Below, piece after piece: positions 1 to 64,000 of a stretch of 64,000 nucleotides of DNA. Position 1 is the stretch's first letter. Each line of letters begins with the position of its first letter. Both the position numbers and the translations under genes were made by a program. This DNA is from Nitrosovibrio tenuis (GTDB lineage: Bacteria > Pseudomonadota > Gammaproteobacteria > Burkholderiales > Nitrosomonadaceae), in the NCBI RefSeq assembly GCF_900109785.1, contig NZ_FOBH01000001.1:248001-312000 (forward strand), in the 5' to 3' direction. The notes under the pieces are model-generated. The model was not told the DNA's origin, ran no database searches, and saw only the letters and a program-made list of their open reading frames with translations.

Positions 1-73
1 TCGGATGGCGCATACCGTTTGCAGGGAGGAACTGGCCGATATCGGTAAATGGCTTAAACAGATTTTGATATAG
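1..73 (+). CDS. alpha/beta hydrolase (carboxylesterase/phospholipase family), C-terminal end only
   Basis: Only the last 23 codons are inside the window, in the frame starting at base 2, ending with TAG at 71-73. The residues read RMAHTVCREELADIGKWLKQ followed by ILI. This resembles the C-terminus of small bacterial carboxylesterases of the phospholipase/carboxylesterase family, where a catalytic His sits in a Y-x-M-x-H-x-V stretch followed by an E-x-x-D-I-x-x-W-L helix. The His would complete a Ser-Asp-His triad encoded upstream of the window. The call rests on this short motif alone, so the substrate cannot be inferred. Confidence 0.55.
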   Translation, partial: RMAHTVCREELADIGKWLKQILI

Positions 74-405
74 CCTCAGGAAGCATCCTCTTGGGCAAGC
101 TGTAGACGAACCCCGAACGTAGCGTTCGCTTTTGAGCTGGTTTGCGGTTGAGTTGCGATGTTTCCAGCCTGGTCCGGTTTTAGTCCAGCACGCCGGCTCA
201 AGTGCTTGTATCAAACCGGAACCAGCCTCTCCTCCACCCGTAGTGCTCTTTTTCACAAATTCTAAATACCTCCCTGACAATTCCTTCACACACGCTATAT
301 TACCCTGCTAACAACAGGGTATTTATGTGCTATATTTCCCTTATGTCAGCAGGGAAATTTATCAGCAGAGTAATTTTATAATTAGACAAAATCGGAGGAA
401 CAAAA
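74..405. other. intergenic region upstream of the two-component genes
   Basis: No convincing gene is present. The last 100 bases are AT-rich and hold two tandem perfect hairpins (described separately) and the ribosome binding site GGAGGA at about 393-398 for the receiver gene. I do not see a clear terminator for the esterase. Confidence 0.6.
301..358 (+). promoter_or_regulatory. two tandem perfect hairpins in the leader of the two-component operon
   Basis: Hairpin 1 pairs TACCCTG (301-307) with CAGGGTA (315-321) around a 7-base loop. Hairpin 2 pairs ATTTCCCT (334-341) with AGGGAAAT (351-358) around a 9-base loop. Neither is followed by a T-run, so they do not look like intrinsic terminators. 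Their position 48-105 bases before the start codon suggests a structured 5' leader or paired operator half-sites; which of these is not decidable from sequence. Confidence 0.4.
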
Positions 406-870
406 ATGCATACACCCGTTCAGCGCGTGGAATCCGCCCAAATGCCGGGTCAGATGCCGAATTCGATGCTTGAAAAGGAGGGTGGCACGACGCAGCGGAT
501 CGCACATATCGATGACGATCCCGATATTCGGGATACCGTCAAGCGAATACTGGATGCCAATGGGTATGCGGTCGACAGCTATCAGACAATGAATGATTTT
601 ATTGTTTCGCTGCGGAACTCATCAAGTCCGCCCGATCTGGCAATTCTCGATGTAATGGTGGAGACCATGGATGCAGGGTTGGAAGCGTATATGGGCCTTC
701 GGGGGCAATTTCCTGGGCTCCATATGATCTTCATGACTTCTCTGGGTGAAGAGATCCGCCCTTATTTCACCGGCCTATCGGATGAGTGGATTCTGATTGT
801 GGAAAAACCCGTCGAGCCCGTCAGCCTCTTATCCATTATCCGAAGCCGTCTGGATAGATCCGAAGCCTAA
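406..870 (+). CDS. stand-alone response regulator receiver protein
   Basis: This 154-residue protein is a single CheY-like receiver domain after a roughly 30-residue unstructured N-terminus. The acidic pocket is D36-D37-D38, the phospho-acceptor is D82 in LAILDVM, the conserved Thr is T111 in FMTS, and the conserved Lys is K134 in VEKP. No output domain follows, so it probably acts by protein contact or as a phosphorelay intermediate. GGAGGA lies 7 bases before the ATG. It is 36 bases upstream of a membrane histidine kinase, its likely partner. The loop after D82 (VETMDAG) resembles receivers found with metal or redox sensor kinases, but the stimulus is unknown. Confidence 0.85.
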   Translation: MHTPVQRVESAQMPGQMPNSMLEKEGGTTQRIAHIDDDPDIRDTVKRILDANGYAVDSYQTMNDFIVSLRNSSSPPDLAILDVMVETMDAGLEAYMGLRGQFPGLHMIFMTSLGEEIRPYFTGLSDEWILIVEKPVEPVSLLSIIRSRLDRSEA

Positions 871-906
871 GGTACAGATGGCAACGGCTTCTCGCGTAAT
901 CTGACC

Positions 907-2397
907 ATGGCTATTGCCGAATTTTCCTGGGACGCATCGAAGAACCGCTTCGCGTTCCCGGGGTTGACGGGCTCCAAGCTCAGCGACCAGGTGTTAATCG
1001 GCAATGCCCGGTGGTTTATTATTTTTCGCTGGGCAGTAATCGGCGCTCTCCTCCTGTTTCAAATCTTCGCGCTTGTTGCTTCCGATACGCTTACAAACAT
1101 TGGCATCACTCATCAGCAAGGGTGGCCGGTTGCCGTAACGGCGCTGTTGTGCATCGCAAATATCATCTATATCTATGCCTTGGATTTTCGACCGCAAACC
1201 CGGTATAACTCGCCTTCAATAAATATCTGGGCTCAAATTATTGTCGATCTTCTGTGCCTGTCGGTTGTCGTGCATTTCGTTGGCAGCATCGCGACGCCTG
1301 CTCCGTTTTTTTACGTGCTGCACATCGCCTTGTCCTGTATCTTTTTCTCGACGATAGAAAGCCTCATCGTTACAGGGTTTGTTTGTTTAATGTATGGGAT
1401 TGTGCTGCTTATCGAGAACCCATTGCTTTTTATGGCTCCTCAATCGATATCCATATCGCCTGACGGACCCACCCTTCACCCGCTTAAAATCGATATTCTC
1501 TTATGGATGTTCACTCTTGATTTATTATTTTTCGTCGTCTGGTATGTCGTCTCGCGTCTTTCGATTGTCGTGCGCGCCAATGAGCGCCACCTTCTGGATG
1601 CCTACGAGCAGATCAGCCGGGCGCAAGTGGAGAAAGACCGGTACGCCGTGTTGATGACACATCAGCTCAAGGCACCGCTCGATGCCATCCGCAGCAAGAT
1701 CAATTTGATAAAAGGAAATTATTGTGGAGAAGTACCGCCTGAAATCAGGGATGTGCTTTTAAAAATCGATAGCCGCGCCTCGGGTATGGCGGGGCTGATC
1801 CTGGATGTGCTCAAGCTTGAACGGCTGAAAGCCGCGGCCCGGGATCCCGGTAATCTGGAGCAGGTCAATGTGGAATCGGTCATTCGAAAGTGTATCGATA
1901 AATTAAAACCCATCGCCAGTTCGCGGCACATCACGATCAAGGCGTCAACCCGGGATTTTGTCGTTGAAGGAATTCCGAGCCAGTTTGAGATACTTTTAGA
2001 GAACATCATTTCGAATGCGATCGCTTATTCATACGATGGCGCATTGGTGGAGATTTCGACCGCTTTCGACAAGCAGAGCTCATCCGCAGTAGTAACCGTT
2101 GTTGACCATGGGATTGGAATTGGAGACAAGGACCTGCCGCATATTTTTGACGAATATTTTTATACGCCTCGAGCCGCGCTGCACAACAGAACGTCGAGTG
2201 GAATAGGCTTGTCAATCGTCAAAACAGTTGCAGAGAATAACAAACTGAACATCAAGGTTTCAAGCGAACAAAACAGGGGAACAACCTTTTCGGTCATCTT
2301 CCAGCGCGCGAAAAACGTGCCTGTTCCGGAAAATGAAATTCCACAATCTGGAAGTCTGGTGGCAAACACGGTGAATCAGGCCGAACTTCCTGCTTAA
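907..2397 (+). CDS. membrane sensor histidine kinase
   Basis: A 496-residue kinase. The first about 215 residues contain five or six hydrophobic membrane segments with no large periplasmic domain, suggesting that it senses something in or near the membrane. A short helical linker leads to the HisKA-like dimerisation helix with the phospho-acceptor His at residue 252 (THQLKAP). The ATPase domain follows: N box NIISNAIAYS, G1 box DHGIGIG, F box IFDEYF and G2 box SSGIGLSIV. It lies 36 bases downstream of the receiver gene, which should be its phosphotransfer partner. The last 35 residues are a poorly conserved tail. Signal and regulon are not visible. Confidence 0.9.
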   Translation: MAIAEFSWDASKNRFAFPGLTGSKLSDQVLIGNARWFIIFRWAVIGALLLFQIFALVASDTLTNIGITHQQGWPVAVTALLCIANIIYIYALDFRPQTRYNSPSINIWAQIIVDLLCLSVVVHFVGSIATPAPFFYVLHIALSCIFFSTIESLIVTGFVCLMYGIVLLIENPLLFMAPQSISISPDGPTLHPLKIDILLWMFTLDLLFFVVWYVVSRLSIVVRANERHLLDAYEQISRAQVEKDRYAVLMTHQLKAPLDAIRSKINLIKGNYCGEVPPEIRDVLLKIDSRASGMAGLILDVLKLERLKAAARDPGNLEQVNVESVIRKCIDKLKPIASSRHITIKASTRDFVVEGIPSQFEILLENIISNAIAYSYDGALVEISTAFDKQSSSAVVTVVDHGIGIGDKDLPHIFDEYFYTPRAALHNRTSSGIGLSIVKTVAENNKLNIKVSSEQNRGTTFSVIFQRAKNVPVPENEIPQSGSLVANTVNQAELPA

Positions 2398-2414
2398 GGC
2401 TTATCCTGAAGCCT

Positions 2415-2873
2415 TTATTGGTTGGGTTCCATCCCTGCCGGCAATTTTTTCCTCATGATTTTAAGCTGGCCCCTCTGCGTCTTGCTATCGAGACGCTTTC
2501 TCTGCGCGTCACGGGTCGGCTTGGTTGGTTTCCGTTCCGGGGGTAGCTTCGCTACGCTATTAACGAGTTCGTATAATCGTCTCAGCGCTTCCGCACGGTT
2601 TTTTTCCTGAGTGCGATACTGCTGCGCTTTGATAACGATAATACCTTCCCTGGTGATCCGGTGATCGTGCAGCTTCAATAAGCGCTGCTTATAGACATCG
2701 GGCAGCGAGGAAGCCCCGATATCAAAACGCAGATGAATCGCGCTTGAAACCTTATTGACATTTTGACCGCCGGCACCCTGAGCCCGAATTGCCCTTATCT
2801 CGATCTCGTTTTCGGCAACAGGTACCTGGTTGGAACTCTCCGCGGCTGGACCGGATGGATCATCATGGCTCAT
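2415..2873 (-). CDS. arfB: alternative ribosome-rescue factor ArfB (peptidyl-tRNA hydrolase, YaeJ)
   Basis: ArfB hydrolyses peptidyl-tRNA on ribosomes stalled at the 3' end of an mRNA, acting without a stop codon. The 152-residue product carries the GGQ catalytic motif in RAQGAGGQNVNKV near residues 31-43, as in class I release factors, and lacks their codon-recognition domains. The C-terminus is rich in Lys and Arg, as expected for the tail that enters the empty mRNA channel. The ATG overlaps the stop codon of the upstream epimerase gene by 4 bases, so the two are translationally coupled. It converges on the histidine kinase gene with a 17-base gap. Confidence 0.92.
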   Translation of the reverse strand: MSHDDPSGPAAESSNQVPVAENEIEIRAIRAQGAGGQNVNKVSSAIHLRFDIGASSLPDVYKQRLLKLHDHRITREGIIVIKAQQYRTQEKNRAEALRRLYELVNSVAKLPPERKPTKPTRDAQRKRLDSKTQRGQLKIMRKKLPAGMEPNQ

Positions 2874-3769
2874 TTTTGCAGATCATCCCACTGGGTGAAA
2901 ACCGGCAGGAACGGTCTCGGTGCGAACCCAAAATCCCTGGCCGCAGCAGCGTGGGAGAAACACAAATCGACATTCATCCGCGTTGCCATTTCAGGATTCA
3001 CGCTCCGCTTGCCGGGAAGCAGCGTCAAAACTTCTATGCCCCGACGAAACATCCATGCGGGAATGGTGACTAAGCGCGCCGGTTTGCCCAGCGAGCCGAA
3101 AATCTTCTCGACCATTTGCCGATAAGTCAAAGTCTCGCCGCCACTCAAATTATAAGATTTGTTGAACGTGATTGGCTGGCTTAGTGCCATCACGCATGCT
3201 TGTGCCAGATCATCCGCATGAACCGGTTGACGGAGTCCCCTGGCATTGCCGAGCAGGGGAAAAAAACCATAACGATGGATGAACCGGGCAATCTGCGTAA
3301 TATTTTTATCCCGGCCACAGTCATAAACCAGCGTTGGACGAAGCACCGTCCAGTCTATTTCCGAAGCGCCGCAGGCACTGCCAATAGCCTCTTCCACTAA
3401 GGCAAAGCGTGCCGCCAACTGCCGTTCGCCCGCATCGGCAGAATCAGCCTTGCTGAACAGACTGGTTGAGCCGAAGCCAATCAGACGTTTTACTCCAAGC
3501 GAATCCAGGATAGGCAGCAACGGTGGCAACAACCAAAGCGGTGCAAGATGAACAAGCACCGTCGCGTTAAGCTTGGGCAATTGCTCCGGACAACTGATAT
3601 CGACCTGATGCCAAAGCAGCTTACCCGTTGTGCCCGGAGTTTCATTACGCTTGCGGCTGGCAGCATGAACCTCGTAACCGGCTTCCAGCAGACGCGGCAA
3701 CAAAAAGCGCCCAACTATACTGGTCGCGCCCGTGACGATAATTTGATGGGAGGAGGCGAGGCTCGACAT
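2870..3769 (-). CDS. NAD-dependent epimerase/dehydratase-like SDR protein
   Basis: A 299-residue extended-SDR protein. The nucleotide-binding loop is TGATSIVGR near residues 13-21, a variant of the usual GxxGxxG, followed by an AASR segment at the end of the second strand. The middle part (HADDLAQACV, then YNLSGGETLTYRQMV) matches the substrate-binding half of sugar epimerases and complex I NDUFA9-like proteins. A canonical YxxxK dyad is not obvious, so catalytic activity is uncertain. It sits at the downstream end of the polysaccharide locus, which favours a sugar-nucleotide role, but its coupling to arfB is a housekeeping-like context. Confidence 0.75.
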   Translation of the reverse strand: MSSLASSHQIIVTGATSIVGRFLLPRLLEAGYEVHAASRKRNETPGTTGKLLWHQVDISCPEQLPKLNATVLVHLAPLWLLPPLLPILDSLGVKRLIGFGSTSLFSKADSADAGERQLAARFALVEEAIGSACGASEIDWTVLRPTLVYDCGRDKNITQIARFIHRYGFFPLLGNARGLRQPVHADDLAQACVMALSQPITFNKSYNLSGGETLTYRQMVEKIFGSLGKPARLVTIPAWMFRRGIEVLTLLPGKRSVNPEMATRMNVDLCFSHAAAARDFGFAPRPFLPVFTQWDDLQK

Positions 3770-3831
3770 TTACTTTTATGCCGGGTTTAGTCAGGGAGTG
3801 TGCTGGATTGATGTCTCGGCGGTTGACCCGT

Positions 3832-4782
3832 TTATCCGGTCGCCTGCTCTGGTGCCTGTCCTCGTCCAACCCCGATCGCGCGCCCGGCGCGGCGTGCAGT
3901 GTAATAGAACGCGACTGCTATAAACCGCAACCATATTCCCACAGCGACCAGCCACATCACAACGCCAGGGTATTGGCGCCGGAAGAACTTGTGGTAGAAC
4001 CGCATCATTCCCTTATGCTTGTGCCACTCCACAAAGATGGGTCGAGACCGGCTGCAGGCTCCCTTGTGATGCACAACCGGGGCGTCGGGTACAAATAAAA
4101 TCTTCCAGCCTTTTTGGCGGAAGCGCATGCACCAATCCAGATCTTCGCAATGAAGAAAATAATCTTCATCCCACAGACCTACATTTTTCATCGCCTCGCG
4201 CCGCACCAGCATGAGTGCGCCGGAGATGGCCTCCACCTCAAGCGGGCCGTCCGGCAGGGGTTGCTTGTGCAGATGAAAATCGAAAAACAGGCGCGGCCAG
4301 TAATTGCTGAAACGGTACAGCCCAAACGCTCGAACGAATGAACGCCAGGGAGTAGGCACCGCGCGGCGGCCTCCGGCTTGTTCGGTGCCGTCCTGGTTGA
4401 TCAGCAATCCGCCCACCATGCCCGCCTTAGCGTTCTTTTCCAGCACTTGAATCATGCGCTGCAACGAATCTTCACCGAGAATGCAATCAGGATTCAAAAA
4501 CAAAACAAAAGGTTGCACAGCCTGCGCAGCACCTATATTACAGGCTGCGGCAAAACCGAGATTCGCAGTATTGTGGATGATTTTGAGTTTGTGTTCTCCG
4601 GAGAAACGCTGGGCGCAAAGTTCAAGACTGAAATCAGAAGATGCGTTGTCCACCACCAGTATTTCATTTACCTGGGGAAGTGTCGAATGGATACACTCCG
4701 CCAGCAATGGGCCGGCGTTGTAATTCACGATTACGACTGAGATGGGCTGGTGATCTGTGGATGATTTCGCGTCAGCAGGCAT
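3832..4782 (-). CDS. family 2 glycosyltransferase (rhamnosyltransferase-like)
   Basis: The product begins with the GT-A nucleotide-sugar fold: PISVVIVNYNAG, then the acidic pair in VDNASSDF, and NPDC as the DxD-like metal site. Later NEDYF-type residues appear as DEDYFLHCEDLDWCMR, where ED is the likely catalytic base. Hydrophobic segments near the C-terminus suggest membrane association. I place the start at the ATG at 4782 (316 residues); a TTG at 4845 in the same frame would add 21 poorly conserved residues. It probably adds one sugar, perhaps a deoxyhexose, to the exported glycan at the inner face of the cytoplasmic membrane. Confidence 0.85.
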   Translation of the reverse strand: MPADAKSSTDHQPISVVIVNYNAGPLLAECIHSTLPQVNEILVVDNASSDFSLELCAQRFSGEHKLKIIHNTANLGFAAACNIGAAQAVQPFVLFLNPDCILGEDSLQRMIQVLEKNAKAGMVGGLLINQDGTEQAGGRRAVPTPWRSFVRAFGLYRFSNYWPRLFFDFHLHKQPLPDGPLEVEAISGALMLVRREAMKNVGLWDEDYFLHCEDLDWCMRFRQKGWKILFVPDAPVVHHKGACSRSRPIFVEWHKHKGMMRFYHKFFRRQYPGVVMWLVAVGIWLRFIAVAFYYTARRAGRAIGVGRGQAPEQATG

Positions 4783-4964
4783 TTGGCTCAGCGATTTCCG
4801 TGCAGGAATTCTAACGTCTGAATAACCGCTACCTGAATTGGACAATCTAAACCAGATATCGGCATATCAGTGGGCATACCTGTGCGACAGACAGAAGCGG
4901 AGTAGTACAAACATAACAATGGTTGGTCGCGGGTGAATCACGCTCACAGGCATTTTATATCTAC

Positions 4965-6707
4965 CTATTTTATATCTGCCTTATGTGCAAGGATTTTTTG
5001 TTTCAATCGCTGATTACTAGCAAGGATCAGATCGCGATAGTGGCTATTTTCAACGCCCCAGATGGTCGACTGCTGGGCTTCCTTGTGCCCGACGAGAAAA
5101 GGCTCGACAACCAGCACCCTGATGAAGTCAATCTTTTCAAGATAACGATCAATAGTATTGGTTGTCACGTCATGGTTGTCCTGATCCCAATTCGCAATAA
5201 TATCGAATACACGTTGGTGATAAACGTTGAAAACCGTACTGATCACCTTATCAATTAAGGCAAACTGATTTCCTTGATAAGTATGCGTTTCGAGGATGCG
5301 AACGTCTCTTCTGAGGTCGGACATTAGTCCGGAGAAGATGTGCCAATTCAAATTGGGGTCATCCAAGCGATTTCGTATGTGTTCCCACCGGACGCCAAAA
5401 TCCGACGGGAACTCGACATCGTCTTCACAGACGGTTAATTGCGGCAGACCTTGCTGGCGTGCCAACATGATCATCAACTTATAGCTCATCGCGCAGCCCA
5501 GCCAACTTTGACTGTGCCGCAAACCCGGAAAGCAGGAAAAGCCAAATTGATTATATTTGTTGAATTCGGCTGTACGTTCACCGTATTCCGGCAGAGTAAG
5601 ACAGACCAAGTCACTGGATAATCGTGCTTTATGCCCCGCGTAGCGCCAAAAGTTCTGGAACGTAATGTTATCTGTTGCCAATAGAAATCTATAGAAAAAA
5701 TAATCGAATCGATTGGAACGCTGTTGAAGTAAAAGATGATTTTCAGAAATACGTCGCCGACGCAAGCCGTCGTTTTGCAGCCAGTAGCGCACACGTTCCA
5801 CCATGCCCGCTACGTCATCAATTTCCACAAAGTCCAACAATTGCGAAACGTCGCTATGTTGATCCAAGTCGCTTGAACGTTCCGATATGATCAGCTTATG
5901 TAACGACAGGCATTCCCAAATTCGGGTGGTTTCCAACAAGGCTCCGGCGTAATAGTGAATGTTGACCACCACGCGGGCGCGCGCCAACTCGGCATAGAGC
6001 GGTGCGCCAAAGAGGTTATTGATTATTTTTATATGGAAGTGTCTTTTCAGTTCACTGAGAAATCTCTGCCGGCGTTCGTTTTTCGCGTCGCCATAAAAAA
6101 CCACGTCGTAATCTTCTATGGCACAGTCCCGCTCCGATTCATAATTCGCGATGTAATCGATCGGGACATAATAGATCTGGCGCAGACTCAGCCCTTTTAT
6201 CTTGAGAAAATCAATATTGACCGTCGAATAGTCCAGTATAGCGGCTGAGTTTTGTAAGACGCGCAGATACTCGTCAGTGAACCACCGTGAACTGACGGAT
6301 TGCTCCATTTGGAAGGCAATGTAAAAGTCGGGCAATTGCACAAACATGTGAGGACAAATAACAAAATGGAGCGCGTCATCGTAGCCCTGGGTGGGTCGCT
6401 CATGAATAATTTTCGACTCGATTCCAATCCGGGACAAAGCGGTCGAGATAGCTCGGGCAACATACAAACAATGCAGGGTAGCAAGAATGACTGTGGACTG
6501 CCCCAATGTCGGCCGCAACAGTAGTTTACGGGTTGATGCAGGTGCGGGCGACTGGCGCGGGCCACCCCGCTTGACAATTTCAACGGCGCGCCGCAAAGAA
6601 TTTAACAACCCCAGATTTCGCGCATGCAATAGGTATCCACGCAAGACTTCAGGATGTTGCTTAAAATATTTCAGGGTTTTATGTATACGAGAGAATATGG
6701 TCCGCAC
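4965..6707 (-). CDS. two-domain glycosyltransferase: GT1/CgeB-like domain fused to a GT25-like domain
   Basis: A 580-residue protein with a GTG start. Residues about 60-330 resemble CgeB-type GT-B transferases, with a C-terminal nucleotide-binding portion around NIHYYAGALLETTRIWECLS. Residues about 355-560 resemble the GT25 lipooligosaccharide galactosyltransferase family, including LTLPEYGERTAEF, the SWLGCAMSYKLMI stretch, and TVCEDDVEFPSDF, where EDDV supplies the metal-binding acidic residues. The fusion implies two successive sugar transfers by one polypeptide. Non-coding gaps of 182 and 261 bases flank it, unlike the tight packing upstream. Sugar donors cannot be named. Confidence 0.72.
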   Translation of the reverse strand: MRTIFSRIHKTLKYFKQHPEVLRGYLLHARNLGLLNSLRRAVEIVKRGGPRQSPAPASTRKLLLRPTLGQSTVILATLHCLYVARAISTALSRIGIESKIIHERPTQGYDDALHFVICPHMFVQLPDFYIAFQMEQSVSSRWFTDEYLRVLQNSAAILDYSTVNIDFLKIKGLSLRQIYYVPIDYIANYESERDCAIEDYDVVFYGDAKNERRQRFLSELKRHFHIKIINNLFGAPLYAELARARVVVNIHYYAGALLETTRIWECLSLHKLIISERSSDLDQHSDVSQLLDFVEIDDVAGMVERVRYWLQNDGLRRRRISENHLLLQQRSNRFDYFFYRFLLATDNITFQNFWRYAGHKARLSSDLVCLTLPEYGERTAEFNKYNQFGFSCFPGLRHSQSWLGCAMSYKLMIMLARQQGLPQLTVCEDDVEFPSDFGVRWEHIRNRLDDPNLNWHIFSGLMSDLRRDVRILETHTYQGNQFALIDKVISTVFNVYHQRVFDIIANWDQDNHDVTTNTIDRYLEKIDFIRVLVVEPFLVGHKEAQQSTIWGVENSHYRDLILASNQRLKQKILAHKADIK

Positions 6708-6968
6708 TTTTTCCGCTGTTTTTTACGACGCTGAGTAATCTAATCTTGAAGTGACTCATTTCCGAGCTAGGTGAATATATTGTGATGGAAGGCCGAAAAT
6801 CACTGTTAGCTCGGCAAATTGGGAATACGTATCAGCGTGTATTAGCCGTGATATTTTTGAGGTCGAGGCCTGCCCACGTCAACGACGTTGAAGCGGGAAA
6901 AGTTCATTAGTCGGCAAGTCCGATATTCCGCAGCCAATGACGGCGAGATCGCCGCTAGACATCCGTGC

Positions 6969-8231
6969 CTATTCACTGTTGGAGCGGAATTTAACAGTAT
7001 TAATACGGGCAGCGGCTTTCTTGTACTGGTAATAAACTCTGCCAAGAATATTTGCGATTAGCCTAAACCAAATGAGCCTTTCTAATCTGAGAGATAACCT
7101 GTGGGCATAATTATGCATACCCGTCTGCGAATGAAAGCCGCCTGAGGGTGCAAGCGAATCTTGCATTTCGATACCTAACAGTCGAAAGAAAAAGAAAGCT
7201 ATGCTTTTATTGGTTGCGATACGCTCATCAGTAGTCACCACGCCCCGGCTGCCCTCAAGAACTTGTCGATAGTACGTTTCCAGATCATCAATGGGTTGAT
7301 CCCAAGACCAAGCGGCTGCTGTTTCTCTTCCATTTTTTATTAACCTATTTCTTAATTCAGGATCGAAGATAAGTTTTTGGACCGCCATCCGGGCAGCAGA
7401 AATATCACTTGGTTCGACGACCAGAGCATTTACTCCATCAACGATATATTCATCATATCCAGTCACTTTTCCTACTATAACCGCGCCTCCGCAAGCCATC
7501 ATTTCCATTGGTGGACCAAAAAAACCCTCAACACGGCTTAATTTTAAGAGTATGTCGCAGCTCGAATAAATGCGAGGCATTTGCGCCATGGGTACTTGTT
7601 CGAAGAAACGATCACATTTCAAGCCAGGCTTTGGCCGGCCGAACGAGCTCACGCACCATACCTCAACATCCAGGTCTGCGACGGCTTCAAATGATTCAGC
7701 CATCCCCTTGTAGGCGAGTTCAATCGCGCCTTCCAGCAATATTCTCGGTTTAGGGCCCTTCGGTTGCAAAGGTTCTGCAGGGTGGAACAAATCTGGGTCT
7801 AGCCCATTGGGGATTAGTTGGGCTTCATGCCCGAAATTTTTTTGCAACCACGACTTGATCCAGCGCGCCTCAGTCAAATAGTTGAAGTTCATCAAGTATG
7901 ATAAACGACATATATGTTGCCACTCGCTATCTGTCGGATGAAATCTGGTTTCATCAGATTGTACAAAATAGAATTTGTGTTTCGCTGGCAGTTTGGCCAC
8001 CAGAAAAGCCGTTGACCAACCCGTTGCGACAAGAATGTCCAGTTCTGATGGATATTGTTTCAAACTGAGAACGGGCACTTTCTGGTTCGGAAACCAGCCA
8101 AGCCCGCCATCTATTGTTTCCGTGAGAATAACGACTTCATGACCTTTTAGCAGTAGGCGATTCGCATGTTGGCAGATAACCGCAACTCCACCAGAAACGC
8201 CACAGGAAGGGATTAAGTAAGCAATCTTCAT
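6969..8231 (-). CDS. family 4 glycosyltransferase (GT-B fold)
   Basis: A 420-residue protein starting at ATG with IAYLIPSCGVSGGVAVI, the glycine-rich acceptor-side loop typical of GT4 enzymes. The donor-binding half contains LIPNGLDPDLFHP, LLKLSRVEGFFGPPMEMMAC with the E-x7-E signature, and a C-terminal PIDDLETYYRQVL helix. It is expected to be cytoplasmic and peripheral to the membrane, extending a lipid-linked glycan with retention of configuration. It stands alone between gaps of 261 and 216 bases, within the same-strand polysaccharide locus. The last 60 residues are basic and variable. Confidence 0.88.
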   Translation of the reverse strand: MKIAYLIPSCGVSGGVAVICQHANRLLLKGHEVVILTETIDGGLGWFPNQKVPVLSLKQYPSELDILVATGWSTAFLVAKLPAKHKFYFVQSDETRFHPTDSEWQHICRLSYLMNFNYLTEARWIKSWLQKNFGHEAQLIPNGLDPDLFHPAEPLQPKGPKPRILLEGAIELAYKGMAESFEAVADLDVEVWCVSSFGRPKPGLKCDRFFEQVPMAQMPRIYSSCDILLKLSRVEGFFGPPMEMMACGGAVIVGKVTGYDEYIVDGVNALVVEPSDISAARMAVQKLIFDPELRNRLIKNGRETAAAWSWDQPIDDLETYYRQVLEGSRGVVTTDERIATNKSIAFFFFRLLGIEMQDSLAPSGGFHSQTGMHNYAHRLSLRLERLIWFRLIANILGRVYYQYKKAAARINTVKFRSNSE

Positions 8232-8447
8232 TTCTTCGGTTTAAGCATCATTAAATCCGAGTATGAGTTGAATAAAAATTTGGGCAGGAAGGCGAAAAGT
8301 TACGAGACTGGAACTCAGGGATGGTTAAAGTAGCGCTTGTTCATGCTGTTCCTGACGAGCTAATCCAAGTTGAAGCTAAGACTTTAGTTGGGCTTTCACG
8401 GACACAGGTGGTCATCGGCTGGTGAGAGCTTATCTCATCTTTGCGTT

Positions 8448-9464
8448 TTAAATGAGGGTCATACGCTTTCGGGCAACCCTGAATATTTGCACCGCCTTAT
8501 CTATTAGATGAATACTCATGCGCGGCTTTTTTGCGTCGAAGCGAGGGGAAGACTTGTTCAATATTCCGGTAATAAGCATCCTGAAACTGTGCTCAGCGTT
8601 AAGTAGCTCAACAATAGTGTCTCTGGCTGACTGAGCAATCCTCAGTCGCTCTTCTTCATGTTTTAAAAAATATTCTGAAGCTGTATACGCTTCTCGAGGG
8701 GAACCGACTTCGATGTAATCGACTCCCGGCCGCAAGAACTTGTTAGGAGTTATTTTTTCGCTGATAACGAAAGCGCCACACGAAAGCAACATCTGCATGC
8801 GTGGCTCCCACGAAATTTCTGCTTCTGCATGGATATTCAGGCATATTTTGCTTCGATTGATGTAATCGACGAGAGCCTTCCCTGCAATTCCATGACAGAT
8901 GTGCAAAAAATGGAAGTGGTGTTTCAACGATCCAAAGTAGTCCTCGCGATGCGAGGTGCTTCGGCCGATAAAGAAAAAATCCCAGTTTGGTACGGCCGGT
9001 GTCGGTATATATGTTTTTGTGGCAACCGGAAAAACGAAAGCGCCGGACAAAAATAGACCGTCACTCTGAATGAAGTTTAATGACGATTCATCATAGTGGA
9101 AAACATAATCATAAGGCAGATACCTTATGGCTCTGAAGGACAGGTAGCGAAAAATAGAATCCTTCGTATAGTTGAGCTTACCATCAATATAACGCGGAAA
9201 CGGCTCACTAGATAATGCGACTTTAATACCCCGTAGCCGATTTAACACATCTATAGAGATTAGCTCAGGACGAAAAAAAATATTTATGTCTGCATTAAAA
9301 TTTATCAGGTTGGAATAGTCTGCGGCAGACATCCCACTGTGAAGAGGATACTCTCTCACATCCCCGAAGATATTTAATTCATCTTCATAACAGAAACGGA
9401 AGTATTCCGGCTGACTGATAATGGCGATTTTTAGCTTTTCATTGGAGCTAGAAGTCACAATCAA
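8448..9464 (-). CDS. CgeB-like glycosyltransferase
   Basis: A 338-residue protein with a C-terminal domain of the CgeB/Glyco_trans_1_2 type: RSKICLNIHAEAE, then SWEPRMQMLLSCGAFVISE and RPGVDYIEV, the donor-binding core of GT-B transferases. The N-terminal half (KIAIISQPEYFRF and on) is poorly conserved. The first in-frame codon is TTG at 9464; a GTG two codons later is an equally good start, and neither has a clear ribosome binding site. Base composition looks more AT-rich than the housekeeping genes in the window, consistent with a horizontally acquired glycan locus. Confidence 0.7.
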   Translation of the reverse strand: MIVTSSSNEKLKIAIISQPEYFRFCYEDELNIFGDVREYPLHSGMSAADYSNLINFNADINIFFRPELISIDVLNRLRGIKVALSSEPFPRYIDGKLNYTKDSIFRYLSFRAIRYLPYDYVFHYDESSLNFIQSDGLFLSGAFVFPVATKTYIPTPAVPNWDFFFIGRSTSHREDYFGSLKHHFHFLHICHGIAGKALVDYINRSKICLNIHAEAEISWEPRMQMLLSCGAFVISEKITPNKFLRPGVDYIEVGSPREAYTASEYFLKHEEERLRIAQSARDTIVELLNAEHSFRMLITGILNKSSPRFDAKKPRMSIHLIDKAVQIFRVARKRMTLI

Positions 9465-9834
9465 CTGCCTTCACATGACCCGTTTTGCAAAAGATGCGAA
9501 GCCGGATAATGAACGTCAATAAATTTTTTCGGCACATGCATAAGTATCTTGTTAACTGAACACAAGAATCAAGCTCTCGGGCCGCTACACTATTCTTTAT
9601 GTTGCCATGACACACCTCCTGACTCATTATCAGTCCATTTAGAGGTCCGTAAAATCGGAGTAGAACCGGTGCGCCCACGCTTACGCTATAGTTAGTTTGG
9701 AAAAGACCTTTGTAATACGCTTTCGCGACTGTCGGGGATAGTTTGTGAAGTAAAGCTGGAACGGAGAGCCGGCAGGTATTCGGTTGGAGAATACCCTGTT
9801 CTCCAGCTGGTAGATTATCTTGTTTGAATACTGA
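9465..9834. other. intergenic gap inside the polysaccharide locus
   Basis: No gene is supported; the minus-strand reading frame at 9448-9678 has no family features and overlaps the neighbour. A hairpin pairs GGAGAA (9786-9791) with TTCTCC (9799-9804) just after the stop of the GT61 gene on the minus strand, but no T-run follows in that direction. It might be a processing or Rho-linked end. Confidence 0.5.
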
Positions 9835-11181
9835 TCACTTTCGGAGTTCGCGATCTACATTCGGTTTGTAAAGTGGAGATCGATTACTTAATAGAGAAGT
9901 AATCGCCATCTCCAACTCGGACGGGTCTATGGAATACTCTCTATGCATGGGGTGTCCATTCTTATTGATTTGACGCCCAAGGATATAGTAGAACTCATGC
10001 CCGAGCACTCCAGCCAGATTGGAGTAGTAATAGTAGCTTGCCTCTTCATAGTAAGGCGCGAGAGCTATAACTTTGCATCCTGCCGGTGAAAAAATCATGT
10101 TCGCGAGCGCCGCCCCTATTGGAGCAACAATAATTTCCGCTTGCTTGCACGCGACAACCTGCTCGAAAAACGTTAAGGAGGAGGGCTCAACAACCTGAAA
10201 GCCTTTTACCCGCACTAGACCCTCGATCACATCGGAATTTATGATTCCTCTTAAGTTGCCACTGCTTTTGCTCCGGCGTATATAGAGCTTTTTTGCTCCT
10301 GCTTGCCCACTCTTACCTGTCACTCGTGAGGCTGTATCTCTTAAAATATTCAAGGCGGGACTCGAAAAGGTATTTACAATCCCCGTCAACCCCTTGGCGG
10401 ATAATCCGTGTGGGATATACGGTTCATAGCCCGGCTGGGAAATATAGAGCAGTCTGTCTACCCTAACAGGTTCCCAACGTCCTACCATAATAACGTTTCG
10501 GTGCTTGGTATTTAGGATACTGACAGATTCAAGGATATTTGGATGCAATCCATGATCAAGCAGCAGTGGCGCGTTGTCAAATTCGGCAAAGGCATCCAGA
10601 ACAAGTAATTTGGGGAGAATTTCGGTTAGCCAGTGCGCGTAATTTGTAGCGCTTTGACCCAGCAGGGCTGCTGCAAAATTAACCTTTTTCGGCTGATGAG
10701 TCAGGTATAGCCTCATCAAAGCCTTATGGCGATCAATCGAGGCAACGCCGAAAACCTCAGCAGGACAGGTATCTCGTGAGGGAACGAATGCATCAGGAAA
10801 AATTGCTGTTTCGCCTGAAAGAGTGAAATCCGTTCCTCCCACAACAATCCCATCACGAACTTCAGTTACCTCAAGCTTGGGCATTTCGAGTTTGAGCGTA
10901 TCAACTTCATCCAGCTTATCCGAGCGCCTCTTATTAACAAATCTGGGTCCCGGAATATCAATGAACTGAGCGGGGCTAAATGACATTCGGCTTAATAATT
11001 GTGTATCACGAAAAGCGCTCCACGGGATAAGCATGTAGCTGGAGGTATTGTCTGTCATCGACAGAACGCTCCAGAACCGATAAATGCCACGATATGTGGT
11101 GAGAGCTAAAGCTTTGACCCAACGGAAAAGCAAATACTTGGCGAGATAAGCCCGGTAGATTCTAAGAAGAACCGATAGCAC
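9835..11181 (-). CDS. GT61 (DUF563) family glycosyltransferase, copy B
   Basis: A 448-residue protein of the GT61 family, with NYAHWLTEILPKLLVLD and, near the C-terminus, EIIVAPIGAALANMIFSPAG, the two hallmark segments. GT61 enzymes transfer pentoses, hexoses or N-acetylglucosamine in glycoproteins and polysaccharides. GTG start, 10 bases after the stop of a paralogue with which it shares the same architecture almost end to end (for example EASYYYYSNLAGVLGHEFYY here against NANYYYFSNMAGVLDHELLY there). Its N-terminus (RIYRAYLAKYLLFRWVK) matches a motif present twice in the paralogue. The pair most likely arose by tandem duplication. Confidence 0.8.
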   Translation of the reverse strand: MLSVLLRIYRAYLAKYLLFRWVKALALTTYRGIYRFWSVLSMTDNTSSYMLIPWSAFRDTQLLSRMSFSPAQFIDIPGPRFVNKRRSDKLDEVDTLKLEMPKLEVTEVRDGIVVGGTDFTLSGETAIFPDAFVPSRDTCPAEVFGVASIDRHKALMRLYLTHQPKKVNFAAALLGQSATNYAHWLTEILPKLLVLDAFAEFDNAPLLLDHGLHPNILESVSILNTKHRNVIMVGRWEPVRVDRLLYISQPGYEPYIPHGLSAKGLTGIVNTFSSPALNILRDTASRVTGKSGQAGAKKLYIRRSKSSGNLRGIINSDVIEGLVRVKGFQVVEPSSLTFFEQVVACKQAEIIVAPIGAALANMIFSPAGCKVIALAPYYEEASYYYYSNLAGVLGHEFYYILGRQINKNGHPMHREYSIDPSELEMAITSLLSNRSPLYKPNVDRELRK

Positions 11182-11191
11182 GAGGCTGCCG

Positions 11192-12661
11192 CTATAATGG
11201 AAGGGGGGGGCGCAAATTACTCAACGCATCAAATAGTGCATCCGTGTCAACATAGTAATCCCTGTGTAAGGGATGGTCGCCCATGTCTTTCTGAGGTCCG
11301 AGGACATAAAGCAGCTCATGATCAAGCACACCCGCCATGTTGGAAAAATAATAGTAATTAGCATTTTTGTAATAAGGCGCCATGGCAATAATTCTAGAGC
11401 CTGGTGGCATGAAGATCATGTTGGCTAATGCTGCGCCCACAGCTGAAATAACGATCTCAGCGTTCATGAAAACCGATATCTGTTCAGAAAAGCTCATTTT
11501 CCCCGGATCAATTACTTCGAAACCGGATTTCATAATCAGACCCTCGACTTCGTCGATATTTGCAATCATGCGGGGATTCCCGCAGCTTTCCGGTGCACGG
11601 CGTAAATATAGCCGTCTTTTCACGCTTGGCTTGGCATTTAACGACACTGCCTTCCAGGCAGCATCCCTCAACATATCAAGTGCTCTGCGAGAGAAGGGAA
11701 ACACATCATGACTTATTTTTACCACTTCCTTAGTTGCAAGGTAGGCTCGGTATTCAGCCGGGATGTAAGCAGGAGGCGACACGTCAATGACGCAAGAAAG
11801 TTCGCATGGTTGGAATCGCCCGATAGCAATGATTTGCCGTGGGTGTTTACCCAATAATTTAATAGAATTATAGAAGTTCGGATGAATCCACTCGTCGACC
11901 AGTAGAGGCAAGTCATCATATTCCGGACAAGCATCGACTATTACCAGCTTTGGTAGAGTTTCTGTTAGCCAGTGGGCATAGTTACCCGTGCACTGGCCTA
12001 GCAGCGAAATGGCGCGATCCACCTTTTTGGATTTTCGCGAGATGTAGAACTTTACTTGACAGATATCCGGATCAATAGAAGCACTTCCGTATAACTCTGC
12101 GGGGCTTGCGTCCCGAGACGGGACAAAAAGGTCGGGATAAATCGCAATTTTCTGACTCAGAATGAAGTTTGTGCCGCCCACAACTGTAGCTTTGGCTATT
12201 GCAACCACCTCAATTTTCGGCATTTCAAGAGACACGACCTCCATATTATTAGCTGGGCAATATCCTATAAACCTGGGCCCTAAAATTTGAACATGCATTC
12301 CCGGGTCGAGCGTGAACGCCGGGTAATCGCATCGTCTAGCCAGAAAATCACTCATTGAGACTAGGCTGAAGATACGCTCCCTAAATGGCCTGGTTATAAC
12401 AAGGCAAAAGCGTCCATACCCTTCATAAACGCCACCAATAATTCTCCTCAGCGAACGAAAATGAGCGTATCGCGACAGATGATTTCTGTAAAACTCTCGC
12501 AGCTTGGATATAGGCCGTAAGATCGATATAGGCCGTAAGATCGACCTGCTTCGCCAGTATAACGGTAACGCAAACTGCTTAAGTGAGCGAAAAACGGCAT
12601 ATCGAGACAAATAGAATCGATAAATTCTGCGGAAGAGGGGATATTGTGTATCTGTTGTCAC
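11192..12661 (-). CDS. GT61 (DUF563) family glycosyltransferase, copy A
   Basis: A 489-residue GT61 protein with GTG start, 14 bases after the aminotransferase gene. Family hallmarks are NYAHWLTETLPKLVIVD and EIVISAVGAALANMIF. It is about 40 residues longer than its neighbour because the N-terminus carries two copies of a basic amphipathic motif: RIYRFYLSRYAVFRSLKQF and, after a linker, FYRNHLSRYAHFRSLRRI. The linker contains SILRPI twice, from an exact 18-base tandem duplication. The basic N-terminal repeats may bind membrane or acceptor. Substrate unknown. Confidence 0.8.
   Translation of the reverse strand: MTTDTQYPLFRRIYRFYLSRYAVFRSLKQFALPLYWRSRSILRPISILRPISKLREFYRNHLSRYAHFRSLRRIIGGVYEGYGRFCLVITRPFRERIFSLVSMSDFLARRCDYPAFTLDPGMHVQILGPRFIGYCPANNMEVVSLEMPKIEVVAIAKATVVGGTNFILSQKIAIYPDLFVPSRDASPAELYGSASIDPDICQVKFYISRKSKKVDRAISLLGQCTGNYAHWLTETLPKLVIVDACPEYDDLPLLVDEWIHPNFYNSIKLLGKHPRQIIAIGRFQPCELSCVIDVSPPAYIPAEYRAYLATKEVVKISHDVFPFSRRALDMLRDAAWKAVSLNAKPSVKRRLYLRRAPESCGNPRMIANIDEVEGLIMKSGFEVIDPGKMSFSEQISVFMNAEIVISAVGAALANMIFMPPGSRIIAMAPYYKNANYYYFSNMAGVLDHELLYVLGPQKDMGDHPLHRDYYVDTDALFDALSNLRPPLPL
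12507..12542. repeat. exact 18-bp in-frame tandem duplication within the GT61 copy A gene
   Basis: The 18-base unit beginning GATATAGGCCGT occurs twice without spacer at 12507-12524 and 12525-12542. Because 18 is a multiple of three it duplicates six residues (SILRPI) without disturbing the frame. Identity of the two units indicates a recent slippage event. Confidence 0.95.
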
Positions 12662-12675
12662 CGGCCGTTTTTCTA

Positions 12676-13773
12676 CTAAGACTGGAAATAGCTCCTTACT
12701 GCGTCGATTACAACGTCCGCCTGGGATAACGTCATAGAATGGTATATGGGAAGGCTTAAGATTTGCCGTGACAATCGCTCAGTCACGGGGAGGCCTTGGT
12801 AGGTACTCGAAGTGTAGCATTCCTGCATATGAGGAGGGACCGGGTAGTGAATCATTGTTTCAATATCACGCTGGTGGAGAAAATTTTGTAATTCATCACG
12901 TTTCTCGGCCTGTACAACATACAGATGCCAGACTGGATTGGCCCACAGGGGAACGTAAGGTAATTTGATTCCGCAGCCCGCCAGTTTGTCAGCATAGTAA
13001 TCGGCGATCTCCGCTCGACGTTCGTTCCACGCGTTCAGCCGGCGAAGCTTGATCGTTAAAAAAGCCGCTTGCAGCTCATCCAGCCTCGAATTGTATCCAA
13101 GCAAGTCATGCTGGTACTTGACCTTGGAGCCGTAATTTCTTAGCTGGCGAACCTTATCGGCAACAGCATTATCATTTGTAAGGACGGCGCCGCCATCACC
13201 AAGAGCTCCCAGGTTTTTTGCCGGATAGAAGCTGGTTGTCGCCGCGTTCCCCAGACTACAGGCAGAATGACCACGGTAACGTGCACCTTGCGCCTGCGCA
13301 GCGTCCTCGATGACTACCAATCCATGCTTCTGCGCAATAAGGTTGATGGCATCCATGTCAGCCGGTTGACCGTAAAGATGCACCGGGATAATGGCTGCGG
13401 TTCGCGCTGTAATGGCGGATTCTATCGCCAACGGATCAATGTTATATGTGGCGGAATCGGGTTCGACCGGGACGGGCGTTGCGCCACAGTAGGTAACCGC
13501 TAGCCAGGTGGCGATAAAAGTGTTCGCCGGAACGATTACTTCATCGCCTTGCCCGATGCCATACGCCAGGAGCAATAGGTGAATGGCATCCAGGCCATTT
13601 CCAATTCCAACACAATGGGCAACACTGCAATATTCGGCGAACTCTGCCTCGAAAGTTTCCACCTCCTTGCCAAGGATATACCAGCCCGAATTCAGAACAC
13701 GCTTGAACGCAGCCTCAAGATCGGCTTCCAGCTCTTGATGAGGAGTTTTTAGGTCGAGGAAGGGAACCTTCAC
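12676..13773 (-). CDS. PLP-dependent sugar aminotransferase (DegT/DnrJ/EryC1/StrS family), FdtB/QdtB-like
   Basis: A 365-residue aminotransferase: KVPFLDLKTPHQEL at the start, GNGLDAIHLLLLA, EVIVPANTFIATWLAV, VIEDAAQAQGA (Asp binding the PLP pyridine), and TSFYPAKNLGALGDGGA, where Lys forms the Schiff base. The GTG start overlaps the stop of the FdtA-like gene by 4 bases. Coupling with a 3,4-ketoisomerase makes it probable that it aminates C3 of dTDP-3-keto-6-deoxyhexose to give dTDP-Fuc3N or dTDP-Qui3N. The acetyltransferase that would finish Fuc3NAc/Qui3NAc is not in the window, and the rmlAB genes for the precursor are also elsewhere. Confidence 0.9.
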   Translation of the reverse strand: MKVPFLDLKTPHQELEADLEAAFKRVLNSGWYILGKEVETFEAEFAEYCSVAHCVGIGNGLDAIHLLLLAYGIGQGDEVIVPANTFIATWLAVTYCGATPVPVEPDSATYNIDPLAIESAITARTAAIIPVHLYGQPADMDAINLIAQKHGLVVIEDAAQAQGARYRGHSACSLGNAATTSFYPAKNLGALGDGGAVLTNDNAVADKVRQLRNYGSKVKYQHDLLGYNSRLDELQAAFLTIKLRRLNAWNERRAEIADYYADKLAGCGIKLPYVPLWANPVWHLYVVQAEKRDELQNFLHQRDIETMIHYPVPPHMQECYTSSTYQGLPVTERLSRQILSLPIYHSMTLSQADVVIDAVRSYFQS

Positions 13774-14186
13774 TTGTGGAGCTCCCGTGCAGTTTTTAGA
13801 AACCGGTGATAATCACGGAAATAGTCGTTTTCATCATAAAAATCGGAGGCAAGCACCATGCACACTGCCCCTGACGAGAAATTGTCGAGGTCGCGCCATG
13901 TCATCGGAGGAATGTAGAGCCCGTAATATGAACGGTTGAGATGAAAGAGCCGTTTTTCGAAACCATCATCCAGGGTGACGTCGAAACTACCGGACATCGC
14001 AATCATGAGCTGATGTAGTGCTTTGTGTCCATGTGCGGCACGGGATGCCCCTCCTGGCACATCGTAAAGATAATATGTACGCTTGATCTCGAACGGAATA
14101 TGGCGTCCGGATTCGATGAAAGTCAAATTTCCCCTGTGGTCATTGATCCTTGGCAATTCGATAATTTTCGAATCTCTTAGCGGCAT
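13770..14186 (-). CDS. fdtA: dTDP-4-keto-6-deoxyglucose 3,4-ketoisomerase (FdtA/QdtA/WxcM-like cupin)
   Basis: A 138-residue single-domain cupin: LPRINDHRGNLTFIESG at the start, KRTYYLYDVPGGASRAAHGH with the conserved His residues, then YGLYIPPMTWRDLDNFS and VLASDFYDENDYFRDY. These are the segments conserved in FdtA and QdtA, which move the keto group from C4 to C3 of dTDP-4-keto-6-deoxyglucose. GGAGG precedes the ATG by 5 bases. FdtA and QdtA differ in the C4 stereochemistry of the product, which I cannot assign, so the symbol is provisional. It is translationally coupled to the aminotransferase. Confidence 0.88.
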   Translation of the reverse strand: MPLRDSKIIELPRINDHRGNLTFIESGRHIPFEIKRTYYLYDVPGGASRAAHGHKALHQLMIAMSGSFDVTLDDGFEKRLFHLNRSYYGLYIPPMTWRDLDNFSSGAVCMVLASDFYDENDYFRDYHRFLKTARELHK

Positions 14187-14203
14187 ACTGCCTCCGGCAA
14201 TCC

Positions 14204-14231
14204 TTGTTGGTCTGCTATTGTTGGTCTGCTA
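14204..14231. repeat. exact 14-bp tandem duplication in the fdtA-fkbM intergenic gap
   Basis: TTGTTGGTCTGCTA is present twice in a row (14204-14217 and 14218-14231) in the 92-base gap upstream of fdtA on the minus strand, 18 bases before its start codon. It may be a slippage product only, or may alter spacing of a promoter or ribosome binding region. Confidence 0.9.
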
Positions 14232-14278
14232 TGTATTGCGCGGGAGCAACCCCAGGAATTACCTTATTACATCATTTT

Positions 14279-15370
14279 TTATTTAGGAATAAAGAACATA
14301 ACCGTTTCATAGATTGATTCCGTGTAGTGGCGTACATAAATGGTGTAATCATCACGCATAGAGAGAACCACTTTGGGAATCTTCCAAAAATCGCCTACAT
14401 TATGATAGATACAAAGGGCGAGCCGGGGATGATGAGTTTTAATGATGTTATTTGAGCCCTCGATCGCCGCGATTTCAGAACCTTCGATGTCCATTTTGAT
14501 AAAGGTCGGAGTGTTCCGATCCGAAAGAACATCATCCAATCTACCGACTGTAATAATAGTGGAGCCGCAGTCAGATATCTTCGAGCCGGACCCTTGCGCA
14601 GCCAATTTCAGGACGCCTTCGCTGTTGGACAGGCCCATTTGATGACAATGGACATTAGCATACGAACCCACGCTTTCTAAACTGGCCCGATAATTGTCCG
14701 GCTCGGGTTCGAAGATATGGATTTCGTCATACCCCGGACATAACCTGATGAATTCAAGACTGTTGAAGCCATTGAACCCGCCCACATCGATGAAAGTTTC
14801 CCCTTGTGGACGAAGTTGCAGGAAGTCTTCAAAGTATTGACTGCTCTCTCTGGAGGTGAATCCGCTTAATAAGTCGAGCTCGTACTTGAGTCGAAAACTG
14901 ACAAGCTTCTTAAAAATTGAGCGAGATGTTTCATCATGCAATAAGCTATAGATCCACTCGTACTCTGCTTCGTTGTCCTGGAACTCCTCCGCGAATCCCT
15001 CATTGAAAACCACCGAAGTCAGCGGGAGCCCTGAGAATTTGAAGAAAGCAAAATAATCGAGGGACTGAAGCCCAAGACCATCAAGGCGACGCTTGGCGGA
15101 TAAGGGCTTACCGCCCGAGGAGATCAATACCAAGGCATTTTTAGGAACATCCTCTGTCTTGACGACAGGAAGGCCTAGAAACGCATCATCATCTGTATAG
15201 TCATCGATAAAACCGGATATTCCAACCTGATCTACGACGCTTTTTGCGTAAATATTACGCCCCAACACGAATTTTTGTCGACTGCTTGCGCCGCAGAATT
15301 CTTCGCAGAACTGCTTGGCTCGTGCTGTGTTGCTGTGTTCGTTCTGAGATGGCAGTATTAACGGGCTCAT
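14279..15370 (-). CDS. FkbM family methyltransferase with N-terminal Rossmann-like domain
   Basis: The C-terminal domain is an S-adenosylmethionine-dependent FkbM methyltransferase: ETFIDVGGFNGFNSLEF (SAM loop), EIHIFEPEPDN, and FIKMDIEGSEIAAIEG. About 110 residues before it resemble the N-terminal nucleotide-sugar-type fold of PglD-like proteins (GISGFIDDYTDD, then FLGLPVVKTEDVP, VLISSGG). I set the start at the ATG at 15370, which overlaps the upstream stop by 4 bases; an ATG at 15388 lies in the same frame. It probably O-methylates a sugar of the glycan, possibly as a capping modification, and is translationally coupled to the oxidoreductase gene. Confidence 0.82.
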   Translation of the reverse strand: MSPLILPSQNEHSNTARAKQFCEEFCGASSRQKFVLGRNIYAKSVVDQVGISGFIDDYTDDDAFLGLPVVKTEDVPKNALVLISSGGKPLSAKRRLDGLGLQSLDYFAFFKFSGLPLTSVVFNEGFAEEFQDNEAEYEWIYSLLHDETSRSIFKKLVSFRLKYELDLLSGFTSRESSQYFEDFLQLRPQGETFIDVGGFNGFNSLEFIRLCPGYDEIHIFEPEPDNYRASLESVGSYANVHCHQMGLSNSEGVLKLAAQGSGSKISDCGSTIITVGRLDDVLSDRNTPTFIKMDIEGSEIAAIEGSNNIIKTHHPRLALCIYHNVGDFWKIPKVVLSMRDDYTIYVRHYTESIYETVMFFIPK

Positions 15371-16542
15371 TTGACATTTACCCAGCATTTGTTAATGGAC
15401 GAATCGACAATTGCTTCCAGCATGTGAATGCCTTCCAGGGTTTCATCAATACCAAAAACATATGGACTGGGACAAGGCTCATTTTTATCGAGATACATGC
15501 CTAGAGTATCGGCGGCATCATAGTAGTAGTTCGCAAAGGCTTCGATGAAGCCGGACGGGTGCCCGGCTTTAAAGCGCGTATATCTCGTTTGATTGGATAC
15601 CTGAACTTCGCTGCTGGCCCTGTCCATAATTATCCTTCTCCCGTGGTTATCGGCGAATTGCAGATATTCGGGGTTTTCTTGTAGCCATTCTGCAGAACCG
15701 CTCTCGCCGAACAGTCTTAGCTTAAGCCCATTACGGTGCCCCAGTGCTGTTTTGCTGTACCAAATACTACAGTTCAGATTGTTGGTGTATCGTGCAATAC
15801 AGGACACATTATCGATAATCTGGGGAAAATTACCATATGTATCGCTTATTGCGACTATTTCCGTGGGGTGTTCATTGGTGAGAAAGCGGACCATCATATG
15901 GAGATGGACGCCGAGATCGAGAGATATGGTGGGTATTTGTCCGTCATGCAGCCTCCAATCCTGAGGGGCGATGGGAACACCGTTATCACTAATTCGAGAA
16001 AAACCCTCCTGCGGCATTTCAATATGAATCTGCTGTATTTTTCCAAATCGACCTTGCTCGATCATGTGCTTGAGTTCCCGGATCATCGGATAACCGGTGT
16101 AGTTGTAGGTAACGGCAAGAAACCCACCGCGTTGCGATAGGAGTGCCTTGATATCGGCGGCTTCTTCGCTGGACGTTACCAAGGCTTTTTCACATATGAC
16201 GGGGATTCCTGCTGCGAGACAACGCATAACCTGCAGCTTGTGTTGATTCGTGGGAGTCGGGATCAGGATTCCGTCAATTTGGCTGGACTCACACCCCAAC
16301 AATTCGTCCAAATCGCTGTAGGTACGCGCAGGAACAACCCCGTATCGCAAAGCAGACTTCCGGTTGGTTTCAAGGTTGCGGCTAAAGCAACCGGCCACTA
16401 ACTCAAACTTTTGATCCATCTCGACGGCAATCCGGTGGACCCTGCCCACAGCCGATTCATAAGCCCCGCCGAGGAATGCTACCCTCAATTTCCTGGAGTG
16501 AGAGGTAGAGGAGTCAAGTTGATAAGGGTGGCACTGGCTCAA
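15367..16542 (-). CDS. Gfo/Idh/MocA family NAD(P)-dependent oxidoreductase
   Basis: A 391-residue protein: KLRVAFLGGAYESAVG (dinucleotide-binding loop), IDGILIPTPTNQHKLQV, and GIPVICEKALVTSSEEA with the EK.. motif that contains the catalytic Lys of the family. HDGQIPTISLDLGVHLHMM supplies the C-terminal His region. Such enzymes oxidise or reduce sugars or UDP-sugars. The start is TTG at 16542 with AGAGGA about 9 bases upstream; it lies inside the end of the ATP-grasp gene (29-base overlap). With the ATP-grasp and FkbM genes it forms a three-gene coupled block. The substrate is not evident. Confidence 0.85.
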   Translation of the reverse strand: MSQCHPYQLDSSTSHSRKLRVAFLGGAYESAVGRVHRIAVEMDQKFELVAGCFSRNLETNRKSALRYGVVPARTYSDLDELLGCESSQIDGILIPTPTNQHKLQVMRCLAAGIPVICEKALVTSSEEAADIKALLSQRGGFLAVTYNYTGYPMIRELKHMIEQGRFGKIQQIHIEMPQEGFSRISDNGVPIAPQDWRLHDGQIPTISLDLGVHLHMMVRFLTNEHPTEIVAISDTYGNFPQIIDNVSCIARYTNNLNCSIWYSKTALGHRNGLKLRLFGESGSAEWLQENPEYLQFADNHGRRIIMDRASSEVQVSNQTRYTRFKAGHPSGFIEAFANYYYDAADTLGMYLDKNEPCPSPYVFGIDETLEGIHMLEAIVDSSINKCWVNVK

Positions 16543-17719
16543 GGTAGGTTTCCTCTAATGATCGGATGGTTATGAAGTCTGTCAGTTGTGGTGTGGCTTC
16601 GAGCATCGTTGATCGGCTCGAATACTCAGCAAAGAGAATCGCAAGCTTATCGAATGGTGCAATGCCAAGCCGCTCGCCGCTGCTTTTGAGTGGGACGACC
16701 CGGACGCTGGCGTCGGGAATATTGTATGAGAATGTATAGTTGACAAGCGATTGACTTGTTGAGATCGTATGACGGCCGAAATACCTGGATTCTCCGAGCT
16801 GTACATCTGCGGGAATTGTTTCGCCTAGGAATGGGCGAACATAGAGATCAACATATCCAACCCCTGTGGATAATTCGACAAGACTGCTGTATAGATCACC
16901 GGGGCATCGCCTCATGCATTCAATGATCCAGAATTTATCGCCATTCGCGATAAACTGAGTATGTAGCAACCCGTCCGCCATCCCGAGTATTCGTACCAAT
17001 CGGGTGATCGATTCACGAACATTGATCCGGGTGGTTTCTGGCAGAAAAGACGGGTGGTTCGAGCAGTTCACCTGGTACGGGTAGACTGTGCAGTATTCGT
17101 CGACAAAAAAGTCTAAAACTACTTCATTCTTGCAAATAAACGCGGAATGACTATGTAAGCTCCCCTCGACAAATTCTTCCAACACAACCTCGTTCGATCG
17201 AGAAGATTGAAGCGCGGCCTGGACTGCCGAGGTCAGATCCGATCCGGACAGCACTTTCACAACGCCGCGACCGCTAAAGCTGTCAACTGGTTTCACCAAG
17301 AGCGGAAAATGCAACAGCCCGGCCTCAATTGCCTGCCCTGCCTCTTGTCGGCGGGATTTCGGAGCAGGAAGTGAGTGCTGCTCAGTCAGCATACGAAATT
17401 CATTTTTGGTATGAAGAATGGTGGCCACATCATATCGGTCATAGCCTGGGAATCCGAGTCGCTGCGCAACCCAGGCACAGGACATATACGCATAATCATT
17501 GCATGACGGCACTATGTAATCGAAGTTTTCCGTTTCGACCAGATGCAGTAATTCATCCCGATTTGAGTAATCTATATAGAACGAAGCATCTGCGTATTGA
17601 TGGCAAGGGTCTGATTCCTGGTTTCCACATACTGAGACATGAATTCCGCGCTTCTTGAGAACGAAGAAAAGTGGCGCAGCACTGAAACTGCTTCCGACTA
17701 ACAGAGCTTTCTTATCCAT
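16514..17719 (-). CDS. ATP-grasp enzyme (carbamoyl-phosphate-synthase-like fold)
   Basis: A 401-residue protein starting MDKKALLVGSSFSAAPL; the ATG at 17719 is preferred over a TTG 21 bases upstream. A pre-ATP-grasp Rossmann-like domain (about 1-95, with DYIVPSCNDYAYMS) leads to the ATP-grasp domain: FPLLVKPVDSFSGRGVVKV with the nucleotide-binding Lys, EVVLEEFVEGSLHSHSAF, and late acidic metal ligands in FWIIECMRRCPGD. Family members ligate a carboxylate to an amine or thiol. Within this polysaccharide locus it may attach an amino acid or other acyl group to an amino sugar. No aminoacyl partner gene is seen, so this is inference. Confidence 0.8.
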   Translation of the reverse strand: MDKKALLVGSSFSAAPLFFVLKKRGIHVSVCGNQESDPCHQYADASFYIDYSNRDELLHLVETENFDYIVPSCNDYAYMSCAWVAQRLGFPGYDRYDVATILHTKNEFRMLTEQHSLPAPKSRRQEAGQAIEAGLLHFPLLVKPVDSFSGRGVVKVLSGSDLTSAVQAALQSSRSNEVVLEEFVEGSLHSHSAFICKNEVVLDFFVDEYCTVYPYQVNCSNHPSFLPETTRINVRESITRLVRILGMADGLLHTQFIANGDKFWIIECMRRCPGDLYSSLVELSTGVGYVDLYVRPFLGETIPADVQLGESRYFGRHTISTSQSLVNYTFSYNIPDASVRVVPLKSSGERLGIAPFDKLAILFAEYSSRSTMLEATPQLTDFITIRSLEETYLEPVPPLST

Positions 17720-17916
17720 TGAATACTGCCAATAGTCCAAGATTGCCGCAATGATCGACGTTTGGAGTTTCGGTCGAGTATCGCAGGGGGTAATTTATAT
17801 ACTTATCCACGTAGAAAGCTGGGCGAGCGGGGCGAGCATAATGGCGAATCGGGTCGGGAGATGGTATGCAGTTGTATCCTGCCAGGGTTGGCAGCATATT
17901 TCTTCATGGTAAGGAA

Positions 17917-18687
17917 TCAGGGCGGCGGTGTGGTTGATACGTATCGCTCCGCGCTGTACTGAGCCGTTACAAAATCAACTGCTCCGAACGCCTGAATTCG
18001 TCCGCGATTCATCCAGAGCGCTTTATTGCACATCTGCCGAATCACCTCTTCGCTGTGTGAGGCAAGCACGACAATCTTGGCGCGACTCTGCAAATTCAAC
18101 ATGCGTTCCTCAGCTTTTTTTAGAAAGGATGCGTCGCCAACGCCGATTACTTCGTCAAGCAACAGAATATCGGCATCTACCGATGTGGAAACCGCAAACG
18201 CCAGCCGCAGCCGCATGCCGCTGGAATAGGTTCGAAGGGGCAGATCCAGATGGTCCCCAAGCTCGGTAAACGCCGCGATGTCCTCCATTTTGCGTTGAAT
18301 TTCGGCATTGCTCATGCCAAGCAGCAGGCCGCGCAGGCGAATATTCTGCCGGCCTGTGGAAAGCTCATCCATGCCCAAGCTGATATCAAGCAAGGGAACG
18401 ATCCGGCCGCGTGTATATATCTGTCCCGATGTGGGTGGGTAAATGCCGGCTATCACCCGCAGCAGAGTGCTCTTGCCCGCGCCATTTTGCCCTATCAGGC
18501 CCACGCGATCGCCTTCTTGCAGGGAAAAACTCAGATCATCCAATGCTCGTACCACCACAACACCCTCATTATCCCTGGCAATGCGGTTGCTTCGTCCCAG
18601 CCCCGCAATTTTTTTTTTCAAGGAACGTTCGGCCATTTCAAACACAGGCAAATCTACACTCACATTTTGTAAGGTAATTACACTCAT
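17917..18687 (-). CDS. wzt: polysaccharide ABC exporter, ATP-binding subunit (Wzt/TagH/KpsT-like)
   Basis: A 256-residue ATPase: Walker A GQNGAGKST, Q-loop region, signature YSSGMRLRLAFA, Walker B ADILLLDEV and the switch His in ASHSEE. The N-terminal amphipathic extension (ERSLKKKIAGL) is typical of polysaccharide and teichoic-acid exporters. It ends soon after the nucleotide-binding domain and so lacks the C-terminal carbohydrate-binding domain that O9a-type Wzt proteins use to recognise a capped chain. It starts 4 bases after the permease gene. With the permease it should move the lipid-linked glycan across the cytoplasmic membrane. Confidence 0.92.
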   Translation of the reverse strand: MSVITLQNVSVDLPVFEMAERSLKKKIAGLGRSNRIARDNEGVVVVRALDDLSFSLQEGDRVGLIGQNGAGKSTLLRVIAGIYPPTSGQIYTRGRIVPLLDISLGMDELSTGRQNIRLRGLLLGMSNAEIQRKMEDIAAFTELGDHLDLPLRTYSSGMRLRLAFAVSTSVDADILLLDEVIGVGDASFLKKAEERMLNLQSRAKIVVLASHSEEVIRQMCNKALWMNRGRIQAFGAVDFVTAQYSAERYVSTTPPP

Positions 18688-18691
18688 CCCG

Positions 18692-19474
18692 CTACACCCA
18701 GTAGGGGATGCGCTTAAGGTAGCGTTCGGTTAGTGCCAATGCCAGAAGCCAGCCGAGTATCGCCATGGCGCCCGTCACGCCCCATGTTAAAACGCTGGGA
18801 GCATGTCCGGTGAGCGGTCCGCGAACCAGTTCAAGCAGGTAAGCGAAGGGATTATATTCAACAATCCAGCGATGTTCATTAAGCATGCTGGGGGGGAATA
18901 AGATGGGAGTCACGTAGAAGGCCATCTGGAGCACAGCCGCAGTAATTTGTGGCAGGTCGCGGAATCTCGCGGAAATAATGCCAAGTACTTGCCCGATCCA
19001 TAGGGCATTGAGGATAAAGAGTACCAGTCCTGGAAAAAATATTGGAAATATAGACCAGTTTGGTGTGCCGAAGATGATCAGCAATAATATCACTATAACG
19101 AAATTATGAACGAAAATCATGAAATTACGCCAACCAACCTGTAGCATGAACAGCAGCTTCGGCGTCGAGGTTTGCCGAATGTAGCCTGCCGAGTTGATGT
19201 AGGCCACGCAACTTTCATTAATGATACTGGTGAGCAGGACCCAAAAGACCAGCCCGATTCCCATCATTGGCAAATAGTCGGCAATATTTTGATTGAAAAG
19301 GGTGCCGTACACCACACCAATCGAACCGATTATTACACCCATGCTAATCGTAAGCCAAAACGGCCCCAGCCTGGACCGCGCATAGCGCTGCCGAATCTCC
19401 AGCCAACCCAGAAGGGACCAGAGCCGCCACGCATTAAGGCTGGCGCTCAGATCCTGTATTGCGGTTGAGAACAT
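18692..19474 (-). CDS. wzm: polysaccharide ABC exporter, permease subunit (Wzm/TagG/KpsM-like)
   Basis: A 260-residue ABC-2-type membrane protein with about six membrane segments. The N-terminal cytoplasmic helix contains WLEIRQRYARSRLGPFWLT, the conserved KpsM/TagG motif before the first membrane helix, and the C-terminal region has YVTPILFPPSML and YNPFAYLLELVRGPL. It is the most upstream gene of the minus-strand polysaccharide locus, so transcription probably begins in the 19475-20042 region. It pairs with the adjacent ATPase to export the finished lipid-linked chain made by the downstream glycosyltransferases. Confidence 0.93.
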   Translation of the reverse strand: MFSTAIQDLSASLNAWRLWSLLGWLEIRQRYARSRLGPFWLTISMGVIIGSIGVVYGTLFNQNIADYLPMMGIGLVFWVLLTSIINESCVAYINSAGYIRQTSTPKLLFMLQVGWRNFMIFVHNFVIVILLLIIFGTPNWSIFPIFFPGLVLFILNALWIGQVLGIISARFRDLPQITAAVLQMAFYVTPILFPPSMLNEHRWIVEYNPFAYLLELVRGPLTGHAPSVLTWGVTGAMAILGWLLALALTERYLKRIPYWV

Positions 19475-19946
19475 TTTGAGAATATCTAAGAGGTCCTCTC
19501 ATAGATTGGGTTGCGGATAGGACGGAAATAATAATGACGCGCCGATTGAGAATGTGAGAATGCCTGCGTCACGAGTTTAACACAGTAAATAGGCAATTTT
19601 TTCCGTGTCCCGCAGGGCGGGGACTTAATTGCCCTCGGCCTTGCTCGACCCGCTACCACGGGATTCTAATGCTTGCGTTTTGATTTGCCTAACCCGTCGG
19701 AAAATCCCTAATTCATTGCTGCGTCAAAGAATTGTTTATGTAAGGCCTCGGATATAAGCGTTGCCCAATCTAAATGCCAACCAGCCTGATGCGGTTATCG
19801 CGCATCCGCAGCGCTTGAGAGTGAGCGGCGGGTGATGATATCAGACAAAGTGATTCACCGTGTTCCCCTCAGGCCGGTTGAACCGCTTTGAGGCACGGAC
19901 GAAGGCATTGTTCCGGCACTGTTCCGGTTGCTGGCTTCTTGTCGTT

Positions 19947-19966
19947 AACTCTTCAAAGAGTTTTTT
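19947..19966 (+). terminator. terminator-like hairpin with no upstream gene; possible small RNA end
   Basis: AACTCT (19947-19952) pairs with AGAGTT (19957-19962) around loop TCAA, followed directly by further T residues to 19966. On the plus strand nothing upstream needs terminating. A weak promoter-like pair TTGTTT (19732-19737) and TATAAG (19753-19758), spacing 15, could start a transcript of about 200 bases. Confidence 0.35.
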
Positions 19967-19976
19967 GTCACAGCTC

Positions 19977-20021
19977 TTGCATTTCCCCTAAAGTTGAATA
20001 TAATTACGAATCATTCTCATT
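19977..20021 (+). promoter_or_regulatory. sigma-70-type promoter with overlapping Fur box for hemP-bfd-bfr
   Basis: TTGCAT (19977-19982) and a perfect TATAAT (19999-20004) are spaced by 16 bases. The sequence from 20002 to 20021 (AATTACGAATCATTCTCATT; reverse complement AATGAGAATGATTCGTAATT) resembles a Fur box and overlaps the -10 and start site, so iron-loaded Fur would block transcription. This fits the haem and iron functions downstream. Confidence 0.65.
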
Positions 20022-20042
20022 AATAATTGCGGGACGGCCCAA

Positions 20043-20228
20043 ATGGATAAGTTACTCACAATTCCGGAAGCCAATGCCGAGAAGGAGAAGTTCGTCATGC
20101 TGGATCGGAACAGGCGCCTCTACAGCGATTCCTTGTTTTCGCATGGTGACGAAGTATTTATTCAGCATCAGGGCGAGCAATATAGATTGCGGCGTACCCG
20201 CAACGGTAAGTTGATTTTGACTAAATAA
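20043..20228 (+). CDS. hemP: haemin uptake protein HemP/HmuP family
   Basis: A 61-residue protein whose C-terminal half reads YSDSLFSHGDEVFIQHQGEQ and then YRLRRTRNGKLILTK, the HemP signature (S-x-x-L-F-x-G, I-x-H-x-G-x-x-Y-x-L-R-x-T-x-x-G-K-L-I-L-T-K). HmuP in rhizobia and Burkholderia is a small co-activator of haem or iron uptake genes. It is the first gene after a Fur-type promoter and lies 19 bases upstream of bfd, so iron starvation should induce it. No haem transporter lies next to it; the nearest TonB receptor is 3.8 kb downstream. Confidence 0.85.
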   Translation: MDKLLTIPEANAEKEKFVMLDRNRRLYSDSLFSHGDEVFIQHQGEQYRLRRTRNGKLILTK

Positions 20229-20247
20229 TAGACTTAAGGCGCTCATC

Positions 20248-20442
20248 ATGTATATTTGTGTCTGCAAAGGTGTAACCGATACCGCCATTCGTGAAGCCGT
20301 CCACCGAGGCGCCGACCGGATGCGGGATTTAAAGACCTGCCTGGGCGTGAGCGAGCAGTGTGGAATATGTGCCTGCCATGCAAAGGAGGTTCTGGAACAA
20401 GCGCTGATGCAAAGAACCCCGACGCAACATCGTCCCGCATAA
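20248..20442 (+). CDS. bfd: bacterioferritin-associated ferredoxin Bfd ([2Fe-2S])
   Basis: A 64-residue protein with four cysteines in the Bfd pattern: CVC near residues 4-6 and CGIC near residues 38-41, spaced by about 31 residues, which hold one [2Fe-2S] cluster. Bfd docks on bacterioferritin at the haem and passes electrons inward to reduce and release stored iron. It is 41 bases upstream of bfr in the same Fur-controlled unit. A further Cys follows in ACHAKEV. Induction of Bfd under iron limitation fits iron mobilisation. Confidence 0.92.
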
Positions 20443-20483
20443 ACCCACTCGCTTACACGAGATCTCGCCTGAGGAGGCACAAT

Positions 20484-20948
20484 ATGAAAAGCAGCGCAGA
20501 CATCATCCAGTGGCTGAACCGCCAATTGCAACATGAGTTGACAGCCATCAATCAGTATTTTCTCCATGCGCGCATGTATGAAAACTGGGGATTCAACAGC
20601 CTGAACAAGCGCGAATATGAAGAATCCATAGAGGAAATGAAGCATGCCGATGCCTTGATCAGGCGCATCCTTTTTCTGGAAGGATTGCCCAATCTGCAGG
20701 AACTCGGCAAGCTCCTGATTGGTGAAAAGGCGGAAGAATGCGTTGCGTGCGACCTCAGGCTTGAAATGACTTCCCGTGAGACTTTACTTGCCGCCATTGG
20801 CGCGAGCGAAGCAGCCAAGGATTATGTTTCGAGAGAGCTTTTCAAGGAAATTCTGGAGGATACCGAGAAACATATTGACTGGCTGGAAACGCAGCTGGAT
20901 GTCATGCAGAAAGTCGGTATACAGAACTGGTTACAGAGTCAGATGTAA
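20484..20948 (+). CDS. bfr: bacterioferritin
   Basis: A 154-residue bacterioferritin; the ATG at 20484 has GAGGAGG 6 bases upstream. In E. coli numbering, which aligns without gaps, ferroxidase ligands E18, E51, H54, E94 and H130 are present, as is the haem ligand M52 (EEMKHAD). Position 127, normally the bridging Glu, is Thr (DTEKH), so the di-iron site is incomplete. Bacterioferritins with mixed subunits pair a haem-binding, ferroxidase-poor subunit with a catalytic one, and this may be the former type. It forms a 24-mer shell storing ferric iron and is co-transcribed with bfd. Confidence 0.92.
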
Positions 20949-21334
20949 ATATTATCCGTGGCCGCTGGGTTTCTCCTACCCAGCGGTCTTTAGCCAGCCA
21001 GCCCATGCAGGCAAGCCAGCCCTTTTTTCCGATCTGCTACAGATTATGTTTGTGAAACAGCTTGAGGCGGCACGTTCAATCGCCTTTTGCCTCGGCTCAT
21101 CCCTTTCGGAGCGCCAAGCTCGGTGCATCCCTCAGCGCATCCGTTTCCAGCGGTGTTACACGCATCTCGTCAGCCAAAATTCAGCGACGCAAACCACCAA
21201 TCCATAAATAAGTATGAATCTTGCGCTGCCCGAATCCTCCCGATTGAGGGAAACGATGGAGTCCCTTGGGACTGAAAGTTTTTAAATTCGCTAATAATTT
21301 ATGGCTGCGATCACGCGGCCAGCCTGGAGAAGAC
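20949..21334. other. intergenic region between bfr and the multicopper oxidase gene
   Basis: Apart from the bfr terminator I see no supported element. Reading frames here (20776-21207, 21087-21275) overlap bfr or lack family features. GGAGAAG at 21327-21333 is the ribosome binding site of the oxidase gene. Confidence 0.55.
20962..20990 (+). terminator. terminator of the hemP-bfd-bfr unit
   Basis: CCGCTGGGT (20962-20970) pairs perfectly with ACCCAGCGG (20978-20986) around a 7-base loop, 14 bases after the bfr stop. The tail is only TCTTTA, so termination may be partial. Confidence 0.7.
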
Positions 21335-22321
21335 ATGGATTTTCGTTACGCCGGCCGAACCGCCGCCCTGATAATTTTCGCCTGCTGGATGGCATTGCCG
21401 ATACAGGCTGCACAGGCGGCGGTGCGGGAATACTGGATAGCGGCGGAAAAAACTTCCTGGAATTATGCGCCACTGGGAAAAAACCTGATCAAGCCGGATG
21501 CCGGGCTTGGAGTATGGGGAGAAACACTGACTTACCCCAAGTACCGTTATATCGGTTATACGGATGGGAGCTATGTCAAAACAACGTCCCAGCCGGCATG
21601 GATGGGAATTTTAGGACCCCAGATTCGGGCTGTAGTGGGCGACACGATCAAGGTTCATTTCCTGAACAAAACAGACCGACCGCTTTCGATGCACCCGCAC
21701 GGAGTATTTTACGATAAACACAATGAGGGTGCGGACGGACCCGGGGAGGGCGCAGCCGTAACACCGGGTAAATCATATACATACACCTGGGGTGCCGATG
21801 AAGCCGCAGGCCCCGGTCCGGCAGACCCTTCTTCCATCGTCTGGCTCTACCATTCGCATGTAATGGAAGACGAAGAAGCCAATCTCGGCTTGGTCGGTAC
21901 GATTATTATCACGCGAAAGGGCATGGCTCGCTCCGCCTCCAACCCGGCGCCGCGCGACGTGGACCATGAATTCACTTCTCTGTTCATGATTTTTAATGAA
22001 GAAGACGGGAAGGAAAGCGGGATGAAGCACACTATCAATGGCCGCATTTTCGGCAACCTGGAAGGCTACGAGACCAGCTTGGGAAAGCAGGTTCGATGGC
22101 ATGTCGTCGCGCTGGGTAACGAGACGGACAATCACACCGTGCATTGGCACGGGCAAACCGTGCTTGAGCGTGGACGCCGGACCGATGTGGTTGAAGTGCT
22201 ACCGGCGAGCATGACCTCCGTTGACATGGTTCCTCGGTCAGCCGGCGACTGGCTGTTTCACTGCCATGTGGATGACCACATGATGGCGGGCATGTCTGCG
22301 CGCTGGCGCGTCATCCCATAG
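21335..22321 (+). CDS. secreted two-domain multicopper oxidase
   Basis: A 328-residue protein; ATG at 21335 has GGAGAA just upstream, and the frame could extend 23 codons further without support. A signal peptide ends near AAQA (residue 28). The first cupredoxin domain carries SMHPHGVFYD and WLYHSHVMEDEEANLG; the second carries NHTVHWHGQTV and WLFHCHVDDHMMAGM, where H-C-H-x3-H-x4-M gives the type 1 copper and the trinuclear cluster ligands. Two-domain enzymes assemble as trimers with the cluster between subunits. The ceruloplasmin-like context (GPQIRAVVGDTIKVHFLN) and iron neighbours suggest a ferroxidase or cuprous oxidase in the periplasm; phenol or other oxidation is possible. Confidence 0.85.
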   Translation: MDFRYAGRTAALIIFACWMALPIQAAQAAVREYWIAAEKTSWNYAPLGKNLIKPDAGLGVWGETLTYPKYRYIGYTDGSYVKTTSQPAWMGILGPQIRAVVGDTIKVHFLNKTDRPLSMHPHGVFYDKHNEGADGPGEGAAVTPGKSYTYTWGADEAAGPGPADPSSIVWLYHSHVMEDEEANLGLVGTIIITRKGMARSASNPAPRDVDHEFTSLFMIFNEEDGKESGMKHTINGRIFGNLEGYETSLGKQVRWHVVALGNETDNHTVHWHGQTVLERGRRTDVVEVLPASMTSVDMVPRSAGDWLFHCHVDDHMMAGMSARWRVIP

Positions 22322-22382
22322 AACGACCAGGCTATTCAGAAGAACCAAATCGACAATCGAAACAAACCCGGAGAAACGCTTG

Positions 22383-23036
22383 ATGAAGCTCACACACGTC
22401 GCCTTTACCGCTGCCGCCATTATGAGCAGTTGCCTCAGTTTTAATGTTGCGGCTCATGCGCTCTGGTTGGAGGGTAACTTCGGCAACGCTACCGCTACGA
22501 AGCTCTATTTTGGTGAATACGCCGAAAACCTGCGCGAGCCGTCGCCCGGCAGACTCGACAGTATTATCGATCCTGCGGTGGCCGTGGTCGATGCTGCGGG
22601 CCGGGGGAAACCTGTTGACGCTTACCGCGAGAATAATCATTTTGCGATAACCGGCGGCGGTACGGTAATCGTGCAGGCGCTCAAGCAACCCGTGCGCGAA
22701 CCGCAGGGAGAAACTCCCGCCCCTGCGCAAAGGCGTTTTCTGTATGCGCGCCTGGGTAAAGGCGGCAGCTTGCCGCTCGATATCGATAATAACGGCAACC
22801 TGCTGCGCTTGAGCTTCATGGGTAAGCCTGTAGCCAAGGCTGAGATTATCGTTATCGCGCCGAACGGCTGGGAAAAACATTTACGCACCGACGAGAAGGG
22901 TGAAACTGCCTTTTCACTGCCCGAACCCGGCCTTTATATCATCGAGGCGACGCACGAACTGAGTAAGCCTGGCGAATTTGAGGGTAAGGCATACGCCGTC
23001 GAGGTCCACAGGACCACGCTCAGCCTCTACAAATAA
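22383..23036 (+). CDS. periplasmic DUF4198 family protein, putative metal-uptake accessory
   Basis: A 217-residue protein with a signal peptide ending in VAAHA; the mature part starts at LWLEGNFG, close to the HxLWLE start typical of DUF4198 proteins such as the nickel-transport component NikK. The C-terminal half (FMGKPVAKAEIIVIAPNGW, then TDEKGETAFSLPEPGLYIIE) is an Ig-like, transthyretin-like fold. ATG at 22383 follows GGAGA. It sits between the multicopper oxidase and the PepSY gene, and related proteins elsewhere accompany TonB receptors. It may bind metal or chelate in the periplasm. The early His of the signal-peptide junction could be a metal ligand. Confidence 0.7.
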   Translation: MKLTHVAFTAAAIMSSCLSFNVAAHALWLEGNFGNATATKLYFGEYAENLREPSPGRLDSIIDPAVAVVDAAGRGKPVDAYRENNHFAITGGGTVIVQALKQPVREPQGETPAPAQRRFLYARLGKGGSLPLDIDNNGNLLRLSFMGKPVAKAEIIVIAPNGWEKHLRTDEKGETAFSLPEPGLYIIEATHELSKPGEFEGKAYAVEVHRTTLSLYK

Positions 23037-23050
23037 GCCTTTATTTAATC

Positions 23051-23800
23051 ATGAGCACTTTGCAATCCGGGGCGAGCGCGTCCGAACCTCACGCCGCTTC
23101 CCAGCCGCCTTCGCCCCACGTCGCCCGGCAAGCCGCTGCAGAACCGCGCGGCTACCTGTTTTTGTCGCAAAGCATGAAGCGCGGCCGTTTTCTTGTCTGG
23201 CTGCGTCGAACGCACGCCTGGATCGGGTTATGGGGCGCGGCACTGGGTCTAGTGTTTGGTGCGTCCGGAATTTTGCTCAATCATCGCACCGAGATGAAAA
23301 TCCCATTGGCCAAACAGCACGAGTCCCGGCAGACGCTCACTCCGCCCGCATCCAGCCTCCAGTCGCCGGAGACGCTGGAGACATGGTTGCGTACGGAATT
23401 CAAGCTGCCCAATGCGAAATCCCGCGTTCAGAAAAAGCCGGGCGGCCCGGTGCCCTGGGGAGGGGGCAAAGTGGAACAGCCGGAAAACTGGCGTATCACG
23501 CTCACAACGCCCAATCTCAGCATCAATGCTGAGTACTGGAAGGGTGATGCAGAGACCCATATTGAACAAAAAGAAGCCAATGCCTGGGCAACGCTCGCCA
23601 ATTTCCACAAGGGAAGCGGGATGTCCAACGTTTGGATATTGCTCACCGACACGCTCGCTGGCGGCCTGCTGGTTCTGGCCATCACCGGCACGCTGCTGTG
23701 GAGCAGGTTGCACGGACCACGGCTCATGGCCGCAGGTTTGATCGGCACAACGCTCACCACGGCTCTCGTTCTGATGCTCACCACGCTATCGCTATCATGA
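23051..23800 (+). CDS. PepSY-associated inner-membrane protein
   Basis: A 249-residue protein with a first membrane segment in RRTHAWIGLWGAALGLVFGA followed by SGILLNHR, the PepSY_TM signature (R-x-x-H-x-x-x-G). After a periplasmic stretch with repeated Pro and Trp-rich parts, two more membrane segments follow (LTDTLAGGLLVLAITGTLLW and AAGLIGTTLTTALVLML). Members of this family include iron-regulated reductases that reduce ferric chelates after import. It is 14 bases after the DUF4198 gene. The N-terminal 40 residues are Ala/Pro-rich and probably cytoplasmic. It lacks the full length of the four-helix PepSY reductases. Confidence 0.78.
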   Translation: MSTLQSGASASEPHAASQPPSPHVARQAAAEPRGYLFLSQSMKRGRFLVWLRRTHAWIGLWGAALGLVFGASGILLNHRTEMKIPLAKQHESRQTLTPPASSLQSPETLETWLRTEFKLPNAKSRVQKKPGGPVPWGGGKVEQPENWRITLTTPNLSINAEYWKGDAETHIEQKEANAWATLANFHKGSGMSNVWILLTDTLAGGLLVLAITGTLLWSRLHGPRLMAAGLIGTTLTTALVLMLTTLSLS

Positions 23801-23996
23801 TCTCATCTGAGTCAGGTTGGGCTAGGACCGGAACGCGGAATCCAAATCCGAGGCGGAAAAACATGTAACGGTTACTTTCAGCCTCGCTCCCGCTCCAATA
23901 CGGAAAATCATATTTAGCCAGCCAACAAGCCATCGCCGCTCCTTAGCTCACATCGCTTGTAGCCAGCCAATAATTAAAACAATAGAGACGCTGCCA

Positions 23997-26156
23997 GTGA
24001 AACATTTTGCCAAGCACAAACCGAAATTCGCCTCCATGGCCCTGCTCGCTGCGGGGTGTTTTATGCCTGTTCATGCATCAGCCGATGATAAGGACAGCCT
24101 TGAAACAAAAAACGCCTTACCCGAAGTGAAGGTCACCACGGGGCGTGTGCGACCAGGAACGCTGGAGGACGTGGCGCGCACCGGCAGCAAGACTGACACG
24201 CCTTTACGCGACATTCCCGCCAGCGTCGCAGTTGTTCCGGCGACTCTCCTGCGCGAGCAGGGCGTCATCAACATGAACGATGCGATGCGTAACGTCAGCA
24301 GCGTTCAACCGCTTATGGGCGGCGGCTACGGGTTCGCGAATAACTTTACCTCGCGCGGCCTGCCGTTGAGCTTTTTTCGCGATGACATGCCCGACGGGAC
24401 ATCGCCGCAAAATGGCTATTACCGCACCATGTACGATGTCGAACGCATAGAAGTGCTGAAAGGTCCCGGCTCCGCATTATTCGGGGTCGCCGGCCCCGGC
24501 GGCAGCATCAACATGATTACCAGACAACCCAGGAGCGCTTTTGCAGCATCCGCAGGAACCATGCTCGGCAGTTTCGGTACCCGCATAGGATATCTTGACG
24601 CCACAGGTCCGATCGGACAGAGCTTTGCAGGGCGCTTCATTACGGATCTGGAGCATGCAGATGGTTTCCGCGGACTCAAGCGCGACATTTTCGAGATCTC
24701 CCCAAGCCTGATGTGGCGCCTTGCCGACGATAAAACCCTGCTGATCGATTTCGACCATCGTGAAATAAAAATCAAGCCAGATAACTATGGAACGCTTTTC
24801 AATTTTAATTCTCAACTGGTCGTGCCCCGTGAAAACCGTTATTACAGTCCCTTCAATAACACAAGCAATACGATTAACCGTGTCACCGCCGTTCATAACT
24901 GGGCGATCTCGGCCGACCTGAATATGCGTACCGCATTTACCTATGATGGGCGATCGCTCGATCTGGTACGGAATGGAGGCGGCAACCAGGCTAATGCGGC
25001 GGGCATCATTACCGGGCGCGATGCGCGTCATCAAACTGACCATCAGGCGTTCGCGACTTTTCAAAACGAGTTCATCTGGAAAACGAACACCGGTCCGGTC
25101 AAACACACATTCCTGGGAGGTTTTGAGTATAAAAATACGGATATCACGACCGTGCGGGCGGATTACACGCTGCCTAATGCGGTCAGTCTTTTTAACCCGA
25201 ACAATCTGGAAACGTCACTGGATGGAATCACACGCAGGCCCATATTCGATCGCAGAATCAGCAGCGACCAGACCTCGTTTTACGCCCAGGATCAGCTGGA
25301 TTTGAGCGAACAGTTCAAACTCCGCCTGGGAATTCGGAATGATCTCGTCCAGTGGAGCGATAAAGGTTTCCAGTCCGGCGTCGGATTTCGTGAGATTGTG
25401 CGTAGCAGGTCCTTGACCACTTACTCGACAGGTGGGGTTTACCAACCTACAAAATTTCTTGCTTTTTATGCCGGCTATAGCACGGGCGCATTCGTTAATT
25501 TGTCTACAGAACCCACGGCGGTGGCGGCCGCACCGGAGACATCGAATCAGATAGAGGTTGGGGCAAAAACAACATTACTGGATGGCAAGGCTGATTTCAA
25601 CGTGGCGCTGTTTCAAACCAGCCGCAACAATTATTTCATTACCTTGAATCCGGGTTTGAACAATAATCAAACTCAGGATGGAAATGATCGTTCCCGTGGG
25701 GTGGAAGTGAATCTCGCTTATCGCCCCATTGCCGGCCTGAGCATCTTAGGAAACGGCGTATGGATGGATCCCGAGACAATATCACGGGCAAATGCCATCA
25801 ATAATGTCCTCGGCATAAACAGGAGTATTTTCGGCAACCGCCCGGTCGGCGTAGCTACAAATATGGGCAATTTGTGGACTACTTACCAGATACAAACCGG
25901 GCTGGCGCAGGGCTTGACATTCGGTTTTGGCGTCACTTACAAAGGCGACAGTTTTGCCGATACGCTGAATCTGCTGAGAGTGCCGTCATACGTGGTGTAT
26001 GACGCAGCCATTTCATACCGAATCAAGAAGCTGGAAGTTGCGGTTAATGTCAAAAACCTGACGGATAAAACTTACTATACCAATCCCACTTTTGCCGGCG
26101 CGCTGCCGGGCGACTCCCGCAGCGCTTTTGGTTCCATCCGTTTTTATTTTAATTAA
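23997..26156 (+). CDS. TonB-dependent siderophore receptor
   Basis: A 719-residue outer-membrane receptor with a GTG start and a signal peptide ending near VHASA. The plug domain has DTPLRDIPASVAVVPATLL, NNFTSRGLP, and the RIEVLKGPGSALFG and GGSINMITR segments. A 22-strand barrel follows and ends in FGSIRFYFN with a C-terminal aromatic strand as needed for BAM assembly. It resembles FhuE/FoxA-like ferric hydroxamate receptors of the TIGR01783 type, but the ligand cannot be read from sequence. It follows the oxidase/DUF4198/PepSY genes on the same strand after a 196-base gap; I see no Fur box in that gap. Energy would come from TonB-ExbBD encoded elsewhere. Confidence 0.93.
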   Translation: MKHFAKHKPKFASMALLAAGCFMPVHASADDKDSLETKNALPEVKVTTGRVRPGTLEDVARTGSKTDTPLRDIPASVAVVPATLLREQGVINMNDAMRNVSSVQPLMGGGYGFANNFTSRGLPLSFFRDDMPDGTSPQNGYYRTMYDVERIEVLKGPGSALFGVAGPGGSINMITRQPRSAFAASAGTMLGSFGTRIGYLDATGPIGQSFAGRFITDLEHADGFRGLKRDIFEISPSLMWRLADDKTLLIDFDHREIKIKPDNYGTLFNFNSQLVVPRENRYYSPFNNTSNTINRVTAVHNWAISADLNMRTAFTYDGRSLDLVRNGGGNQANAAGIITGRDARHQTDHQAFATFQNEFIWKTNTGPVKHTFLGGFEYKNTDITTVRADYTLPNAVSLFNPNNLETSLDGITRRPIFDRRISSDQTSFYAQDQLDLSEQFKLRLGIRNDLVQWSDKGFQSGVGFREIVRSRSLTTYSTGGVYQPTKFLAFYAGYSTGAFVNLSTEPTAVAAAPETSNQIEVGAKTTLLDGKADFNVALFQTSRNNYFITLNPGLNNNQTQDGNDRSRGVEVNLAYRPIAGLSILGNGVWMDPETISRANAINNVLGINRSIFGNRPVGVATNMGNLWTTYQIQTGLAQGLTFGFGVTYKGDSFADTLNLLRVPSYVVYDAAISYRIKKLEVAVNVKNLTDKTYYTNPTFAGALPGDSRSAFGSIRFYFN

Positions 26157-26238
26157 ATCCGGGCTTTGACCAATGCGCCGAGGCGGAATTCAGTTGCCGG
26201 CTCGGGGGCAGAGCTGGGTTGCGTCATTGTCCCATTCC

Positions 26239-26307
26239 CTTAAATGCCCTTCAATTCCCCTCATCGCTCTTAAATTCCCCTTATCGCCTTAAATTCCTCC
26301 TTGACTC
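26239..26307. repeat. degenerate tandem repeat, unit about 19-20 bp
   Basis: Units starting CTTAAATG (26239), CTTCAATTCCCCTCATCGCT (26249), CTTAAATTCCCCTTATCGC (26269) and CTTAAATTCCTCC (26288) follow each other. A further CTTAAATTCCC occurs near 26622. No function is evident; they lie between the TonB receptor and luxI. Confidence 0.6.
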
Positions 26308-26716
26308 CCGCCTTGATCACTCCTGAGGTGGGCTATTGAATATGCTCTTTTGTTGCCCATCGGCGGGATCGGCTGCCGTTTGGCTCCTATGCGGTTCGCA
26401 ATTGGATGGGTTTGTCCAATTGGATAGATAGCCGGTTATGCCTGCCTCATAAGCAAATTTCACAAGCCTGAAAGATTTCCCGGCCATTCAGCGGATATCT
26501 CGGCCACATCCTCCCTGTTTTTATAGCTTGATCGCTACAGCGAATCGCTTGAGCGCTTGCAGCGCAAGTCGAAACATGCTCGGATGATCTTACTCAATCA
26601 TCTCATTTACATCTTTTTTTACTTAAATTCCCTTAAAAAACCGCCTCAGGCACGTACTCGTGCTAATCCCTGAAACCCGCAAGAGATAAGGCTTTCGGCG
26701 GATAACCACCGCTTCG

Positions 26717-26736
26717 TCCTGTAAGATTTTACAGCT
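26717..26736 (+). promoter_or_regulatory. lux box (LuxR-AHL operator) upstream of luxI
   Basis: The 20-base element TCCTGTAAGATTTTACAGCT contains the perfect inverted repeat CTGTAA-GATT-TTACAG and fits the core of the known lux box consensus (xxCTGxxxGATxxTxCAGxx). It is 62 bases before the luxI start codon, a normal place for LuxR-type activation, so the synthase gene is probably autoinduced. Confidence 0.75.
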
Positions 26737-26798
26737 ATTCTGAGTTTTGGTTCCGTTGTTTCATAACGTCGTCATCAACAAACGACGGGTGCAGAACA

Positions 26799-27413
26799 AT
26801 GGGACAAATCATGCTAGCGCAACACGGGAACGGTTCTCTGGATCAGCGGGCAGCGATGGGAATGTACCGGCTAAGGCACGAAGTTTTCCACGATCGGCTG
26901 GGTTGGGAAGTCACTACGGATAATGGGATGGAGCATGACGAATTCGATCATGCTGATCCGGTATACGTTCTGGCGACCGGGGATGAGGATGAGGTATTGG
27001 GCTGCTGGCGGTTGCTTCCGACTACCGGGCCGAATATGCTGAAGGATACTTTTCCGCAACTCTTGCACGGACAGCCAGCGCCCCAGCAGACCGATGTGTG
27101 GGAGTTGAGCCGGTTCGCCGTGACAGTTCCCAAATATGAAAGCGCGGGATTCGGTTTCAGCGAAATCCCCGTGAAAATGATGCAGACACTGTTTCTCTTC
27201 GCACAGCACAACGGCATCAAGCGTTACGTAACCGTAACAACGGTTGCGGTGGAGCGATTGATACGCAGGCTCGGCGTCAATGTTTCCAGGATCGGTGCGC
27301 CCATAAAGATCGGCCGCGTTTTAACCGTGGCCTGCTATATTGAAATTGACGCGATTACGGAATTTTCCCTGTTCGGCACACTTCCCGAAAACGCGCAAAG
27401 GAAGGCGGCATGA
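26799..27413 (+). CDS. luxI: acyl-homoserine lactone synthase (LuxI family)
   Basis: A 204-residue synthase making an N-acyl-homoserine lactone from S-adenosylmethionine and an acyl carrier. The invariant LuxI residues are visible: R26 and F30 and W36 in RLRHEVFHDRLGW, D47 and D50 in HDEFDHAD, R71 in VLGCWRLLP, E102 and R105 in WELSRFAV. After residue 110 come the acyl-chain pocket strands (YVTVTTVAVERLIRRLG). It is larger and more divergent in the first 20 residues than V. fischeri LuxI. A lux box precedes it and a receiver-like gene overlaps its end by 4 bases. Nitrosospira is known to carry such a synthase (nmuI); orthology is inferred. Confidence 0.93.
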   Translation: MGQIMLAQHGNGSLDQRAAMGMYRLRHEVFHDRLGWEVTTDNGMEHDEFDHADPVYVLATGDEDEVLGCWRLLPTTGPNMLKDTFPQLLHGQPAPQQTDVWELSRFAVTVPKYESAGFGFSEIPVKMMQTLFLFAQHNGIKRYVTVTTVAVERLIRRLGVNVSRIGAPIKIGRVLTVACYIEIDAITEFSLFGTLPENAQRKAA

Positions 27414-27892
27414 ATATTTTGCTGGTCGGAGAAAGGCAGGATACCCGTAGAATCGTGCAGCTGCTGCTTGAGAAATCAAAACACAGGCTGGAACGCAAAT
27501 CCCTCGAAAGTTTCCCGGAACCCGACCTGGAAGCCTACGACATGGTCCTTGTCGACGGGGCCGTGCATGATTGCACTCAACAGATAAATCTCGTGCAGTG
27601 GATTCAAAAGGCCAGACGGCGCTACCCGCATGTTCCCGTAGCGGTGATGAACAACGTGGGGCCTCAGCCAACTTCGGAAGCCGCGGAAGGTCAAGAATTT
27701 TCCGGTAGTACGTTGCATACCTGCGGAGTTTTTGAATCCGGCAATGGCGTATTGAATATGCGCTGCCGCTTGCAAGAAATTGCTCTGGGAGAAACCGCCG
27801 CACTAGTGCGGGGTGAGTGTGAACGACCCTTACTGGAGCCGATCACATTTGAATATTCAGGCAGGAATGATATTGATAATTCCTGTGGTTGA
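27410..27892 (+). CDS. unrecognised receiver-like protein translationally coupled to luxI
   Basis: The 160-residue product starts in the stop codon of luxI (ATGA), so the two are made together. The first about 85 residues look like a degenerate CheY fold: MNILLVGERQDTRRIVQLLL, then DMVLVDGAVHD with one Asp at the phospho-acceptor strand, then ARRRYPHVPVAVMNNVG as the next strand. The usual acidic pair after strand 1 is replaced by ER, and no conserved Lys is clear. The last 70 residues have no recognisable domain and no helix-turn-helix, so it is not a LuxR. It may modulate AHL synthesis or its own output; function is unknown. Confidence 0.7.
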   Translation: MNILLVGERQDTRRIVQLLLEKSKHRLERKSLESFPEPDLEAYDMVLVDGAVHDCTQQINLVQWIQKARRRYPHVPVAVMNNVGPQPTSEAAEGQEFSGSTLHTCGVFESGNGVLNMRCRLQEIALGETAALVRGECERPLLEPITFEYSGRNDIDNSCG

Positions 27893-28025
27893 GGGTAATC
27901 TTTGGCCGCCGTGGGGATATCGATTGAGTGGCCGTCCCTCTTGGCCGTCTCCCTTCCCGGATAGTCCTCTCGACCGTCGCTGAGTAGTCCAGTTGAGCTA
28001 AGGAACCGCTGGCCGGCTCGCCGTC

Positions 28026-28490
28026 TTAATGTTGCTTCGGAGGTTCGTACACACCTGTTTTGCCCGTTCGGCGTAGCATCTTGTTGACGTCGTCGGCGTG
28101 CATTTCTTCCTGAACGATGAGGCTGCGCGCATAATCTTCCAATAGTACCGATTTGCCTTGTGTCAGTTCGAGCAGCTGATAATAGGCGGCGAGTGCCTCA
28201 CTTTCATTCGCCAGAGATTCCCTGAGAATATCGCCAAGGTCGTGCAGATGCGTTTCCAGCAGGGGCCCAATTGAAAGCGAGGGATACCCCCCCAGCAATG
28301 TGACCATCTCACCGGCCTTATGGGCGTGCAGTAAGCCTTCTTCGGCCTGCGTCTTGAGCCATTCCACGACCGGAATCCGGCTGTAGCCGTAAACCATCAA
28401 AGAATAGTGCGTGTAACGCACGACGCCGGCAAGTTCCAATTCCATGATCTTGTTTAACAACGAGATGGCCTTGTGTTTATCTAAATCCAT
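28026..28490 (-). CDS. ferritin-like di-iron protein (bacterioferritin/Dps superfamily)
   Basis: A 154-residue four-helix protein. The ligand pattern is E-x6-Y style in MELELAGVVRYTHYSL, E-x-x-H in EEGLLHAHKAGEM, ANESEALAAYYQLLEL and VQEEMHADDVNKML, so two E-x-x-H pairs and extra Glu residues can hold a di-iron centre. It lacks a Met at the usual haem position. Of two adjacent ATG codons the second (28490) has the better distance to AAAGGAG; the first at 28493 is only two bases away from it. It lies downstream of a peroxiredoxin on the same strand, with a 111-base gap, suggesting iron sequestration tied to peroxide defence. Confidence 0.82.
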   Translation of the reverse strand: MDLDKHKAISLLNKIMELELAGVVRYTHYSLMVYGYSRIPVVEWLKTQAEEGLLHAHKAGEMVTLLGGYPSLSIGPLLETHLHDLGDILRESLANESEALAAYYQLLELTQGKSVLLEDYARSLIVQEEMHADDVNKMLRRTGKTGVYEPPKQH

Positions 28491-28601
28491 CATTTCTCCT
28501 TTAAGGTTGAGGGTTATGGAGGAACGCCAGCTTCATGAGGGGCAGTGCTGGCGCCAGCCGTATGGTTATTACTCCGGTGATCGCAGCGCGCTACGCGGTA
28601 T

Positions 28602-29204
28602 TCAGAGCGCGGCGGCATGTTCTCCCAGGTATTCGGCTACACCTTCCGGGCTCGGCTTCATGCCCGCTTGTCCCGGTTTCCAGCCGGCCGGACAGACCTC
28701 TCCGTGACTTTCGTGGAATTGCAGCGCATCCACCATGCGCAACATCTCGTCCACATCGCGCCCGAGCGGCAGGTCATTGACTACTTCGTGGCGCACGATG
28801 CCACTTTTGTCTATAAGAAAGGAAGCCCTAAGGGCAACATGATCAGGATGGGCGATGCCATATGCATTCATGATTTCCCCCCCCACGTCGGACACGAGCG
28901 TGATGCCTACGGGGCCGATGCCGCCTTTGTCTATAGGCGTGTTCCGCCAGGCGTAGTGGGTAAACTGGGAATCTACCGACACGCCCACCACCTCTACGTT
29001 ACGTTTATGGAAGTCTTCCACTCGGTGGGAATGGGCGAGAATTTCAGACGGGCAGACGAAGGTGAAATCCAGTGGATAAAAAAACAGTACAGCATATTTG
29101 CCTGAAATCGCAGTACGGAAGTTATAAGCCTCGCTAATGCTGCCATCGGGTAGAACGGCAGGCTTGGTAAAGTCGGGGGCGAAATGGGTGACGAGCACGG
29201 TCAT
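28602..29204 (-). CDS. 2-Cys peroxiredoxin (AhpC/Prx1 type)
   Basis: A 200-residue peroxiredoxin reducing hydrogen peroxide and organic peroxides. The peroxidatic Cys is in LDFTFVCPSEI near residue 47 with the P-x3-T/S-x2-C surround, and the resolving Cys is in GEVCPAGWKPG near residue 168. The Arg in VALRASFLID completes the active site. GGAGA lies 7 bases before the ATG. Reductant could be thioredoxin or AhpF, not present here. The C-terminal 15 residues (EGVAEYLGEHAAAL) replace the usual YF motif that makes eukaryotic enzymes sensitive to over-oxidation. Confidence 0.93.
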   Translation of the reverse strand: MTVLVTHFAPDFTKPAVLPDGSISEAYNFRTAISGKYAVLFFYPLDFTFVCPSEILAHSHRVEDFHKRNVEVVGVSVDSQFTHYAWRNTPIDKGGIGPVGITLVSDVGGEIMNAYGIAHPDHVALRASFLIDKSGIVRHEVVNDLPLGRDVDEMLRMVDALQFHESHGEVCPAGWKPGQAGMKPSPEGVAEYLGEHAAAL

Positions 29205-29519
29205 CGGTTTTCTCCTAGGTGATTGATAAGGTCGCGATTATTAACAGGATCGCTTGCGCTGGCCCAGACAGCCTGGTGGCTCGCCCGGCATATTTCAGTA
29301 ACTGCTGCATTTCATTTGTTGATGATCTGCCGAGCCTGAGCCTGGTTTATATCTTTTGTATCTGATCTGGAGTATTTATCCGGAGTAATATTATCTAACC
29401 AGTTTTTATAACGCGTGCACGACGCGTACATCTGTGCGGTATGCCGCATAAGAAGGCGTTTAGTGAAATTTTCCCGAAGGTGCCAGCGGAAAGCATCTTA
29501 TACAGCCTGTGGAGCCTCA
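29205..29519. other. intergenic region between peroxiredoxin and nnrD genes
   Basis: Both flanking genes are on the minus strand. I see no gene. A few short inverted repeats occur (ACGCGT twice at about 29410-29428, TGCGG/CCGCA near 29431-29446). An OxyR-type site for the peroxiredoxin might be expected but I could not identify one. Confidence 0.45.
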
Positions 29520-31091
29520 TCACATAGCGGGGTCGGCGGCTGAGTCGGCAGATTCGGAGATATGGTATATCCAGTTATTCAGCAGGCTTCGAGCCGCATC
29601 AATAATTTCCGACGCGGTCATTCCCACCGGGCCGCCAAGCTGATCGAGCAGTGCATCGGCCGCGGCGCCGTGGAGGTAAACCGCCAGCAATAGCGCGTCT
29701 TGCGGATCTATATCCTGTGCCAGCAAGGCGCCGGTGATGCCAGACAATATATCTCCGGTTCCCGCACTGCTTAAGCCTGAATTGCCGCTGGTGTTGATGT
29801 AGCGCCTGCCATCGGGCATAGCGCAAATGCTGCCCGCGCCCTTTAACACCACGCAGCAGTTGAATTTTGCCGCCAGTTCCGCTGCGGCACCCATGCGGTC
29901 ATTTTGAACCGTTGAGGTATCGGCGCCTAGCAGCCGTGCGGCTTCGGCCGGATGGGGTGTGAGAATGGAAGGGGCTGCGCGGTCCGCCAGTATGCTGGAG
30001 ACTCTGGAATGGCTGGCAATGATATTCAAGGCATCAGCATCCAGTACCAGCGGGAGCTTTGATTCCAGCGCGCAACCAAGCCAAAGACGCGCGTTGGGCT
30101 CAGTTCCCAGTCCAGGGCCGACGACCAGGCAGTTTAAGTTTGCGAGCTTAAAAAGCTCCTCGATCGGGCGGAGCATCAATTCAGGCTGCGCCGTATCCAC
30201 CTGGAGCGCATCGCCGACAATCGAGCCGAGATAAATGCGTCCTGCGCCGAGCTTCAGTGCCGCGCTCCCGGCGAGAATCGCCGCGCCGATCATTCCGGCA
30301 GCTCCGCCGACTATGCCAACGCTGCCGAACATGCCTTTGTGGCTGTTGGCAGGCCGGCACGGGGGCAGCAATTTTTGTGCGCCAGCCCGATCCATCATCC
30401 AGGCCCGGGCAGTTTTCAGGGCGGCCACATCCAGATCCAGGGTCCGCAAAAAAATGATCCCGCAATAGTCGGGGCCGTGCCCGGTAAGAAGCCCGGGTTT
30501 GAGGCCGATGAAGGTAACGGTCATCGCCGCTCGAATCGCCGCGCCGTGCACATTGCCGGTGTCGCTACCCAGGCCGCTGGGAATGTCGATCGCGAGTACG
30601 GGCAGATTCATGCGATTAATTGCGTTAACAAGCGCCAGATAGTTGCCCGTCAGGTCGCGCCCATCACGACGGTCCAGGCCGATACCGAACAGCCCGTCTA
30701 TCACCGCATCCCACGCTTTATTTTTCGGTAGTTCAGAATGGATCTCACCGCCCGCTTGGAGCCAGGCATCCAGCGCTCGCTGCGCATCGGCGGAAAGCCC
30801 TGCGCGCTCGCCAGTAAATACCAGCGTGACCTTGAACCACCACGCGCGCAAATGACGTGCCGCCACGAACGCATCGCCGCCATTGTTGCCTGGCCCCGCC
30901 AGCACCAGCACGCTGACTCTGTCATGTGTGAGCAGCTTGTCGCGCGCGATTTCAGCCGCAGCCAGGCCAGCTTTTTCCATGAGAGCGGGCGGGCTGGGCA
31001 AACTGGCCGCGAGCTGCTCGATTTCACGGATCTCGGCGGTGGTGTAAATGGCGCTGGAGTGACTGGGGATGGATTTGCTCATGCCGTTCAT
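29520..31091 (-). CDS. nnrD: bifunctional NAD(P)H-hydrate repair enzyme (epimerase + ADP-dependent dehydratase)
   Basis: A 523-residue fusion. The N-terminal YjeF_N domain (about 20-225) epimerises R-NAD(P)HX to S-NAD(P)HX and has VLVLAGPGNNGGDAFVAARH and AIDIPSGLGSDTG. The C-terminal ribokinase-like domain (about 240-510) dehydrates S-NAD(P)HX using ADP: SHKGMFGSVGIVGGAAGMIG, LTPHPAEAARLL, and the NTSGNSGLSSAGTGDILSG motif carrying the catalytic Asp. Together they repair hydrated NADH and NADPH in the cytoplasm. It is divergent from purL with a short shared upstream region; the ATG at 31091 or at 31082 could start it. Confidence 0.95.
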   Translation of the reverse strand: MNGMSKSIPSHSSAIYTTAEIREIEQLAASLPSPPALMEKAGLAAAEIARDKLLTHDRVSVLVLAGPGNNGGDAFVAARHLRAWWFKVTLVFTGERAGLSADAQRALDAWLQAGGEIHSELPKNKAWDAVIDGLFGIGLDRRDGRDLTGNYLALVNAINRMNLPVLAIDIPSGLGSDTGNVHGAAIRAAMTVTFIGLKPGLLTGHGPDYCGIIFLRTLDLDVAALKTARAWMMDRAGAQKLLPPCRPANSHKGMFGSVGIVGGAAGMIGAAILAGSAALKLGAGRIYLGSIVGDALQVDTAQPELMLRPIEELFKLANLNCLVVGPGLGTEPNARLWLGCALESKLPLVLDADALNIIASHSRVSSILADRAAPSILTPHPAEAARLLGADTSTVQNDRMGAAAELAAKFNCCVVLKGAGSICAMPDGRRYINTSGNSGLSSAGTGDILSGITGALLAQDIDPQDALLLAVYLHGAAADALLDQLGGPVGMTASEIIDAARSLLNNWIYHISESADSAADPAM

Positions 31092-31155
31092 TGATTAGGG
31101 AGAGCTTGCCTTCTCGTGTAAAATTGAGGTTTCAATCTTATCGAATATTTTGCCG

Positions 31156-34100
31156 ATGCTTCTCCGGTTCCGCGGCGGCAACGCTCTTTCCCCGTTCCGC
31201 CTGGAAAAACTGGCGGACGCCCTTGCAACTGCCGTCCCACAAGTTTCCCATATTTACGCTGAATATTGGTATTTTTGCGCAGTAGCGGGAAATCTGCGGC
31301 AAGACGAAATTGCTATTCTTGAAGACCTGCTTGAGTGTAACCGCAGAGAAGATACCCCAGGCAGGGCGGCGAACCCAACAACAGGGTACTCGACCGACGG
31401 CGAATTGCTGTTGGTTCTGCCTCGACCCGGCACCATATCTCCGTGGTCAACCAAAGCTACGGATATCGCGCATCATTGCGGGCTGGGAGCAGTGGAGCGA
31501 CTGGAGCGAGGCGTGGCATTTCATGTTCGGACGACAGATGGGATTCCCGCAGAATTACTTCCTGATGCCCGAGGTGCGCTCCTTGCACTGATACACGACC
31601 GTATGACCGAAGCGGTCTTTGGATCGTTCGACGATGCGGAACGGTTGTTTAGGCATTTCGCGCCTGTGCCGTTCAATACCATAGATGTGCTGGCTGGCGG
31701 GAGCGATGCGCTGCAAAAAGCCAACAGCGAAATGGGGCTTGCATTGTCGCCTGACGAAATCCACTATTTCGCGGCTTATTTTGTCCGTATCGGGCGCAAC
31801 CCCACGGACGTGGAATTGATGATGTTTGCCCAGGCTAATTCTGAGCATTGTCGCCACAAGATTTTCAATGCCGGCTGGATTATTGATGGCGAGCCGCGCG
31901 CGACATCGCTGTTTTCGATGATACGCAATACCCACCAGCAGCATCCGCATGGCACCGTGGTTGCGTATGCCGATAATTCCGCCGTTATCGAGGGAGCGCG
32001 CATCTCCAGATTCTATCCCGGCGAGGGCAACGCATATGGTTATGCGGAGGAGCAAACGCACATCCTGATGAAAGTGGAAACCCACAATCATCCCACCGCG
32101 ATTTCACCTTATCCGGGCGCCGCCACCGGGGTAGGAGGGGAAATTCGTGACGAGGGCGCCACCGGGCGGGGCGCGAAACCGAGGGCCGGACTCAGCGGAT
32201 TCTCGGTTTCCAATTTGAACATTCCTGAATTTGCTCAGCCATGGGAAGCACATCCGAATTCCGGCACAGGCCGTTCCTATGGCAAACCGGAACGCATCGC
32301 ATCACCGCTGCAAATCATGCTGGAAGGCCCCATAGGGGGTGCCGCATTCAGCAACGAGTTCGGGCGGCCCAACCTTGCGGGTTATTTTCGTACTTTCGAG
32401 GAGTTTGTCGCGGGTGAGATGCGCGGGTACCACAAACCCATCATGTTGGCGGGTGGCATCGGACACATTGCGGAGCAGCATGCGCTCAAGGAGATGTTTT
32501 CGGCCGGTGCGCTGCTGATTCACCTGGGTGGGCCGGGCATGCTGATCGGTCTCGGCGGCGGTGCCGCGTCCAGCATGGACACTGGCATAAACGCGGCGAA
32601 TCTGGATTTTGATTCGGTACAGCGCGGCAATGCCGAAATGGAACGGCGCGCGCAGGAAGTTATCGACTTCTGCTGGCAAATGGAGAGGCGCGGCGAGCCC
32701 AACCCGATTCTTTCGATTCACGACGTCGGCGCCGGTGGGTTATCCAATGCGCTACCTGAATTGCTGCATGGCTCGGAACGCGGGGGCTGCATTAATTTGC
32801 GCGATATTCCATCCGAAGAGCCGGGCATGTCGCCCATGCAGATCTGGAGCAACGAGGCGCAGGAGCGCTACGTTCTTGCGATCAGATCTGATTCGCTGGA
32901 ATTGTTCCGCGCAATTTGCGAGCGCGAACGCTGCCCTTTCGCCGTGGTTGGGCACGCTACGGCTCAAGAACAGCTAACCGTGGTTGACCCGGTATTCGAG
33001 AACCGGCCGGTCGATATGGATCTTTCGATACTTTTGGGCAAGCCGCCAAAAATGATCCGCGAGGCCACGCACATCGATAAGGCCAAGGCACTGAGGCCGT
33101 TCGAGATAACGGAACTGAGTCTGCGCGAGGCGGCTTACCGCGTGCTGCGGTTACCGGCGGTGGCAGACAAGACATTTCTCATCAGCATCGGTGATCGCAG
33201 CATTGGCGGGATGACAGCGCGCGACCAGATGGTGGGGCCATGGCAGGTTCCCGTTGCCGATGTGGCCGTCACGCTGATGGGTTATCGGACTTATTTGGGC
33301 GAAGCGTTTGCCGTGGGTGAACGCACCCCGGTGGCGCTGATTGACGCCGCCGCTTCGGCGCGCATGGCGGTGGCCGAGGCCGTTACCAATATCGCCGCTG
33401 CACTGATTGAGGATATTGGAGAAATAAAGCTTTCCGCCAATTGGATGGCCGCAGCGGGCCATCCGGGCGAAGACGCTGCCCTGTTTGATGCGGTGCATGC
33501 GGTTGGAATGGAATTATGCCCGCGGCTGGGAATCAGCATTCCAGTGGGAAAAGACTCGATGTCGATGAAAACCGTCTGGGAGGTGGAGCACGGCCAAAAC
33601 GGCGAGAAAGAGAAAAAAGAGGTGATCGCGCCGTTGTCGCTGATTGTTTCTGCCTTTGCAAGGGTAGTGGATGCGCGCAAAACCCTTACACCTCAGTTGC
33701 ACACGGATTGCGGCGAAACCGAGCTTATACTGATCGATTTGGGGATGGGCAGAAATCGGCTGGGCGGATCGGCGCTGGCCCAGGTTTACAAGCAGGTGGG
33801 TAACGAAGCGCCGGATTTGACAGGGCTGGAAGGTCCGGAAAAACTCAAAGGCTTTTTCGCTGCAATCCAGCGGTTGAATCGTGAAAACAAGGTTCTCGCT
33901 TATCACGACCGCTCCGATGGAGGCGTGTTTACGACATTATGCGAAATGGCTTTTGCAGGCCGCGTTGGCATAACGGCCAACCTCGATCAGTTGTGTTTTG
34001 ATGCGTTGGCCAGCGATACCGATGGCAGCGAGTTGCGGCCGGAAGCGCTCGGCGGGAGATTTTTGAAACGTCTTCTCGCCGTCCTGTTCAATGAGGAATT

Positions 34101-35205
34101 GGGGGCGGTCATCCAGGTAAGGACAGATGATCATCATGACGTACTGAAAATCTTGTCCGACGAAGGCTTGCGCGACCTGAGCTTTGTCGTCGGTGGTCTT
34201 AATGACAAGGATGAAATCCGGTTTTTACGCAACAATAAGGCAATATTCGCCGAGAAGCGGGTTGACTTGCATCGCGCCTGGTCCGAAACCACCTATTGGA
34301 TGCAAAAGCTGCGCGACAACCCAGAATGTGCACAACAGGAATACGAACGTCTGCTCGATACCGGAGATCCCGGCCTGCACGCCCGGCTGAGTTTCGACAT
34401 GGATGCCGATGTCTGCGCGCCTTACATCAGTAAAGGTGCCAGGCCGCGTATCGCCATTTTGCGCGAACAGGGCGTGAACGGTCATGTGGAAATGGCTGCG
34501 GCATTCGATCGGGCGGGATTCACGGCAGCGGATGTGCACATGAGCGATATAATCGCCGGACGGGTTTCTCTGGGAGATTACAAGGGTTTCGCCGCTTGCG
34601 GCGGCTTTTCCTACGGTGACGTGCTCGGGGCGGGCAGAGGCTGGGCCAAATCAATTCTGTTTAACCGTCGGGCGCGCGACGAGTTTGAGGTTTTTTTCCA
34701 GCGGGCGGATACCTTCGCGCTGGGTGTCTGCAATGGTTGCCAGATGATGAGTAATTTGCATGAAATCATTCCAGGGGCTGAACACTGGCCCCGTTTCACG
34801 CGAAATAAATCGGAGCAGTTCGAGGCACGTTTTGTCATGGTAGAGGTTCCGCAAAGCCCATCACTATTTTTTGACGGCATGGCCGGAAGCCGAATGCCTG
34901 TTGCCGTTGCGCATGGGGAGGGTTATGCTCGGTTTGCTGATGAGTCACAGGTTGCGGCCATTTCTTCGCTGGTTGCGCTGCGCTTTGTAGATAACAGGGG
35001 CAAGCCCACCGAAACATACCCACTCAATCCCAGCGGTTCACCGCAAGGCATTGCCGGCGTGACCTCCCCGGATGGCCGCTTCAGCATACTTATGCCTCAC
35101 CCCGAGCGGGGGTTTCGTGCGGTCCAGCATTCGTGGCACCCAGGCTGGCATGACGACGCGCCCTGGATGCGGATGTTCAGGAATGCGCGCAAATGGGTGG
35201 GCTGA
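31156..35205 (+). CDS. purL: phosphoribosylformylglycinamidine synthase PurL (large single-chain form)
   Basis: PurL converts FGAR, ATP and glutamine to FGAM, step four of purine synthesis. The 1349-residue chain is the proteobacterial single-polypeptide type. The order is N-terminal PurS-like domain (to about 160), linker, two AIRS-like synthetase domains ([53 protein letters not shown]) and a C-terminal class I glutaminase ([27 protein letters not shown] with the nucleophilic Cys, PHPERGF). ATG at 31156 is chosen over the in-frame TTG at 31150; neither has a strong ribosome binding site. It ends 46 bases before the ChaN-like gene, on the same strand. Confidence 0.96.
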
Positions 35206-35231
35206 GGTATGAACACCTGAGGTATGAATAC
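35202..35231 (+). repeat. 15-bp tandem duplication at the purL stop
   Basis: CTGAGGTATGAACAC (35202-35216) and CTGAGGTATGAATAC (35217-35231) differ at one base. The first unit contains the purL stop. Each unit supplies a GAGGT immediately followed by ATG, which are poor start sites because the spacing is too short, so they blur the start of the next gene. Confidence 0.9.
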
Positions 35232-35250
35232 AAAATGGAGGAGATTACGC

Positions 35251-36489
35251 TTGAGAGTTTTTCGGAGTTTCTTTGTCCCTGCAAACCTGCTTTTGATCCT
35301 TGTCCTTGTCTTGGATGCTTCCCTGAATATTGCCTCGGCGCAGGTAAAAGCCGATGGCAAGGAAAAGACAGCAATGGACTGTGTTCCAGTCGGTAACTGG
35401 GTCATACCCGGCGGGGGGCGCATAACCGACACCGATGTCATCGCTCGGGCCGCAAGGCGCTCCGTGGTGCTGCTGGGGGAAATGCATGACAACCCCGATC
35501 ACCACCGCTGGCAATTGCAAATTCTGGCCGCGCTGCATGCAATGCACCCGAACATGGTCCTCGGTTTCGAGATGTTTCCTCGCCGTGTGCAGAAAGCACT
35601 CGATCAGTGGGTAGCAGGCGAACTTTCCGAGTCTCAGTTTCTGGCCGCATCGGACTGGAACGCTGTCTGGAGCACGGATGCAAATCTCTACCTGCCTTTA
35701 TTCCATTTTGCACGCATGAACCGGATTCCCATGGTAGCGCTCAACATCGATACGCGTTTACGGCGGGCGGTTTCCGCGAAGGGCCTCGGCGGCATTCCGG
35801 AGAATGAACGGGAAGGCGTAACAGCCCCCGCTGCACCGAGCACAGCTTATCTTGATTACTTGTTGCCGATTTACGCCGAACACGAACGCGACGGTAGAAA
35901 AAAAGGCGATGCGGCCAAGGATGATCCGGATTTCCGCCGGTTCGTAGAAAGTCAGCAACTTTGGGACCGGGCAATGGCTCAGGCCATACAATCGGCGCTG
36001 GATCGGCCGGATCGGCCAAGTAAGCCTCTTGTGGTGGGAATCATGGGGTCGGGGCATATCAAACATGGTTATGGAGTTCCCCATCAATTGAAGGACCTGC
36101 GTATAACCGACGTCGGCACATTATTGCCCTGGAATAGTGGCAATTCATGTGGAACGCTCATTCCGGGGATAGCCGACTCGGTATTTGGTATTGCACCGGC
36201 GCTGGCTACCTCGCCTGAACCGCCACGGCAGCGTCTGGGTATCCGCTTCGAAATGGCTCAGGATGGCGGCGCTCGCGTGTTACAAGTGGAGAAAGGCAGT
36301 ATTGCCGACGCTGCGGGCATCCGCGACAGTGACCTGATCACCGAAGCAGCAGGTGTGCCGATCAAGCGGCTGGATGATATCGTGAACATCGTCAAACGCC
36401 AGGCGCCCGGTACCTGGCTGCCGCTCAAGCTGAAACGCGGCGGCGAGACCATCGAGATTATCGCCAAGTTCCCGGCGGTGCCGAAATGA
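35251..36489 (+). CDS. ChaN-like haem-binding (Cofac_haem_bdg_2) exported protein with C-terminal PDZ domain
   Basis: The DUF399/ChaN domain (about 60-280) begins RRSVVLLGEMHDNPDHHRWQ and continues NMVLGFEMFPRRVQKALDQW, and has VGIMGSGHIKHGYGVP; ChaN of Campylobacter binds haem through such residues, and Tiki-like peptidases share the fold. A PDZ domain (about 325-410) follows: VLQVEKGSIADAAGIRDSDL and KRLDDIVNIVKR. I take TTG at 35251, which has GGAGGAG 7 bases upstream and gives a clean signal peptide (LLLILVLVLDASLNIASAQ), over ATG at 35224, nine codons earlier with poor spacing. It is probably periplasmic. It overlaps the downstream peptidase gene by 4 bases. Confidence 0.82.
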   Translation: MRVFRSFFVPANLLLILVLVLDASLNIASAQVKADGKEKTAMDCVPVGNWVIPGGGRITDTDVIARAARRSVVLLGEMHDNPDHHRWQLQILAALHAMHPNMVLGFEMFPRRVQKALDQWVAGELSESQFLAASDWNAVWSTDANLYLPLFHFARMNRIPMVALNIDTRLRRAVSAKGLGGIPENEREGVTAPAAPSTAYLDYLLPIYAEHERDGRKKGDAAKDDPDFRRFVESQQLWDRAMAQAIQSALDRPDRPSKPLVVGIMGSGHIKHGYGVPHQLKDLRITDVGTLLPWNSGNSCGTLIPGIADSVFGIAPALATSPEPPRQRLGIRFEMAQDGGARVLQVEKGSIADAAGIRDSDLITEAAGVPIKRLDDIVNIVKRQAPGTWLPLKLKRGGETIEIIAKFPAVPK

Positions 36490-38579
36490 TTTCCATGATG
36501 AAGCAGACAACGGGGTTACACGCCTTTTTTCCGAGGGTCTTCAGGGAAATGGGCGCCATGTTGTTTTTCATTCTTGCGAATCTCATCGCGACAAGTGTAT
36601 CCGCGGCGTCTGGCGGGACGCCAGACGCCAGTGATGTACACGCCGAGGTCCAATATGACATCACCGTGCAGATTGATCCTGTGGGGCGGAAAATTGAAGG
36701 GCGCACCGTCATTACAGCCAACACGCCGGATGAGCTGACGCTGATGCTGGGCCGTCGGTTCGAAGTGATGCATGCACGGATCGATGGTTCGTCGTTGGGT
36801 CCGGCTGCAACCAGCGGAAATATGCGCGGGTGGCGAATCCACGGTGAACAGCAGATACCGCGCCGTATCGAAATGCATTGGCGCGGAGAGTTGGCACCGC
36901 TGGACGCTTCCCTTGATCACCAGCAGACGCTGGGCAGAAATGAACCGGCAAGCAGTGAAGCCGGTACGTTCCTGCCGGATTCCAGCGGCTGGTATCCGTA
37001 TATCGCGGGCAAGCTTGCGAGCTACCGTGTAGCCATCGAGCTTCCAGCCGGGCAGCGGGGTATTGTTGCAGGCCGGCTTATCGAGGAATCCGAATCGGGC
37101 GAGCGATACCGGGCACGTTTTGAGTTTCCGTCCCCGACCGGCGGTATCGATCTGATGGCGGGGCCCTATACTGTCGAATCACGCGGGATGCGCGGGACTG
37201 GAGGTAAACCGATCCAGTTGCGCACTTATTTCCACCGGCAGATAGCGGATCTGGCACCGGCTTACCTTGATGCGGTGAAAGGCTATATCGAGCTCTACGA
37301 GTCATGGGTCGGCGAGTATCCCTTTACGGAATTCAGCGTGGTGTCGAGCCCGACCCCAACGGGTTTCGGCATGCCGACGCTCACTTATCTCGGGATCGAG
37401 GTATTGCGGCTGCCGTTCATCCGCGCCACGTCTCTGGGTCATGAGGTGCTCCACAACTGGTGGGGAAATGGGGTGTATCCCGATTATGCGCGTGGCAACT
37501 GGTCTGAGGGGCTTACCACGTTCATGGCCGACTATGCCTACAAGGAGCGCGAAAGCCCCGAAGCTGCCAGGGAAATGCGACGCGGATGGCTGCGCGACTT
37601 TGCCGCGCTGGCCCCCGGACAGGATGCTCCCCTGACCACCTTTACCTCGCGCACGCATGGGGCGACGCAAATTGTCGGCTACAATAAAGCGGCCATGGTG
37701 TTCCTGATGCTGCGCGACCTGCTCGGGCGCGATACCTTCGACCGGGCGCTCCATGCATTCTGGCGGGAGCAGCGTTTCCGCATTGCGTCCTGGGCGGATT
37801 TGCAGCGCGCGTTCGAAACAGTGTCGGGCCGGGATCTTCGCAGCTTCTTCGATCAGTGGCTCTCACGCCCCGGCGCACCTGCCCTGGTGCTCGCGGAAGC
37901 GAAACGTGCAAGATCAGACTCAGGCCATGTTATTACCGTCGCGCTTGAGCAAGGAACGCCCGCATACCGTTTGCGCGTGCCGGTGGCTATCCGCACAGAG
38001 GGAGGCGAGGAATTTCGCACGCTTGACCTGGAAAGCGCACGCCAGGTATTTACATTCGACGTCCATAATAAACCCCTTGAAGTGATCCTTGACCCCGATC
38101 TGCGATTATTCCGCCGTTTGAAATCTGACGAGGCGCCACCGATTCTGCGCCAGATCATGGTAGACCGGACCACAGTAACCGTTCTGCTTCCGGAAAGCGG
38201 CGAGGCGCGCAATGCCGCGGAGACACTTGCCACGAAGCTTCAGAACCGTGCGCCGAAATTGGTTGCGTCAGACAAGCTGCCGGCTGCACCGTCAGTAGTG
38301 ATCGGATTGCGGGATCAGGTTGACGCATGGCTGGCAAAAAATAAATTGCCAGAGCGGCCTGAGATCGTTGCAGGCAAGGGTTCGGCCGAGGCCTGGACGT
38401 TGAGCCGCTCCGATGGTGTGACGCTTGCGGTGGTATCTGCGCGGGATGCCGCCTCGCTTGCGGCCCTGACGCGGCCTCTGCCACATTACGGGCGCCAGAG
38501 CTACGTCGTCTTCGAGGACGCAAAAATGATTGGCCGCGGCGCCTGGCCCACCCGGGCGCAAGCGGTGAAGATCGATTAG
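36486..38579 (+). CDS. M1-family-like zinc aminopeptidase, exported
   Basis: A 697-residue protein with a signal or membrane segment near residues 18-40 (AMLFFILANLIATSVSA). The M1 (gluzincin) site is GHEVLHNWWGN with HExxH, and the third ligand Glu is in WSEGLTTFMADY 18 residues later. The family's GxMEN exopeptidase motif is not clear; the corresponding strand reads TGFGMPTLTYLG, so aminopeptidase activity is not assured. The C-terminal 200 residues (after the about residue 460 helix) have no clear domain. The ATGA overlap with the ChaN-PDZ gene suggests they act together in the periplasm. Confidence 0.82.
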   Translation: MISMMKQTTGLHAFFPRVFREMGAMLFFILANLIATSVSAASGGTPDASDVHAEVQYDITVQIDPVGRKIEGRTVITANTPDELTLMLGRRFEVMHARIDGSSLGPAATSGNMRGWRIHGEQQIPRRIEMHWRGELAPLDASLDHQQTLGRNEPASSEAGTFLPDSSGWYPYIAGKLASYRVAIELPAGQRGIVAGRLIEESESGERYRARFEFPSPTGGIDLMAGPYTVESRGMRGTGGKPIQLRTYFHRQIADLAPAYLDAVKGYIELYESWVGEYPFTEFSVVSSPTPTGFGMPTLTYLGIEVLRLPFIRATSLGHEVLHNWWGNGVYPDYARGNWSEGLTTFMADYAYKERESPEAAREMRRGWLRDFAALAPGQDAPLTTFTSRTHGATQIVGYNKAAMVFLMLRDLLGRDTFDRALHAFWREQRFRIASWADLQRAFETVSGRDLRSFFDQWLSRPGAPALVLAEAKRARSDSGHVITVALEQGTPAYRLRVPVAIRTEGGEEFRTLDLESARQVFTFDVHNKPLEVILDPDLRLFRRLKSDEAPPILRQIMVDRTTVTVLLPESGEARNAAETLATKLQNRAPKLVASDKLPAAPSVVIGLRDQVDAWLAKNKLPERPEIVAGKGSAEAWTLSRSDGVTLAVVSARDAASLAALTRPLPHYGRQSYVVFEDAKMIGRGAWPTRAQAVKID

Positions 38580-38705
38580 CGAATCTGAAACGGCTTGCGA
38601 AGCCGTCGCGAGGTACCTTGGCAATTCGCTCTATAACACAACCTAAACCGCGAGCATGGCAGGGCAGCGTTGAAGGAACTAATCAGCCCGCCGCATATCA
38701 CAGAG

Positions 38706-38738
38706 AAGCCCGGTCAGTCGCCGGGCTTTCTTTTTTTC
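38706..38738 (+). terminator. rho-independent terminator after the chaN/M1 unit
   Basis: AAGCCCGG (38706-38713) pairs with CCGGGCTT (38721-38728) around a 7-base loop and is followed by a T-rich tract to 38737. A second hairpin, ACGGCTT/AAGCCGT (38590-38606), lies just after the stop codon but has no T-run. Confidence 0.88.
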
Positions 38739-38810
38739 CCGACTTGAGAATGGGTTTTTTGTTAAAATGCTCCTAATTTCTTAATTTTTTGTTTCTTTTT
38801 GGAGTATTGA

Positions 38811-39236
38811 ATGCCTGTCGAGAGAACGTTGTCCATCATAAAACCCGACGCGGTGGCAAAAAACATAATTGGTAAGATTTATTCCCGTTTTGAGGATAAC
38901 GGCTTGAAAATAATTGCGGCACGCATGCTGCATCTTTCGCAGGCGGATGCGGAAGGTTTTTATGCTGTGCATCGCAGCCGGCCATTTTTTAATGATCTGG
39001 TGAAGTTCATGATTTCCGGACCGGTGGTGGTGCAGGTACTCGAGGGTGAAGACGCAATTAAAAAGAACCGCGATCTGATGGGTGCGACTGATCCCAAAAA
39101 GGCCGAGAAAGGAACGATTCGGGCTGATTTTGCCGACAGCATCGATGCCAACGCGGTACATGGGTCCGACGCTATAGAAACGGCGGCGGTCGAGATTGCC
39201 TATTTTTTCCCGTCGCTTAACATTTATTCCCGGTAA
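38811..39236 (+). CDS. ndk: nucleoside diphosphate kinase
   Basis: A 141-residue Ndk that moves the gamma phosphate of ATP to nucleoside diphosphates by a phospho-His intermediate. [18 protein letters not shown] at the start and [12 protein letters not shown] with the catalytic His near residue 117 are family signatures. GRSRPFF-like segment [14 protein letters not shown] is the nucleotide-binding helix. TTTTTGGAG lies before the ATG. It is upstream of rlmN with 22 bases between, as in many betaproteobacteria. Confidence 0.97.
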
Positions 39237-39258
39237 AGCGGATAATCGGCTCAACACC

Positions 39259-40356
39259 ATGAGCGTCAATCTCCTCGATTTCGATGCGAAAGCACTCGTC
39301 GGTTTCTGTGCGGAAATCGGCGAAAAGCCGTTCCGTGCCCGACAGTTGCTGCGCTGGATACACCGGTTGGGCGAGGCGGATTTTGCCGGGATGAGTGATT
39401 TGGCCAAAGGACTGCGCGACAAGCTTTCGGTGACCGCCGTGATTGAGCCACCCCGGCTTATCGGAGCTCATACTGCCGCGGATGGCACACGGAAATGGCT
39501 ACTGTCGGTAGGGGCTGGTAACGGCATAGAGACTGTCTTCATACCTGAAACCAGCCGCGGCACACTATGTGTTTCCAGTCAGGTCGGTTGTGCGCTGGCA
39601 TGTACTTTCTGTTCCACCGGCCGGCAGGGATTCAACCGAAACCTGACGGTCGCGGAAATTATTGGCCAGCTGTGGTGGGCTAATAAAACGCTGGCGGAAG
39701 AGTTCGAGGGAGAGCCTGCCCGAGACCGTGCGGTCACCAACGTAGTCATGATGGGCATGGGCGAGCCACTGGCCAATTTTGAAAATGTCGTGACGGCGCT
39801 CGATCTGATGCTGGATGACAATGCCTATGGGCTTTCGCGGCGGCGTGTAACGGTGAGTACTTCCGGCCTGGTACCGGCAATGGATCGTCTGCGCGAGCGC
39901 TGCCCGGTGGCGCTGGCGGTATCTTTGCATGCTCCCAATGATGCTTTGCGCGATCAGCTGGTTCCCATTAACCGGAAATATCCGATCAAGGAGCTTCTGG
40001 CGGCCTGCAACCGTTATCTTCAAGCTGCGCCGCGGGATTTCATCACCTTTGAATATGTCATGCTGGATGGCGTCAATGACAGTATGGCGCATGCGCACGA
40101 ATTGGTGAAGCTGGCGGCAGACGTACCCTGCAAGTTCAATCTGATTCCGTTCAATGCTTTTCCCGATTCCGGCTATAAACGTTCGTCACCCGACGCAGTG
40201 TGCCGCTTCAGGGATGTCCTCATGCGGGCCGGGCTGGTGACAACGGTGCGCAAAACTCGTGGTGATGATATTGACGCAGCTTGCGGTCAGCTTGCCGGAA
40301 AAGTGCTTGATAAGACCCGGCGGACAAGCCGCGCATTGATGAATGCTGCACGATGA
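39259..40356 (+). CDS. rlmN: dual-specificity 23S rRNA/tRNA adenine-C2 methyltransferase RlmN
   Basis: RlmN methylates C2 of A2503 in 23S rRNA and A37 in some tRNAs using radical SAM chemistry. The 365-residue chain has [20 protein letters not shown] with the C-x3-C-x2-C cluster ligands, [10 protein letters not shown], and C-terminal [20 protein letters not shown] with the catalytic Cys. The ATG at 39259 is preferred because family homology begins there ([10 protein letters not shown]); the frame stays open 21 codons further upstream into ndk. Confidence 0.96.
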
Positions 40357-40366
40357 GGCGGATCAT

Positions 40367-40462
40367 ATGAACCTCGCTTCAGCATTATTGCTGTTTTACG
40401 CATCTTACCTTTTGAGATCGATTTCCGGAACTTTGTCAAGCAGTACCTGTGCCATGCAATGA
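40367..40462 (+). CDS. possible 31-residue hydrophobic peptide between rlmN and rodZ
   Basis: ATG at 40367 with GAGG upstream opens a 31-codon frame: MNLASALLLFYASYLLRSIS, then GTLSSSTCAMQ. It has a short hydrophobic helix and a Cys, as in a lipoprotein signal. In related bacteria a PilF-type lipoprotein gene often sits between rlmN and rodZ. This could be a relic of its start, a genuine small membrane peptide, or chance. Confidence 0.2.
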   Translation: MNLASALLLFYASYLLRSISGTLSSSTCAMQ

Positions 40463-40474
40463 GGGGTTCAAGTC

Positions 40475-41488
40475 ATGGATTCTTCTGATCACAACGGGGC
40501 CATTCATTCAGCGGGAGCAGGAGCGGCCCCGGCGGAAGAGGGTCCGGGCCAATTATTGCGTGCTGCGCGCTTGGAGCGCGGCTTGAGTATCGAGGATGTT
40601 GCACGGCAATTACGGCTATCCGTGCGACAGGTTACCGCGCTGGAGGAGGATGATTACAGCAAGCTTTCAAGCGCCACATTTTTGCGCGGATTCATCCGCA
40701 ATTATGCCAAGCTGTTGCAGATGGACGCAAAGCCCTTGTTACAACGAATACAGGAGTCGCTTCCGCCGCCTCAAACGCAAACCATCTCGTATCAGAATGA
40801 AGGAATTCCATTTCCTTCCGGTCGAAATCGGGGGAAGCGCAACCTGATCATCGGTGCGGTGATCTTTATGGCGCTGTTACTGCTGATTTATGAAATTTAC
40901 CGGGGCAATGAAGTCAATATGGAAAAGCGGCAAACGGATGTGAGAGCTGAAACCGGAACCCGGACTGAGCCATCTGACATAGCGGCGCCACAGTTTCAAT
41001 CGTCGCCCGCAACCGCTACGAACCGCGTAGTCGAGGCTGACGTTCCGCCAGCGGCCAAAGCGGACGTGCCGCCTGCTAAGTGGGCCGAAGCTCCGGTAAT
41101 TGAAAAAAAACCTGCTACCCCGCCTTCGGCGCAGCAAATCTCCCCATCTGCAACCGCTCCTAAACCAGCAATTGCCCTTCCGCCGAAATTAGCGAGTTCT
41201 GAACCGGAAAATGCAGCCATTGTACGGGAATTGGCGGATAACGGGGAGAATGTCATGCGTTTGTCATTTGAAGGCGATGCGTGGGTTGAAATCAAGGATA
41301 GCAGGGGCAAACTGCTTCTCTCGCGGATAAACCCTCGTGGTACCCAGCAAGTGGTGCACGGCAAGCCGCCATTCTCTCTAACGGTCGGCAACGCGGCCGA
41401 AGTGAAGCTGGTCTACAATAACAAGCCGGTTGACCTTGCGCCGTACACCAATGCGTATGGCGGAACGGCGCGTTTATCGCTCGAGTAA
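40475..41488 (+). CDS. rodZ: RodZ-like cytoskeletal helix-turn-helix membrane protein
   Basis: A 337-residue protein. The N-terminal Cro-like helix-turn-helix (about 25-95: GQLLRAARLERGLSIEDVA and LSVRQVTALEEDDY) is the MreB-binding part of RodZ. A single membrane helix (LIIGAVIFMALLLLIYEIY) follows near residue 130. A Pro/Ala-rich linker with repeats of ADVPPAK leads to the periplasmic DUF4115 domain (FEGDAWVEIKDSRGKLLLS, then GNAAEVKLVYNNKPVDL). RodZ anchors MreB filaments to the elongasome that builds the lateral wall. It precedes ispG, a conserved pairing. Confidence 0.9.
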   Translation: MDSSDHNGAIHSAGAGAAPAEEGPGQLLRAARLERGLSIEDVARQLRLSVRQVTALEEDDYSKLSSATFLRGFIRNYAKLLQMDAKPLLQRIQESLPPPQTQTISYQNEGIPFPSGRNRGKRNLIIGAVIFMALLLLIYEIYRGNEVNMEKRQTDVRAETGTRTEPSDIAAPQFQSSPATATNRVVEADVPPAAKADVPPAKWAEAPVIEKKPATPPSAQQISPSATAPKPAIALPPKLASSEPENAAIVRELADNGENVMRLSFEGDAWVEIKDSRGKLLLSRINPRGTQQVVHGKPPFSLTVGNAAEVKLVYNNKPVDLAPYTNAYGGTARLSLE

Positions 41489-41533
41489 TACTCCGAATAG
41501 TATTTCCACCTTTATACAACTCTCATACTTATT

Positions 41534-42778
41534 ATGACTATGTCACAGAATGGTTTTCCGTCACGCAGGAACAGTGTCGGCGTGCGGGTAGGCAAGATCA
41601 CTATTGGCGGCAGCGCGCCCGTGGTGGTGCAATCCATGACCAATACGGATACGGAAAATGAAGTTGCCACCGCGGTGCAGGTGGCGCAACTGGCGCGCGC
41701 GGGATCGGAGCTGGTGCGAATTACCGTCAATACCGCCGCAGCCGCCCAGGCGGTGCCAGCAATCCGCTCGCGCCTCGACGACATGGGCTGTGATGTGCCG
41801 CTGATCGGCGATTTTCATTTCAACGGTCACAAATTGGTCACCGAGTACCCCGATTGTGCGAAAGCCCTGGCTAAATACCGCATCAATCCGGGCAACGTGG
41901 GGCATGGCAAAAAACGCGACGAGCAATTTTCCATTCTGATTGATACCGCCTGCAAATATGACAAACCGGTGCGTATCGGGGTCAACTGGGGCAGTCTTGA
42001 CCCCGAGCTTCTGGTGCGCATGATGGACGAGAATGCACGTTCCAGCGATCCCAAGGATGCATCGGTTGTGATGCGCGAGGCACTGATTACCTCTGCGCTG
42101 CAAAGCGCAGCCAGGGCGGAAGAGATCGGATTGGGGCGCGATAAGATCATATTGTCCTGCAAGATGAGCGGCGTAAGAGACCTGATCTCTGTTTATCGTG
42201 ACCTCGCGGCGCAGTGTGATTATGCACTGCATCTCGGACTGACCGAAGCAGGCATGGGATCCAAGGGAATCGTTGCTTCTACCGCCGCATTATCTGTGCT
42301 GCTTCTTCAAGGCATAGGGGATACCATCCGTATATCACTGACTCCTGAACCTGGCGGGGATCGTGCACGCGAGGTGATCGTGGCGCAGGAGATCCTGCAA
42401 ACCACGGGGTTGCGCGCCTTTGTACCGCTGGTGGCGGCATGCCCGGGCTGCGGGCGCACCACCAGCACATATTTCCAGGAGCTTGCGGAAAGTATTCAGG
42501 GCTACGTTCGCGATCAGATGCTGGTATGGCGTGAACAATACGATGGCGTGGAAAACATGACTTTGGCGGTGATGGGATGTGTGGTCAATGGTCCAGGCGA
42601 AAGCAAGCATGCCAACATCGGCATCAGTCTGCCCGGATCGGGAGAGAGGCCGGTGGCGCCTGTATTCGTGGATGGGCAAAAATCCGTAACCTTGAAAGGC
42701 GATAACATCGCAGGGGAGTTTCGCCAGATTGTAGATGAATATGTGCAGATGAAATACCCGAAGAAATCAGTGCAATGA
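41534..42778 (+). CDS. ispG: 4-hydroxy-3-methylbut-2-en-1-yl diphosphate synthase IspG
   Basis: IspG performs the penultimate step of the MEP isoprenoid pathway, reducing MEcPP to HMBPP with a [4Fe-4S] cluster. The 414-residue protein has the TIM-barrel start ([24 protein letters not shown]) and the C-terminal cluster domain with [12 protein letters not shown] and [19 protein letters not shown], supplying three Cys and a Glu. ATG at 41534 or 41540 could begin it. The stop overlaps the hisS start by 4 bases. Confidence 0.97.
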
Positions 42779-44040
42779 CCACCCGCACCATACAGGCCAT
42801 TCGCGGGATGAACGACATCCTGCCTGATCAGATACACCTTTGGGAGTTTTTCGAGCAGACTGTGCGTGACTGGATGGCCGCCTATGGTTACCGCAACATA
42901 CGCATGCCGATTGTCGAGCAGACCGATTTATTCGTGCGCTCGATCGGTGCGGTGACCGATATTGTCGAGAAAGAGATGTATTCCTTTCTGGATAGTCTCA
43001 ATGGCGACAGTTTGACACTACGTCCGGAAGGAACCGCGTCGTGTGTGCGCGCAGTATTGGAACACAATCTGCTCTATGCGGGACCACAAAGGCTGTACTA
43101 TTCCGGTCCGATGTTTCGCCACGAGCGTCCGCAAAAAGGCCGATACCGGCAGTTCAGTCAGGTCGGCGTCGAAGCGCTGGGATTTGCCGGCCCGGACATC
43201 GATGCCGAGCTCATTGTCATGTGCGCCGAATTATGGAAAAAGTTGGGTATTTTCGATGTACGTCTGGAAATAGGCACGCTTGGCAGTGCTGCATCACGCT
43301 CCTTGCACCGGACGCGCTTGATTGCATACCTGGAGCAGCACCTGGGAAAACTGGATGACGATGCCGGTAGAAGGCTGCACAGTAATCCATTACGAATACT
43401 CGACAGCAAAAACCCCGAAATGAGGGAAATCATCGAGGGCGCTCCACGGTTGCTGGATGACCTGGATGAGGATTCACTGGCGCATTTCGAGGAATTGCAG
43501 CGGATTCTTCGTGATCAGGAAATAGACTTTGATATCAATCCGAGACTCGTGAGAGGATTGGATTATTATAATCGCACGGTATTCGAATGGGTGACGGGCA
43601 AGCTCGGTGCCCAAGGCACGGTATGTGCGGGCGGCCGTTATGACGGATTGGTGGAACAAATAGGCGGTAAACCCTCGCCCGCATGCGGCTTTGCCATGGG
43701 GGTGGAGCGTGTGCTGGCACTGATGGTGGAATGCGGCGGCGAGATTGCGCATCCAGTGCCCGATGCTTATGTTATCCATCAGGGTGAGCTTGCGGATGGG
43801 TTCGCGTGGAAGACAGCCAGGCATTTACGGGACGGAGGGTTGAAAACGATTCTGCATTGCGGTAACGGTGGCTTCAAGGCTCAAATGAAAAAAGCCGATG
43901 CCAGTGGAGCACGCTTTGCCGTCATTATCGGTGATGATGAAGCCCAAGCCGGTGAGATCAGCATCAAGCCGTTGCGTGAAGCGGCCGCGCAGGTAAGGGT
44001 CGGGTTGGCGGAAGCCGCGGATTTGCTCAAGAGAGCATAA
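42775..44040 (+). CDS. hisS: histidyl-tRNA synthetase
   Basis: A 421-residue class II synthetase charging tRNA-His. Motif 1 region is [15 protein letters not shown]; motif 2 is [20 protein letters not shown]; histidine-binding segments are [15 protein letters not shown] and GGRYDGLV; motif 3 is [15 protein letters not shown]. The C-terminal anticodon-binding domain covers about 330-421. Its start codon overlaps the ispG stop (ATGA). It is followed after 20 bases by the yfgM gene. Confidence 0.98.
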
Positions 44041-44060
44041 CTGAATTTTTAGGAACTGAA

Positions 44061-44699
44061 ATGGCCGTATACGATCTGGAAGAGCAGGAAAAAATAGATA
44101 CGCTGAAATCCTGGTGGAATACCTATGGCACCCTGGTGACCGTGTTGGTGGCGGCTTTTGCCGCAGGTATAGCGGGCGTCCAGGCTTGGAATTACTATCA
44201 GAAGCAGAAGACCGAACAGGCTGCGGAACTGTATGATTCAGTGCTTCAGGTCCAGGGAAGCGGAGATCCCAAGAAGATCGGCGATGCGGCTCGGCTGCTT
44301 ATGGAGGGTTTTCCCTCCAGCGGATACGCGGCGCGTGCAGCGCTCATCTCGGCCCGCGCGAATTTCGATAATGGTGACCTGCAAAATGCCAAAAGCCGCC
44401 TGCAATGGATTCTAGATAACAGCAAGGAAGATGAGTTGAAAGATCTTGTACGGTTGCGGCTGGCAGGCGTTTTGCTGGATGAGAAAAAATACCCTGAAGC
44501 GCTGAGCCTGCTGGAAACCCGGCATGGCGAATCTTTCGACAGCCTCTATGCTGATCTCAAAGGCGACATCCTCAGCGCGACGGGCAAGATTGCCGAAGCC
44601 CGCGCTGCCTACCAGACTGCACTCGACAAAATGGGCGTAAAAGGCACCTATCACAATATCGTTCAAATGAAGCTCGATGCCCTCCAAACTGCCGGATAG
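44061..44699 (+). CDS. yfgM: YfgM-like ancillary SecYEG translocon subunit (TPR)
   Basis: A 212-residue protein with the YfgM N-terminus (DLEEQEKIDTLKSWWNTYG), one membrane helix near 21-43 (LVTVLVAAFAAGIAGVQAW), and a periplasmic TPR-like helical region (LISARANFDNGDLQNAKSRL and similar). In E. coli YfgM joins PpiD at the Sec translocon and helps periplasmic chaperoning. Placed between hisS and bamB, as in E. coli. AGGAAC is 8 bases before the ATG. Confidence 0.92.
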   Translation: MAVYDLEEQEKIDTLKSWWNTYGTLVTVLVAAFAAGIAGVQAWNYYQKQKTEQAAELYDSVLQVQGSGDPKKIGDAARLLMEGFPSSGYAARAALISARANFDNGDLQNAKSRLQWILDNSKEDELKDLVRLRLAGVLLDEKKYPEALSLLETRHGESFDSLYADLKGDILSATGKIAEARAAYQTALDKMGVKGTYHNIVQMKLDALQTAG

Positions 44700-44720
44700 G
44701 CGGCTGCTTTCCCAGCTCAG

Positions 44721-46079
44721 TTGACAACTACATTGCTCCCGAAGACGCCGGCCAGAGTGTTCCTGAAGATTATACGTCCTATCCGTCGCCATCTTCTGCT
44801 GCTTGCTTCATCATTCATGCTTTCCGCGTGTGCGGGTACAGTTGAAATGGTGCGGGATGTGGCAAGAACGCTGGCGGATATCGATCTGGGGGGAGTTGCT
44901 GACGTCTTCGGTTGGCAAACTGTCGAGATGAGTCCGGAACAAGCCGCCCAACTGAGCATAATCCCGGGCGCACGCCCATTGTGGCAGAACCTCATCGATG
45001 AAAGTCAGGCGGGGGCATTCTCGCCGGTATTCGACAATGGGGCGGTATATGGTACCGGGGTGAACGGTCGCGTTGTGCGGTTCGATGCGGCGTCTGGCCG
45101 CGAAACTGCCAGTGTCGATACCCAGCGGGTGCTTTCGGGAGGCATAGGCGCTGGGGACGGGATGCTGCTCGTGGCGACATTCAAGGGTGAAGTTCTAGCA
45201 TTTGATGAGAAGACTGGGAAGGCCCTATGGACGGCACAGGTGTCCAGCGAGGTGCTCAGTCCGCCGCGGGCCGAAGGTGGCATGGTAGTGGTTCGCGCCG
45301 GGGATGGAAGAATTTTTAGCCTGGATGCTGCGACCGGTAAGCGCAAATGGGTATATCAGGGCGCTACGCCGTCACTGACGGTGCGGAATTTCGGCGGAGT
45401 CCTGATCTCGCGCGGAATGGTATTTGCCGGATTTGCCGGGGGAAAGCTGATAGCCATCAATTTGAGCAATGGCAGCGTAACCTGGGAGGCTGTCGTTTCG
45501 CGACCGCGCGGCGCCACGGAATTGGAGCGAATCACCGATGTTACCAGTTTGCCGGTCATGGATGAGCACCAGATATGCGCTGTAGCGTATCAGGGACGCG
45601 TCGCCTGCTTTGATATTGCGACCGGCAACCAGATTTGGGCGCGGGACGTATCCAGCAATGCCGGTCTGGCGATGGATAATCACTATGTTTATGTCAGCGA
45701 AGAGCGTGGCGCGATCGTGGCTTACGACAAAAATGACGGTACCAGCGTCTGGAGACAGGAAATGCTCAGCGGGGTTAAACTGTCTCCGCCGCTTGTTCGA
45801 GATAATCGTATCGTCGTGGCCGATTCTCAAGGGTACGTGAATCTCATCAGAAACAGCGATGGCGTTATCGTTGGCCGATCAGCCACCGACGGCAGCGCAA
45901 TCATCACCCGTCCGGTCCCTCTGCCCGATGGTTTTGTGGTACAAACCCGGAAAGGCGGACTTTACGCGCTCAGCACAGAAACAACGGGAGTATTGCCGCC
46001 GCCCGGTGTGCTACCGGCCGCAGCGCAATCCCCACAGCTCCAGTATCTCTGCTCGTTGGTTCCATTCTGCAAGCCATGA
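44721..46079 (+). CDS. bamB: outer-membrane assembly lipoprotein BamB
   Basis: BamB is a lipoprotein of the BAM complex that inserts beta-barrel proteins into the outer membrane. The N-terminus has basic residues, a hydrophobic stretch LLLLASSFMLSAC and a lipobox LSAC, so the mature protein starts at Cys near residue 38. An eight-bladed PQQ-type propeller follows with repeated strands ending in W (for example TGKALWTAQVSSEVLSPP, ATGKRKWVYQGATPSLTV, SNGSVTWEAVVSRPRG). The first in-frame start is TTG at 44721; a GTG at 44757 would give a more typical short signal peptide. It lies 21 bases after yfgM. Confidence 0.93.
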   Translation: MTTTLLPKTPARVFLKIIRPIRRHLLLLASSFMLSACAGTVEMVRDVARTLADIDLGGVADVFGWQTVEMSPEQAAQLSIIPGARPLWQNLIDESQAGAFSPVFDNGAVYGTGVNGRVVRFDAASGRETASVDTQRVLSGGIGAGDGMLLVATFKGEVLAFDEKTGKALWTAQVSSEVLSPPRAEGGMVVVRAGDGRIFSLDAATGKRKWVYQGATPSLTVRNFGGVLISRGMVFAGFAGGKLIAINLSNGSVTWEAVVSRPRGATELERITDVTSLPVMDEHQICAVAYQGRVACFDIATGNQIWARDVSSNAGLAMDNHYVYVSEERGAIVAYDKNDGTSVWRQEMLSGVKLSPPLVRDNRIVVADSQGYVNLIRNSDGVIVGRSATDGSAIITRPVPLPDGFVVQTRKGGLYALSTETTGVLPPPGVLPAAAQSPQLQYLCSLVPFCKP

Positions 46080-46375
46080 AAAGCGGATTGTACCCATTCA
46101 GCATATAGCCGAGACCTGGAAAAGATCCATTCACAGCGAGAATGTGGAATGGGATGATCCCGCTGGGGATGCACGGCCTCGGCAATGCGGTCGGTGCAAC
46201 CCCGCCGTTGCCCGATCTCCGCTTAGCGGCCCGTCGGCCAACGGTTCGGGCGCCGCTGCGTCGCACTCTTTCGCATCGTAGACCTGGCTACGACCTGCAT
46301 CGGGCGCCTTATGGTGTTCCTGATCTTACCAGCAACGCCCTCTGCGGAGGACTCTGTTCCGAGGTTCCCTAAATC

Positions 46376-47776
46376 ATGAAACCCGCTCTTGTACTGGTCG
46401 GCCGCCCCAATGTTGGCAAATCCACACTTTTTAACCGGCTGACCCGCAGCCGGGACGCCATTGTCGCGGATATACCGGGTTTGACGCGAGACCGGCATTA
46501 CGGACAAGGCAGATTGGGCGACAAGCCTTACCTGGTGGTCGATACCGGGGGCTTCGAGCCAATGGTTACCGAGGGCATTCTGCATAAAATGGCCGAGCAG
46601 ACACGACAGGCCATCGATGAGGCAGACATGGTGCTCTTCATTGTCGATGGTAGAACAGGATTAACGCCCCACGATAAAATCATCGCCGGTCAGTTGCGTA
46701 AAACAGGGCGAAAAATTATTCTGGTGGTAAACAAGACGGAGGGAATGACATCCTCTGCCGTGACTGCCGAATTTCACGAACTGGGCCTGGGTGACCCCTG
46801 TGCGATTTCCGCCGCGCATGGCGACAATGTCAATGACCTGGTGGAATTGGCGCTAGCGAATTTTACCTTGCCGCATGAAAACGAGGAAATAGAGAATCAT
46901 CCGAAAATTGCTATCGTGGGCCGCCCCAACGTTGGCAAATCAACATTGGTAAATACGCTGCTGGGAGAGGAACGCGTCATTGCGTTTGATCAGCCTGGCA
47001 CCACCCGTGACAGTATTTATATTGACTTCGATCGTAATGGTCGCCATTACACGCTCATTGACACTGCAGGCCTGCGCCGCCAAGGGAAAGTGATTGAAAC
47101 CGCCGAGAAGTTCTCGGTGATAAAAACCCTCCAGGCAATAGAGGATGCTAACGTGGTCGTACTGGTGCTGGACGCCAAAAACGAAATTTCTGACCAGGAT
47201 GCGCACATTGCCGGTTTCATTCTGGAGGCCGGGCGGGCATTGGTTCTGGCAGTCAACAAATGGGACGGGTTAGAGGATTACCAGCGGGACACCATCAAAA
47301 GCGCTATCGCCCGAAAGCTATCCTTCCTGCTGAATTTCGCGAAGGTCCATTACATTTCGGCGCTGTATGGCACTGGTATGAAGGGAATATTGCCATCTAT
47401 CAATGCCGCTTATGCTGCTGCGATGGCGCGCCTGCCGACCCCGAAGCTCACCCGGGCGTTGCTGGCAGCGGTAGAGAAGCAGCAGCCGCCACGTGCCGGG
47501 GTATCGCGCCCCAAGCTGCGCTATGCGCATCAGGGTGGCTCCAACCCGCCGTTGATCATAATTCATGGGAACGGCCTCGATCGAGTACCGCAAACGTATC
47601 AGCGCTATCTCGAAAATATGTTCCGGGAAAGCTTCCAGCTCGAGGGAACTCCCTTAAGGGTTGAGTTCAGGACGGGGAGCAATCCCTATGCGGAAAAGCG
47701 CCCGGCGCCACTCAGTGAAGCTGAAGCGGAACGCGCCCACCGTCGCCGCAGGTATGGGCGGAAAAAATACGGTTGA
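46376..47776 (+). CDS. der: ribosome assembly GTPase Der (EngA)
   Basis: Der has two consecutive G domains and acts in 50S subunit maturation. In this 466-residue protein each domain shows G1 GRPNVGKST (first at residues 9-17, second near 183), G3 DTGGFEPM and [10 protein letters not shown], and G4 NKTE and NKWD. The C-terminal KH-like domain ends in a basic tail ([13 protein letters not shown]). It follows bamB after a 296-base gap with no supported gene. It completes the common hisS-yfgM-bamB-der order. Confidence 0.97.
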
Positions 47777-47793
47777 GGAACTTCCGAACAGGC

Positions 47794-47812
47794 CCCACGG
47801 GTGGGTTTCTTT
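47794..47812 (+). terminator. weak terminator candidate after der
   Basis: CCCA (47794-47797) and TGGG (47802-47805), extendable to CCCAC/GTGGG with a tight loop, are followed by TTTCTTT. It begins 18 bases after the der stop codon. The stem is short. Confidence 0.3.
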
Positions 47813-48059
47813 ACGCGACTGGCGAAGCCCTGCCGAAATCCAGCTCCACTGAGCTGCAGGTGGAAACTGTTCAGGTACCAAGGGGTTACGTCCTGTCGGG
47901 GGTATGTCCTATTGGGGCACCTGTTTATCGGGAAGAATGTATGAATTGGTCATTTCGAGGGCTTGGTTCGGACTCCATCTCTACCAAAAGTGAATGAGCG
48001 CCTTGTGCACCAGATTCTTAAAGAATGCCTGACTGCCTTACAAATAGTAGAAGCGGTGG

Positions 48060-48443
48060 CTAGTGCAATACCCTCGGCACACTCAGGATAAATTCGGGAA
48101 TGGGCGCATCAAAGCGCAAACCATCTTCAGCCACCATCTGGTAGCTTCCTTTCATCGATCCAACAGGCGTGGAAATGGCAGTGCCACTTGTATACTCGAA
48201 GCTGTCGCCAGGTTTTAGCAGCGGCTGCTCACCGACCACCCCTAGTCCTCGGACTTCCTGTATGCCGCCGCTTCCATCCGCAATTATCCAGTGGCGGCTG
48301 ATAAGCTGTGCCGGAACTGTGCCAATGTTAACAATTACGATCGTGTAGGCGAACACATAACGATCCAGCGCCTCATCCGATTGCTCAGGCAGATAGATAG
48401 TTTGGACCTTTACAGCGATTTCATATTTTTTTGTTTCAGCCAT
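48060..48443 (-). CDS. apaG: ApaG family protein
   Basis: A 127-residue single fibronectin-type beta-sandwich: YEIAVKVQTIYLPEQSD, then VFAYTIVIVNIGTVPAQLIS, RHWIIADGSGGIQEVRG, GVVGEQPLLKPGDSFEYTSG and STPVGSMKGSYQMV. ApaG was linked genetically to Co/Mg tolerance and diadenosine tetraphosphate metabolism, but its biochemical role is uncertain. I start at the ATG at 48443 (MAETKKYE); the frame runs 25 codons further without homology. It is on the minus strand and diverges from the decaying SnoaL/SDR genes, whereas in relatives it often precedes rpe directly. Confidence 0.93.
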   Translation of the reverse strand: MAETKKYEIAVKVQTIYLPEQSDEALDRYVFAYTIVIVNIGTVPAQLISRHWIIADGSGGIQEVRGLGVVGEQPLLKPGDSFEYTSGTAISTPVGSMKGSYQMVAEDGLRFDAPIPEFILSVPRVLH

Positions 48444-48831
48444 AATCGCATTGCACACTATTTTTTGAATCACGGCAAGCGCGGCGTCTACAAAAATGGA
48501 ATCCACGCAGGCCGGCACAACCTGGCAAGGTTGTAGACGTGCTTTTGTTATGGGCCGCTGTCGAGGTTAACGCATGCTGTGAAATAAGAACAATCATTGG
48601 CATTGTTCTCTGAGAGCGACGAACGCGAAGCCACCCTTTGCAATGAACGGATTAAAAAATCCAGCCAGTCAAAGACCTTGTTTCTGAGGAGGCTTGTATT
48701 TTTTTGGAGCTTCTGCTAGGTTTGAATGGAAATTCAGCACGACGCACGACATTGCCAGCGGTCCGCGCGGCAGCACATGCGATGAGCAAACAATAGGACC
48801 GAATTAAAGGGCTAAGCAAGGAGAAATCGCC
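48444..48831. other. intergenic region between apaG and the SnoaL-like pseudogene
   Basis: No gene or strong signal is visible. The right end includes AAGGAGAAA, a good ribosome binding site for the pseudogene downstream. Confidence 0.5.
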
Positions 48832-49293
48832 ATGTCATCGCAAGACGGTATTGCCGTGGTTCGTCGCAACACGGAGGAGGTTCAGGGCGGCGGGAACTTC
48901 GAGCTGTTCGACGAGCTTTTCGCCCCGGATTTCATCGATCATACGCCCCAGCCGGGCGGCTTTACCCCGGATCGCGACGGCGCCCGAAATTTATATCGCA
49001 CGCTGCGCGCCGCATTTCCTGATTTTGGCGCGGAGATCCATTGGCAAATTTCCGACGGTGACCGTGTCACAACGTAGAAAACATACCACGGCACGCACAA
49101 GGGCGTGTTCTGGGGATTGGCACCGACCGGGCGGAAAATTCACTTTGAGACGGTAGACGTCATGCGCGTTCGCAACGGTAAAATCACCGACCACTGGGGA
49201 GTCGCGAATCTCTTTTCCCTCCTGCAGCAACTCGGGCTGGCCCCCGCCATGCTGACCCCTGCAAGAAACGATGCTGAAGGCAATAACGCCTGA
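48832..49293 (+). pseudogene. SnoaL-like ester cyclase (polyketide cyclase family) broken by an in-frame TAG
   Basis: The frame from ATG 48832 (after AAGGAGAAA) encodes a SnoaL-like alpha+beta barrel: ELFDELFAPDFIDHTPQPGG, then NLYRTLRAAFPDFGAEIHWQ, and ISDGDRVTT. A TAG at 49075-49077 stops it. The same frame resumes at once with KTYHGTHKGVFWGLAPTGRK, VDVMRVRNGKITDHWGVANL and FSLLQQLG to 49293, matching the family without a gap. A single base change (for example TGG or AAG to TAG) explains it. It is the only lesion I see, so it is recent, or an amber-suppressed gene. Confidence 0.85.
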
Positions 49294-49313
49294 CCAAACA
49301 CGATCCAAACTGC

Positions 49314-49730
49314 TTGTGGACGAAATGGGCCCTGTTTACCGGCGGTTCGCGCAGTATAGGTGCCAGCCATCCCGAAGTGACCCGCGGCCGATGTGCTGCG
49401 TTAGCGTTCATCTATGGCGCATCGCCGGGCAACGCCGATGAAGTCGTCCGTGCCGTCGAGGCTGCAGGTGGGGAAGCGCTGGCGGTGCGTGCTGATTCGG
49501 GCGACCCGCCTGCTGTAAACGCGGCCGTAACCGAGACCGAGCGGTCTTCGGCCGCCTTGACATCCTTGTGAACAGCGCCCCAGTGGCCATTATCAAGCCC
49601 GTGGCTGATGTTTCTCACGAAGACCTCGATCGCATCATTGCGGTCAACATCAGGGCGTATTCGCCGCTACGCAAGAGGCTCCGCACCATACGGGGAAGGC
49701 GGGCGCATCATCAACCCCAACAGATACTGA
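49314..49730 (+). pseudogene. short-chain dehydrogenase/reductase remnant with several frameshifts
   Basis: Homology to a 3-oxoacyl-ACP-reductase-like SDR runs across frames. Frame one (from 49314) gives ALFTGGSRSIGA (the TGxxxGIG cofactor loop), then YGASPGNADEVVRAVEAAGG. A one-base deletion near 49541 moves it to FGRLDILVNSAPVAIIKPVA and SHEDLDRIIAVNIRA. Further shifts near 49660-49700 reach GGRIINPNRY and a stop at 49728-49730. The catalytic Ser-Tyr-Lys half is missing, so the gene is truncated and dead. It follows the SnoaL pseudogene, suggesting a former two-gene acquisition. Confidence 0.85.
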
Positions 49731-49894
49731 CATGAACCCGGACTCTGGAGCATGTGCCCATGCTTCTCTGTCATCGTGAGTTCGGCACCGTCATTTACGA
49801 CGCCGCAGCAAAACCCGGAGGTTCTTAACGCGACGCGTCCATTTGCGGTTAAAATAGAGGTTTTTGATAATTTCGAAAAATAAGGAAGTCTTTC

Positions 49895-50578
49895 ATGGTC
49901 AAATATCGCATCGCGCCGAGCATTCTTTCCGCAAACTTTGCCAAGCTGGGCGAGGAAATCACTGCTGTGATCGATTCTGGGGCGGATTTTATCCATTTTG
50001 ATGTGATGGATAATCACTACGTGCCGAATCTAACCATCGGACCGCTTGTCTGCGAGGCCATTCGCCCCCTGACCGACGCGATTATCGATGTACACCTGAT
50101 GGTGGAACCTGTGGACCGCATTGTTCCCGACTTCGCCAAGGCCGGGGCCAACATCATCTCCTTCCACCCGGAAGCAACCCGGCATATCGATCGTACTATC
50201 GGGCTCATCAAGGAGCAGGGGTGCAAGGCTGGTCTGGTATTCAATCCGGCTACGCCCCTTAATTATCTCGATCATGTGCTGGATAAGCTGGACCTGGTGC
50301 TGATCATGTCGGTCAACCCCGGGTTCGGCGGGCAAAAATTCATCCCTGAAGCGTTGCCAAAACTCAAAGCGGTGCGCAAACGCATTGACGAAATAGGCAA
50401 GGATATCTTGCTGGAAATTGACGGTGGGGTGAAAGTCGATAACATCGCCGAAATTGCTCGGGCGGGAGCCGACACCTTTGTTGCGGGTTCAGCTATTTAC
50501 GGCGCGGGCAGAGATAGCGATCCCCATCGTTATGACAGTATCGTGGCGGCCTTGCGGGCGGAACTGGCCAAGGTTTAA
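49895..50578 (+). CDS. rpe: ribulose-phosphate 3-epimerase
   Basis: Rpe interconverts ribulose 5-phosphate and xylulose 5-phosphate in the pentose phosphate and Calvin cycles. This 227-residue TIM barrel has [73 protein letters not shown] and FVAGSAIYG. Both metal-binding His and the catalytic Asp pair are present. AAGGAAG precedes the ATG. It is followed by gph after 28 bases. A TAAAAT at 49850-49855 could be the -10 of its promoter. Confidence 0.97.
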
Positions 50579-50606
50579 TCAAGTCTTCTTAAGAATTGGA
50601 ACCAGT

Positions 50607-51332
50607 GTGAACAAGAGCGTTTCTCACCCCGATGCGGCTGTGGTTGAAATAGACTTTCCTCTATCGGTTAAGGCCGTTATGATCGACCTGGACGGCACGC
50701 TCCTCGATACGGCCAGAGATCTTGCCGAGGCGGCCAACATGATGCTGCGGGAACTGGGCAAAGCCGAGCTGCCGCTCGAAACCATACAGTCTTATATCGG
50801 CAAGGGCATACAGAAACTGGTCAAGCGCACACTCAGTGGTGCTCTTGACGGGGAGCCCGAGGCGGAATTATTCCGAAGAGCAATGCCGATATACGAACGG
50901 GACTATGCGAAAACGCTGTGCATCAACACCCAACCTTATCCGGGCGTATTGGAGGGGCTGGTTGCTTTGCGGGAAAACGGTTTTCGCCTAGCCTGCGTGA
51001 CCAATAAGGCGGAGGCCTTTACTCTGCCTTTGCTTCGCCACACCGGTCTGCTGGGTTACTTCGACATCGTTCTTTCAGGCGATAGCCTGCCCAAAAAGAA
51101 ACCCGACCCGATGCCCTTGCTTCATGCCTGTGGACACTTCGGCATCGCACCGCATGAAATGCTGCTGATTGGCGATTCTCTCAACGATGCCCAGGCGGCA
51201 CGTGCGGCCGGTTGCCGTATTTTCTGCGTACCCTATGGTTACAATGAAGGTCGGGATGTGCGTGAACTCGACTGCGACGCTATCGTTTCCTCCCTCTATC
51301 AGGCAACAAAGCTGATCCAGAAATCCTCATGA
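50607..51332 (+). CDS. gph: phosphoglycolate phosphatase
   Basis: A HAD hydrolase of 241 residues removing 2-phosphoglycolate formed by Rubisco oxygenation or DNA repair. VKAVMIDLDGTLLDTARDLA contains the nucleophile Asp and second Asp; VTNK, KKKPDP and LLIGDSLNDAQAARAAGC are the remaining HAD motifs. The start is GTG at 50607, 28 bases after rpe; a longer frame back to 50454 overlaps rpe and is rejected. Its link with rpe is typical of betaproteobacteria and is relevant if the organism fixes carbon by Rubisco. Confidence 0.95.
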   Translation: MNKSVSHPDAAVVEIDFPLSVKAVMIDLDGTLLDTARDLAEAANMMLRELGKAELPLETIQSYIGKGIQKLVKRTLSGALDGEPEAELFRRAMPIYERDYAKTLCINTQPYPGVLEGLVALRENGFRLACVTNKAEAFTLPLLRHTGLLGYFDIVLSGDSLPKKKPDPMPLLHACGHFGIAPHEMLLIGDSLNDAQAARAAGCRIFCVPYGYNEGRDVRELDCDAIVSSLYQATKLIQKSS

Positions 51333-51361
51333 CAACAGTCATAGCTTCAGGAAATCCGGAA

Positions 51362-51427
51362 ATGAAGAGATACATGATCGAAGCCCTGCGCACTTGGCGC
51401 TGGGGGCCCGATCGATGGTGTGCGTGA
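51362..51427 (+). CDS. trpL: trp leader peptide (candidate), with three Trp codons
   Basis: Between gph and trpE a 21-codon frame (MKRYMIEALRTWRWGPDRWCA) runs to TGA at 51425-51427, with a second ATG four codons in (51374). Trp codons are at 51395, 51401 and 51416, so 3 of 21 residues are the rarest amino acid, and the frame lies 47 bases before the trpE start. A terminator-like hairpin overlaps its end. This is what a ribosome-mediated Trp attenuator needs. AGGAAA precedes the first ATG. Not previously known to me for this lineage. Confidence 0.6.
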   Translation: MKRYMIEALRTWRWGPDRWCA

Positions 51428-51448
51428 CACGACGCTGCCGTATTTTTT
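51415..51448 (+). terminator. attenuator terminator in the trpE leader
   Basis: ATGGTG-GCGT (51415-51425, one bulged T at 51421) pairs with ACGCTGCCGT (51432-51441) around a 6-base loop, including three G-U wobbles, followed by ATTTTTT at 51442-51448. The third Trp codon of the leader peptide (51416-51418) lies in the 5' arm, so a ribosome stalled there would stop the hairpin forming and allow transcription into trpE. Confidence 0.55.
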
Positions 51449-51474
51449 CTATTTCCGTTTTTTGGAGTTGAATC

Positions 51475-52947
51475 ATGACCGAAGCCGAATTCAAGGCTCT
51501 TGCGGCGCAGGGATACAACCGTATCCCCATGGTGCTGGAGACATTTGCAGATCTCGACACCCCGCTGTCCGTTTATCTCAAGCTTGCCAACAGGGCTTTT
51601 TCTTATCTGCTTGAATCCGTGCAGGGCGGTGAGCGCTTCGGGCGCTACTCGTTTATCGGCTTGCCCGCCGTGACTCGTATTGAGGTACGGGGTAAGCACA
51701 TTAACCTTGTCAAAGGCATAGACCGGCAAGACATCGAGGCAGGCGATCCGCTCGCTTTCATAGAATCCTATTTATCGCGTTTCAAGGCTTCGCCATATCC
51801 CGGCTTGCCGCGCTTCTGCGGCGGCCTCGTGGGTTATTTTGGTTACGACGTGGTTCGGTACATCGAAAGCAGGCTTGCTGGTCAAGCCGGTCCTGATACG
51901 CTGGCTACGCCCGACATACTATTGCTGCTATCCGAAGAACTGGCGGTGGTGGATAACCTGTCCGGCAAGCTCTATCTTGTTGTTTATGCCGACCCAGGCA
52001 TGGACGATGCATACCTTGCTGCAAAAAAGCGCCTGAAAGAACTGCTGGCGAGCCTGCGCAAGCCCGTGGAAATCCCCGTTGAAGGGCCGTGCAAGCCGGG
52101 TGAGGCTATCACCGAATTCCACGAAAGCGATTTCATCGCGGCGGTGGAGCGCGCCAAGCGCTATATCTTCGATGGGGATATCATGCAGGTCGTGCTTTCG
52201 CAACGGACCAGCAAGCCTTATGGCGCTTCTCCATTAGCTCTATACCGCGCGCTGCGCAGCCTTAACCCTTCGCCATACATGTTTTATTACCACTTTGGCG
52301 ATTTCCACGTCGTGGGTGCCTCGCCGGAGATTCTGGTGCGCCTGGAAGGCGAGACGGTGACCGTGCGCCCTATTGCGGGCACTCGGCCCCGCGGAAAAAC
52401 CGTATCGGAAGACGCGTCACTGGCGGCCGACCTGCTGGCCGATCCAAAAGAACGCGCCGAGCACCTCATGTTGATGGATCTGGGGCGCAATGATGTGGGC
52501 CGCGTGGCGCAGACCGGTACAGTGGCGGTTACGGAGAATATGCAGATCGAACATTATTCCCACGTGATGCACATCGTATCCAACGTGGACGGCAAGCTCA
52601 AACCCGGCCTGAAAGCAATGGACGTACTGCGCGCCACTTTTCCTGCAGGCACCGTCAGTGGCGCTCCCAAGGTAAGGGCAATGGAAATCATTGATGAACT
52701 GGAAGTATCCAAGCGCGGTATCTATGCCGGCGCCGTCGGATATCTTGGATTCAACGGCGACATGGATCTGGCAATCGCTATCCGTACCGGTATCGTCAAA
52801 GAAAATAGGCTGCACGTGCAGGCCGGCGCTGGCATCGTTGCCGATTCCATACCGCACAATGAATGGATCGAAACCCGTAACAAGGCCAGGGCCTTGTTAC
52901 GGGCCGCCGAAATCGCCGAGAGCGGGCTGGACAGTAGAGTGGAGTAA
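51475..52947 (+). CDS. trpE: anthranilate synthase component I
   Basis: TrpE makes anthranilate from chorismate and ammonia supplied by TrpG. The 490-residue protein has the feedback-inhibition motif [20 protein letters not shown] (LLES binds Trp), a chorismate-binding domain with [33 protein letters not shown], and [18 protein letters not shown] leader peptide and attenuator precede it. It follows gph as in many betaproteobacteria, but trpG and trpD do not follow, so the partner is elsewhere. TTGGAG lies 8 bases before the ATG. Confidence 0.96.
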
Positions 52948-53122
52948 GGAATTGTCGGTTTGTGAATACAATTCGCTCATGGAATATATAGGGGATATAT
53001 GATCAGCGAAGTCGCCGGCCAGGTTGCCCTGGAAGCCAACCGGGGGGGACGTCAAGGACGCCAACTGGGCTGCAACCAGGTTATCAGTCAGACGCTTCCT
53101 TATACGCACAGCTATTTTATAC

Positions 53123-53152
53123 TTGCTAATCAGGTAAAATTTGCCGTAAAAT
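53123..53152 (+). promoter_or_regulatory. sigma-70-type promoter candidate for the rpsP operon
   Basis: TTGCTA (53123-53128) and TAAAAT (53147-53152) are spaced by 18 bases, 41 bases before the rpsP start. The 245-base gap after trpE otherwise has no supported gene. Confidence 0.45.
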
Positions 53153-53192
53153 CACACCCTTTTCGGTTTCGGACCTCTCCATAGGCACATAC

Positions 53193-53456
53193 ATGGTCAT
53201 TATTCGACTGGCGCGAGGCGGTGCCAAGAAACGCCCGTTTTTCAATATGGTAGTAGCGGATTCGCGCAACGCCCGCGATGGCAAATTCATAGAACGCATC
53301 GGCTTTTATAATCCCCGGGCGGCTGAAGGCGAAGAAGGACTGCGCATACAATTGGATCGTATTACATTTTGGCAATCACGAGGCGCGCAGTTATCAGAAA
53401 CTGTGACGAGGCTGGTCAGGCAGTTTGGTGCGAAACAAAGAGCCGCGGGAAGCTGA
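53193..53456 (+). CDS. rpsP: ribosomal protein bS16
   Basis: An 87-residue S16: [20 protein letters not shown], then [20 protein letters not shown] and [19 protein letters not shown]16 binds 16S rRNA early in 30S assembly. It opens the conserved rpsP-rimM-trmD-rplS operon. Confidence 0.97.
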
Positions 53457-54000
53457 AGAAGCTGAGCTAGGCAAAGTAACTGAACCAATGGTGGTGATGG
53501 GGCATGTTGCAGGCCCCTACGGTATATCGGGCTGGATCAAGGTTTTTCCCTATACCGAATATGTAGACGGACTGGCGGATTATCCGGCATGGTGGCTGGG
53601 CCGGGGCGATGGGAAATGGCGCGAAGTCAAAGTGAACGAATGCGCCATTCACGGAAGCATATTGACCGCTTTACTCGAGCATTACTCCGACCGTACCGCG
53701 GCGGCGCAGTTGAAAGGTCTTCAGGTTGCGATTCCTCGTAGTCAGTTGCCCGTTTTGTCAAAGAGCGGCGAAGATGGCTACTACTGGTCGGATCTGATCG
53801 GCCTTGAAGTCGTTAACCTGCAGGGTGAATCGCTGGGAAAAGTGACCGGGCTGCTTGAGACAGGCGCCAATGATGTGCTTCAAGTGCGAAGCCTGGAGGA
53901 AAGCGGAGGGGAAAGACTAATCCCTTTCATCAGTCAGGTTATTGTCAAGGTTGACTTGAGCACATCCCGAATTACGGCGGATTGGGGTCTGGACTATTAG
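53428..54000 (+). CDS. rimM: 16S rRNA processing protein RimM
   Basis: RimM matures the 30S head and binds S19. The product has the RimM N-domain ([20 protein letters not shown]) and a PRC-barrel ([42 protein letters not shown]). The start is uncertain: GTG at 53428 gives 190 residues and overlaps rpsP by 29 bases, while ATG at 53488 coincides with the first conserved residue and leaves a 31-base gap. The 20 extra residues are highly charged and poorly conserved. Confidence 0.93.
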
Positions 54001-54002
54001 TC

Positions 54003-54827
54003 ATGACTTGTGAGATCGACGTCGTTACGCTATTCCCGGAAATGTTCGACGCGATCACGAAGTACGGGATAACAGGCCGGGCGAATGAAAACGCAATTTA
54101 CCAGCTGCATACCTGGAATCCGCGCGACTTTACCACGGACAATTACCGGACAATAGACGATCGTCCGTACGGCGGAGGGCCGGGCATGGTGATGCTGGCG
54201 CAACCACTGGAAAAAGCCATTACGGCGGCCAGGACCAGGCAGGCAGCCAGCGGTGCGGCCAGGACAAGGGTGATTTATCTTTCACCGCAAGGGCGGCTTC
54301 TGAATCATGGCCTGGTAATGGAACTGCGCAAGGAACCGGCGTTGGTGTTACTTGCCGGGCGTTATGAAGGCGTGGATGAGCGCTTGATCGCGCGGCAGGT
54401 GGACGATGAAATTTCCATCGGCGATTATGTGCTTTCAGGCGGCGAACTGGCAGCGATGGTGCTGATAGATTGTCTGGTGCGACAAATGCCGGGCGCTCTG
54501 GGCGACGCGGAATCAGCCAATCAGGATTCCTTTGTAGAAGGATTGCTGGATTGTCCGCATTACACCCGGCCGGAAATATACGAAGGAAGCGTGGTGCCGG
54601 AGATTTTAACGTCGGGTAATCACGCCAGAATCAAACGCTGGCGTTTGCAGCAGTCCTTGGGCAGGACATGGTTGAGGCGCCCTGATCTGCTGGCGTTGAA
54701 AATTGAGAGCGGCCTGACAAGCGAAGAAGAGATGTTGCTGGAAGAATTCAAGCATGGCTATGAAGCTGATCCGAATTCAATCAAGAGCAACCGAAACCTG
54801 AGAAAATACAGCAAGGAGTCACAATGA
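54003..54827 (+). CDS. trmD: tRNA (guanine-N1)-methyltransferase TrmD
   Basis: TrmD methylates G37 of tRNAs reading CUN, CCN and CGG, preventing +1 frameshifting. The 274-residue protein with a deep trefoil knot has [20 protein letters not shown], the [15 protein letters not shown] loop, [14 protein letters not shown] and [21 protein letters not shown] at 54003 begins 2 bases after the rimM stop codon; a further upstream frame overlaps rimM. Its stop overlaps the rplS start. Confidence 0.97.
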
Positions 54828-55201
54828 ACCTGATCGAACAACTCGAAAGCGAAGAAATCAGCCGCCTTGGCAAAACAATTCCCGACTTCGCTCCGGGAGA
54901 TACCGTAGTCGTTAATGTCAAAGTGGTGGAAGGCGACCGCAAACGTATCCAGGCATACGAAGGCATCGTCATTGCCAAGCGCAACCGTGGTCTCAACTCG
55001 GCTTTCACCGTGCGTAAAGTTTCCAGTGGGGAAGGCGTGGAACGAACTTTTCAAACTTATTCGCCGCTGATTGCCAGTATAGAAATCAAACGTCGGGGCG
55101 ATGTACGCCGCGCCAAGCTTTATTACTTGCGCGATCGTTCCGGTAAATCCGCACGTATTCGCGAAAAACTTCCCGCCCGTGCAGTAAAGAAAGAGGTTTG
55201 A
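54824..55201 (+). CDS. rplS: ribosomal protein bL19
   Basis: A 125-residue L19 located at the 30S-50S interface: [20 protein letters not shown], then [20 protein letters not shown] and [20 protein letters not shown], ending [15 protein letters not shown]. The ATG overlaps the trmD stop by 4 bases. A large hairpin directly downstream probably ends the operon. Confidence 0.97.
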
Positions 55202-55209
55202 TGAAGAGA

Positions 55210-55263
55210 GACGGTAGGAGATGATCCAGCTCTATCTGACTCTCTATAATCACCTCCTACGTC
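55210..55263 (+). terminator. long hairpin after rplS
   Basis: GAC plus GTAGGAG plus TGAT (55210-55225, with one bulged G and one mismatch) pairs with ATCA plus CTCCTAC plus GTC (55249-55263), 14 pairs in all, 8 bases after the rplS stop. No T-run follows, so it could be a 3' stabiliser or processing signal rather than a simple intrinsic terminator. Confidence 0.5.
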
Positions 55264-55310
55264 TTATAACCCATACTTCTGGCAACGCGATCTAAATTCA
55301 AGTAAACGTT

Positions 55311-55343
55311 AGTAGCCCCTCAGTAGCCCCTCAGTAGTCCTTT
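55311..55343. repeat. 11-bp tandem repeat, two exact and one diverged copy
   Basis: AGTAGCCCCTC occurs at 55311-55321 and 55322-55332 and as AGTAGTCCTTT at 55333-55343, between rplS and the cytochrome c gene. Confidence 0.9.
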
Positions 55344-55359
55344 GCCAGGCCGTAGCCAT

Positions 55360-55947
55360 TCATTTCTGTTTTGGTTCCGGTTTATGCTCAATTTCGTTAT
55401 ACCAGACCTCATAAACATCGTCTGGCCACAGCGATTTGATCCAGACGATCACATCATCGATTTCCTGATTCGTTAGTTTGCCATCCCAGGCCGGCATACC
55501 TCCGACCCCGCCCGGGCTGCCTTTCCGGATCATTTCTTCAAGCGTTTCGGTTGAATGATGCCATGCATGGGCACTGCCATCCAGCGGTGGGGGGGGGTAT
55601 TTGCCGTCGGCTCCCGGATTGCGCCAACCGGGGGTAGCCTCACCGTTTGGCCCATGGCAGCTCGCACAATTCTTCCTATAAACGGCCTCGCCACGCTTGA
55701 TCTTTTCAGGGCTCAACTTGCGCGCCGCCAGGTTCTTTGGCGGTTCCACCGGAGCGGCCGCAGCCGGGGCCGGCTCCGCAGCCGGCTTGGCCGGTTCAGC
55801 CGCAGGAGTGGATTCCTTGACAGCGGGTGGTGCGGGCGCGGCAGCAGGTGGCGTCAGTGTTGCGGCGGGCGGTTTGGATTTGCCGCAACCGGAGATAAAT
55901 CCCAACACGAGGCTTATCAGAAAGAAATAACGGATGCTCACAGCCAC
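55360..55947 (-). CDS. membrane-anchored (lipoprotein) class I cytochrome c
   Basis: A 195-residue protein. The signal ends in a lipobox (LGFISGC), so the mature protein is anchored by an acylated Cys near residue 21. An 50-residue Pro/Ala/Glu-rich flexible linker follows, then a mono-haem domain with NCASCHGPNGEATPG (CxxCH) and the axial Met in GVGGMPAWDGKLTNQEI. Ends with basic residues. It probably carries electrons in the periplasm tethered to a membrane. The first start is GTG at 55947; GTG at 55941 gives a similar signal. The neighbouring copper genes are on the same strand, but 114 bases away. Confidence 0.87.
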   Translation of the reverse strand: MAVSIRYFFLISLVLGFISGCGKSKPPAATLTPPAAAPAPPAVKESTPAAEPAKPAAEPAPAAAAPVEPPKNLAARKLSPEKIKRGEAVYRKNCASCHGPNGEATPGWRNPGADGKYPPPPLDGSAHAWHHSTETLEEMIRKGSPGGVGGMPAWDGKLTNQEIDDVIVWIKSLWPDDVYEVWYNEIEHKPEPKQK

Positions 55948-56061
55948 TCGCCTTTTTCGGAGAGCGGCACATGTAGATAAGTAAATATGGTTGAAGTCGG
56001 CACGGTTGAAGTCAGTTTGTTTTTCATATGCATATAGGTTCGATACGGAATTTCATGCTCT

Positions 56062-56544
56062 TCACTTCAGCTTCATTACGGATGCTTTCGGGTCGGAGGG
56101 GAGATGGCGGCTATATACTGTCGTATCGCCTTGCTTGTTGATTAAAAGCACGTCATAAGGATCGCTGCGTGCGCCCTCCATGCCGGGAGAGCCATGCGGC
56201 ATGCCCGGTGCGGTCAGGCCTATAGCCCGGGGGCGCTCCTTGAGGAACCGCTTGATGTCTTCCGCTGGCACGTGACCCTCAATGGCATAGCCATCCACCA
56301 GAGCGGTATGGCATGAGCCAAGGTTGGTGGATATACCCGCGCGCTCACGCGCTTCCTTGTTACCCACATCGTGGGTGTTTACGGTAAAGCCGTTTGCGCG
56401 CATATGGTCGACCCATTTGGCGCAGCATTTACAGGTCGAGCTTTTGTAGACTTCGACGGTTGTCGTGGCATAGGCGGTCGCCGCACCGGACAACGCGCTG
56501 AAGAGAATGGATCCAGCTAATAACGTGCGAATAGGTGTTTTCAT
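56062..56544 (-). CDS. periplasmic DUF411 metal-binding protein
   Basis: A 160-residue protein with a signal peptide ending near AYA (residue 26). The mature start TTVEVYKSSTCKCCAKWVDH carries a CxCC-type cluster on a thioredoxin-like strand, and GSCHTALVDGYAIEGHVP, MPHGSPGME supply further Cys, His and Met. DUF411 proteins occur with copper-resistance and cytochrome-assembly genes and may hold or deliver copper. The ATG overlaps the stop of the cupredoxin gene by 4 bases, so the two are made together. Confidence 0.85.
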   Translation of the reverse strand: MKTPIRTLLAGSILFSALSGAATAYATTTVEVYKSSTCKCCAKWVDHMRANGFTVNTHDVGNKEARERAGISTNLGSCHTALVDGYAIEGHVPAEDIKRFLKERPRAIGLTAPGMPHGSPGMEGARSDPYDVLLINKQGDTTVYSRHLPSDPKASVMKLK

Positions 56545-57005
56545 TTGGCCTCTACTTCGATTGTTCCTTTCATACCGGGGAAATTCATGCCTTTGAAGTG
56601 GCCTGGCAGCGGGCAGGCGAAGTCAACCATTCCGGCTTTGGTGAAATGCCACGTCAATTCTCCGGTCTTGCCCGGCTCGACGCTGACCTTGTTGGGTTCG
56701 TCCGGATGTTCCGTATCGGGAAATTTTTTCATCATTTTGCCATGTTTATCAATTTCTTCCGGAGTAGCGATCAGCATTTCATGCTTTTTCTTGCCGGCAT
56801 TCTTAAGCATAAACTTTATCGTCTCGCCCTGTTTAACCTTTATTTCAGAGGGCTTATAGCGATTATCCACCATCGTTATCTCGATAGTGCGTGATATTTG
56901 GCCTGGGTCTCCCGGAGCGCCGATAGATTCGGCATCCTCATCGGCAAAGACAGCAGTCGAGATCAGGCTTAAGGTTAAAGCAGATACGAAAAAAATCCTT
57001 TTCAT
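56541..57005 (-). CDS. exported cupredoxin (plastocyanin/azurin-like copper protein)
   Basis: A 154-residue protein; AGAGGAG lies 7 bases before the ATG at 57005 and the 22-residue signal ends VFA. The cupredoxin fold (about 40-154) has IKFMLKNAGKKKHEMLIATP with the first His and VDFACPLPGHFKGMNFPGMK, with Cys, His and Met in the C-x4-H-x3-M spacing of a type 1 copper site. A Lys/Glu/His-rich insertion (EEIDKHGKMMKKF) is likely metal-binding or acidic docking. It probably carries electrons or copper in the periplasm. The longer frame upstream (to 57164) is not supported. Confidence 0.88.
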   Translation of the reverse strand: MKRIFFVSALTLSLISTAVFADEDAESIGAPGDPGQISRTIEITMVDNRYKPSEIKVKQGETIKFMLKNAGKKKHEMLIATPEEIDKHGKMMKKFPDTEHPDEPNKVSVEPGKTGELTWHFTKAGMVDFACPLPGHFKGMNFPGMKGTIEVEAK

Positions 57006-57549
57006 ACGGTTCTCCTCTGATTCGCCGCCTTCCGATTTCCCCCCTTTGATTTTTCTCCTGATTCTCTCTCTTGTGACAGATGCCGAGCTCCCGCTTAGCA
57101 CCTTATTCACCACCATGTATCGCGCCCGCCAATATAGCAAAAAAAGCCCAGCCGCCCAATACATAGTAGACAGTTATATTACACAGGCCTTCCGTTGCCG
57201 GGTTCTCATAGTCGGCATTCCAGGAAGGAGCGCGGTGATATGAGTACTAGAGCGCAGCAGCTTGCAGTTTTTATTGCCCCTTCGTCAGCGATTATTTGCC
57301 CTTGACCGCTGTAAATGATTACATATAGTGTCTAGCCAGAGATAGACTTGGAAAGCGGCCTTAGGTTCCTATTCATCCCGGTTAGAAAATACGATGAATT
57401 TGTATTTCTGGCTTGACCGGGAATCCGGCCCAACCAACAATGGATGACGAGATAATATATGGCTCAGGAACCTTCGAAAGCTCAGCAAAGGAATTGTAGA
57501 GATTACCTACATTGAAAAATAACTCCGCTTGCTCTGTTCTTCCGTCCAC
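57006..57549. other. intergenic region between the cupredoxin and lipoprotein genes
   Basis: Divergent gap of 544 bases with no supported gene; both flanking genes should have promoters here but I cannot assign them. Reading frames on both strands (56887-57243 and the 5' extension of the cupredoxin frame) lack any recognisable feature. Confidence 0.5.
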
Positions 57550-58764
57550 ATGAAAACCCGTCCAAATACTCGCGTGCTTCGTTTATTTTATGCCCTGCCA
57601 TGGATAATATCGGCATTCACGCTCTCCGGCTGTGTATCGCCCATCGCGCTTAACCGGGCCGTTGGCAGCTATGACGAGGCCATTGTCGATGCTGCATCGA
57701 AGCAGCTCCTGATGAATATCGCGCGCGCGCACCATCGCCAGCCCATACATTTCACGGGCGTTTCCAACATTGCGGCCACCTTCGATTTCCGCTTCAGTGC
57801 GGGCGGCACGCCCGCCTTGACCGGAAACGCTGGCGGCCTGCTTATGCCGGTATTCGGCGGCAGCGTCGCGGAGAATCCCACTATCAGCATTGTGCCAATT
57901 GAAGGGGAGGAATTCACCAAACGGCTGCTCACGCCGTTTCAGCAAAGCAAGCTCACTCTTCTGCTCCGCCAGCGCTACGATATCGACCTCTTGCTGAGAC
58001 TGATGGCCCAGGAAGTACGCGTCCAGGGTCCAACGCAGGAGATTATTTATCGCAATACGCCCCCGGATTCGATCGGCTATGAGACGTTTCGCCGCATTGT
58101 TTTACATCTCTCTGCCATCCAGGATCAGAACCAGCTTTATGCTGAACCGTTGACTCTGGAACGCACCTGGACCGTTCCCGCCGGCTCGGTTTCAGCAGAA
58201 GGCTTTCAGGCTCTACAGAAAGAATTCTTCATACTCTATAACCAGCAGGACAATACTTACACACTTCGCAAGCAATTGGTGGGGCCGATCCTCATCACCA
58301 ACTATGATCCAAGCACGTTGCCCGCGAACGAACGCGCGCAACTGAACGAGCGGGCAGGGGACTGGATCACTCATGATCTGGCGTTCGACATACGCGCCAA
58401 TCATCCGGGAGGGGAATGGCCGATGAAAGGAGTTTTCCGGCTTAGAAGCTTCCACTCCATCCTCTATTTCCTCGGCCACTCGTTCGGTGATGAGCCGGAG
58501 TACCATGTCGGGCCGGATCCTCGGACCCCAGCGATTTCGAAAAACGAAAATCCGATCTCCACAATGGAGTTGATCGTTTCAGACTCGGCTCCGTCCCAAG
58601 GCGAACTTTTTATTCACTCACATGGCAAGTATTTCGTTGTCAATACAGGAGGTCCGCTCGCCCGATGGAACCGGGACTCCTTTCAGATGCTGTACCTCTT
58701 GTTTCAAATGACCATCACTGATTTGCCGCGCGTAGGCGTACCGAGTATTACCATCGCAAAATAG
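57550..58764 (+). CDS. unrecognised outer-membrane-type lipoprotein
   Basis: A 404-residue protein; I prefer the ATG at 57550 to a TTG 21 bases upstream. The N-terminus is basic, then hydrophobic, with lipobox FTLSGC (Cys near residue 28), so it is a lipoprotein; the following VSPI does not contain the Asp that would keep it in the inner membrane. The rest is soluble: IVDAASKQLLMNIARAHHRQ, then IHFTGVSNIAATFDFRFSAG, a region DIDLLLRLMAQEVRV, and LHSFHSILYFLGH-like FRLRSFHSILYFLGHSFGDE. I do not recognise a domain. Weak beta-sheet character suggests an extracytoplasmic binding role. No operon partner is visible. Confidence 0.6.
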   Translation: MKTRPNTRVLRLFYALPWIISAFTLSGCVSPIALNRAVGSYDEAIVDAASKQLLMNIARAHHRQPIHFTGVSNIAATFDFRFSAGGTPALTGNAGGLLMPVFGGSVAENPTISIVPIEGEEFTKRLLTPFQQSKLTLLLRQRYDIDLLLRLMAQEVRVQGPTQEIIYRNTPPDSIGYETFRRIVLHLSAIQDQNQLYAEPLTLERTWTVPAGSVSAEGFQALQKEFFILYNQQDNTYTLRKQLVGPILITNYDPSTLPANERAQLNERAGDWITHDLAFDIRANHPGGEWPMKGVFRLRSFHSILYFLGHSFGDEPEYHVGPDPRTPAISKNENPISTMELIVSDSAPSQGELFIHSHGKYFVVNTGGPLARWNRDSFQMLYLLFQMTITDLPRVGVPSITIAK

Positions 58765-58908
58765 TTCATCTCAGAATAATTCATCTATTGGTAGCTTATC
58801 TATTGGGACGTGACGAATGGGGCGTGAAGCGGCTGTCGCCGGGAAGGTGTACAAAATCCGTTTTCATGATTTTCATAAACACGGTGTCTGTGCGCTTATC
58901 CCAAGTCG

Positions 58909-59223
58909 TTAATTGCCGGATCTGGATTTTAACAGCGCATCGGGCCCCCGGGTTGCCGCTCTGATCTCAACGATTTTGCGCCGCGAGTTAAGCCCGTGCT
59001 TGAGCGTCACCTGGCGCTGTGGCACACCAAACACGTTTGCAAGAAACTCCAGCAGCGCAGAGTTGGCGGCGCCCTCCACCGGCAAGGCAGCCAACCTGAT
59101 TTTCAGCGCATCCCCATGCAATCCCGCAGCCTCGGTGTGCTTTGCGCAGGACTGAATGTGTAGGGTGAGGATAAGACGATGGCCACTGTCATCCTCTTCG
59201 CGTCGGCACCATGTATGGGACAT
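58909..59223 (-). CDS. yggU: DUF167 family protein (YggU)
   Basis: A 104-residue protein of the DUF167 family: LTLHIQSCAKHTEAAGLHGD, then LKIRLAALPVEGAANSALLE and FLANVFGVPQRQVTLKHGLN, with SRRKIVEIRA at the end. Biochemical role is unknown. It follows yggT and proC on the same strand (gap of 11 bases), the usual arrangement. Confidence 0.93.
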   Translation of the reverse strand: MSHTWCRREEDDSGHRLILTLHIQSCAKHTEAAGLHGDALKIRLAALPVEGAANSALLEFLANVFGVPQRQVTLKHGLNSRRKIVEIRAATRGPDALLKSRSGN

Positions 59224-59234
59224 TACGGGGAATG

Positions 59235-59807
59235 TTAAAACAGGCGGGAAATTTCCTTCTCCACGCCTGTTACCAAGAACAATAGCAACTGGATTCCTAT
59301 CAGCACAAACAGGGGCGATAAATCAACATTGCCGATGGGTGGGAGCCGCTTGCGGATGATCCCCAGGAATGGACCGGTAAAGCTGTCGAGTGTCGGGGCC
59401 AGCGGGCTGTGTGGATTGAACCACGAAAGTACGGCCTGCATGATTACGGCTACCAGTACAATGTAAAGCGTCATCTTGATGATTTCTACCAGAGCGAGCA
59501 GACCTAGTCCGCCGAGCGCGATGCCGATGGTCGAGCTGAAGTCATAACCCTGAAGCATGTGTACACCTGCCAGCAGCATCAGTTGTGCAAGCCATGCCAG
59601 CAGCAAAGTGGGAAGATCCATGCCCCGGAAGCTGGGGATTATCCGCCGCGCGGGCCGTACCATAAAATCCGTGACCTTGATCAGAAATTGCGACAGCGGG
59701 TTGCGGTAGGGCGCGCGTAGCAGCTGCATATAAAAACGCAGCAGCAGCGCCAAGGAAAACAGTCCGAGAAAGGTGTCGAGCAGAAATATCAGCATCTGGT
59801 TGAGCAT
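59235..59807 (-). CDS. yggT: YggT family membrane protein
   Basis: A 190-residue protein with two YGGT domains, each of two membrane helices: LDTFLGLFSLALLLRFYMQL followed by LRAPYRNPLSQFLIKVTDF, and again IVLVAVIMQAVLSWFNPHSP with GPFLGIIRKRLPPIG. YggT proteins are linked to osmotic tolerance and membrane or cell-division factors; the mechanism is unsettled. It lies between proC and yggU. Confidence 0.93.
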   Translation of the reverse strand: MLNQMLIFLLDTFLGLFSLALLLRFYMQLLRAPYRNPLSQFLIKVTDFMVRPARRIIPSFRGMDLPTLLLAWLAQLMLLAGVHMLQGYDFSSTIGIALGGLGLLALVEIIKMTLYIVLVAVIMQAVLSWFNPHSPLAPTLDSFTGPFLGIIRKRLPPIGNVDLSPLFVLIGIQLLLFLVTGVEKEISRLF

Positions 59808-59851
59808 AACGGTTCCTGGGGATCGGTGACTGCTGAAACGTTATCCTGACG

Positions 59852-60664
59852 TTATCCTGTGCCAAGCTGGTCGCCCAACTCGCGTGATCGCTGGTAGGCT
59901 TCATTAACCGCCCTGATGATTGCATCCGCGACTCCATCCCTTTCGAGGGATGCTATTGCGCGTTCCGTGGTACCCCCTGGGGACGTTACCCGCGCGCGCA
60001 GCACGGCGGCGTCTTCGCTGCTCTGGATAGCAAGTTTTGCTGCACCTATAACTGTCTCAATGCTCAACTGTCGTGTCTGGGCCGCGTTCAACCCTAATTC
60101 ACGCCCGGCCTTTTGAACCGCCTCGATGAAATAAAACACATAAGCCGGACCGCTGCCTGCAACCGCGGTCACCGCGTCCAGCAGCTCCTCCCGTTCGCAC
60201 CATAGCACGGAGCCTACCGCGCAGAGTATGGACTCCGCATGGAGCCTACCTTCCCCATCCACCCCAGGTAAAGCATATAGGCCTGTCACAGCCGCGCGAA
60301 CGAAAGCGGGAGTATTGGGCATGGCGCGAACTACCCTTCCGTAGCCACCCATCCAGCGAGATATATCCTTGGCGCGAATGCCGGCGGCAATGGAGATGAC
60401 AAGATGATCAGAGAGCAGTGGCGCAAGCTCGCGCGCCACCGTTGAGAGCTGCTGAGGCTTTACCGCGAGCACTACCACGCTGGCACGGCTCACGCCTTCG
60501 GCGAGCTCTCCGGTCGCGGTCAAGTTGAATTCATGCTTTATTTTGTCGCGTTGTCCGGCGCTAATTTCCACCACACCTATTTGCGCAGGCGAATAACCCT
60601 GCTGCAATAGGCCGCCTAGCAACGCCCCAGCCATGTTGCCGCCGCCGATGAAGCAAATATTCAT
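59852..60664 (-). CDS. proC: pyrroline-5-carboxylate reductase
   Basis: ProC reduces pyrroline-5-carboxylate to proline with NAD(P)H. The 270-residue protein starts NICFIGGGNMAGALLGGLLQ (Rossmann loop), has VVLAVKPQQLSTVARELAP, RAMPNTPAFVRAAVTGLYA, AVAGSGPAYVFYFIEAV and VTSPGGTTERAIASLE, the substrate-binding segment. It opens a three-gene run with yggT and yggU. Confidence 0.97.
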   Translation of the reverse strand: MNICFIGGGNMAGALLGGLLQQGYSPAQIGVVEISAGQRDKIKHEFNLTATGELAEGVSRASVVVLAVKPQQLSTVARELAPLLSDHLVISIAAGIRAKDISRWMGGYGRVVRAMPNTPAFVRAAVTGLYALPGVDGEGRLHAESILCAVGSVLWCEREELLDAVTAVAGSGPAYVFYFIEAVQKAGRELGLNAAQTRQLSIETVIGAAKLAIQSSEDAAVLRARVTSPGGTTERAIASLERDGVADAIIRAVNEAYQRSRELGDQLGTG

Positions 60665-60751
60665 GGTGATCTTGTAGCTACAGCTACGCGATGGAAAACC
60701 GGATGATATACCAACCTCAGGATTTTATTTGAACCGGATCATGAAACGCAT

Positions 60752-62269
60752 CTAAAACTCGGCATGGATCCTCATCCCGTAAATATTTACCGGGCCGCGA
60801 TCAGCATTAAAGCCCGGGTTGGCAATATGCTGATAGTCGGCGGTCACCCACAGCGAACTCAACACATTGACGCTATAGAAGATATCCACCACGTGTTCTG
60901 CTCCCCTCTTGATCCGGCCGTCGCCGATAAAGCCGTCGACGCCCCCCATATTCAGGTATTTGGCATGTTGGCTCGAAATCCAGCCTGCAGCAAATCCAAC
61001 TCCAAGCAAATCTCTTTTTCGGCCCCACCGGGAGCCATTGACCAAAGCCCCCAATGAGATCGATCTATCAGTCGAGGTATAGGAAAACACCTCAGTTTTG
61101 CCGTCGCTATACATCCCGCGCAAGAATATACCGATACCGTCCAGCACCTGCTGTTCAAGGTTGATACCTATGCCCATCTTGTCATTGGGTTTGCGGGCCC
61201 AGCATAAATCCGGGGCTGATGCGTTTCCTGATCCATAATTGAAGCCGGTACAGGTTGTGGCATTTTTATTGTGGTCCGATTGGAAGGCGGCAATGGCATC
61301 GCTGAATTTCCCCATGTTTTCATGGTTCCTATAAGCCAGTACTCTTATAGCACCTGGATGTCCGTACAAAAGATGCCTGCGCTCAAATTCAATCTGTTGT
61401 CCGTAATACTTGAATATCCTCGTGTCGAGAGGGAGTTGATTTGGATCGATGGAAGTGGCGACATGGCCGAAGCGCATCGTCCAGTTATCGTGAAAGTATT
61501 CGCCTACCGCACCCCAGGTATATCCTCTCGCATCGGCGGCGAAATCAAAGGCTGCATACGTCATGAAGGCCATGTTCAAAAATTGCCTGCGGAGATCGCC
61601 GGAGTATGAATTCCTATCGAAGAAATCGATTACGCTGAAATTGCCCACCCTGACAACGAGGCGCCTGCTATCCACGGTCGTGCCGAGCTGCATCGGATCA
61701 GAATCGAGTTGTATGCGTTCTCCTCCAAACCCCCAAGTCTGTTTGAAAAATAATCGAGATCGATAATAGATGGGGGTCTCGGAGCCACCTTTTTGCAGCT
61801 CGAAGTTTTGTATGGCTCCACCCAGCCCTTTCAAATCCGATAGAGGCCGCATGGATATCATTTCCGGCACGAAATAGACCTCGCCGCCATTCCATGTCTT
61901 GAGCCCGAGGTACAGGGTCGCGGTTCCGGTGAAGCTTCTTTCACTTCCCGGCAATAATGAATTAGTACTACCGTTGAGGTTGGTATATAAAGCGGGAAAT
62001 CCGCTTTTCCAACTGGAAATATAAGTGAACTGTCCGTAGGCATTCCAGCGTTCGTTCTTCAGGTCGTGTAGCCCCTTTTTCGCCAGTACATTCATGAAAT
62101 CGAATGCGTCCTGTGCTCGCGGGTCCGGTTCGGTAACGCCGGCTTGCGCTGGACCTAAGAAGAACACCATGTAGCAGAGAAGAAGTACTTCGAAGAGAAG
62201 CTCCGCTGTTCCCGTTGTTCGCCGTTTCTGAAGCGGGGAGTGTGGCGCCGTTCCTTTATTGGCATTCAC
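60752..62269 (-). CDS. carbohydrate-selective porin (OprB-like)
   Basis: A 505-residue outer-membrane protein; GTG start and a long n-region before a signal helix (LLFEVLLLCYMVFFLGPAQA). Barrel strands recur with aromatic ends: FTGTATLYLGLKTWNGGEVY, VRVGNFSVIDFFDRN, DYQHIANPGFNADRGPVN, and the C-terminal strand IYGMRIHAEF ends in Phe as needed for BAM. The pattern and the NPG-F end match OprB family porins. A 16-18 strand channel for sugars or small solutes is likely; substrate unknown. It stands alone after proC with an 87-base gap. Confidence 0.8.
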   Translation of the reverse strand: MNANKGTAPHSPLQKRRTTGTAELLFEVLLLCYMVFFLGPAQAGVTEPDPRAQDAFDFMNVLAKKGLHDLKNERWNAYGQFTYISSWKSGFPALYTNLNGSTNSLLPGSERSFTGTATLYLGLKTWNGGEVYFVPEMISMRPLSDLKGLGGAIQNFELQKGGSETPIYYRSRLFFKQTWGFGGERIQLDSDPMQLGTTVDSRRLVVRVGNFSVIDFFDRNSYSGDLRRQFLNMAFMTYAAFDFAADARGYTWGAVGEYFHDNWTMRFGHVATSIDPNQLPLDTRIFKYYGQQIEFERRHLLYGHPGAIRVLAYRNHENMGKFSDAIAAFQSDHNKNATTCTGFNYGSGNASAPDLCWARKPNDKMGIGINLEQQVLDGIGIFLRGMYSDGKTEVFSYTSTDRSISLGALVNGSRWGRKRDLLGVGFAAGWISSQHAKYLNMGGVDGFIGDGRIKRGAEHVVDIFYSVNVLSSLWVTADYQHIANPGFNADRGPVNIYGMRIHAEF

Positions 62270-62372
62270 TCGGCGGCTCTTACGAAAACTCTTGGCAGGA
62301 TATCATCGGTTTCTGGCGCGTCCGACGCGGAATCGGAATCTGGTATTCTGGGAGAATGCAGCGACCAAACGG

Positions 62373-62403
62373 ATCGATTCTGGACCGATTCTGGGTCGAT
62401 TCG
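62373..62403. repeat. 11-bp degenerate tandem repeat between porin and mutM
   Basis: ATCGATTCTGG (62373-62383), ACCGATTCTGG (62384-62394) and GTCGATTCG (62395-62403) follow each other directly. Purpose unknown. Confidence 0.7.
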
Positions 62404-62544
62404 TCGATGAAACATCCCATGAGCGGGGCTCCTGAGAATCACTAGAAGCTGGGTACGAGATAGGAATTTGGCGGTACAAATTTTTCGATAAAGCCGCTGT
62501 CATAAACTTTATCTCCGCTTTGCTGCTTCTGGCTTATTTTCAGC

Positions 62545-63366
62545 TTATTTTTGGCAATACGGGCAATAAAAACTCGAACGCTGCCCCTGCCTGATATGGG
62601 AGACGGGTATGCCACATTTTCGGCAGGGCCGCCCGGTTCGCCCGTACACCCAGTATTGCTGCTGGAAATAGCCGGGATTACCCTCGCTGTTTACAAAATC
62701 GCGCAGGCTGCTGCCGCCGGCTTCAATCGCGAGATTGAGTATTTCCTTTATCGCCTGCGCCAGGGTTTCATATCTCCTTGCGCCAATCCGCCCCGCTGCG
62801 GTCACAGGATGAATGGCGGCGCGAAAGAGCGCTTCATTTGCATAAATATTGCCAACGCCCACAACGATACGGCTGTTCATCAGAACTTGTTTAATGCCAG
62901 CGCTACGCCCCCGTGTTTGTTGATATAGCAGATCTCCATTGAAAGCTTCGGTAAGCGGCTCGGGCCCCAGTTGAGCCAACAGCGGATGGCGCATGACATC
63001 GCCTGTTTCCCAAAGCAGGGCGCCAAAACGGCGCGGATCCCTGAAGCGAAGGACCATACCGCTATCAAAGACCAAATCAACATGGTCATGCTTTTCCGGC
63101 GGTGCCAACGCTGCCGGAGACAATAGCCTCAGGCTGCCCGACATGCCGAGATGCAAGATGAGTGTGCCCTCGCTCGAGTCAAACAAGAGGTATTTAGCGC
63201 GTCGTGTCACCTTGCCAATAGTCAGGCCGCCAAGCTTCTGCCCCAGATCGAGCGGCACTGGCCAGCGCAGCGCAGGATTTCTTACCGTTGCGTCGATAAT
63301 GCGTTGCCCCTCGACATGCGGCCCGATACCACGGCGGATGACCTCGACCTCGGGCAGTTCAGGCAT
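62545..63366 (-). CDS. mutM: formamidopyrimidine-DNA glycosylase MutM (Fpg)
   Basis: MutM excises 8-oxoguanine and ring-opened purines and cleaves the strand by beta,delta-elimination. The 273-residue protein starts [14 protein letters not shown], where Pro2 is the catalytic amine after Met removal and Glu3 assists. A Lys in [10 protein letters not shown], the helix-two-turn-helix with [20 protein letters not shown], and a C-terminal zinc finger with CRKCGIPV and YCPYC complete the signature. It is 37 bases downstream of the GldG-like gene on the minus strand. Confidence 0.97.
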
Positions 63367-63403
63367 GCGATTCAGGCATGAGGGCCCCCATTAATTGGAG
63401 AAT

Positions 63404-64000
63404 TCATCTGCTTTTTCGCTTCCACCATATGACGCAGCCGCTTGCGAAGAAGATCAGCGGCAAAATGATGAGGAAACCGGCAGTGATCACGATTTGCGAT
63501 CTTTCACTCAAGATCAGACTGCTATCGGGCGTGACGCGAGGTGGGATAGAAATAAGATTTTCATCGCCCGCCAGCCAATTGACGAGATTAATGCCGAAAT
63601 CCAGATTTTTTCCGTAGCCCAGGTAACTGTTAGCCAGAAAATAGCCGCTACCGATGACGGCCGCGCGCTGTTCCCGATCCTGCACGGTTCGGCTCAGCGC
63701 CACTGCGATACTTACAGGGCCCAACACATCATACATTTCATCGAAGGCAATTCCCGTATCGAGCTTGCCGGATTCAACCCATCCACCCTGTGCCGTTTCC
63801 ACGAGCGGCACGCTGCGCCATTCCTGATTTTCGTTGAACGTTAGCTGGCGGGCGAAAGGAAATACCGTAATATAGTCGAAGTCCTGCGTGACGGGATGAT
63901 GACCATAACTGGCGCCCAGCGCAAAGGTAATAGGCGCCTTTAACTGCTGGGCTTGAGGGTCAACCACCACCCCCGGGGTAAGCGTCAGGTCCAATTTTTC
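63404..64000 (-). CDS. GldG-like ABC-transport-associated protein, C-terminal part only
   Basis: The window holds the last about 196 residues; the 5' end is beyond base 64000. The visible part is an extracytoplasmic region (ITFALGASYGHHPVTQDFDY, AAVIGSGYFLANSYLGYGKN, FGINLVNWLAGDENLIS) followed by a membrane helix (VITAGFLIILPLIFFASGCV) and a basic tail WKRKSR. This matches the C-terminus of GldG/ABC-2-associated exported proteins (ABC_transp_aux). Such proteins are encoded beside ABC-2 permease and ATPase genes, which would lie past the window end. Confidence 0.78.
   Translation of the reverse strand, partial: EKLDLTLTPGVVVDPQAQQLKAPITFALGASYGHHPVTQDFDYITVFPFARQLTFNENQEWRSVPLVETAQGGWVESGKLDTGIAFDEMYDVLGPVSIAVALSRTVQDREQRAAVIGSGYFLANSYLGYGKNLDFGINLVNWLAGDENLISIPPRVTPDSSLILSERSQIVITAGFLIILPLIFFASGCVIWWKRKSR

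Follow-up and report, generated by a model that had tools for sequence, protein, structure and literature searches.

The region described here lies in a 64,000-nucleotide stretch of the Nitrosovibrio tenuis genome (hereafter the window; positions are counted from its first letter). The genes rpe, gph and trpE follow one another in this order and are succeeded by rimM, as seen from the ORF list and, for the first three, from Pfam assignments. The host genome is 3.1 Mb in size, and its closest relatives fall into a single genus, which is most likely Nitrosospira (Nitrosomonadaceae). The first-pass annotation had identified the gene downstream of the leader as trpE, and this was confirmed by the Anth_synt_I_N and Chorismate_bind domains detected with Pfam. 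No Trp-rich leader was found before trpGDC (trpG-trpD-trpC locus, L291) or before trpF (truA-trpF locus, L292) of the same genome, in which only trpE appears to have one. The features of the region are collected in Table 1.

Table 1. Genes, leader elements and predicted RNA helices around the trpE start in the window
Feature	Position	Strand	Evidence
rpe	49895-50578		ORFs
gph-like HAD phosphatase, directly 5' of the leader	50681..51332 (start approximate)	+	Pfam, ORFs
ATGA, shared by the leader start and gph stop codons	51329..51332	+	sequence; kept in relatives
Trp leader ORF (most likely extent), 32 codons, MTTVIASGNPEMKRYMIEALRTWRWGPDRWCA plus TGA	51329..51427	+	ATGA overlap, order-wide leaders, TGG frame bias
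P1 5' strand, anti-RBS within the leader ORF: AGCUUCAGGAAA, CGGAAAU, GAAGAGAUAC	51343..51373	+	fold, covariation, cognate test
P2, hairpin in the leader around Trp codons 1 and 2	51376..51413	+	fold; inner helix covariation
Trp codon 1 (codon 23 in the 32-codon leader)	51395..51397	+	sequence
Trp codon 2 (codon 25)	51401..51403	+	sequence
Trp codon 3 (codon 30)	51416..51418	+	sequence
P3, short stem-loop at the third Trp codon and the leader stop (stem previously claimed as a terminator)	51417..51439	+	fold; weak as terminator
P1 3' strand: GUAUUUUUUC, AUUUCCG, UUUUUUGGAGUU; includes T6 and the trpE Shine-Dalgarno	51440..51469	+	fold, covariation
trpE Shine-Dalgarno GGAG	51464..51467	+	probability of being unpaired 0.002 (model of free RNA)
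trpE, anthranilate synthase component I	51475..52947	+	Pfam PF04715 + PF00425

The TGG codons at 51395, 51401 and 51416 were found exactly where the first-pass annotation had placed them. It had assigned them to a 21-codon frame; this frame exists (ATG 51362 to TGA 51425, peptide MKRYMIEALRTWRWGPDRWCA), but the leader probably starts at 51329 and has 32 codons. The Trp-codon frame begins at an ATGA shared with the gph stop codon (TGA, 51330-51332 in the window) in 17 of 23 Nitrosospira genomes, the rest having a nearby or second ATG, whereas no counterpart of the 51362 ATG was found in the Nitrosospira relatives, and the start was therefore placed at the overlap. The leader is presumably translated, and the overlap suggests that its translation is coupled to that of gph, ribosomes finishing gph probably entering the leader at the ATGA.

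Loss of the Trp codons in close relatives, which the first-pass annotation had regarded as evidence against a Trp leader, was encountered in part: at least two Trp codons are present in 17 of the 23 Nitrosospira genomes and one in the other 6. Most of the one-Trp Nitrosospira leaders retain a Trp near the position of Trp codon 3. In the sister genera of Nitrosospira the leader is mostly gone. Single-Trp leaders with an RWR-like context occur in Nitrosospira genomes G016, G019, G020, G005, G021 and G001 and elsewhere in families f33, f34, f35, f43 and f50; many of the single-Trp leaders have kept the P1 helix described below. In Nitrosospira G021 a TGG to TAG change shortens the leader to MIPENTGIEEYAINAWRP.

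The annotation had proposed a compact transcription attenuator, in which the hairpin at 51415-51441 and the T run behind it form an intrinsic terminator that is blocked when a ribosome stands on Trp codon 3. The hairpin is present, but its stability is at chance level (-11.3 kcal/mol, z -1.15, 23 of 200 shuffles equal or better). The T run, T6 at 51443-51448, is correctly placed behind the hairpin and ends 26 bases before the trpE ATG (51475). No terminator was found here in a consensus terminator scan, and a d'Aubenton-Carafa-type score, for which the threshold is approximate as the implementation was our own, was sub-threshold in the window (-26.7) and above 0 in only 1 of 22 Nitrosospira regions. 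The genus has not conserved the U-run; its position is occupied by a mixed pyrimidine tract in the relatives, and in the best fold of the window T6 is paired with GAAGAGAUAC (51364-51373).

The response of P3 to ribosomes was modelled by folding with individual leader codons occupied. A stall at 51416 removed P3, as the proposal predicts; P3 was equally lost with a ribosome on the stop codon, and it survived with a probability of 0.67-0.69 when the ribosome stood on Trp codon 1 or 2. High and low tryptophan would therefore hardly be distinguishable by P3. The persistence of a Trp close to the stop in one-Trp relatives fits the compact attenuator, and P1 could help to pull the U-run off the RNA-DNA hybrid, yet given the hairpin, the score and the stall response we regard this explanation as unlikely. 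Classic attenuation, with a terminator and an antiterminator that escaped recognition through imperfect pairings, could invoke the resemblance of P2, which lies 5' of P3, to a 1:2 hairpin. With Trp codon 1 or 2 occupied, however, no competing pairing that reduces P3 was found in the folding model of the window, and the terminator is not conserved, which makes this variant highly improbable. An intrinsic terminator as the main mechanism was rejected on the chance-level hairpin, the lack of a scan match, the poor score and the wrong response to stalling. There was no Rfam match at the gathering threshold in the window or in 20 relatives, and no NCBIfam match. Thus, of the features of a classic trp attenuator the leader was found, and the terminator, the antiterminator and the Rfam match were not.

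A much stronger signal came from the fold of the whole region between the leader start and the trpE start. The segment 51329-51477 folds with -61.7 kcal/mol, compared with -39.7 ± 3.7 for shuffled sequences (z -6.0, 0 of 500 as good). The best fold, which takes no account of co-transcriptional folding, is a three-way junction of P1, P2 and P3. P1 is a 29-bp helix in three segments (12, 7 and 10 bp) with a mean pair probability of 0.94-0.99, and it joins the 5' half of the leader with the pyrimidine tract and the Shine-Dalgarno sequence of trpE.

In an alignment of 16 Nitrosospira sequences 92.7% of the P1 cells were paired, compared with 56-72% when the partner strand was slid, a comparison in which P1 has an advantage, because these sequences had also supplied the structure. 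Both sides had changed in 9 of 15 pairs, and double-changed cells numbered 24 against 11.3 ± 3.3 expected (0 of 500 shuffles). The inner helix of P2 also covaries in Nitrosospira. The tests across families described below do not share the bias of the slid controls.

The survey for leaders covered the trpE upstream regions of 192 genomes, which represent 49 families (GTDB) within the order; leaders were defined as short ORFs starting with ATG and carrying at least two Trp codons near the end. Such leaders precede trpE in 97 genomes and 30 families, the corresponding genome counts being 4.5 ± 1.7 in shuffled sequences and 9 on the reverse strand. Typical peptide ends are WRWRR, SWRWWR and AWLWRRW. 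TGG occurs 225 times in frame and 15 times out of frame in these leaders, a bias that comes partly from the selection, although 63 of the in-frame TGG exceed the two required per leader. All four third bases are in use in the Arg codons that follow or lie near the Trp codons. The confinement of the Trp codons to a single frame, together with this freedom of the Arg third bases, indicates that Trp is kept as codons. From the leader AUG to the first Trp codon the median distance is 39 nt, which would give space for roughly one stalled and one initiating ribosome.

Pairing of the P1 type was then found to extend far beyond Nitrosospira. In a cognate test of 28 families, pairing of the 5' part of the leader with its own trpE start window was far superior to pairing with start windows from other families (mean z -9.2, reached by no permutation). 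A second collection of 80 further named loci, which partly repeats genomes of the first set and is thus not fully independent, included Vogesella margarita, Dechloromonas, Methylobacillus gramineus, Methylophilus aquaticus, Gallionella, Sideroxydans and Candidatus Nitrotoga; 58 of these loci had leaders, and the same test gave z -13. Base composition does not explain the signal, because a control window further upstream gave z values of only -0.8 to -1.2. At least eight P1 pairs can be formed by 75 of 81 leaders, and the Shine-Dalgarno window is paired in 68. In the family average the pairing sets in steeply at the leader AUG, extends roughly as far as the first Trp codon and has faded 15 nt beyond it; in trpE it is highest at the Shine-Dalgarno sequence (0.66) and the start codon (0.67). 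The location of the downstream Shine-Dalgarno sequence in a conserved RNA structure was thus seen in silico by folding, by covariation and by the cognate tests.

Two observations were made at individual loci of the survey. Around the trpE start of L064 (G074, f15), and also of L060 (G087), P1 consists of two inverted copies of a CCACAGAGACACAGAGG-like repeat (at least 24 bp), and the repeat looks like a dispersed genomic element that was recruited to supply both strands of the helix. Loci L251 and L282 come from metagenome bins titled Bordetella parapertussis, in which the N-terminal domain of trpE shares only about 60% identity with the query; the species name seems questionable.

Genomes without a leader served as a further comparison. 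In the family of the window they had no excess pairing (mean rank 0.55 vs 0.30, p 2e-4), and leader and no-leader genomes differed in the other families, too (p 8e-4). A fixed-window duplex test gave a strong signal also in genomes first classed as leaderless, among them genomes with one-Trp leaders. After the one-Trp leaders had been regrouped the two groups differed, although not completely: the average rank in families without a detected leader was still 0.36, much of the first 'leaderless' signal having come from one-Trp leaders. This residual complementarity, like the retention of P1 in one-Trp leaders, could mean that P1 serves mRNA stability or a constitutive damping of trpE, the Trp codons being incidental or relics. 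The Trp codons are, however, repeated and in frame next to Arg codons with free third bases, and in most families they lie at the end of P1, so that we consider this explanation very improbable.

Outside Nitrosospira an intrinsic terminator was found in 5 of 66 cases, most leader families having none. In the three genomes of GTDB family f4 the terminators are strong and P1 is slight or missing: at loci L204, L195 and L202 (genomes G112, G154 and G188) intrinsic terminators with scores of 9 to 19 lie between the leader and trpE. One strong terminator was found in f8. Since these terminators were detected, the tests do discriminate. In the f4 lineages true transcription attenuation seems to operate at trpE, and from these sequence comparisons trpE seems to be under different attenuators in different lineages. 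The scarcity of intrinsic terminators in leader families is also what would be expected if, with P1 closed, the untranslated trpE RNA were ended by Rho, giving control at the RNA level through a translational switch; such Rho-dependent polarity would supplement a translational mechanism, not replace it, and as a separate explanation we think it quite improbable.

Taken together, the comparative data across the order agree with the earlier proposal that a Trp-codon leader controls trpE, and they speak against its mechanism by way of an intrinsic terminator. The architecture, that is, the leader, its Trp codons, P1 with its covariation, and the spread of the arrangement, is well supported by the sequences. 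We consider it reasonably likely that the region is a tryptophan-responsive translation attenuator upstream of trpE, and low tryptophan would then turn trpE on probably by exposing the translation start, not by blocking a transcription stop. The leader would have a dual role, with the Trp codons at its 3' end and a 5' half that, at the RNA level, acts as an antisense of the trpE start region. When tryptophan is ample, ribosomes would clear the leader, P1 would close in the cell together with P2 and P3, and the trpE Shine-Dalgarno sequence would be hidden. At low levels of charged tRNA-Trp, a ribosome would halt at a Trp codon just beyond the end of P1; the halted ribosome and the queue behind it would cover the 5' half of the leader, P1 could not form and trpE would be translated. 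The trpE start would thus be open only while ribosomes occupy the 5' half of the leader.

Folding with masked parts suggests that the queue is important in this scheme. The modelled openness of the start site (family mean) was 0.32 in free RNA, 0.37 when a single ribosome occupied the first Trp codon and 0.52 with a stall plus a queue; a single stall clearly opened the Shine-Dalgarno sequence in 2 of 28 families, a stall plus a queue in 17. For the window the model leaves P1 intact with one ribosome on any of the Trp codons and requires at least one queued ribosome, whereas in families with short leaders a large part of P1 lies under a single ribosome. Judged from this modelling, queue-dependent opening is the weakest link in the account.

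Several known systems share parts of this arrangement. In enterobacteria the trpL transcription attenuator (Rfam: Trp_leader) also has a Trp-codon leader peptide directly before trpE; the Nitrosospira regions differ in having no conserved terminator or antiterminator, in the long-range helix that hides the Shine-Dalgarno sequence and in the lack of an Rfam match. In Bacillus subtilis rtpLP-rtpA (anti-TRAP), a Trp-codon leader ORF reportedly controls translation initiation of the next gene and senses uncharged tRNA-Trp, as Chen and Yanofsky are said to have found in 2003 and 2004 (both works cited in PMC11255114). There, too, a short leader ORF with Trp codons acts on translation of the following gene, but in that system the downstream Shine-Dalgarno sequence is believed to be masked by the ribosome that terminates on the leader, whereas here the leader RNA pairs with it, and the target is a regulator, not trpE, in another phylum. 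In ermC-type translational attenuation, stalling in the leader is thought to release a sequestered downstream Shine-Dalgarno sequence (PMC5118997). The same is proposed here, except that codon starvation would be sensed instead of a drug and that the partner of the Shine-Dalgarno sequence is the 5' half of the leader up to its start codon. In TRAP control of B. subtilis the trpE Shine-Dalgarno sequence is likewise concealed in an RNA hairpin at plentiful tryptophan, but this is driven by a protein and involves no leader peptide (PMC11255114). Actinobacterial trp operons are preceded by leader peptides with repeated UGG, as here, followed, unlike here, by GC-rich terminators and poly-U; leaders for other amino acids without terminators, resembling our case in this respect, were noted in the same work (PMC1262725). 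By analogy, the region would work like a translation attenuator that senses Trp codons as the anti-TRAP leader does and hides the Shine-Dalgarno sequence as ermC does. In the open-access literature, to which the search was confined, we found no report of leader control of betaproteobacterial trpE, so that any claim to priority would be provisional.

The wider generalization stands at about even chances in our estimation: that the betaproteobacterial order has a family of Trp translation attenuators in which the 5' half of the leader is antisense to the trpE start region, with the two start codons facing each other, and a ribosome queue behind the Trp codons is the switch, without terminator, antiterminator or regulator protein, some lineages (f4) having swapped to a true terminator. 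According to a survey of Proteobacteria regulons TrpR is found in gammaproteobacteria only and betaproteobacteria lack it (PMC5343134). If the interpretation is correct, this gap would be filled by a widespread Trp sensor that consists of RNA alone and acts on translation. It would also be a clean case of a single short ORF serving as both sensor and antisense, and it would offer paired lineages with translation and transcription attenuation at the same gene.
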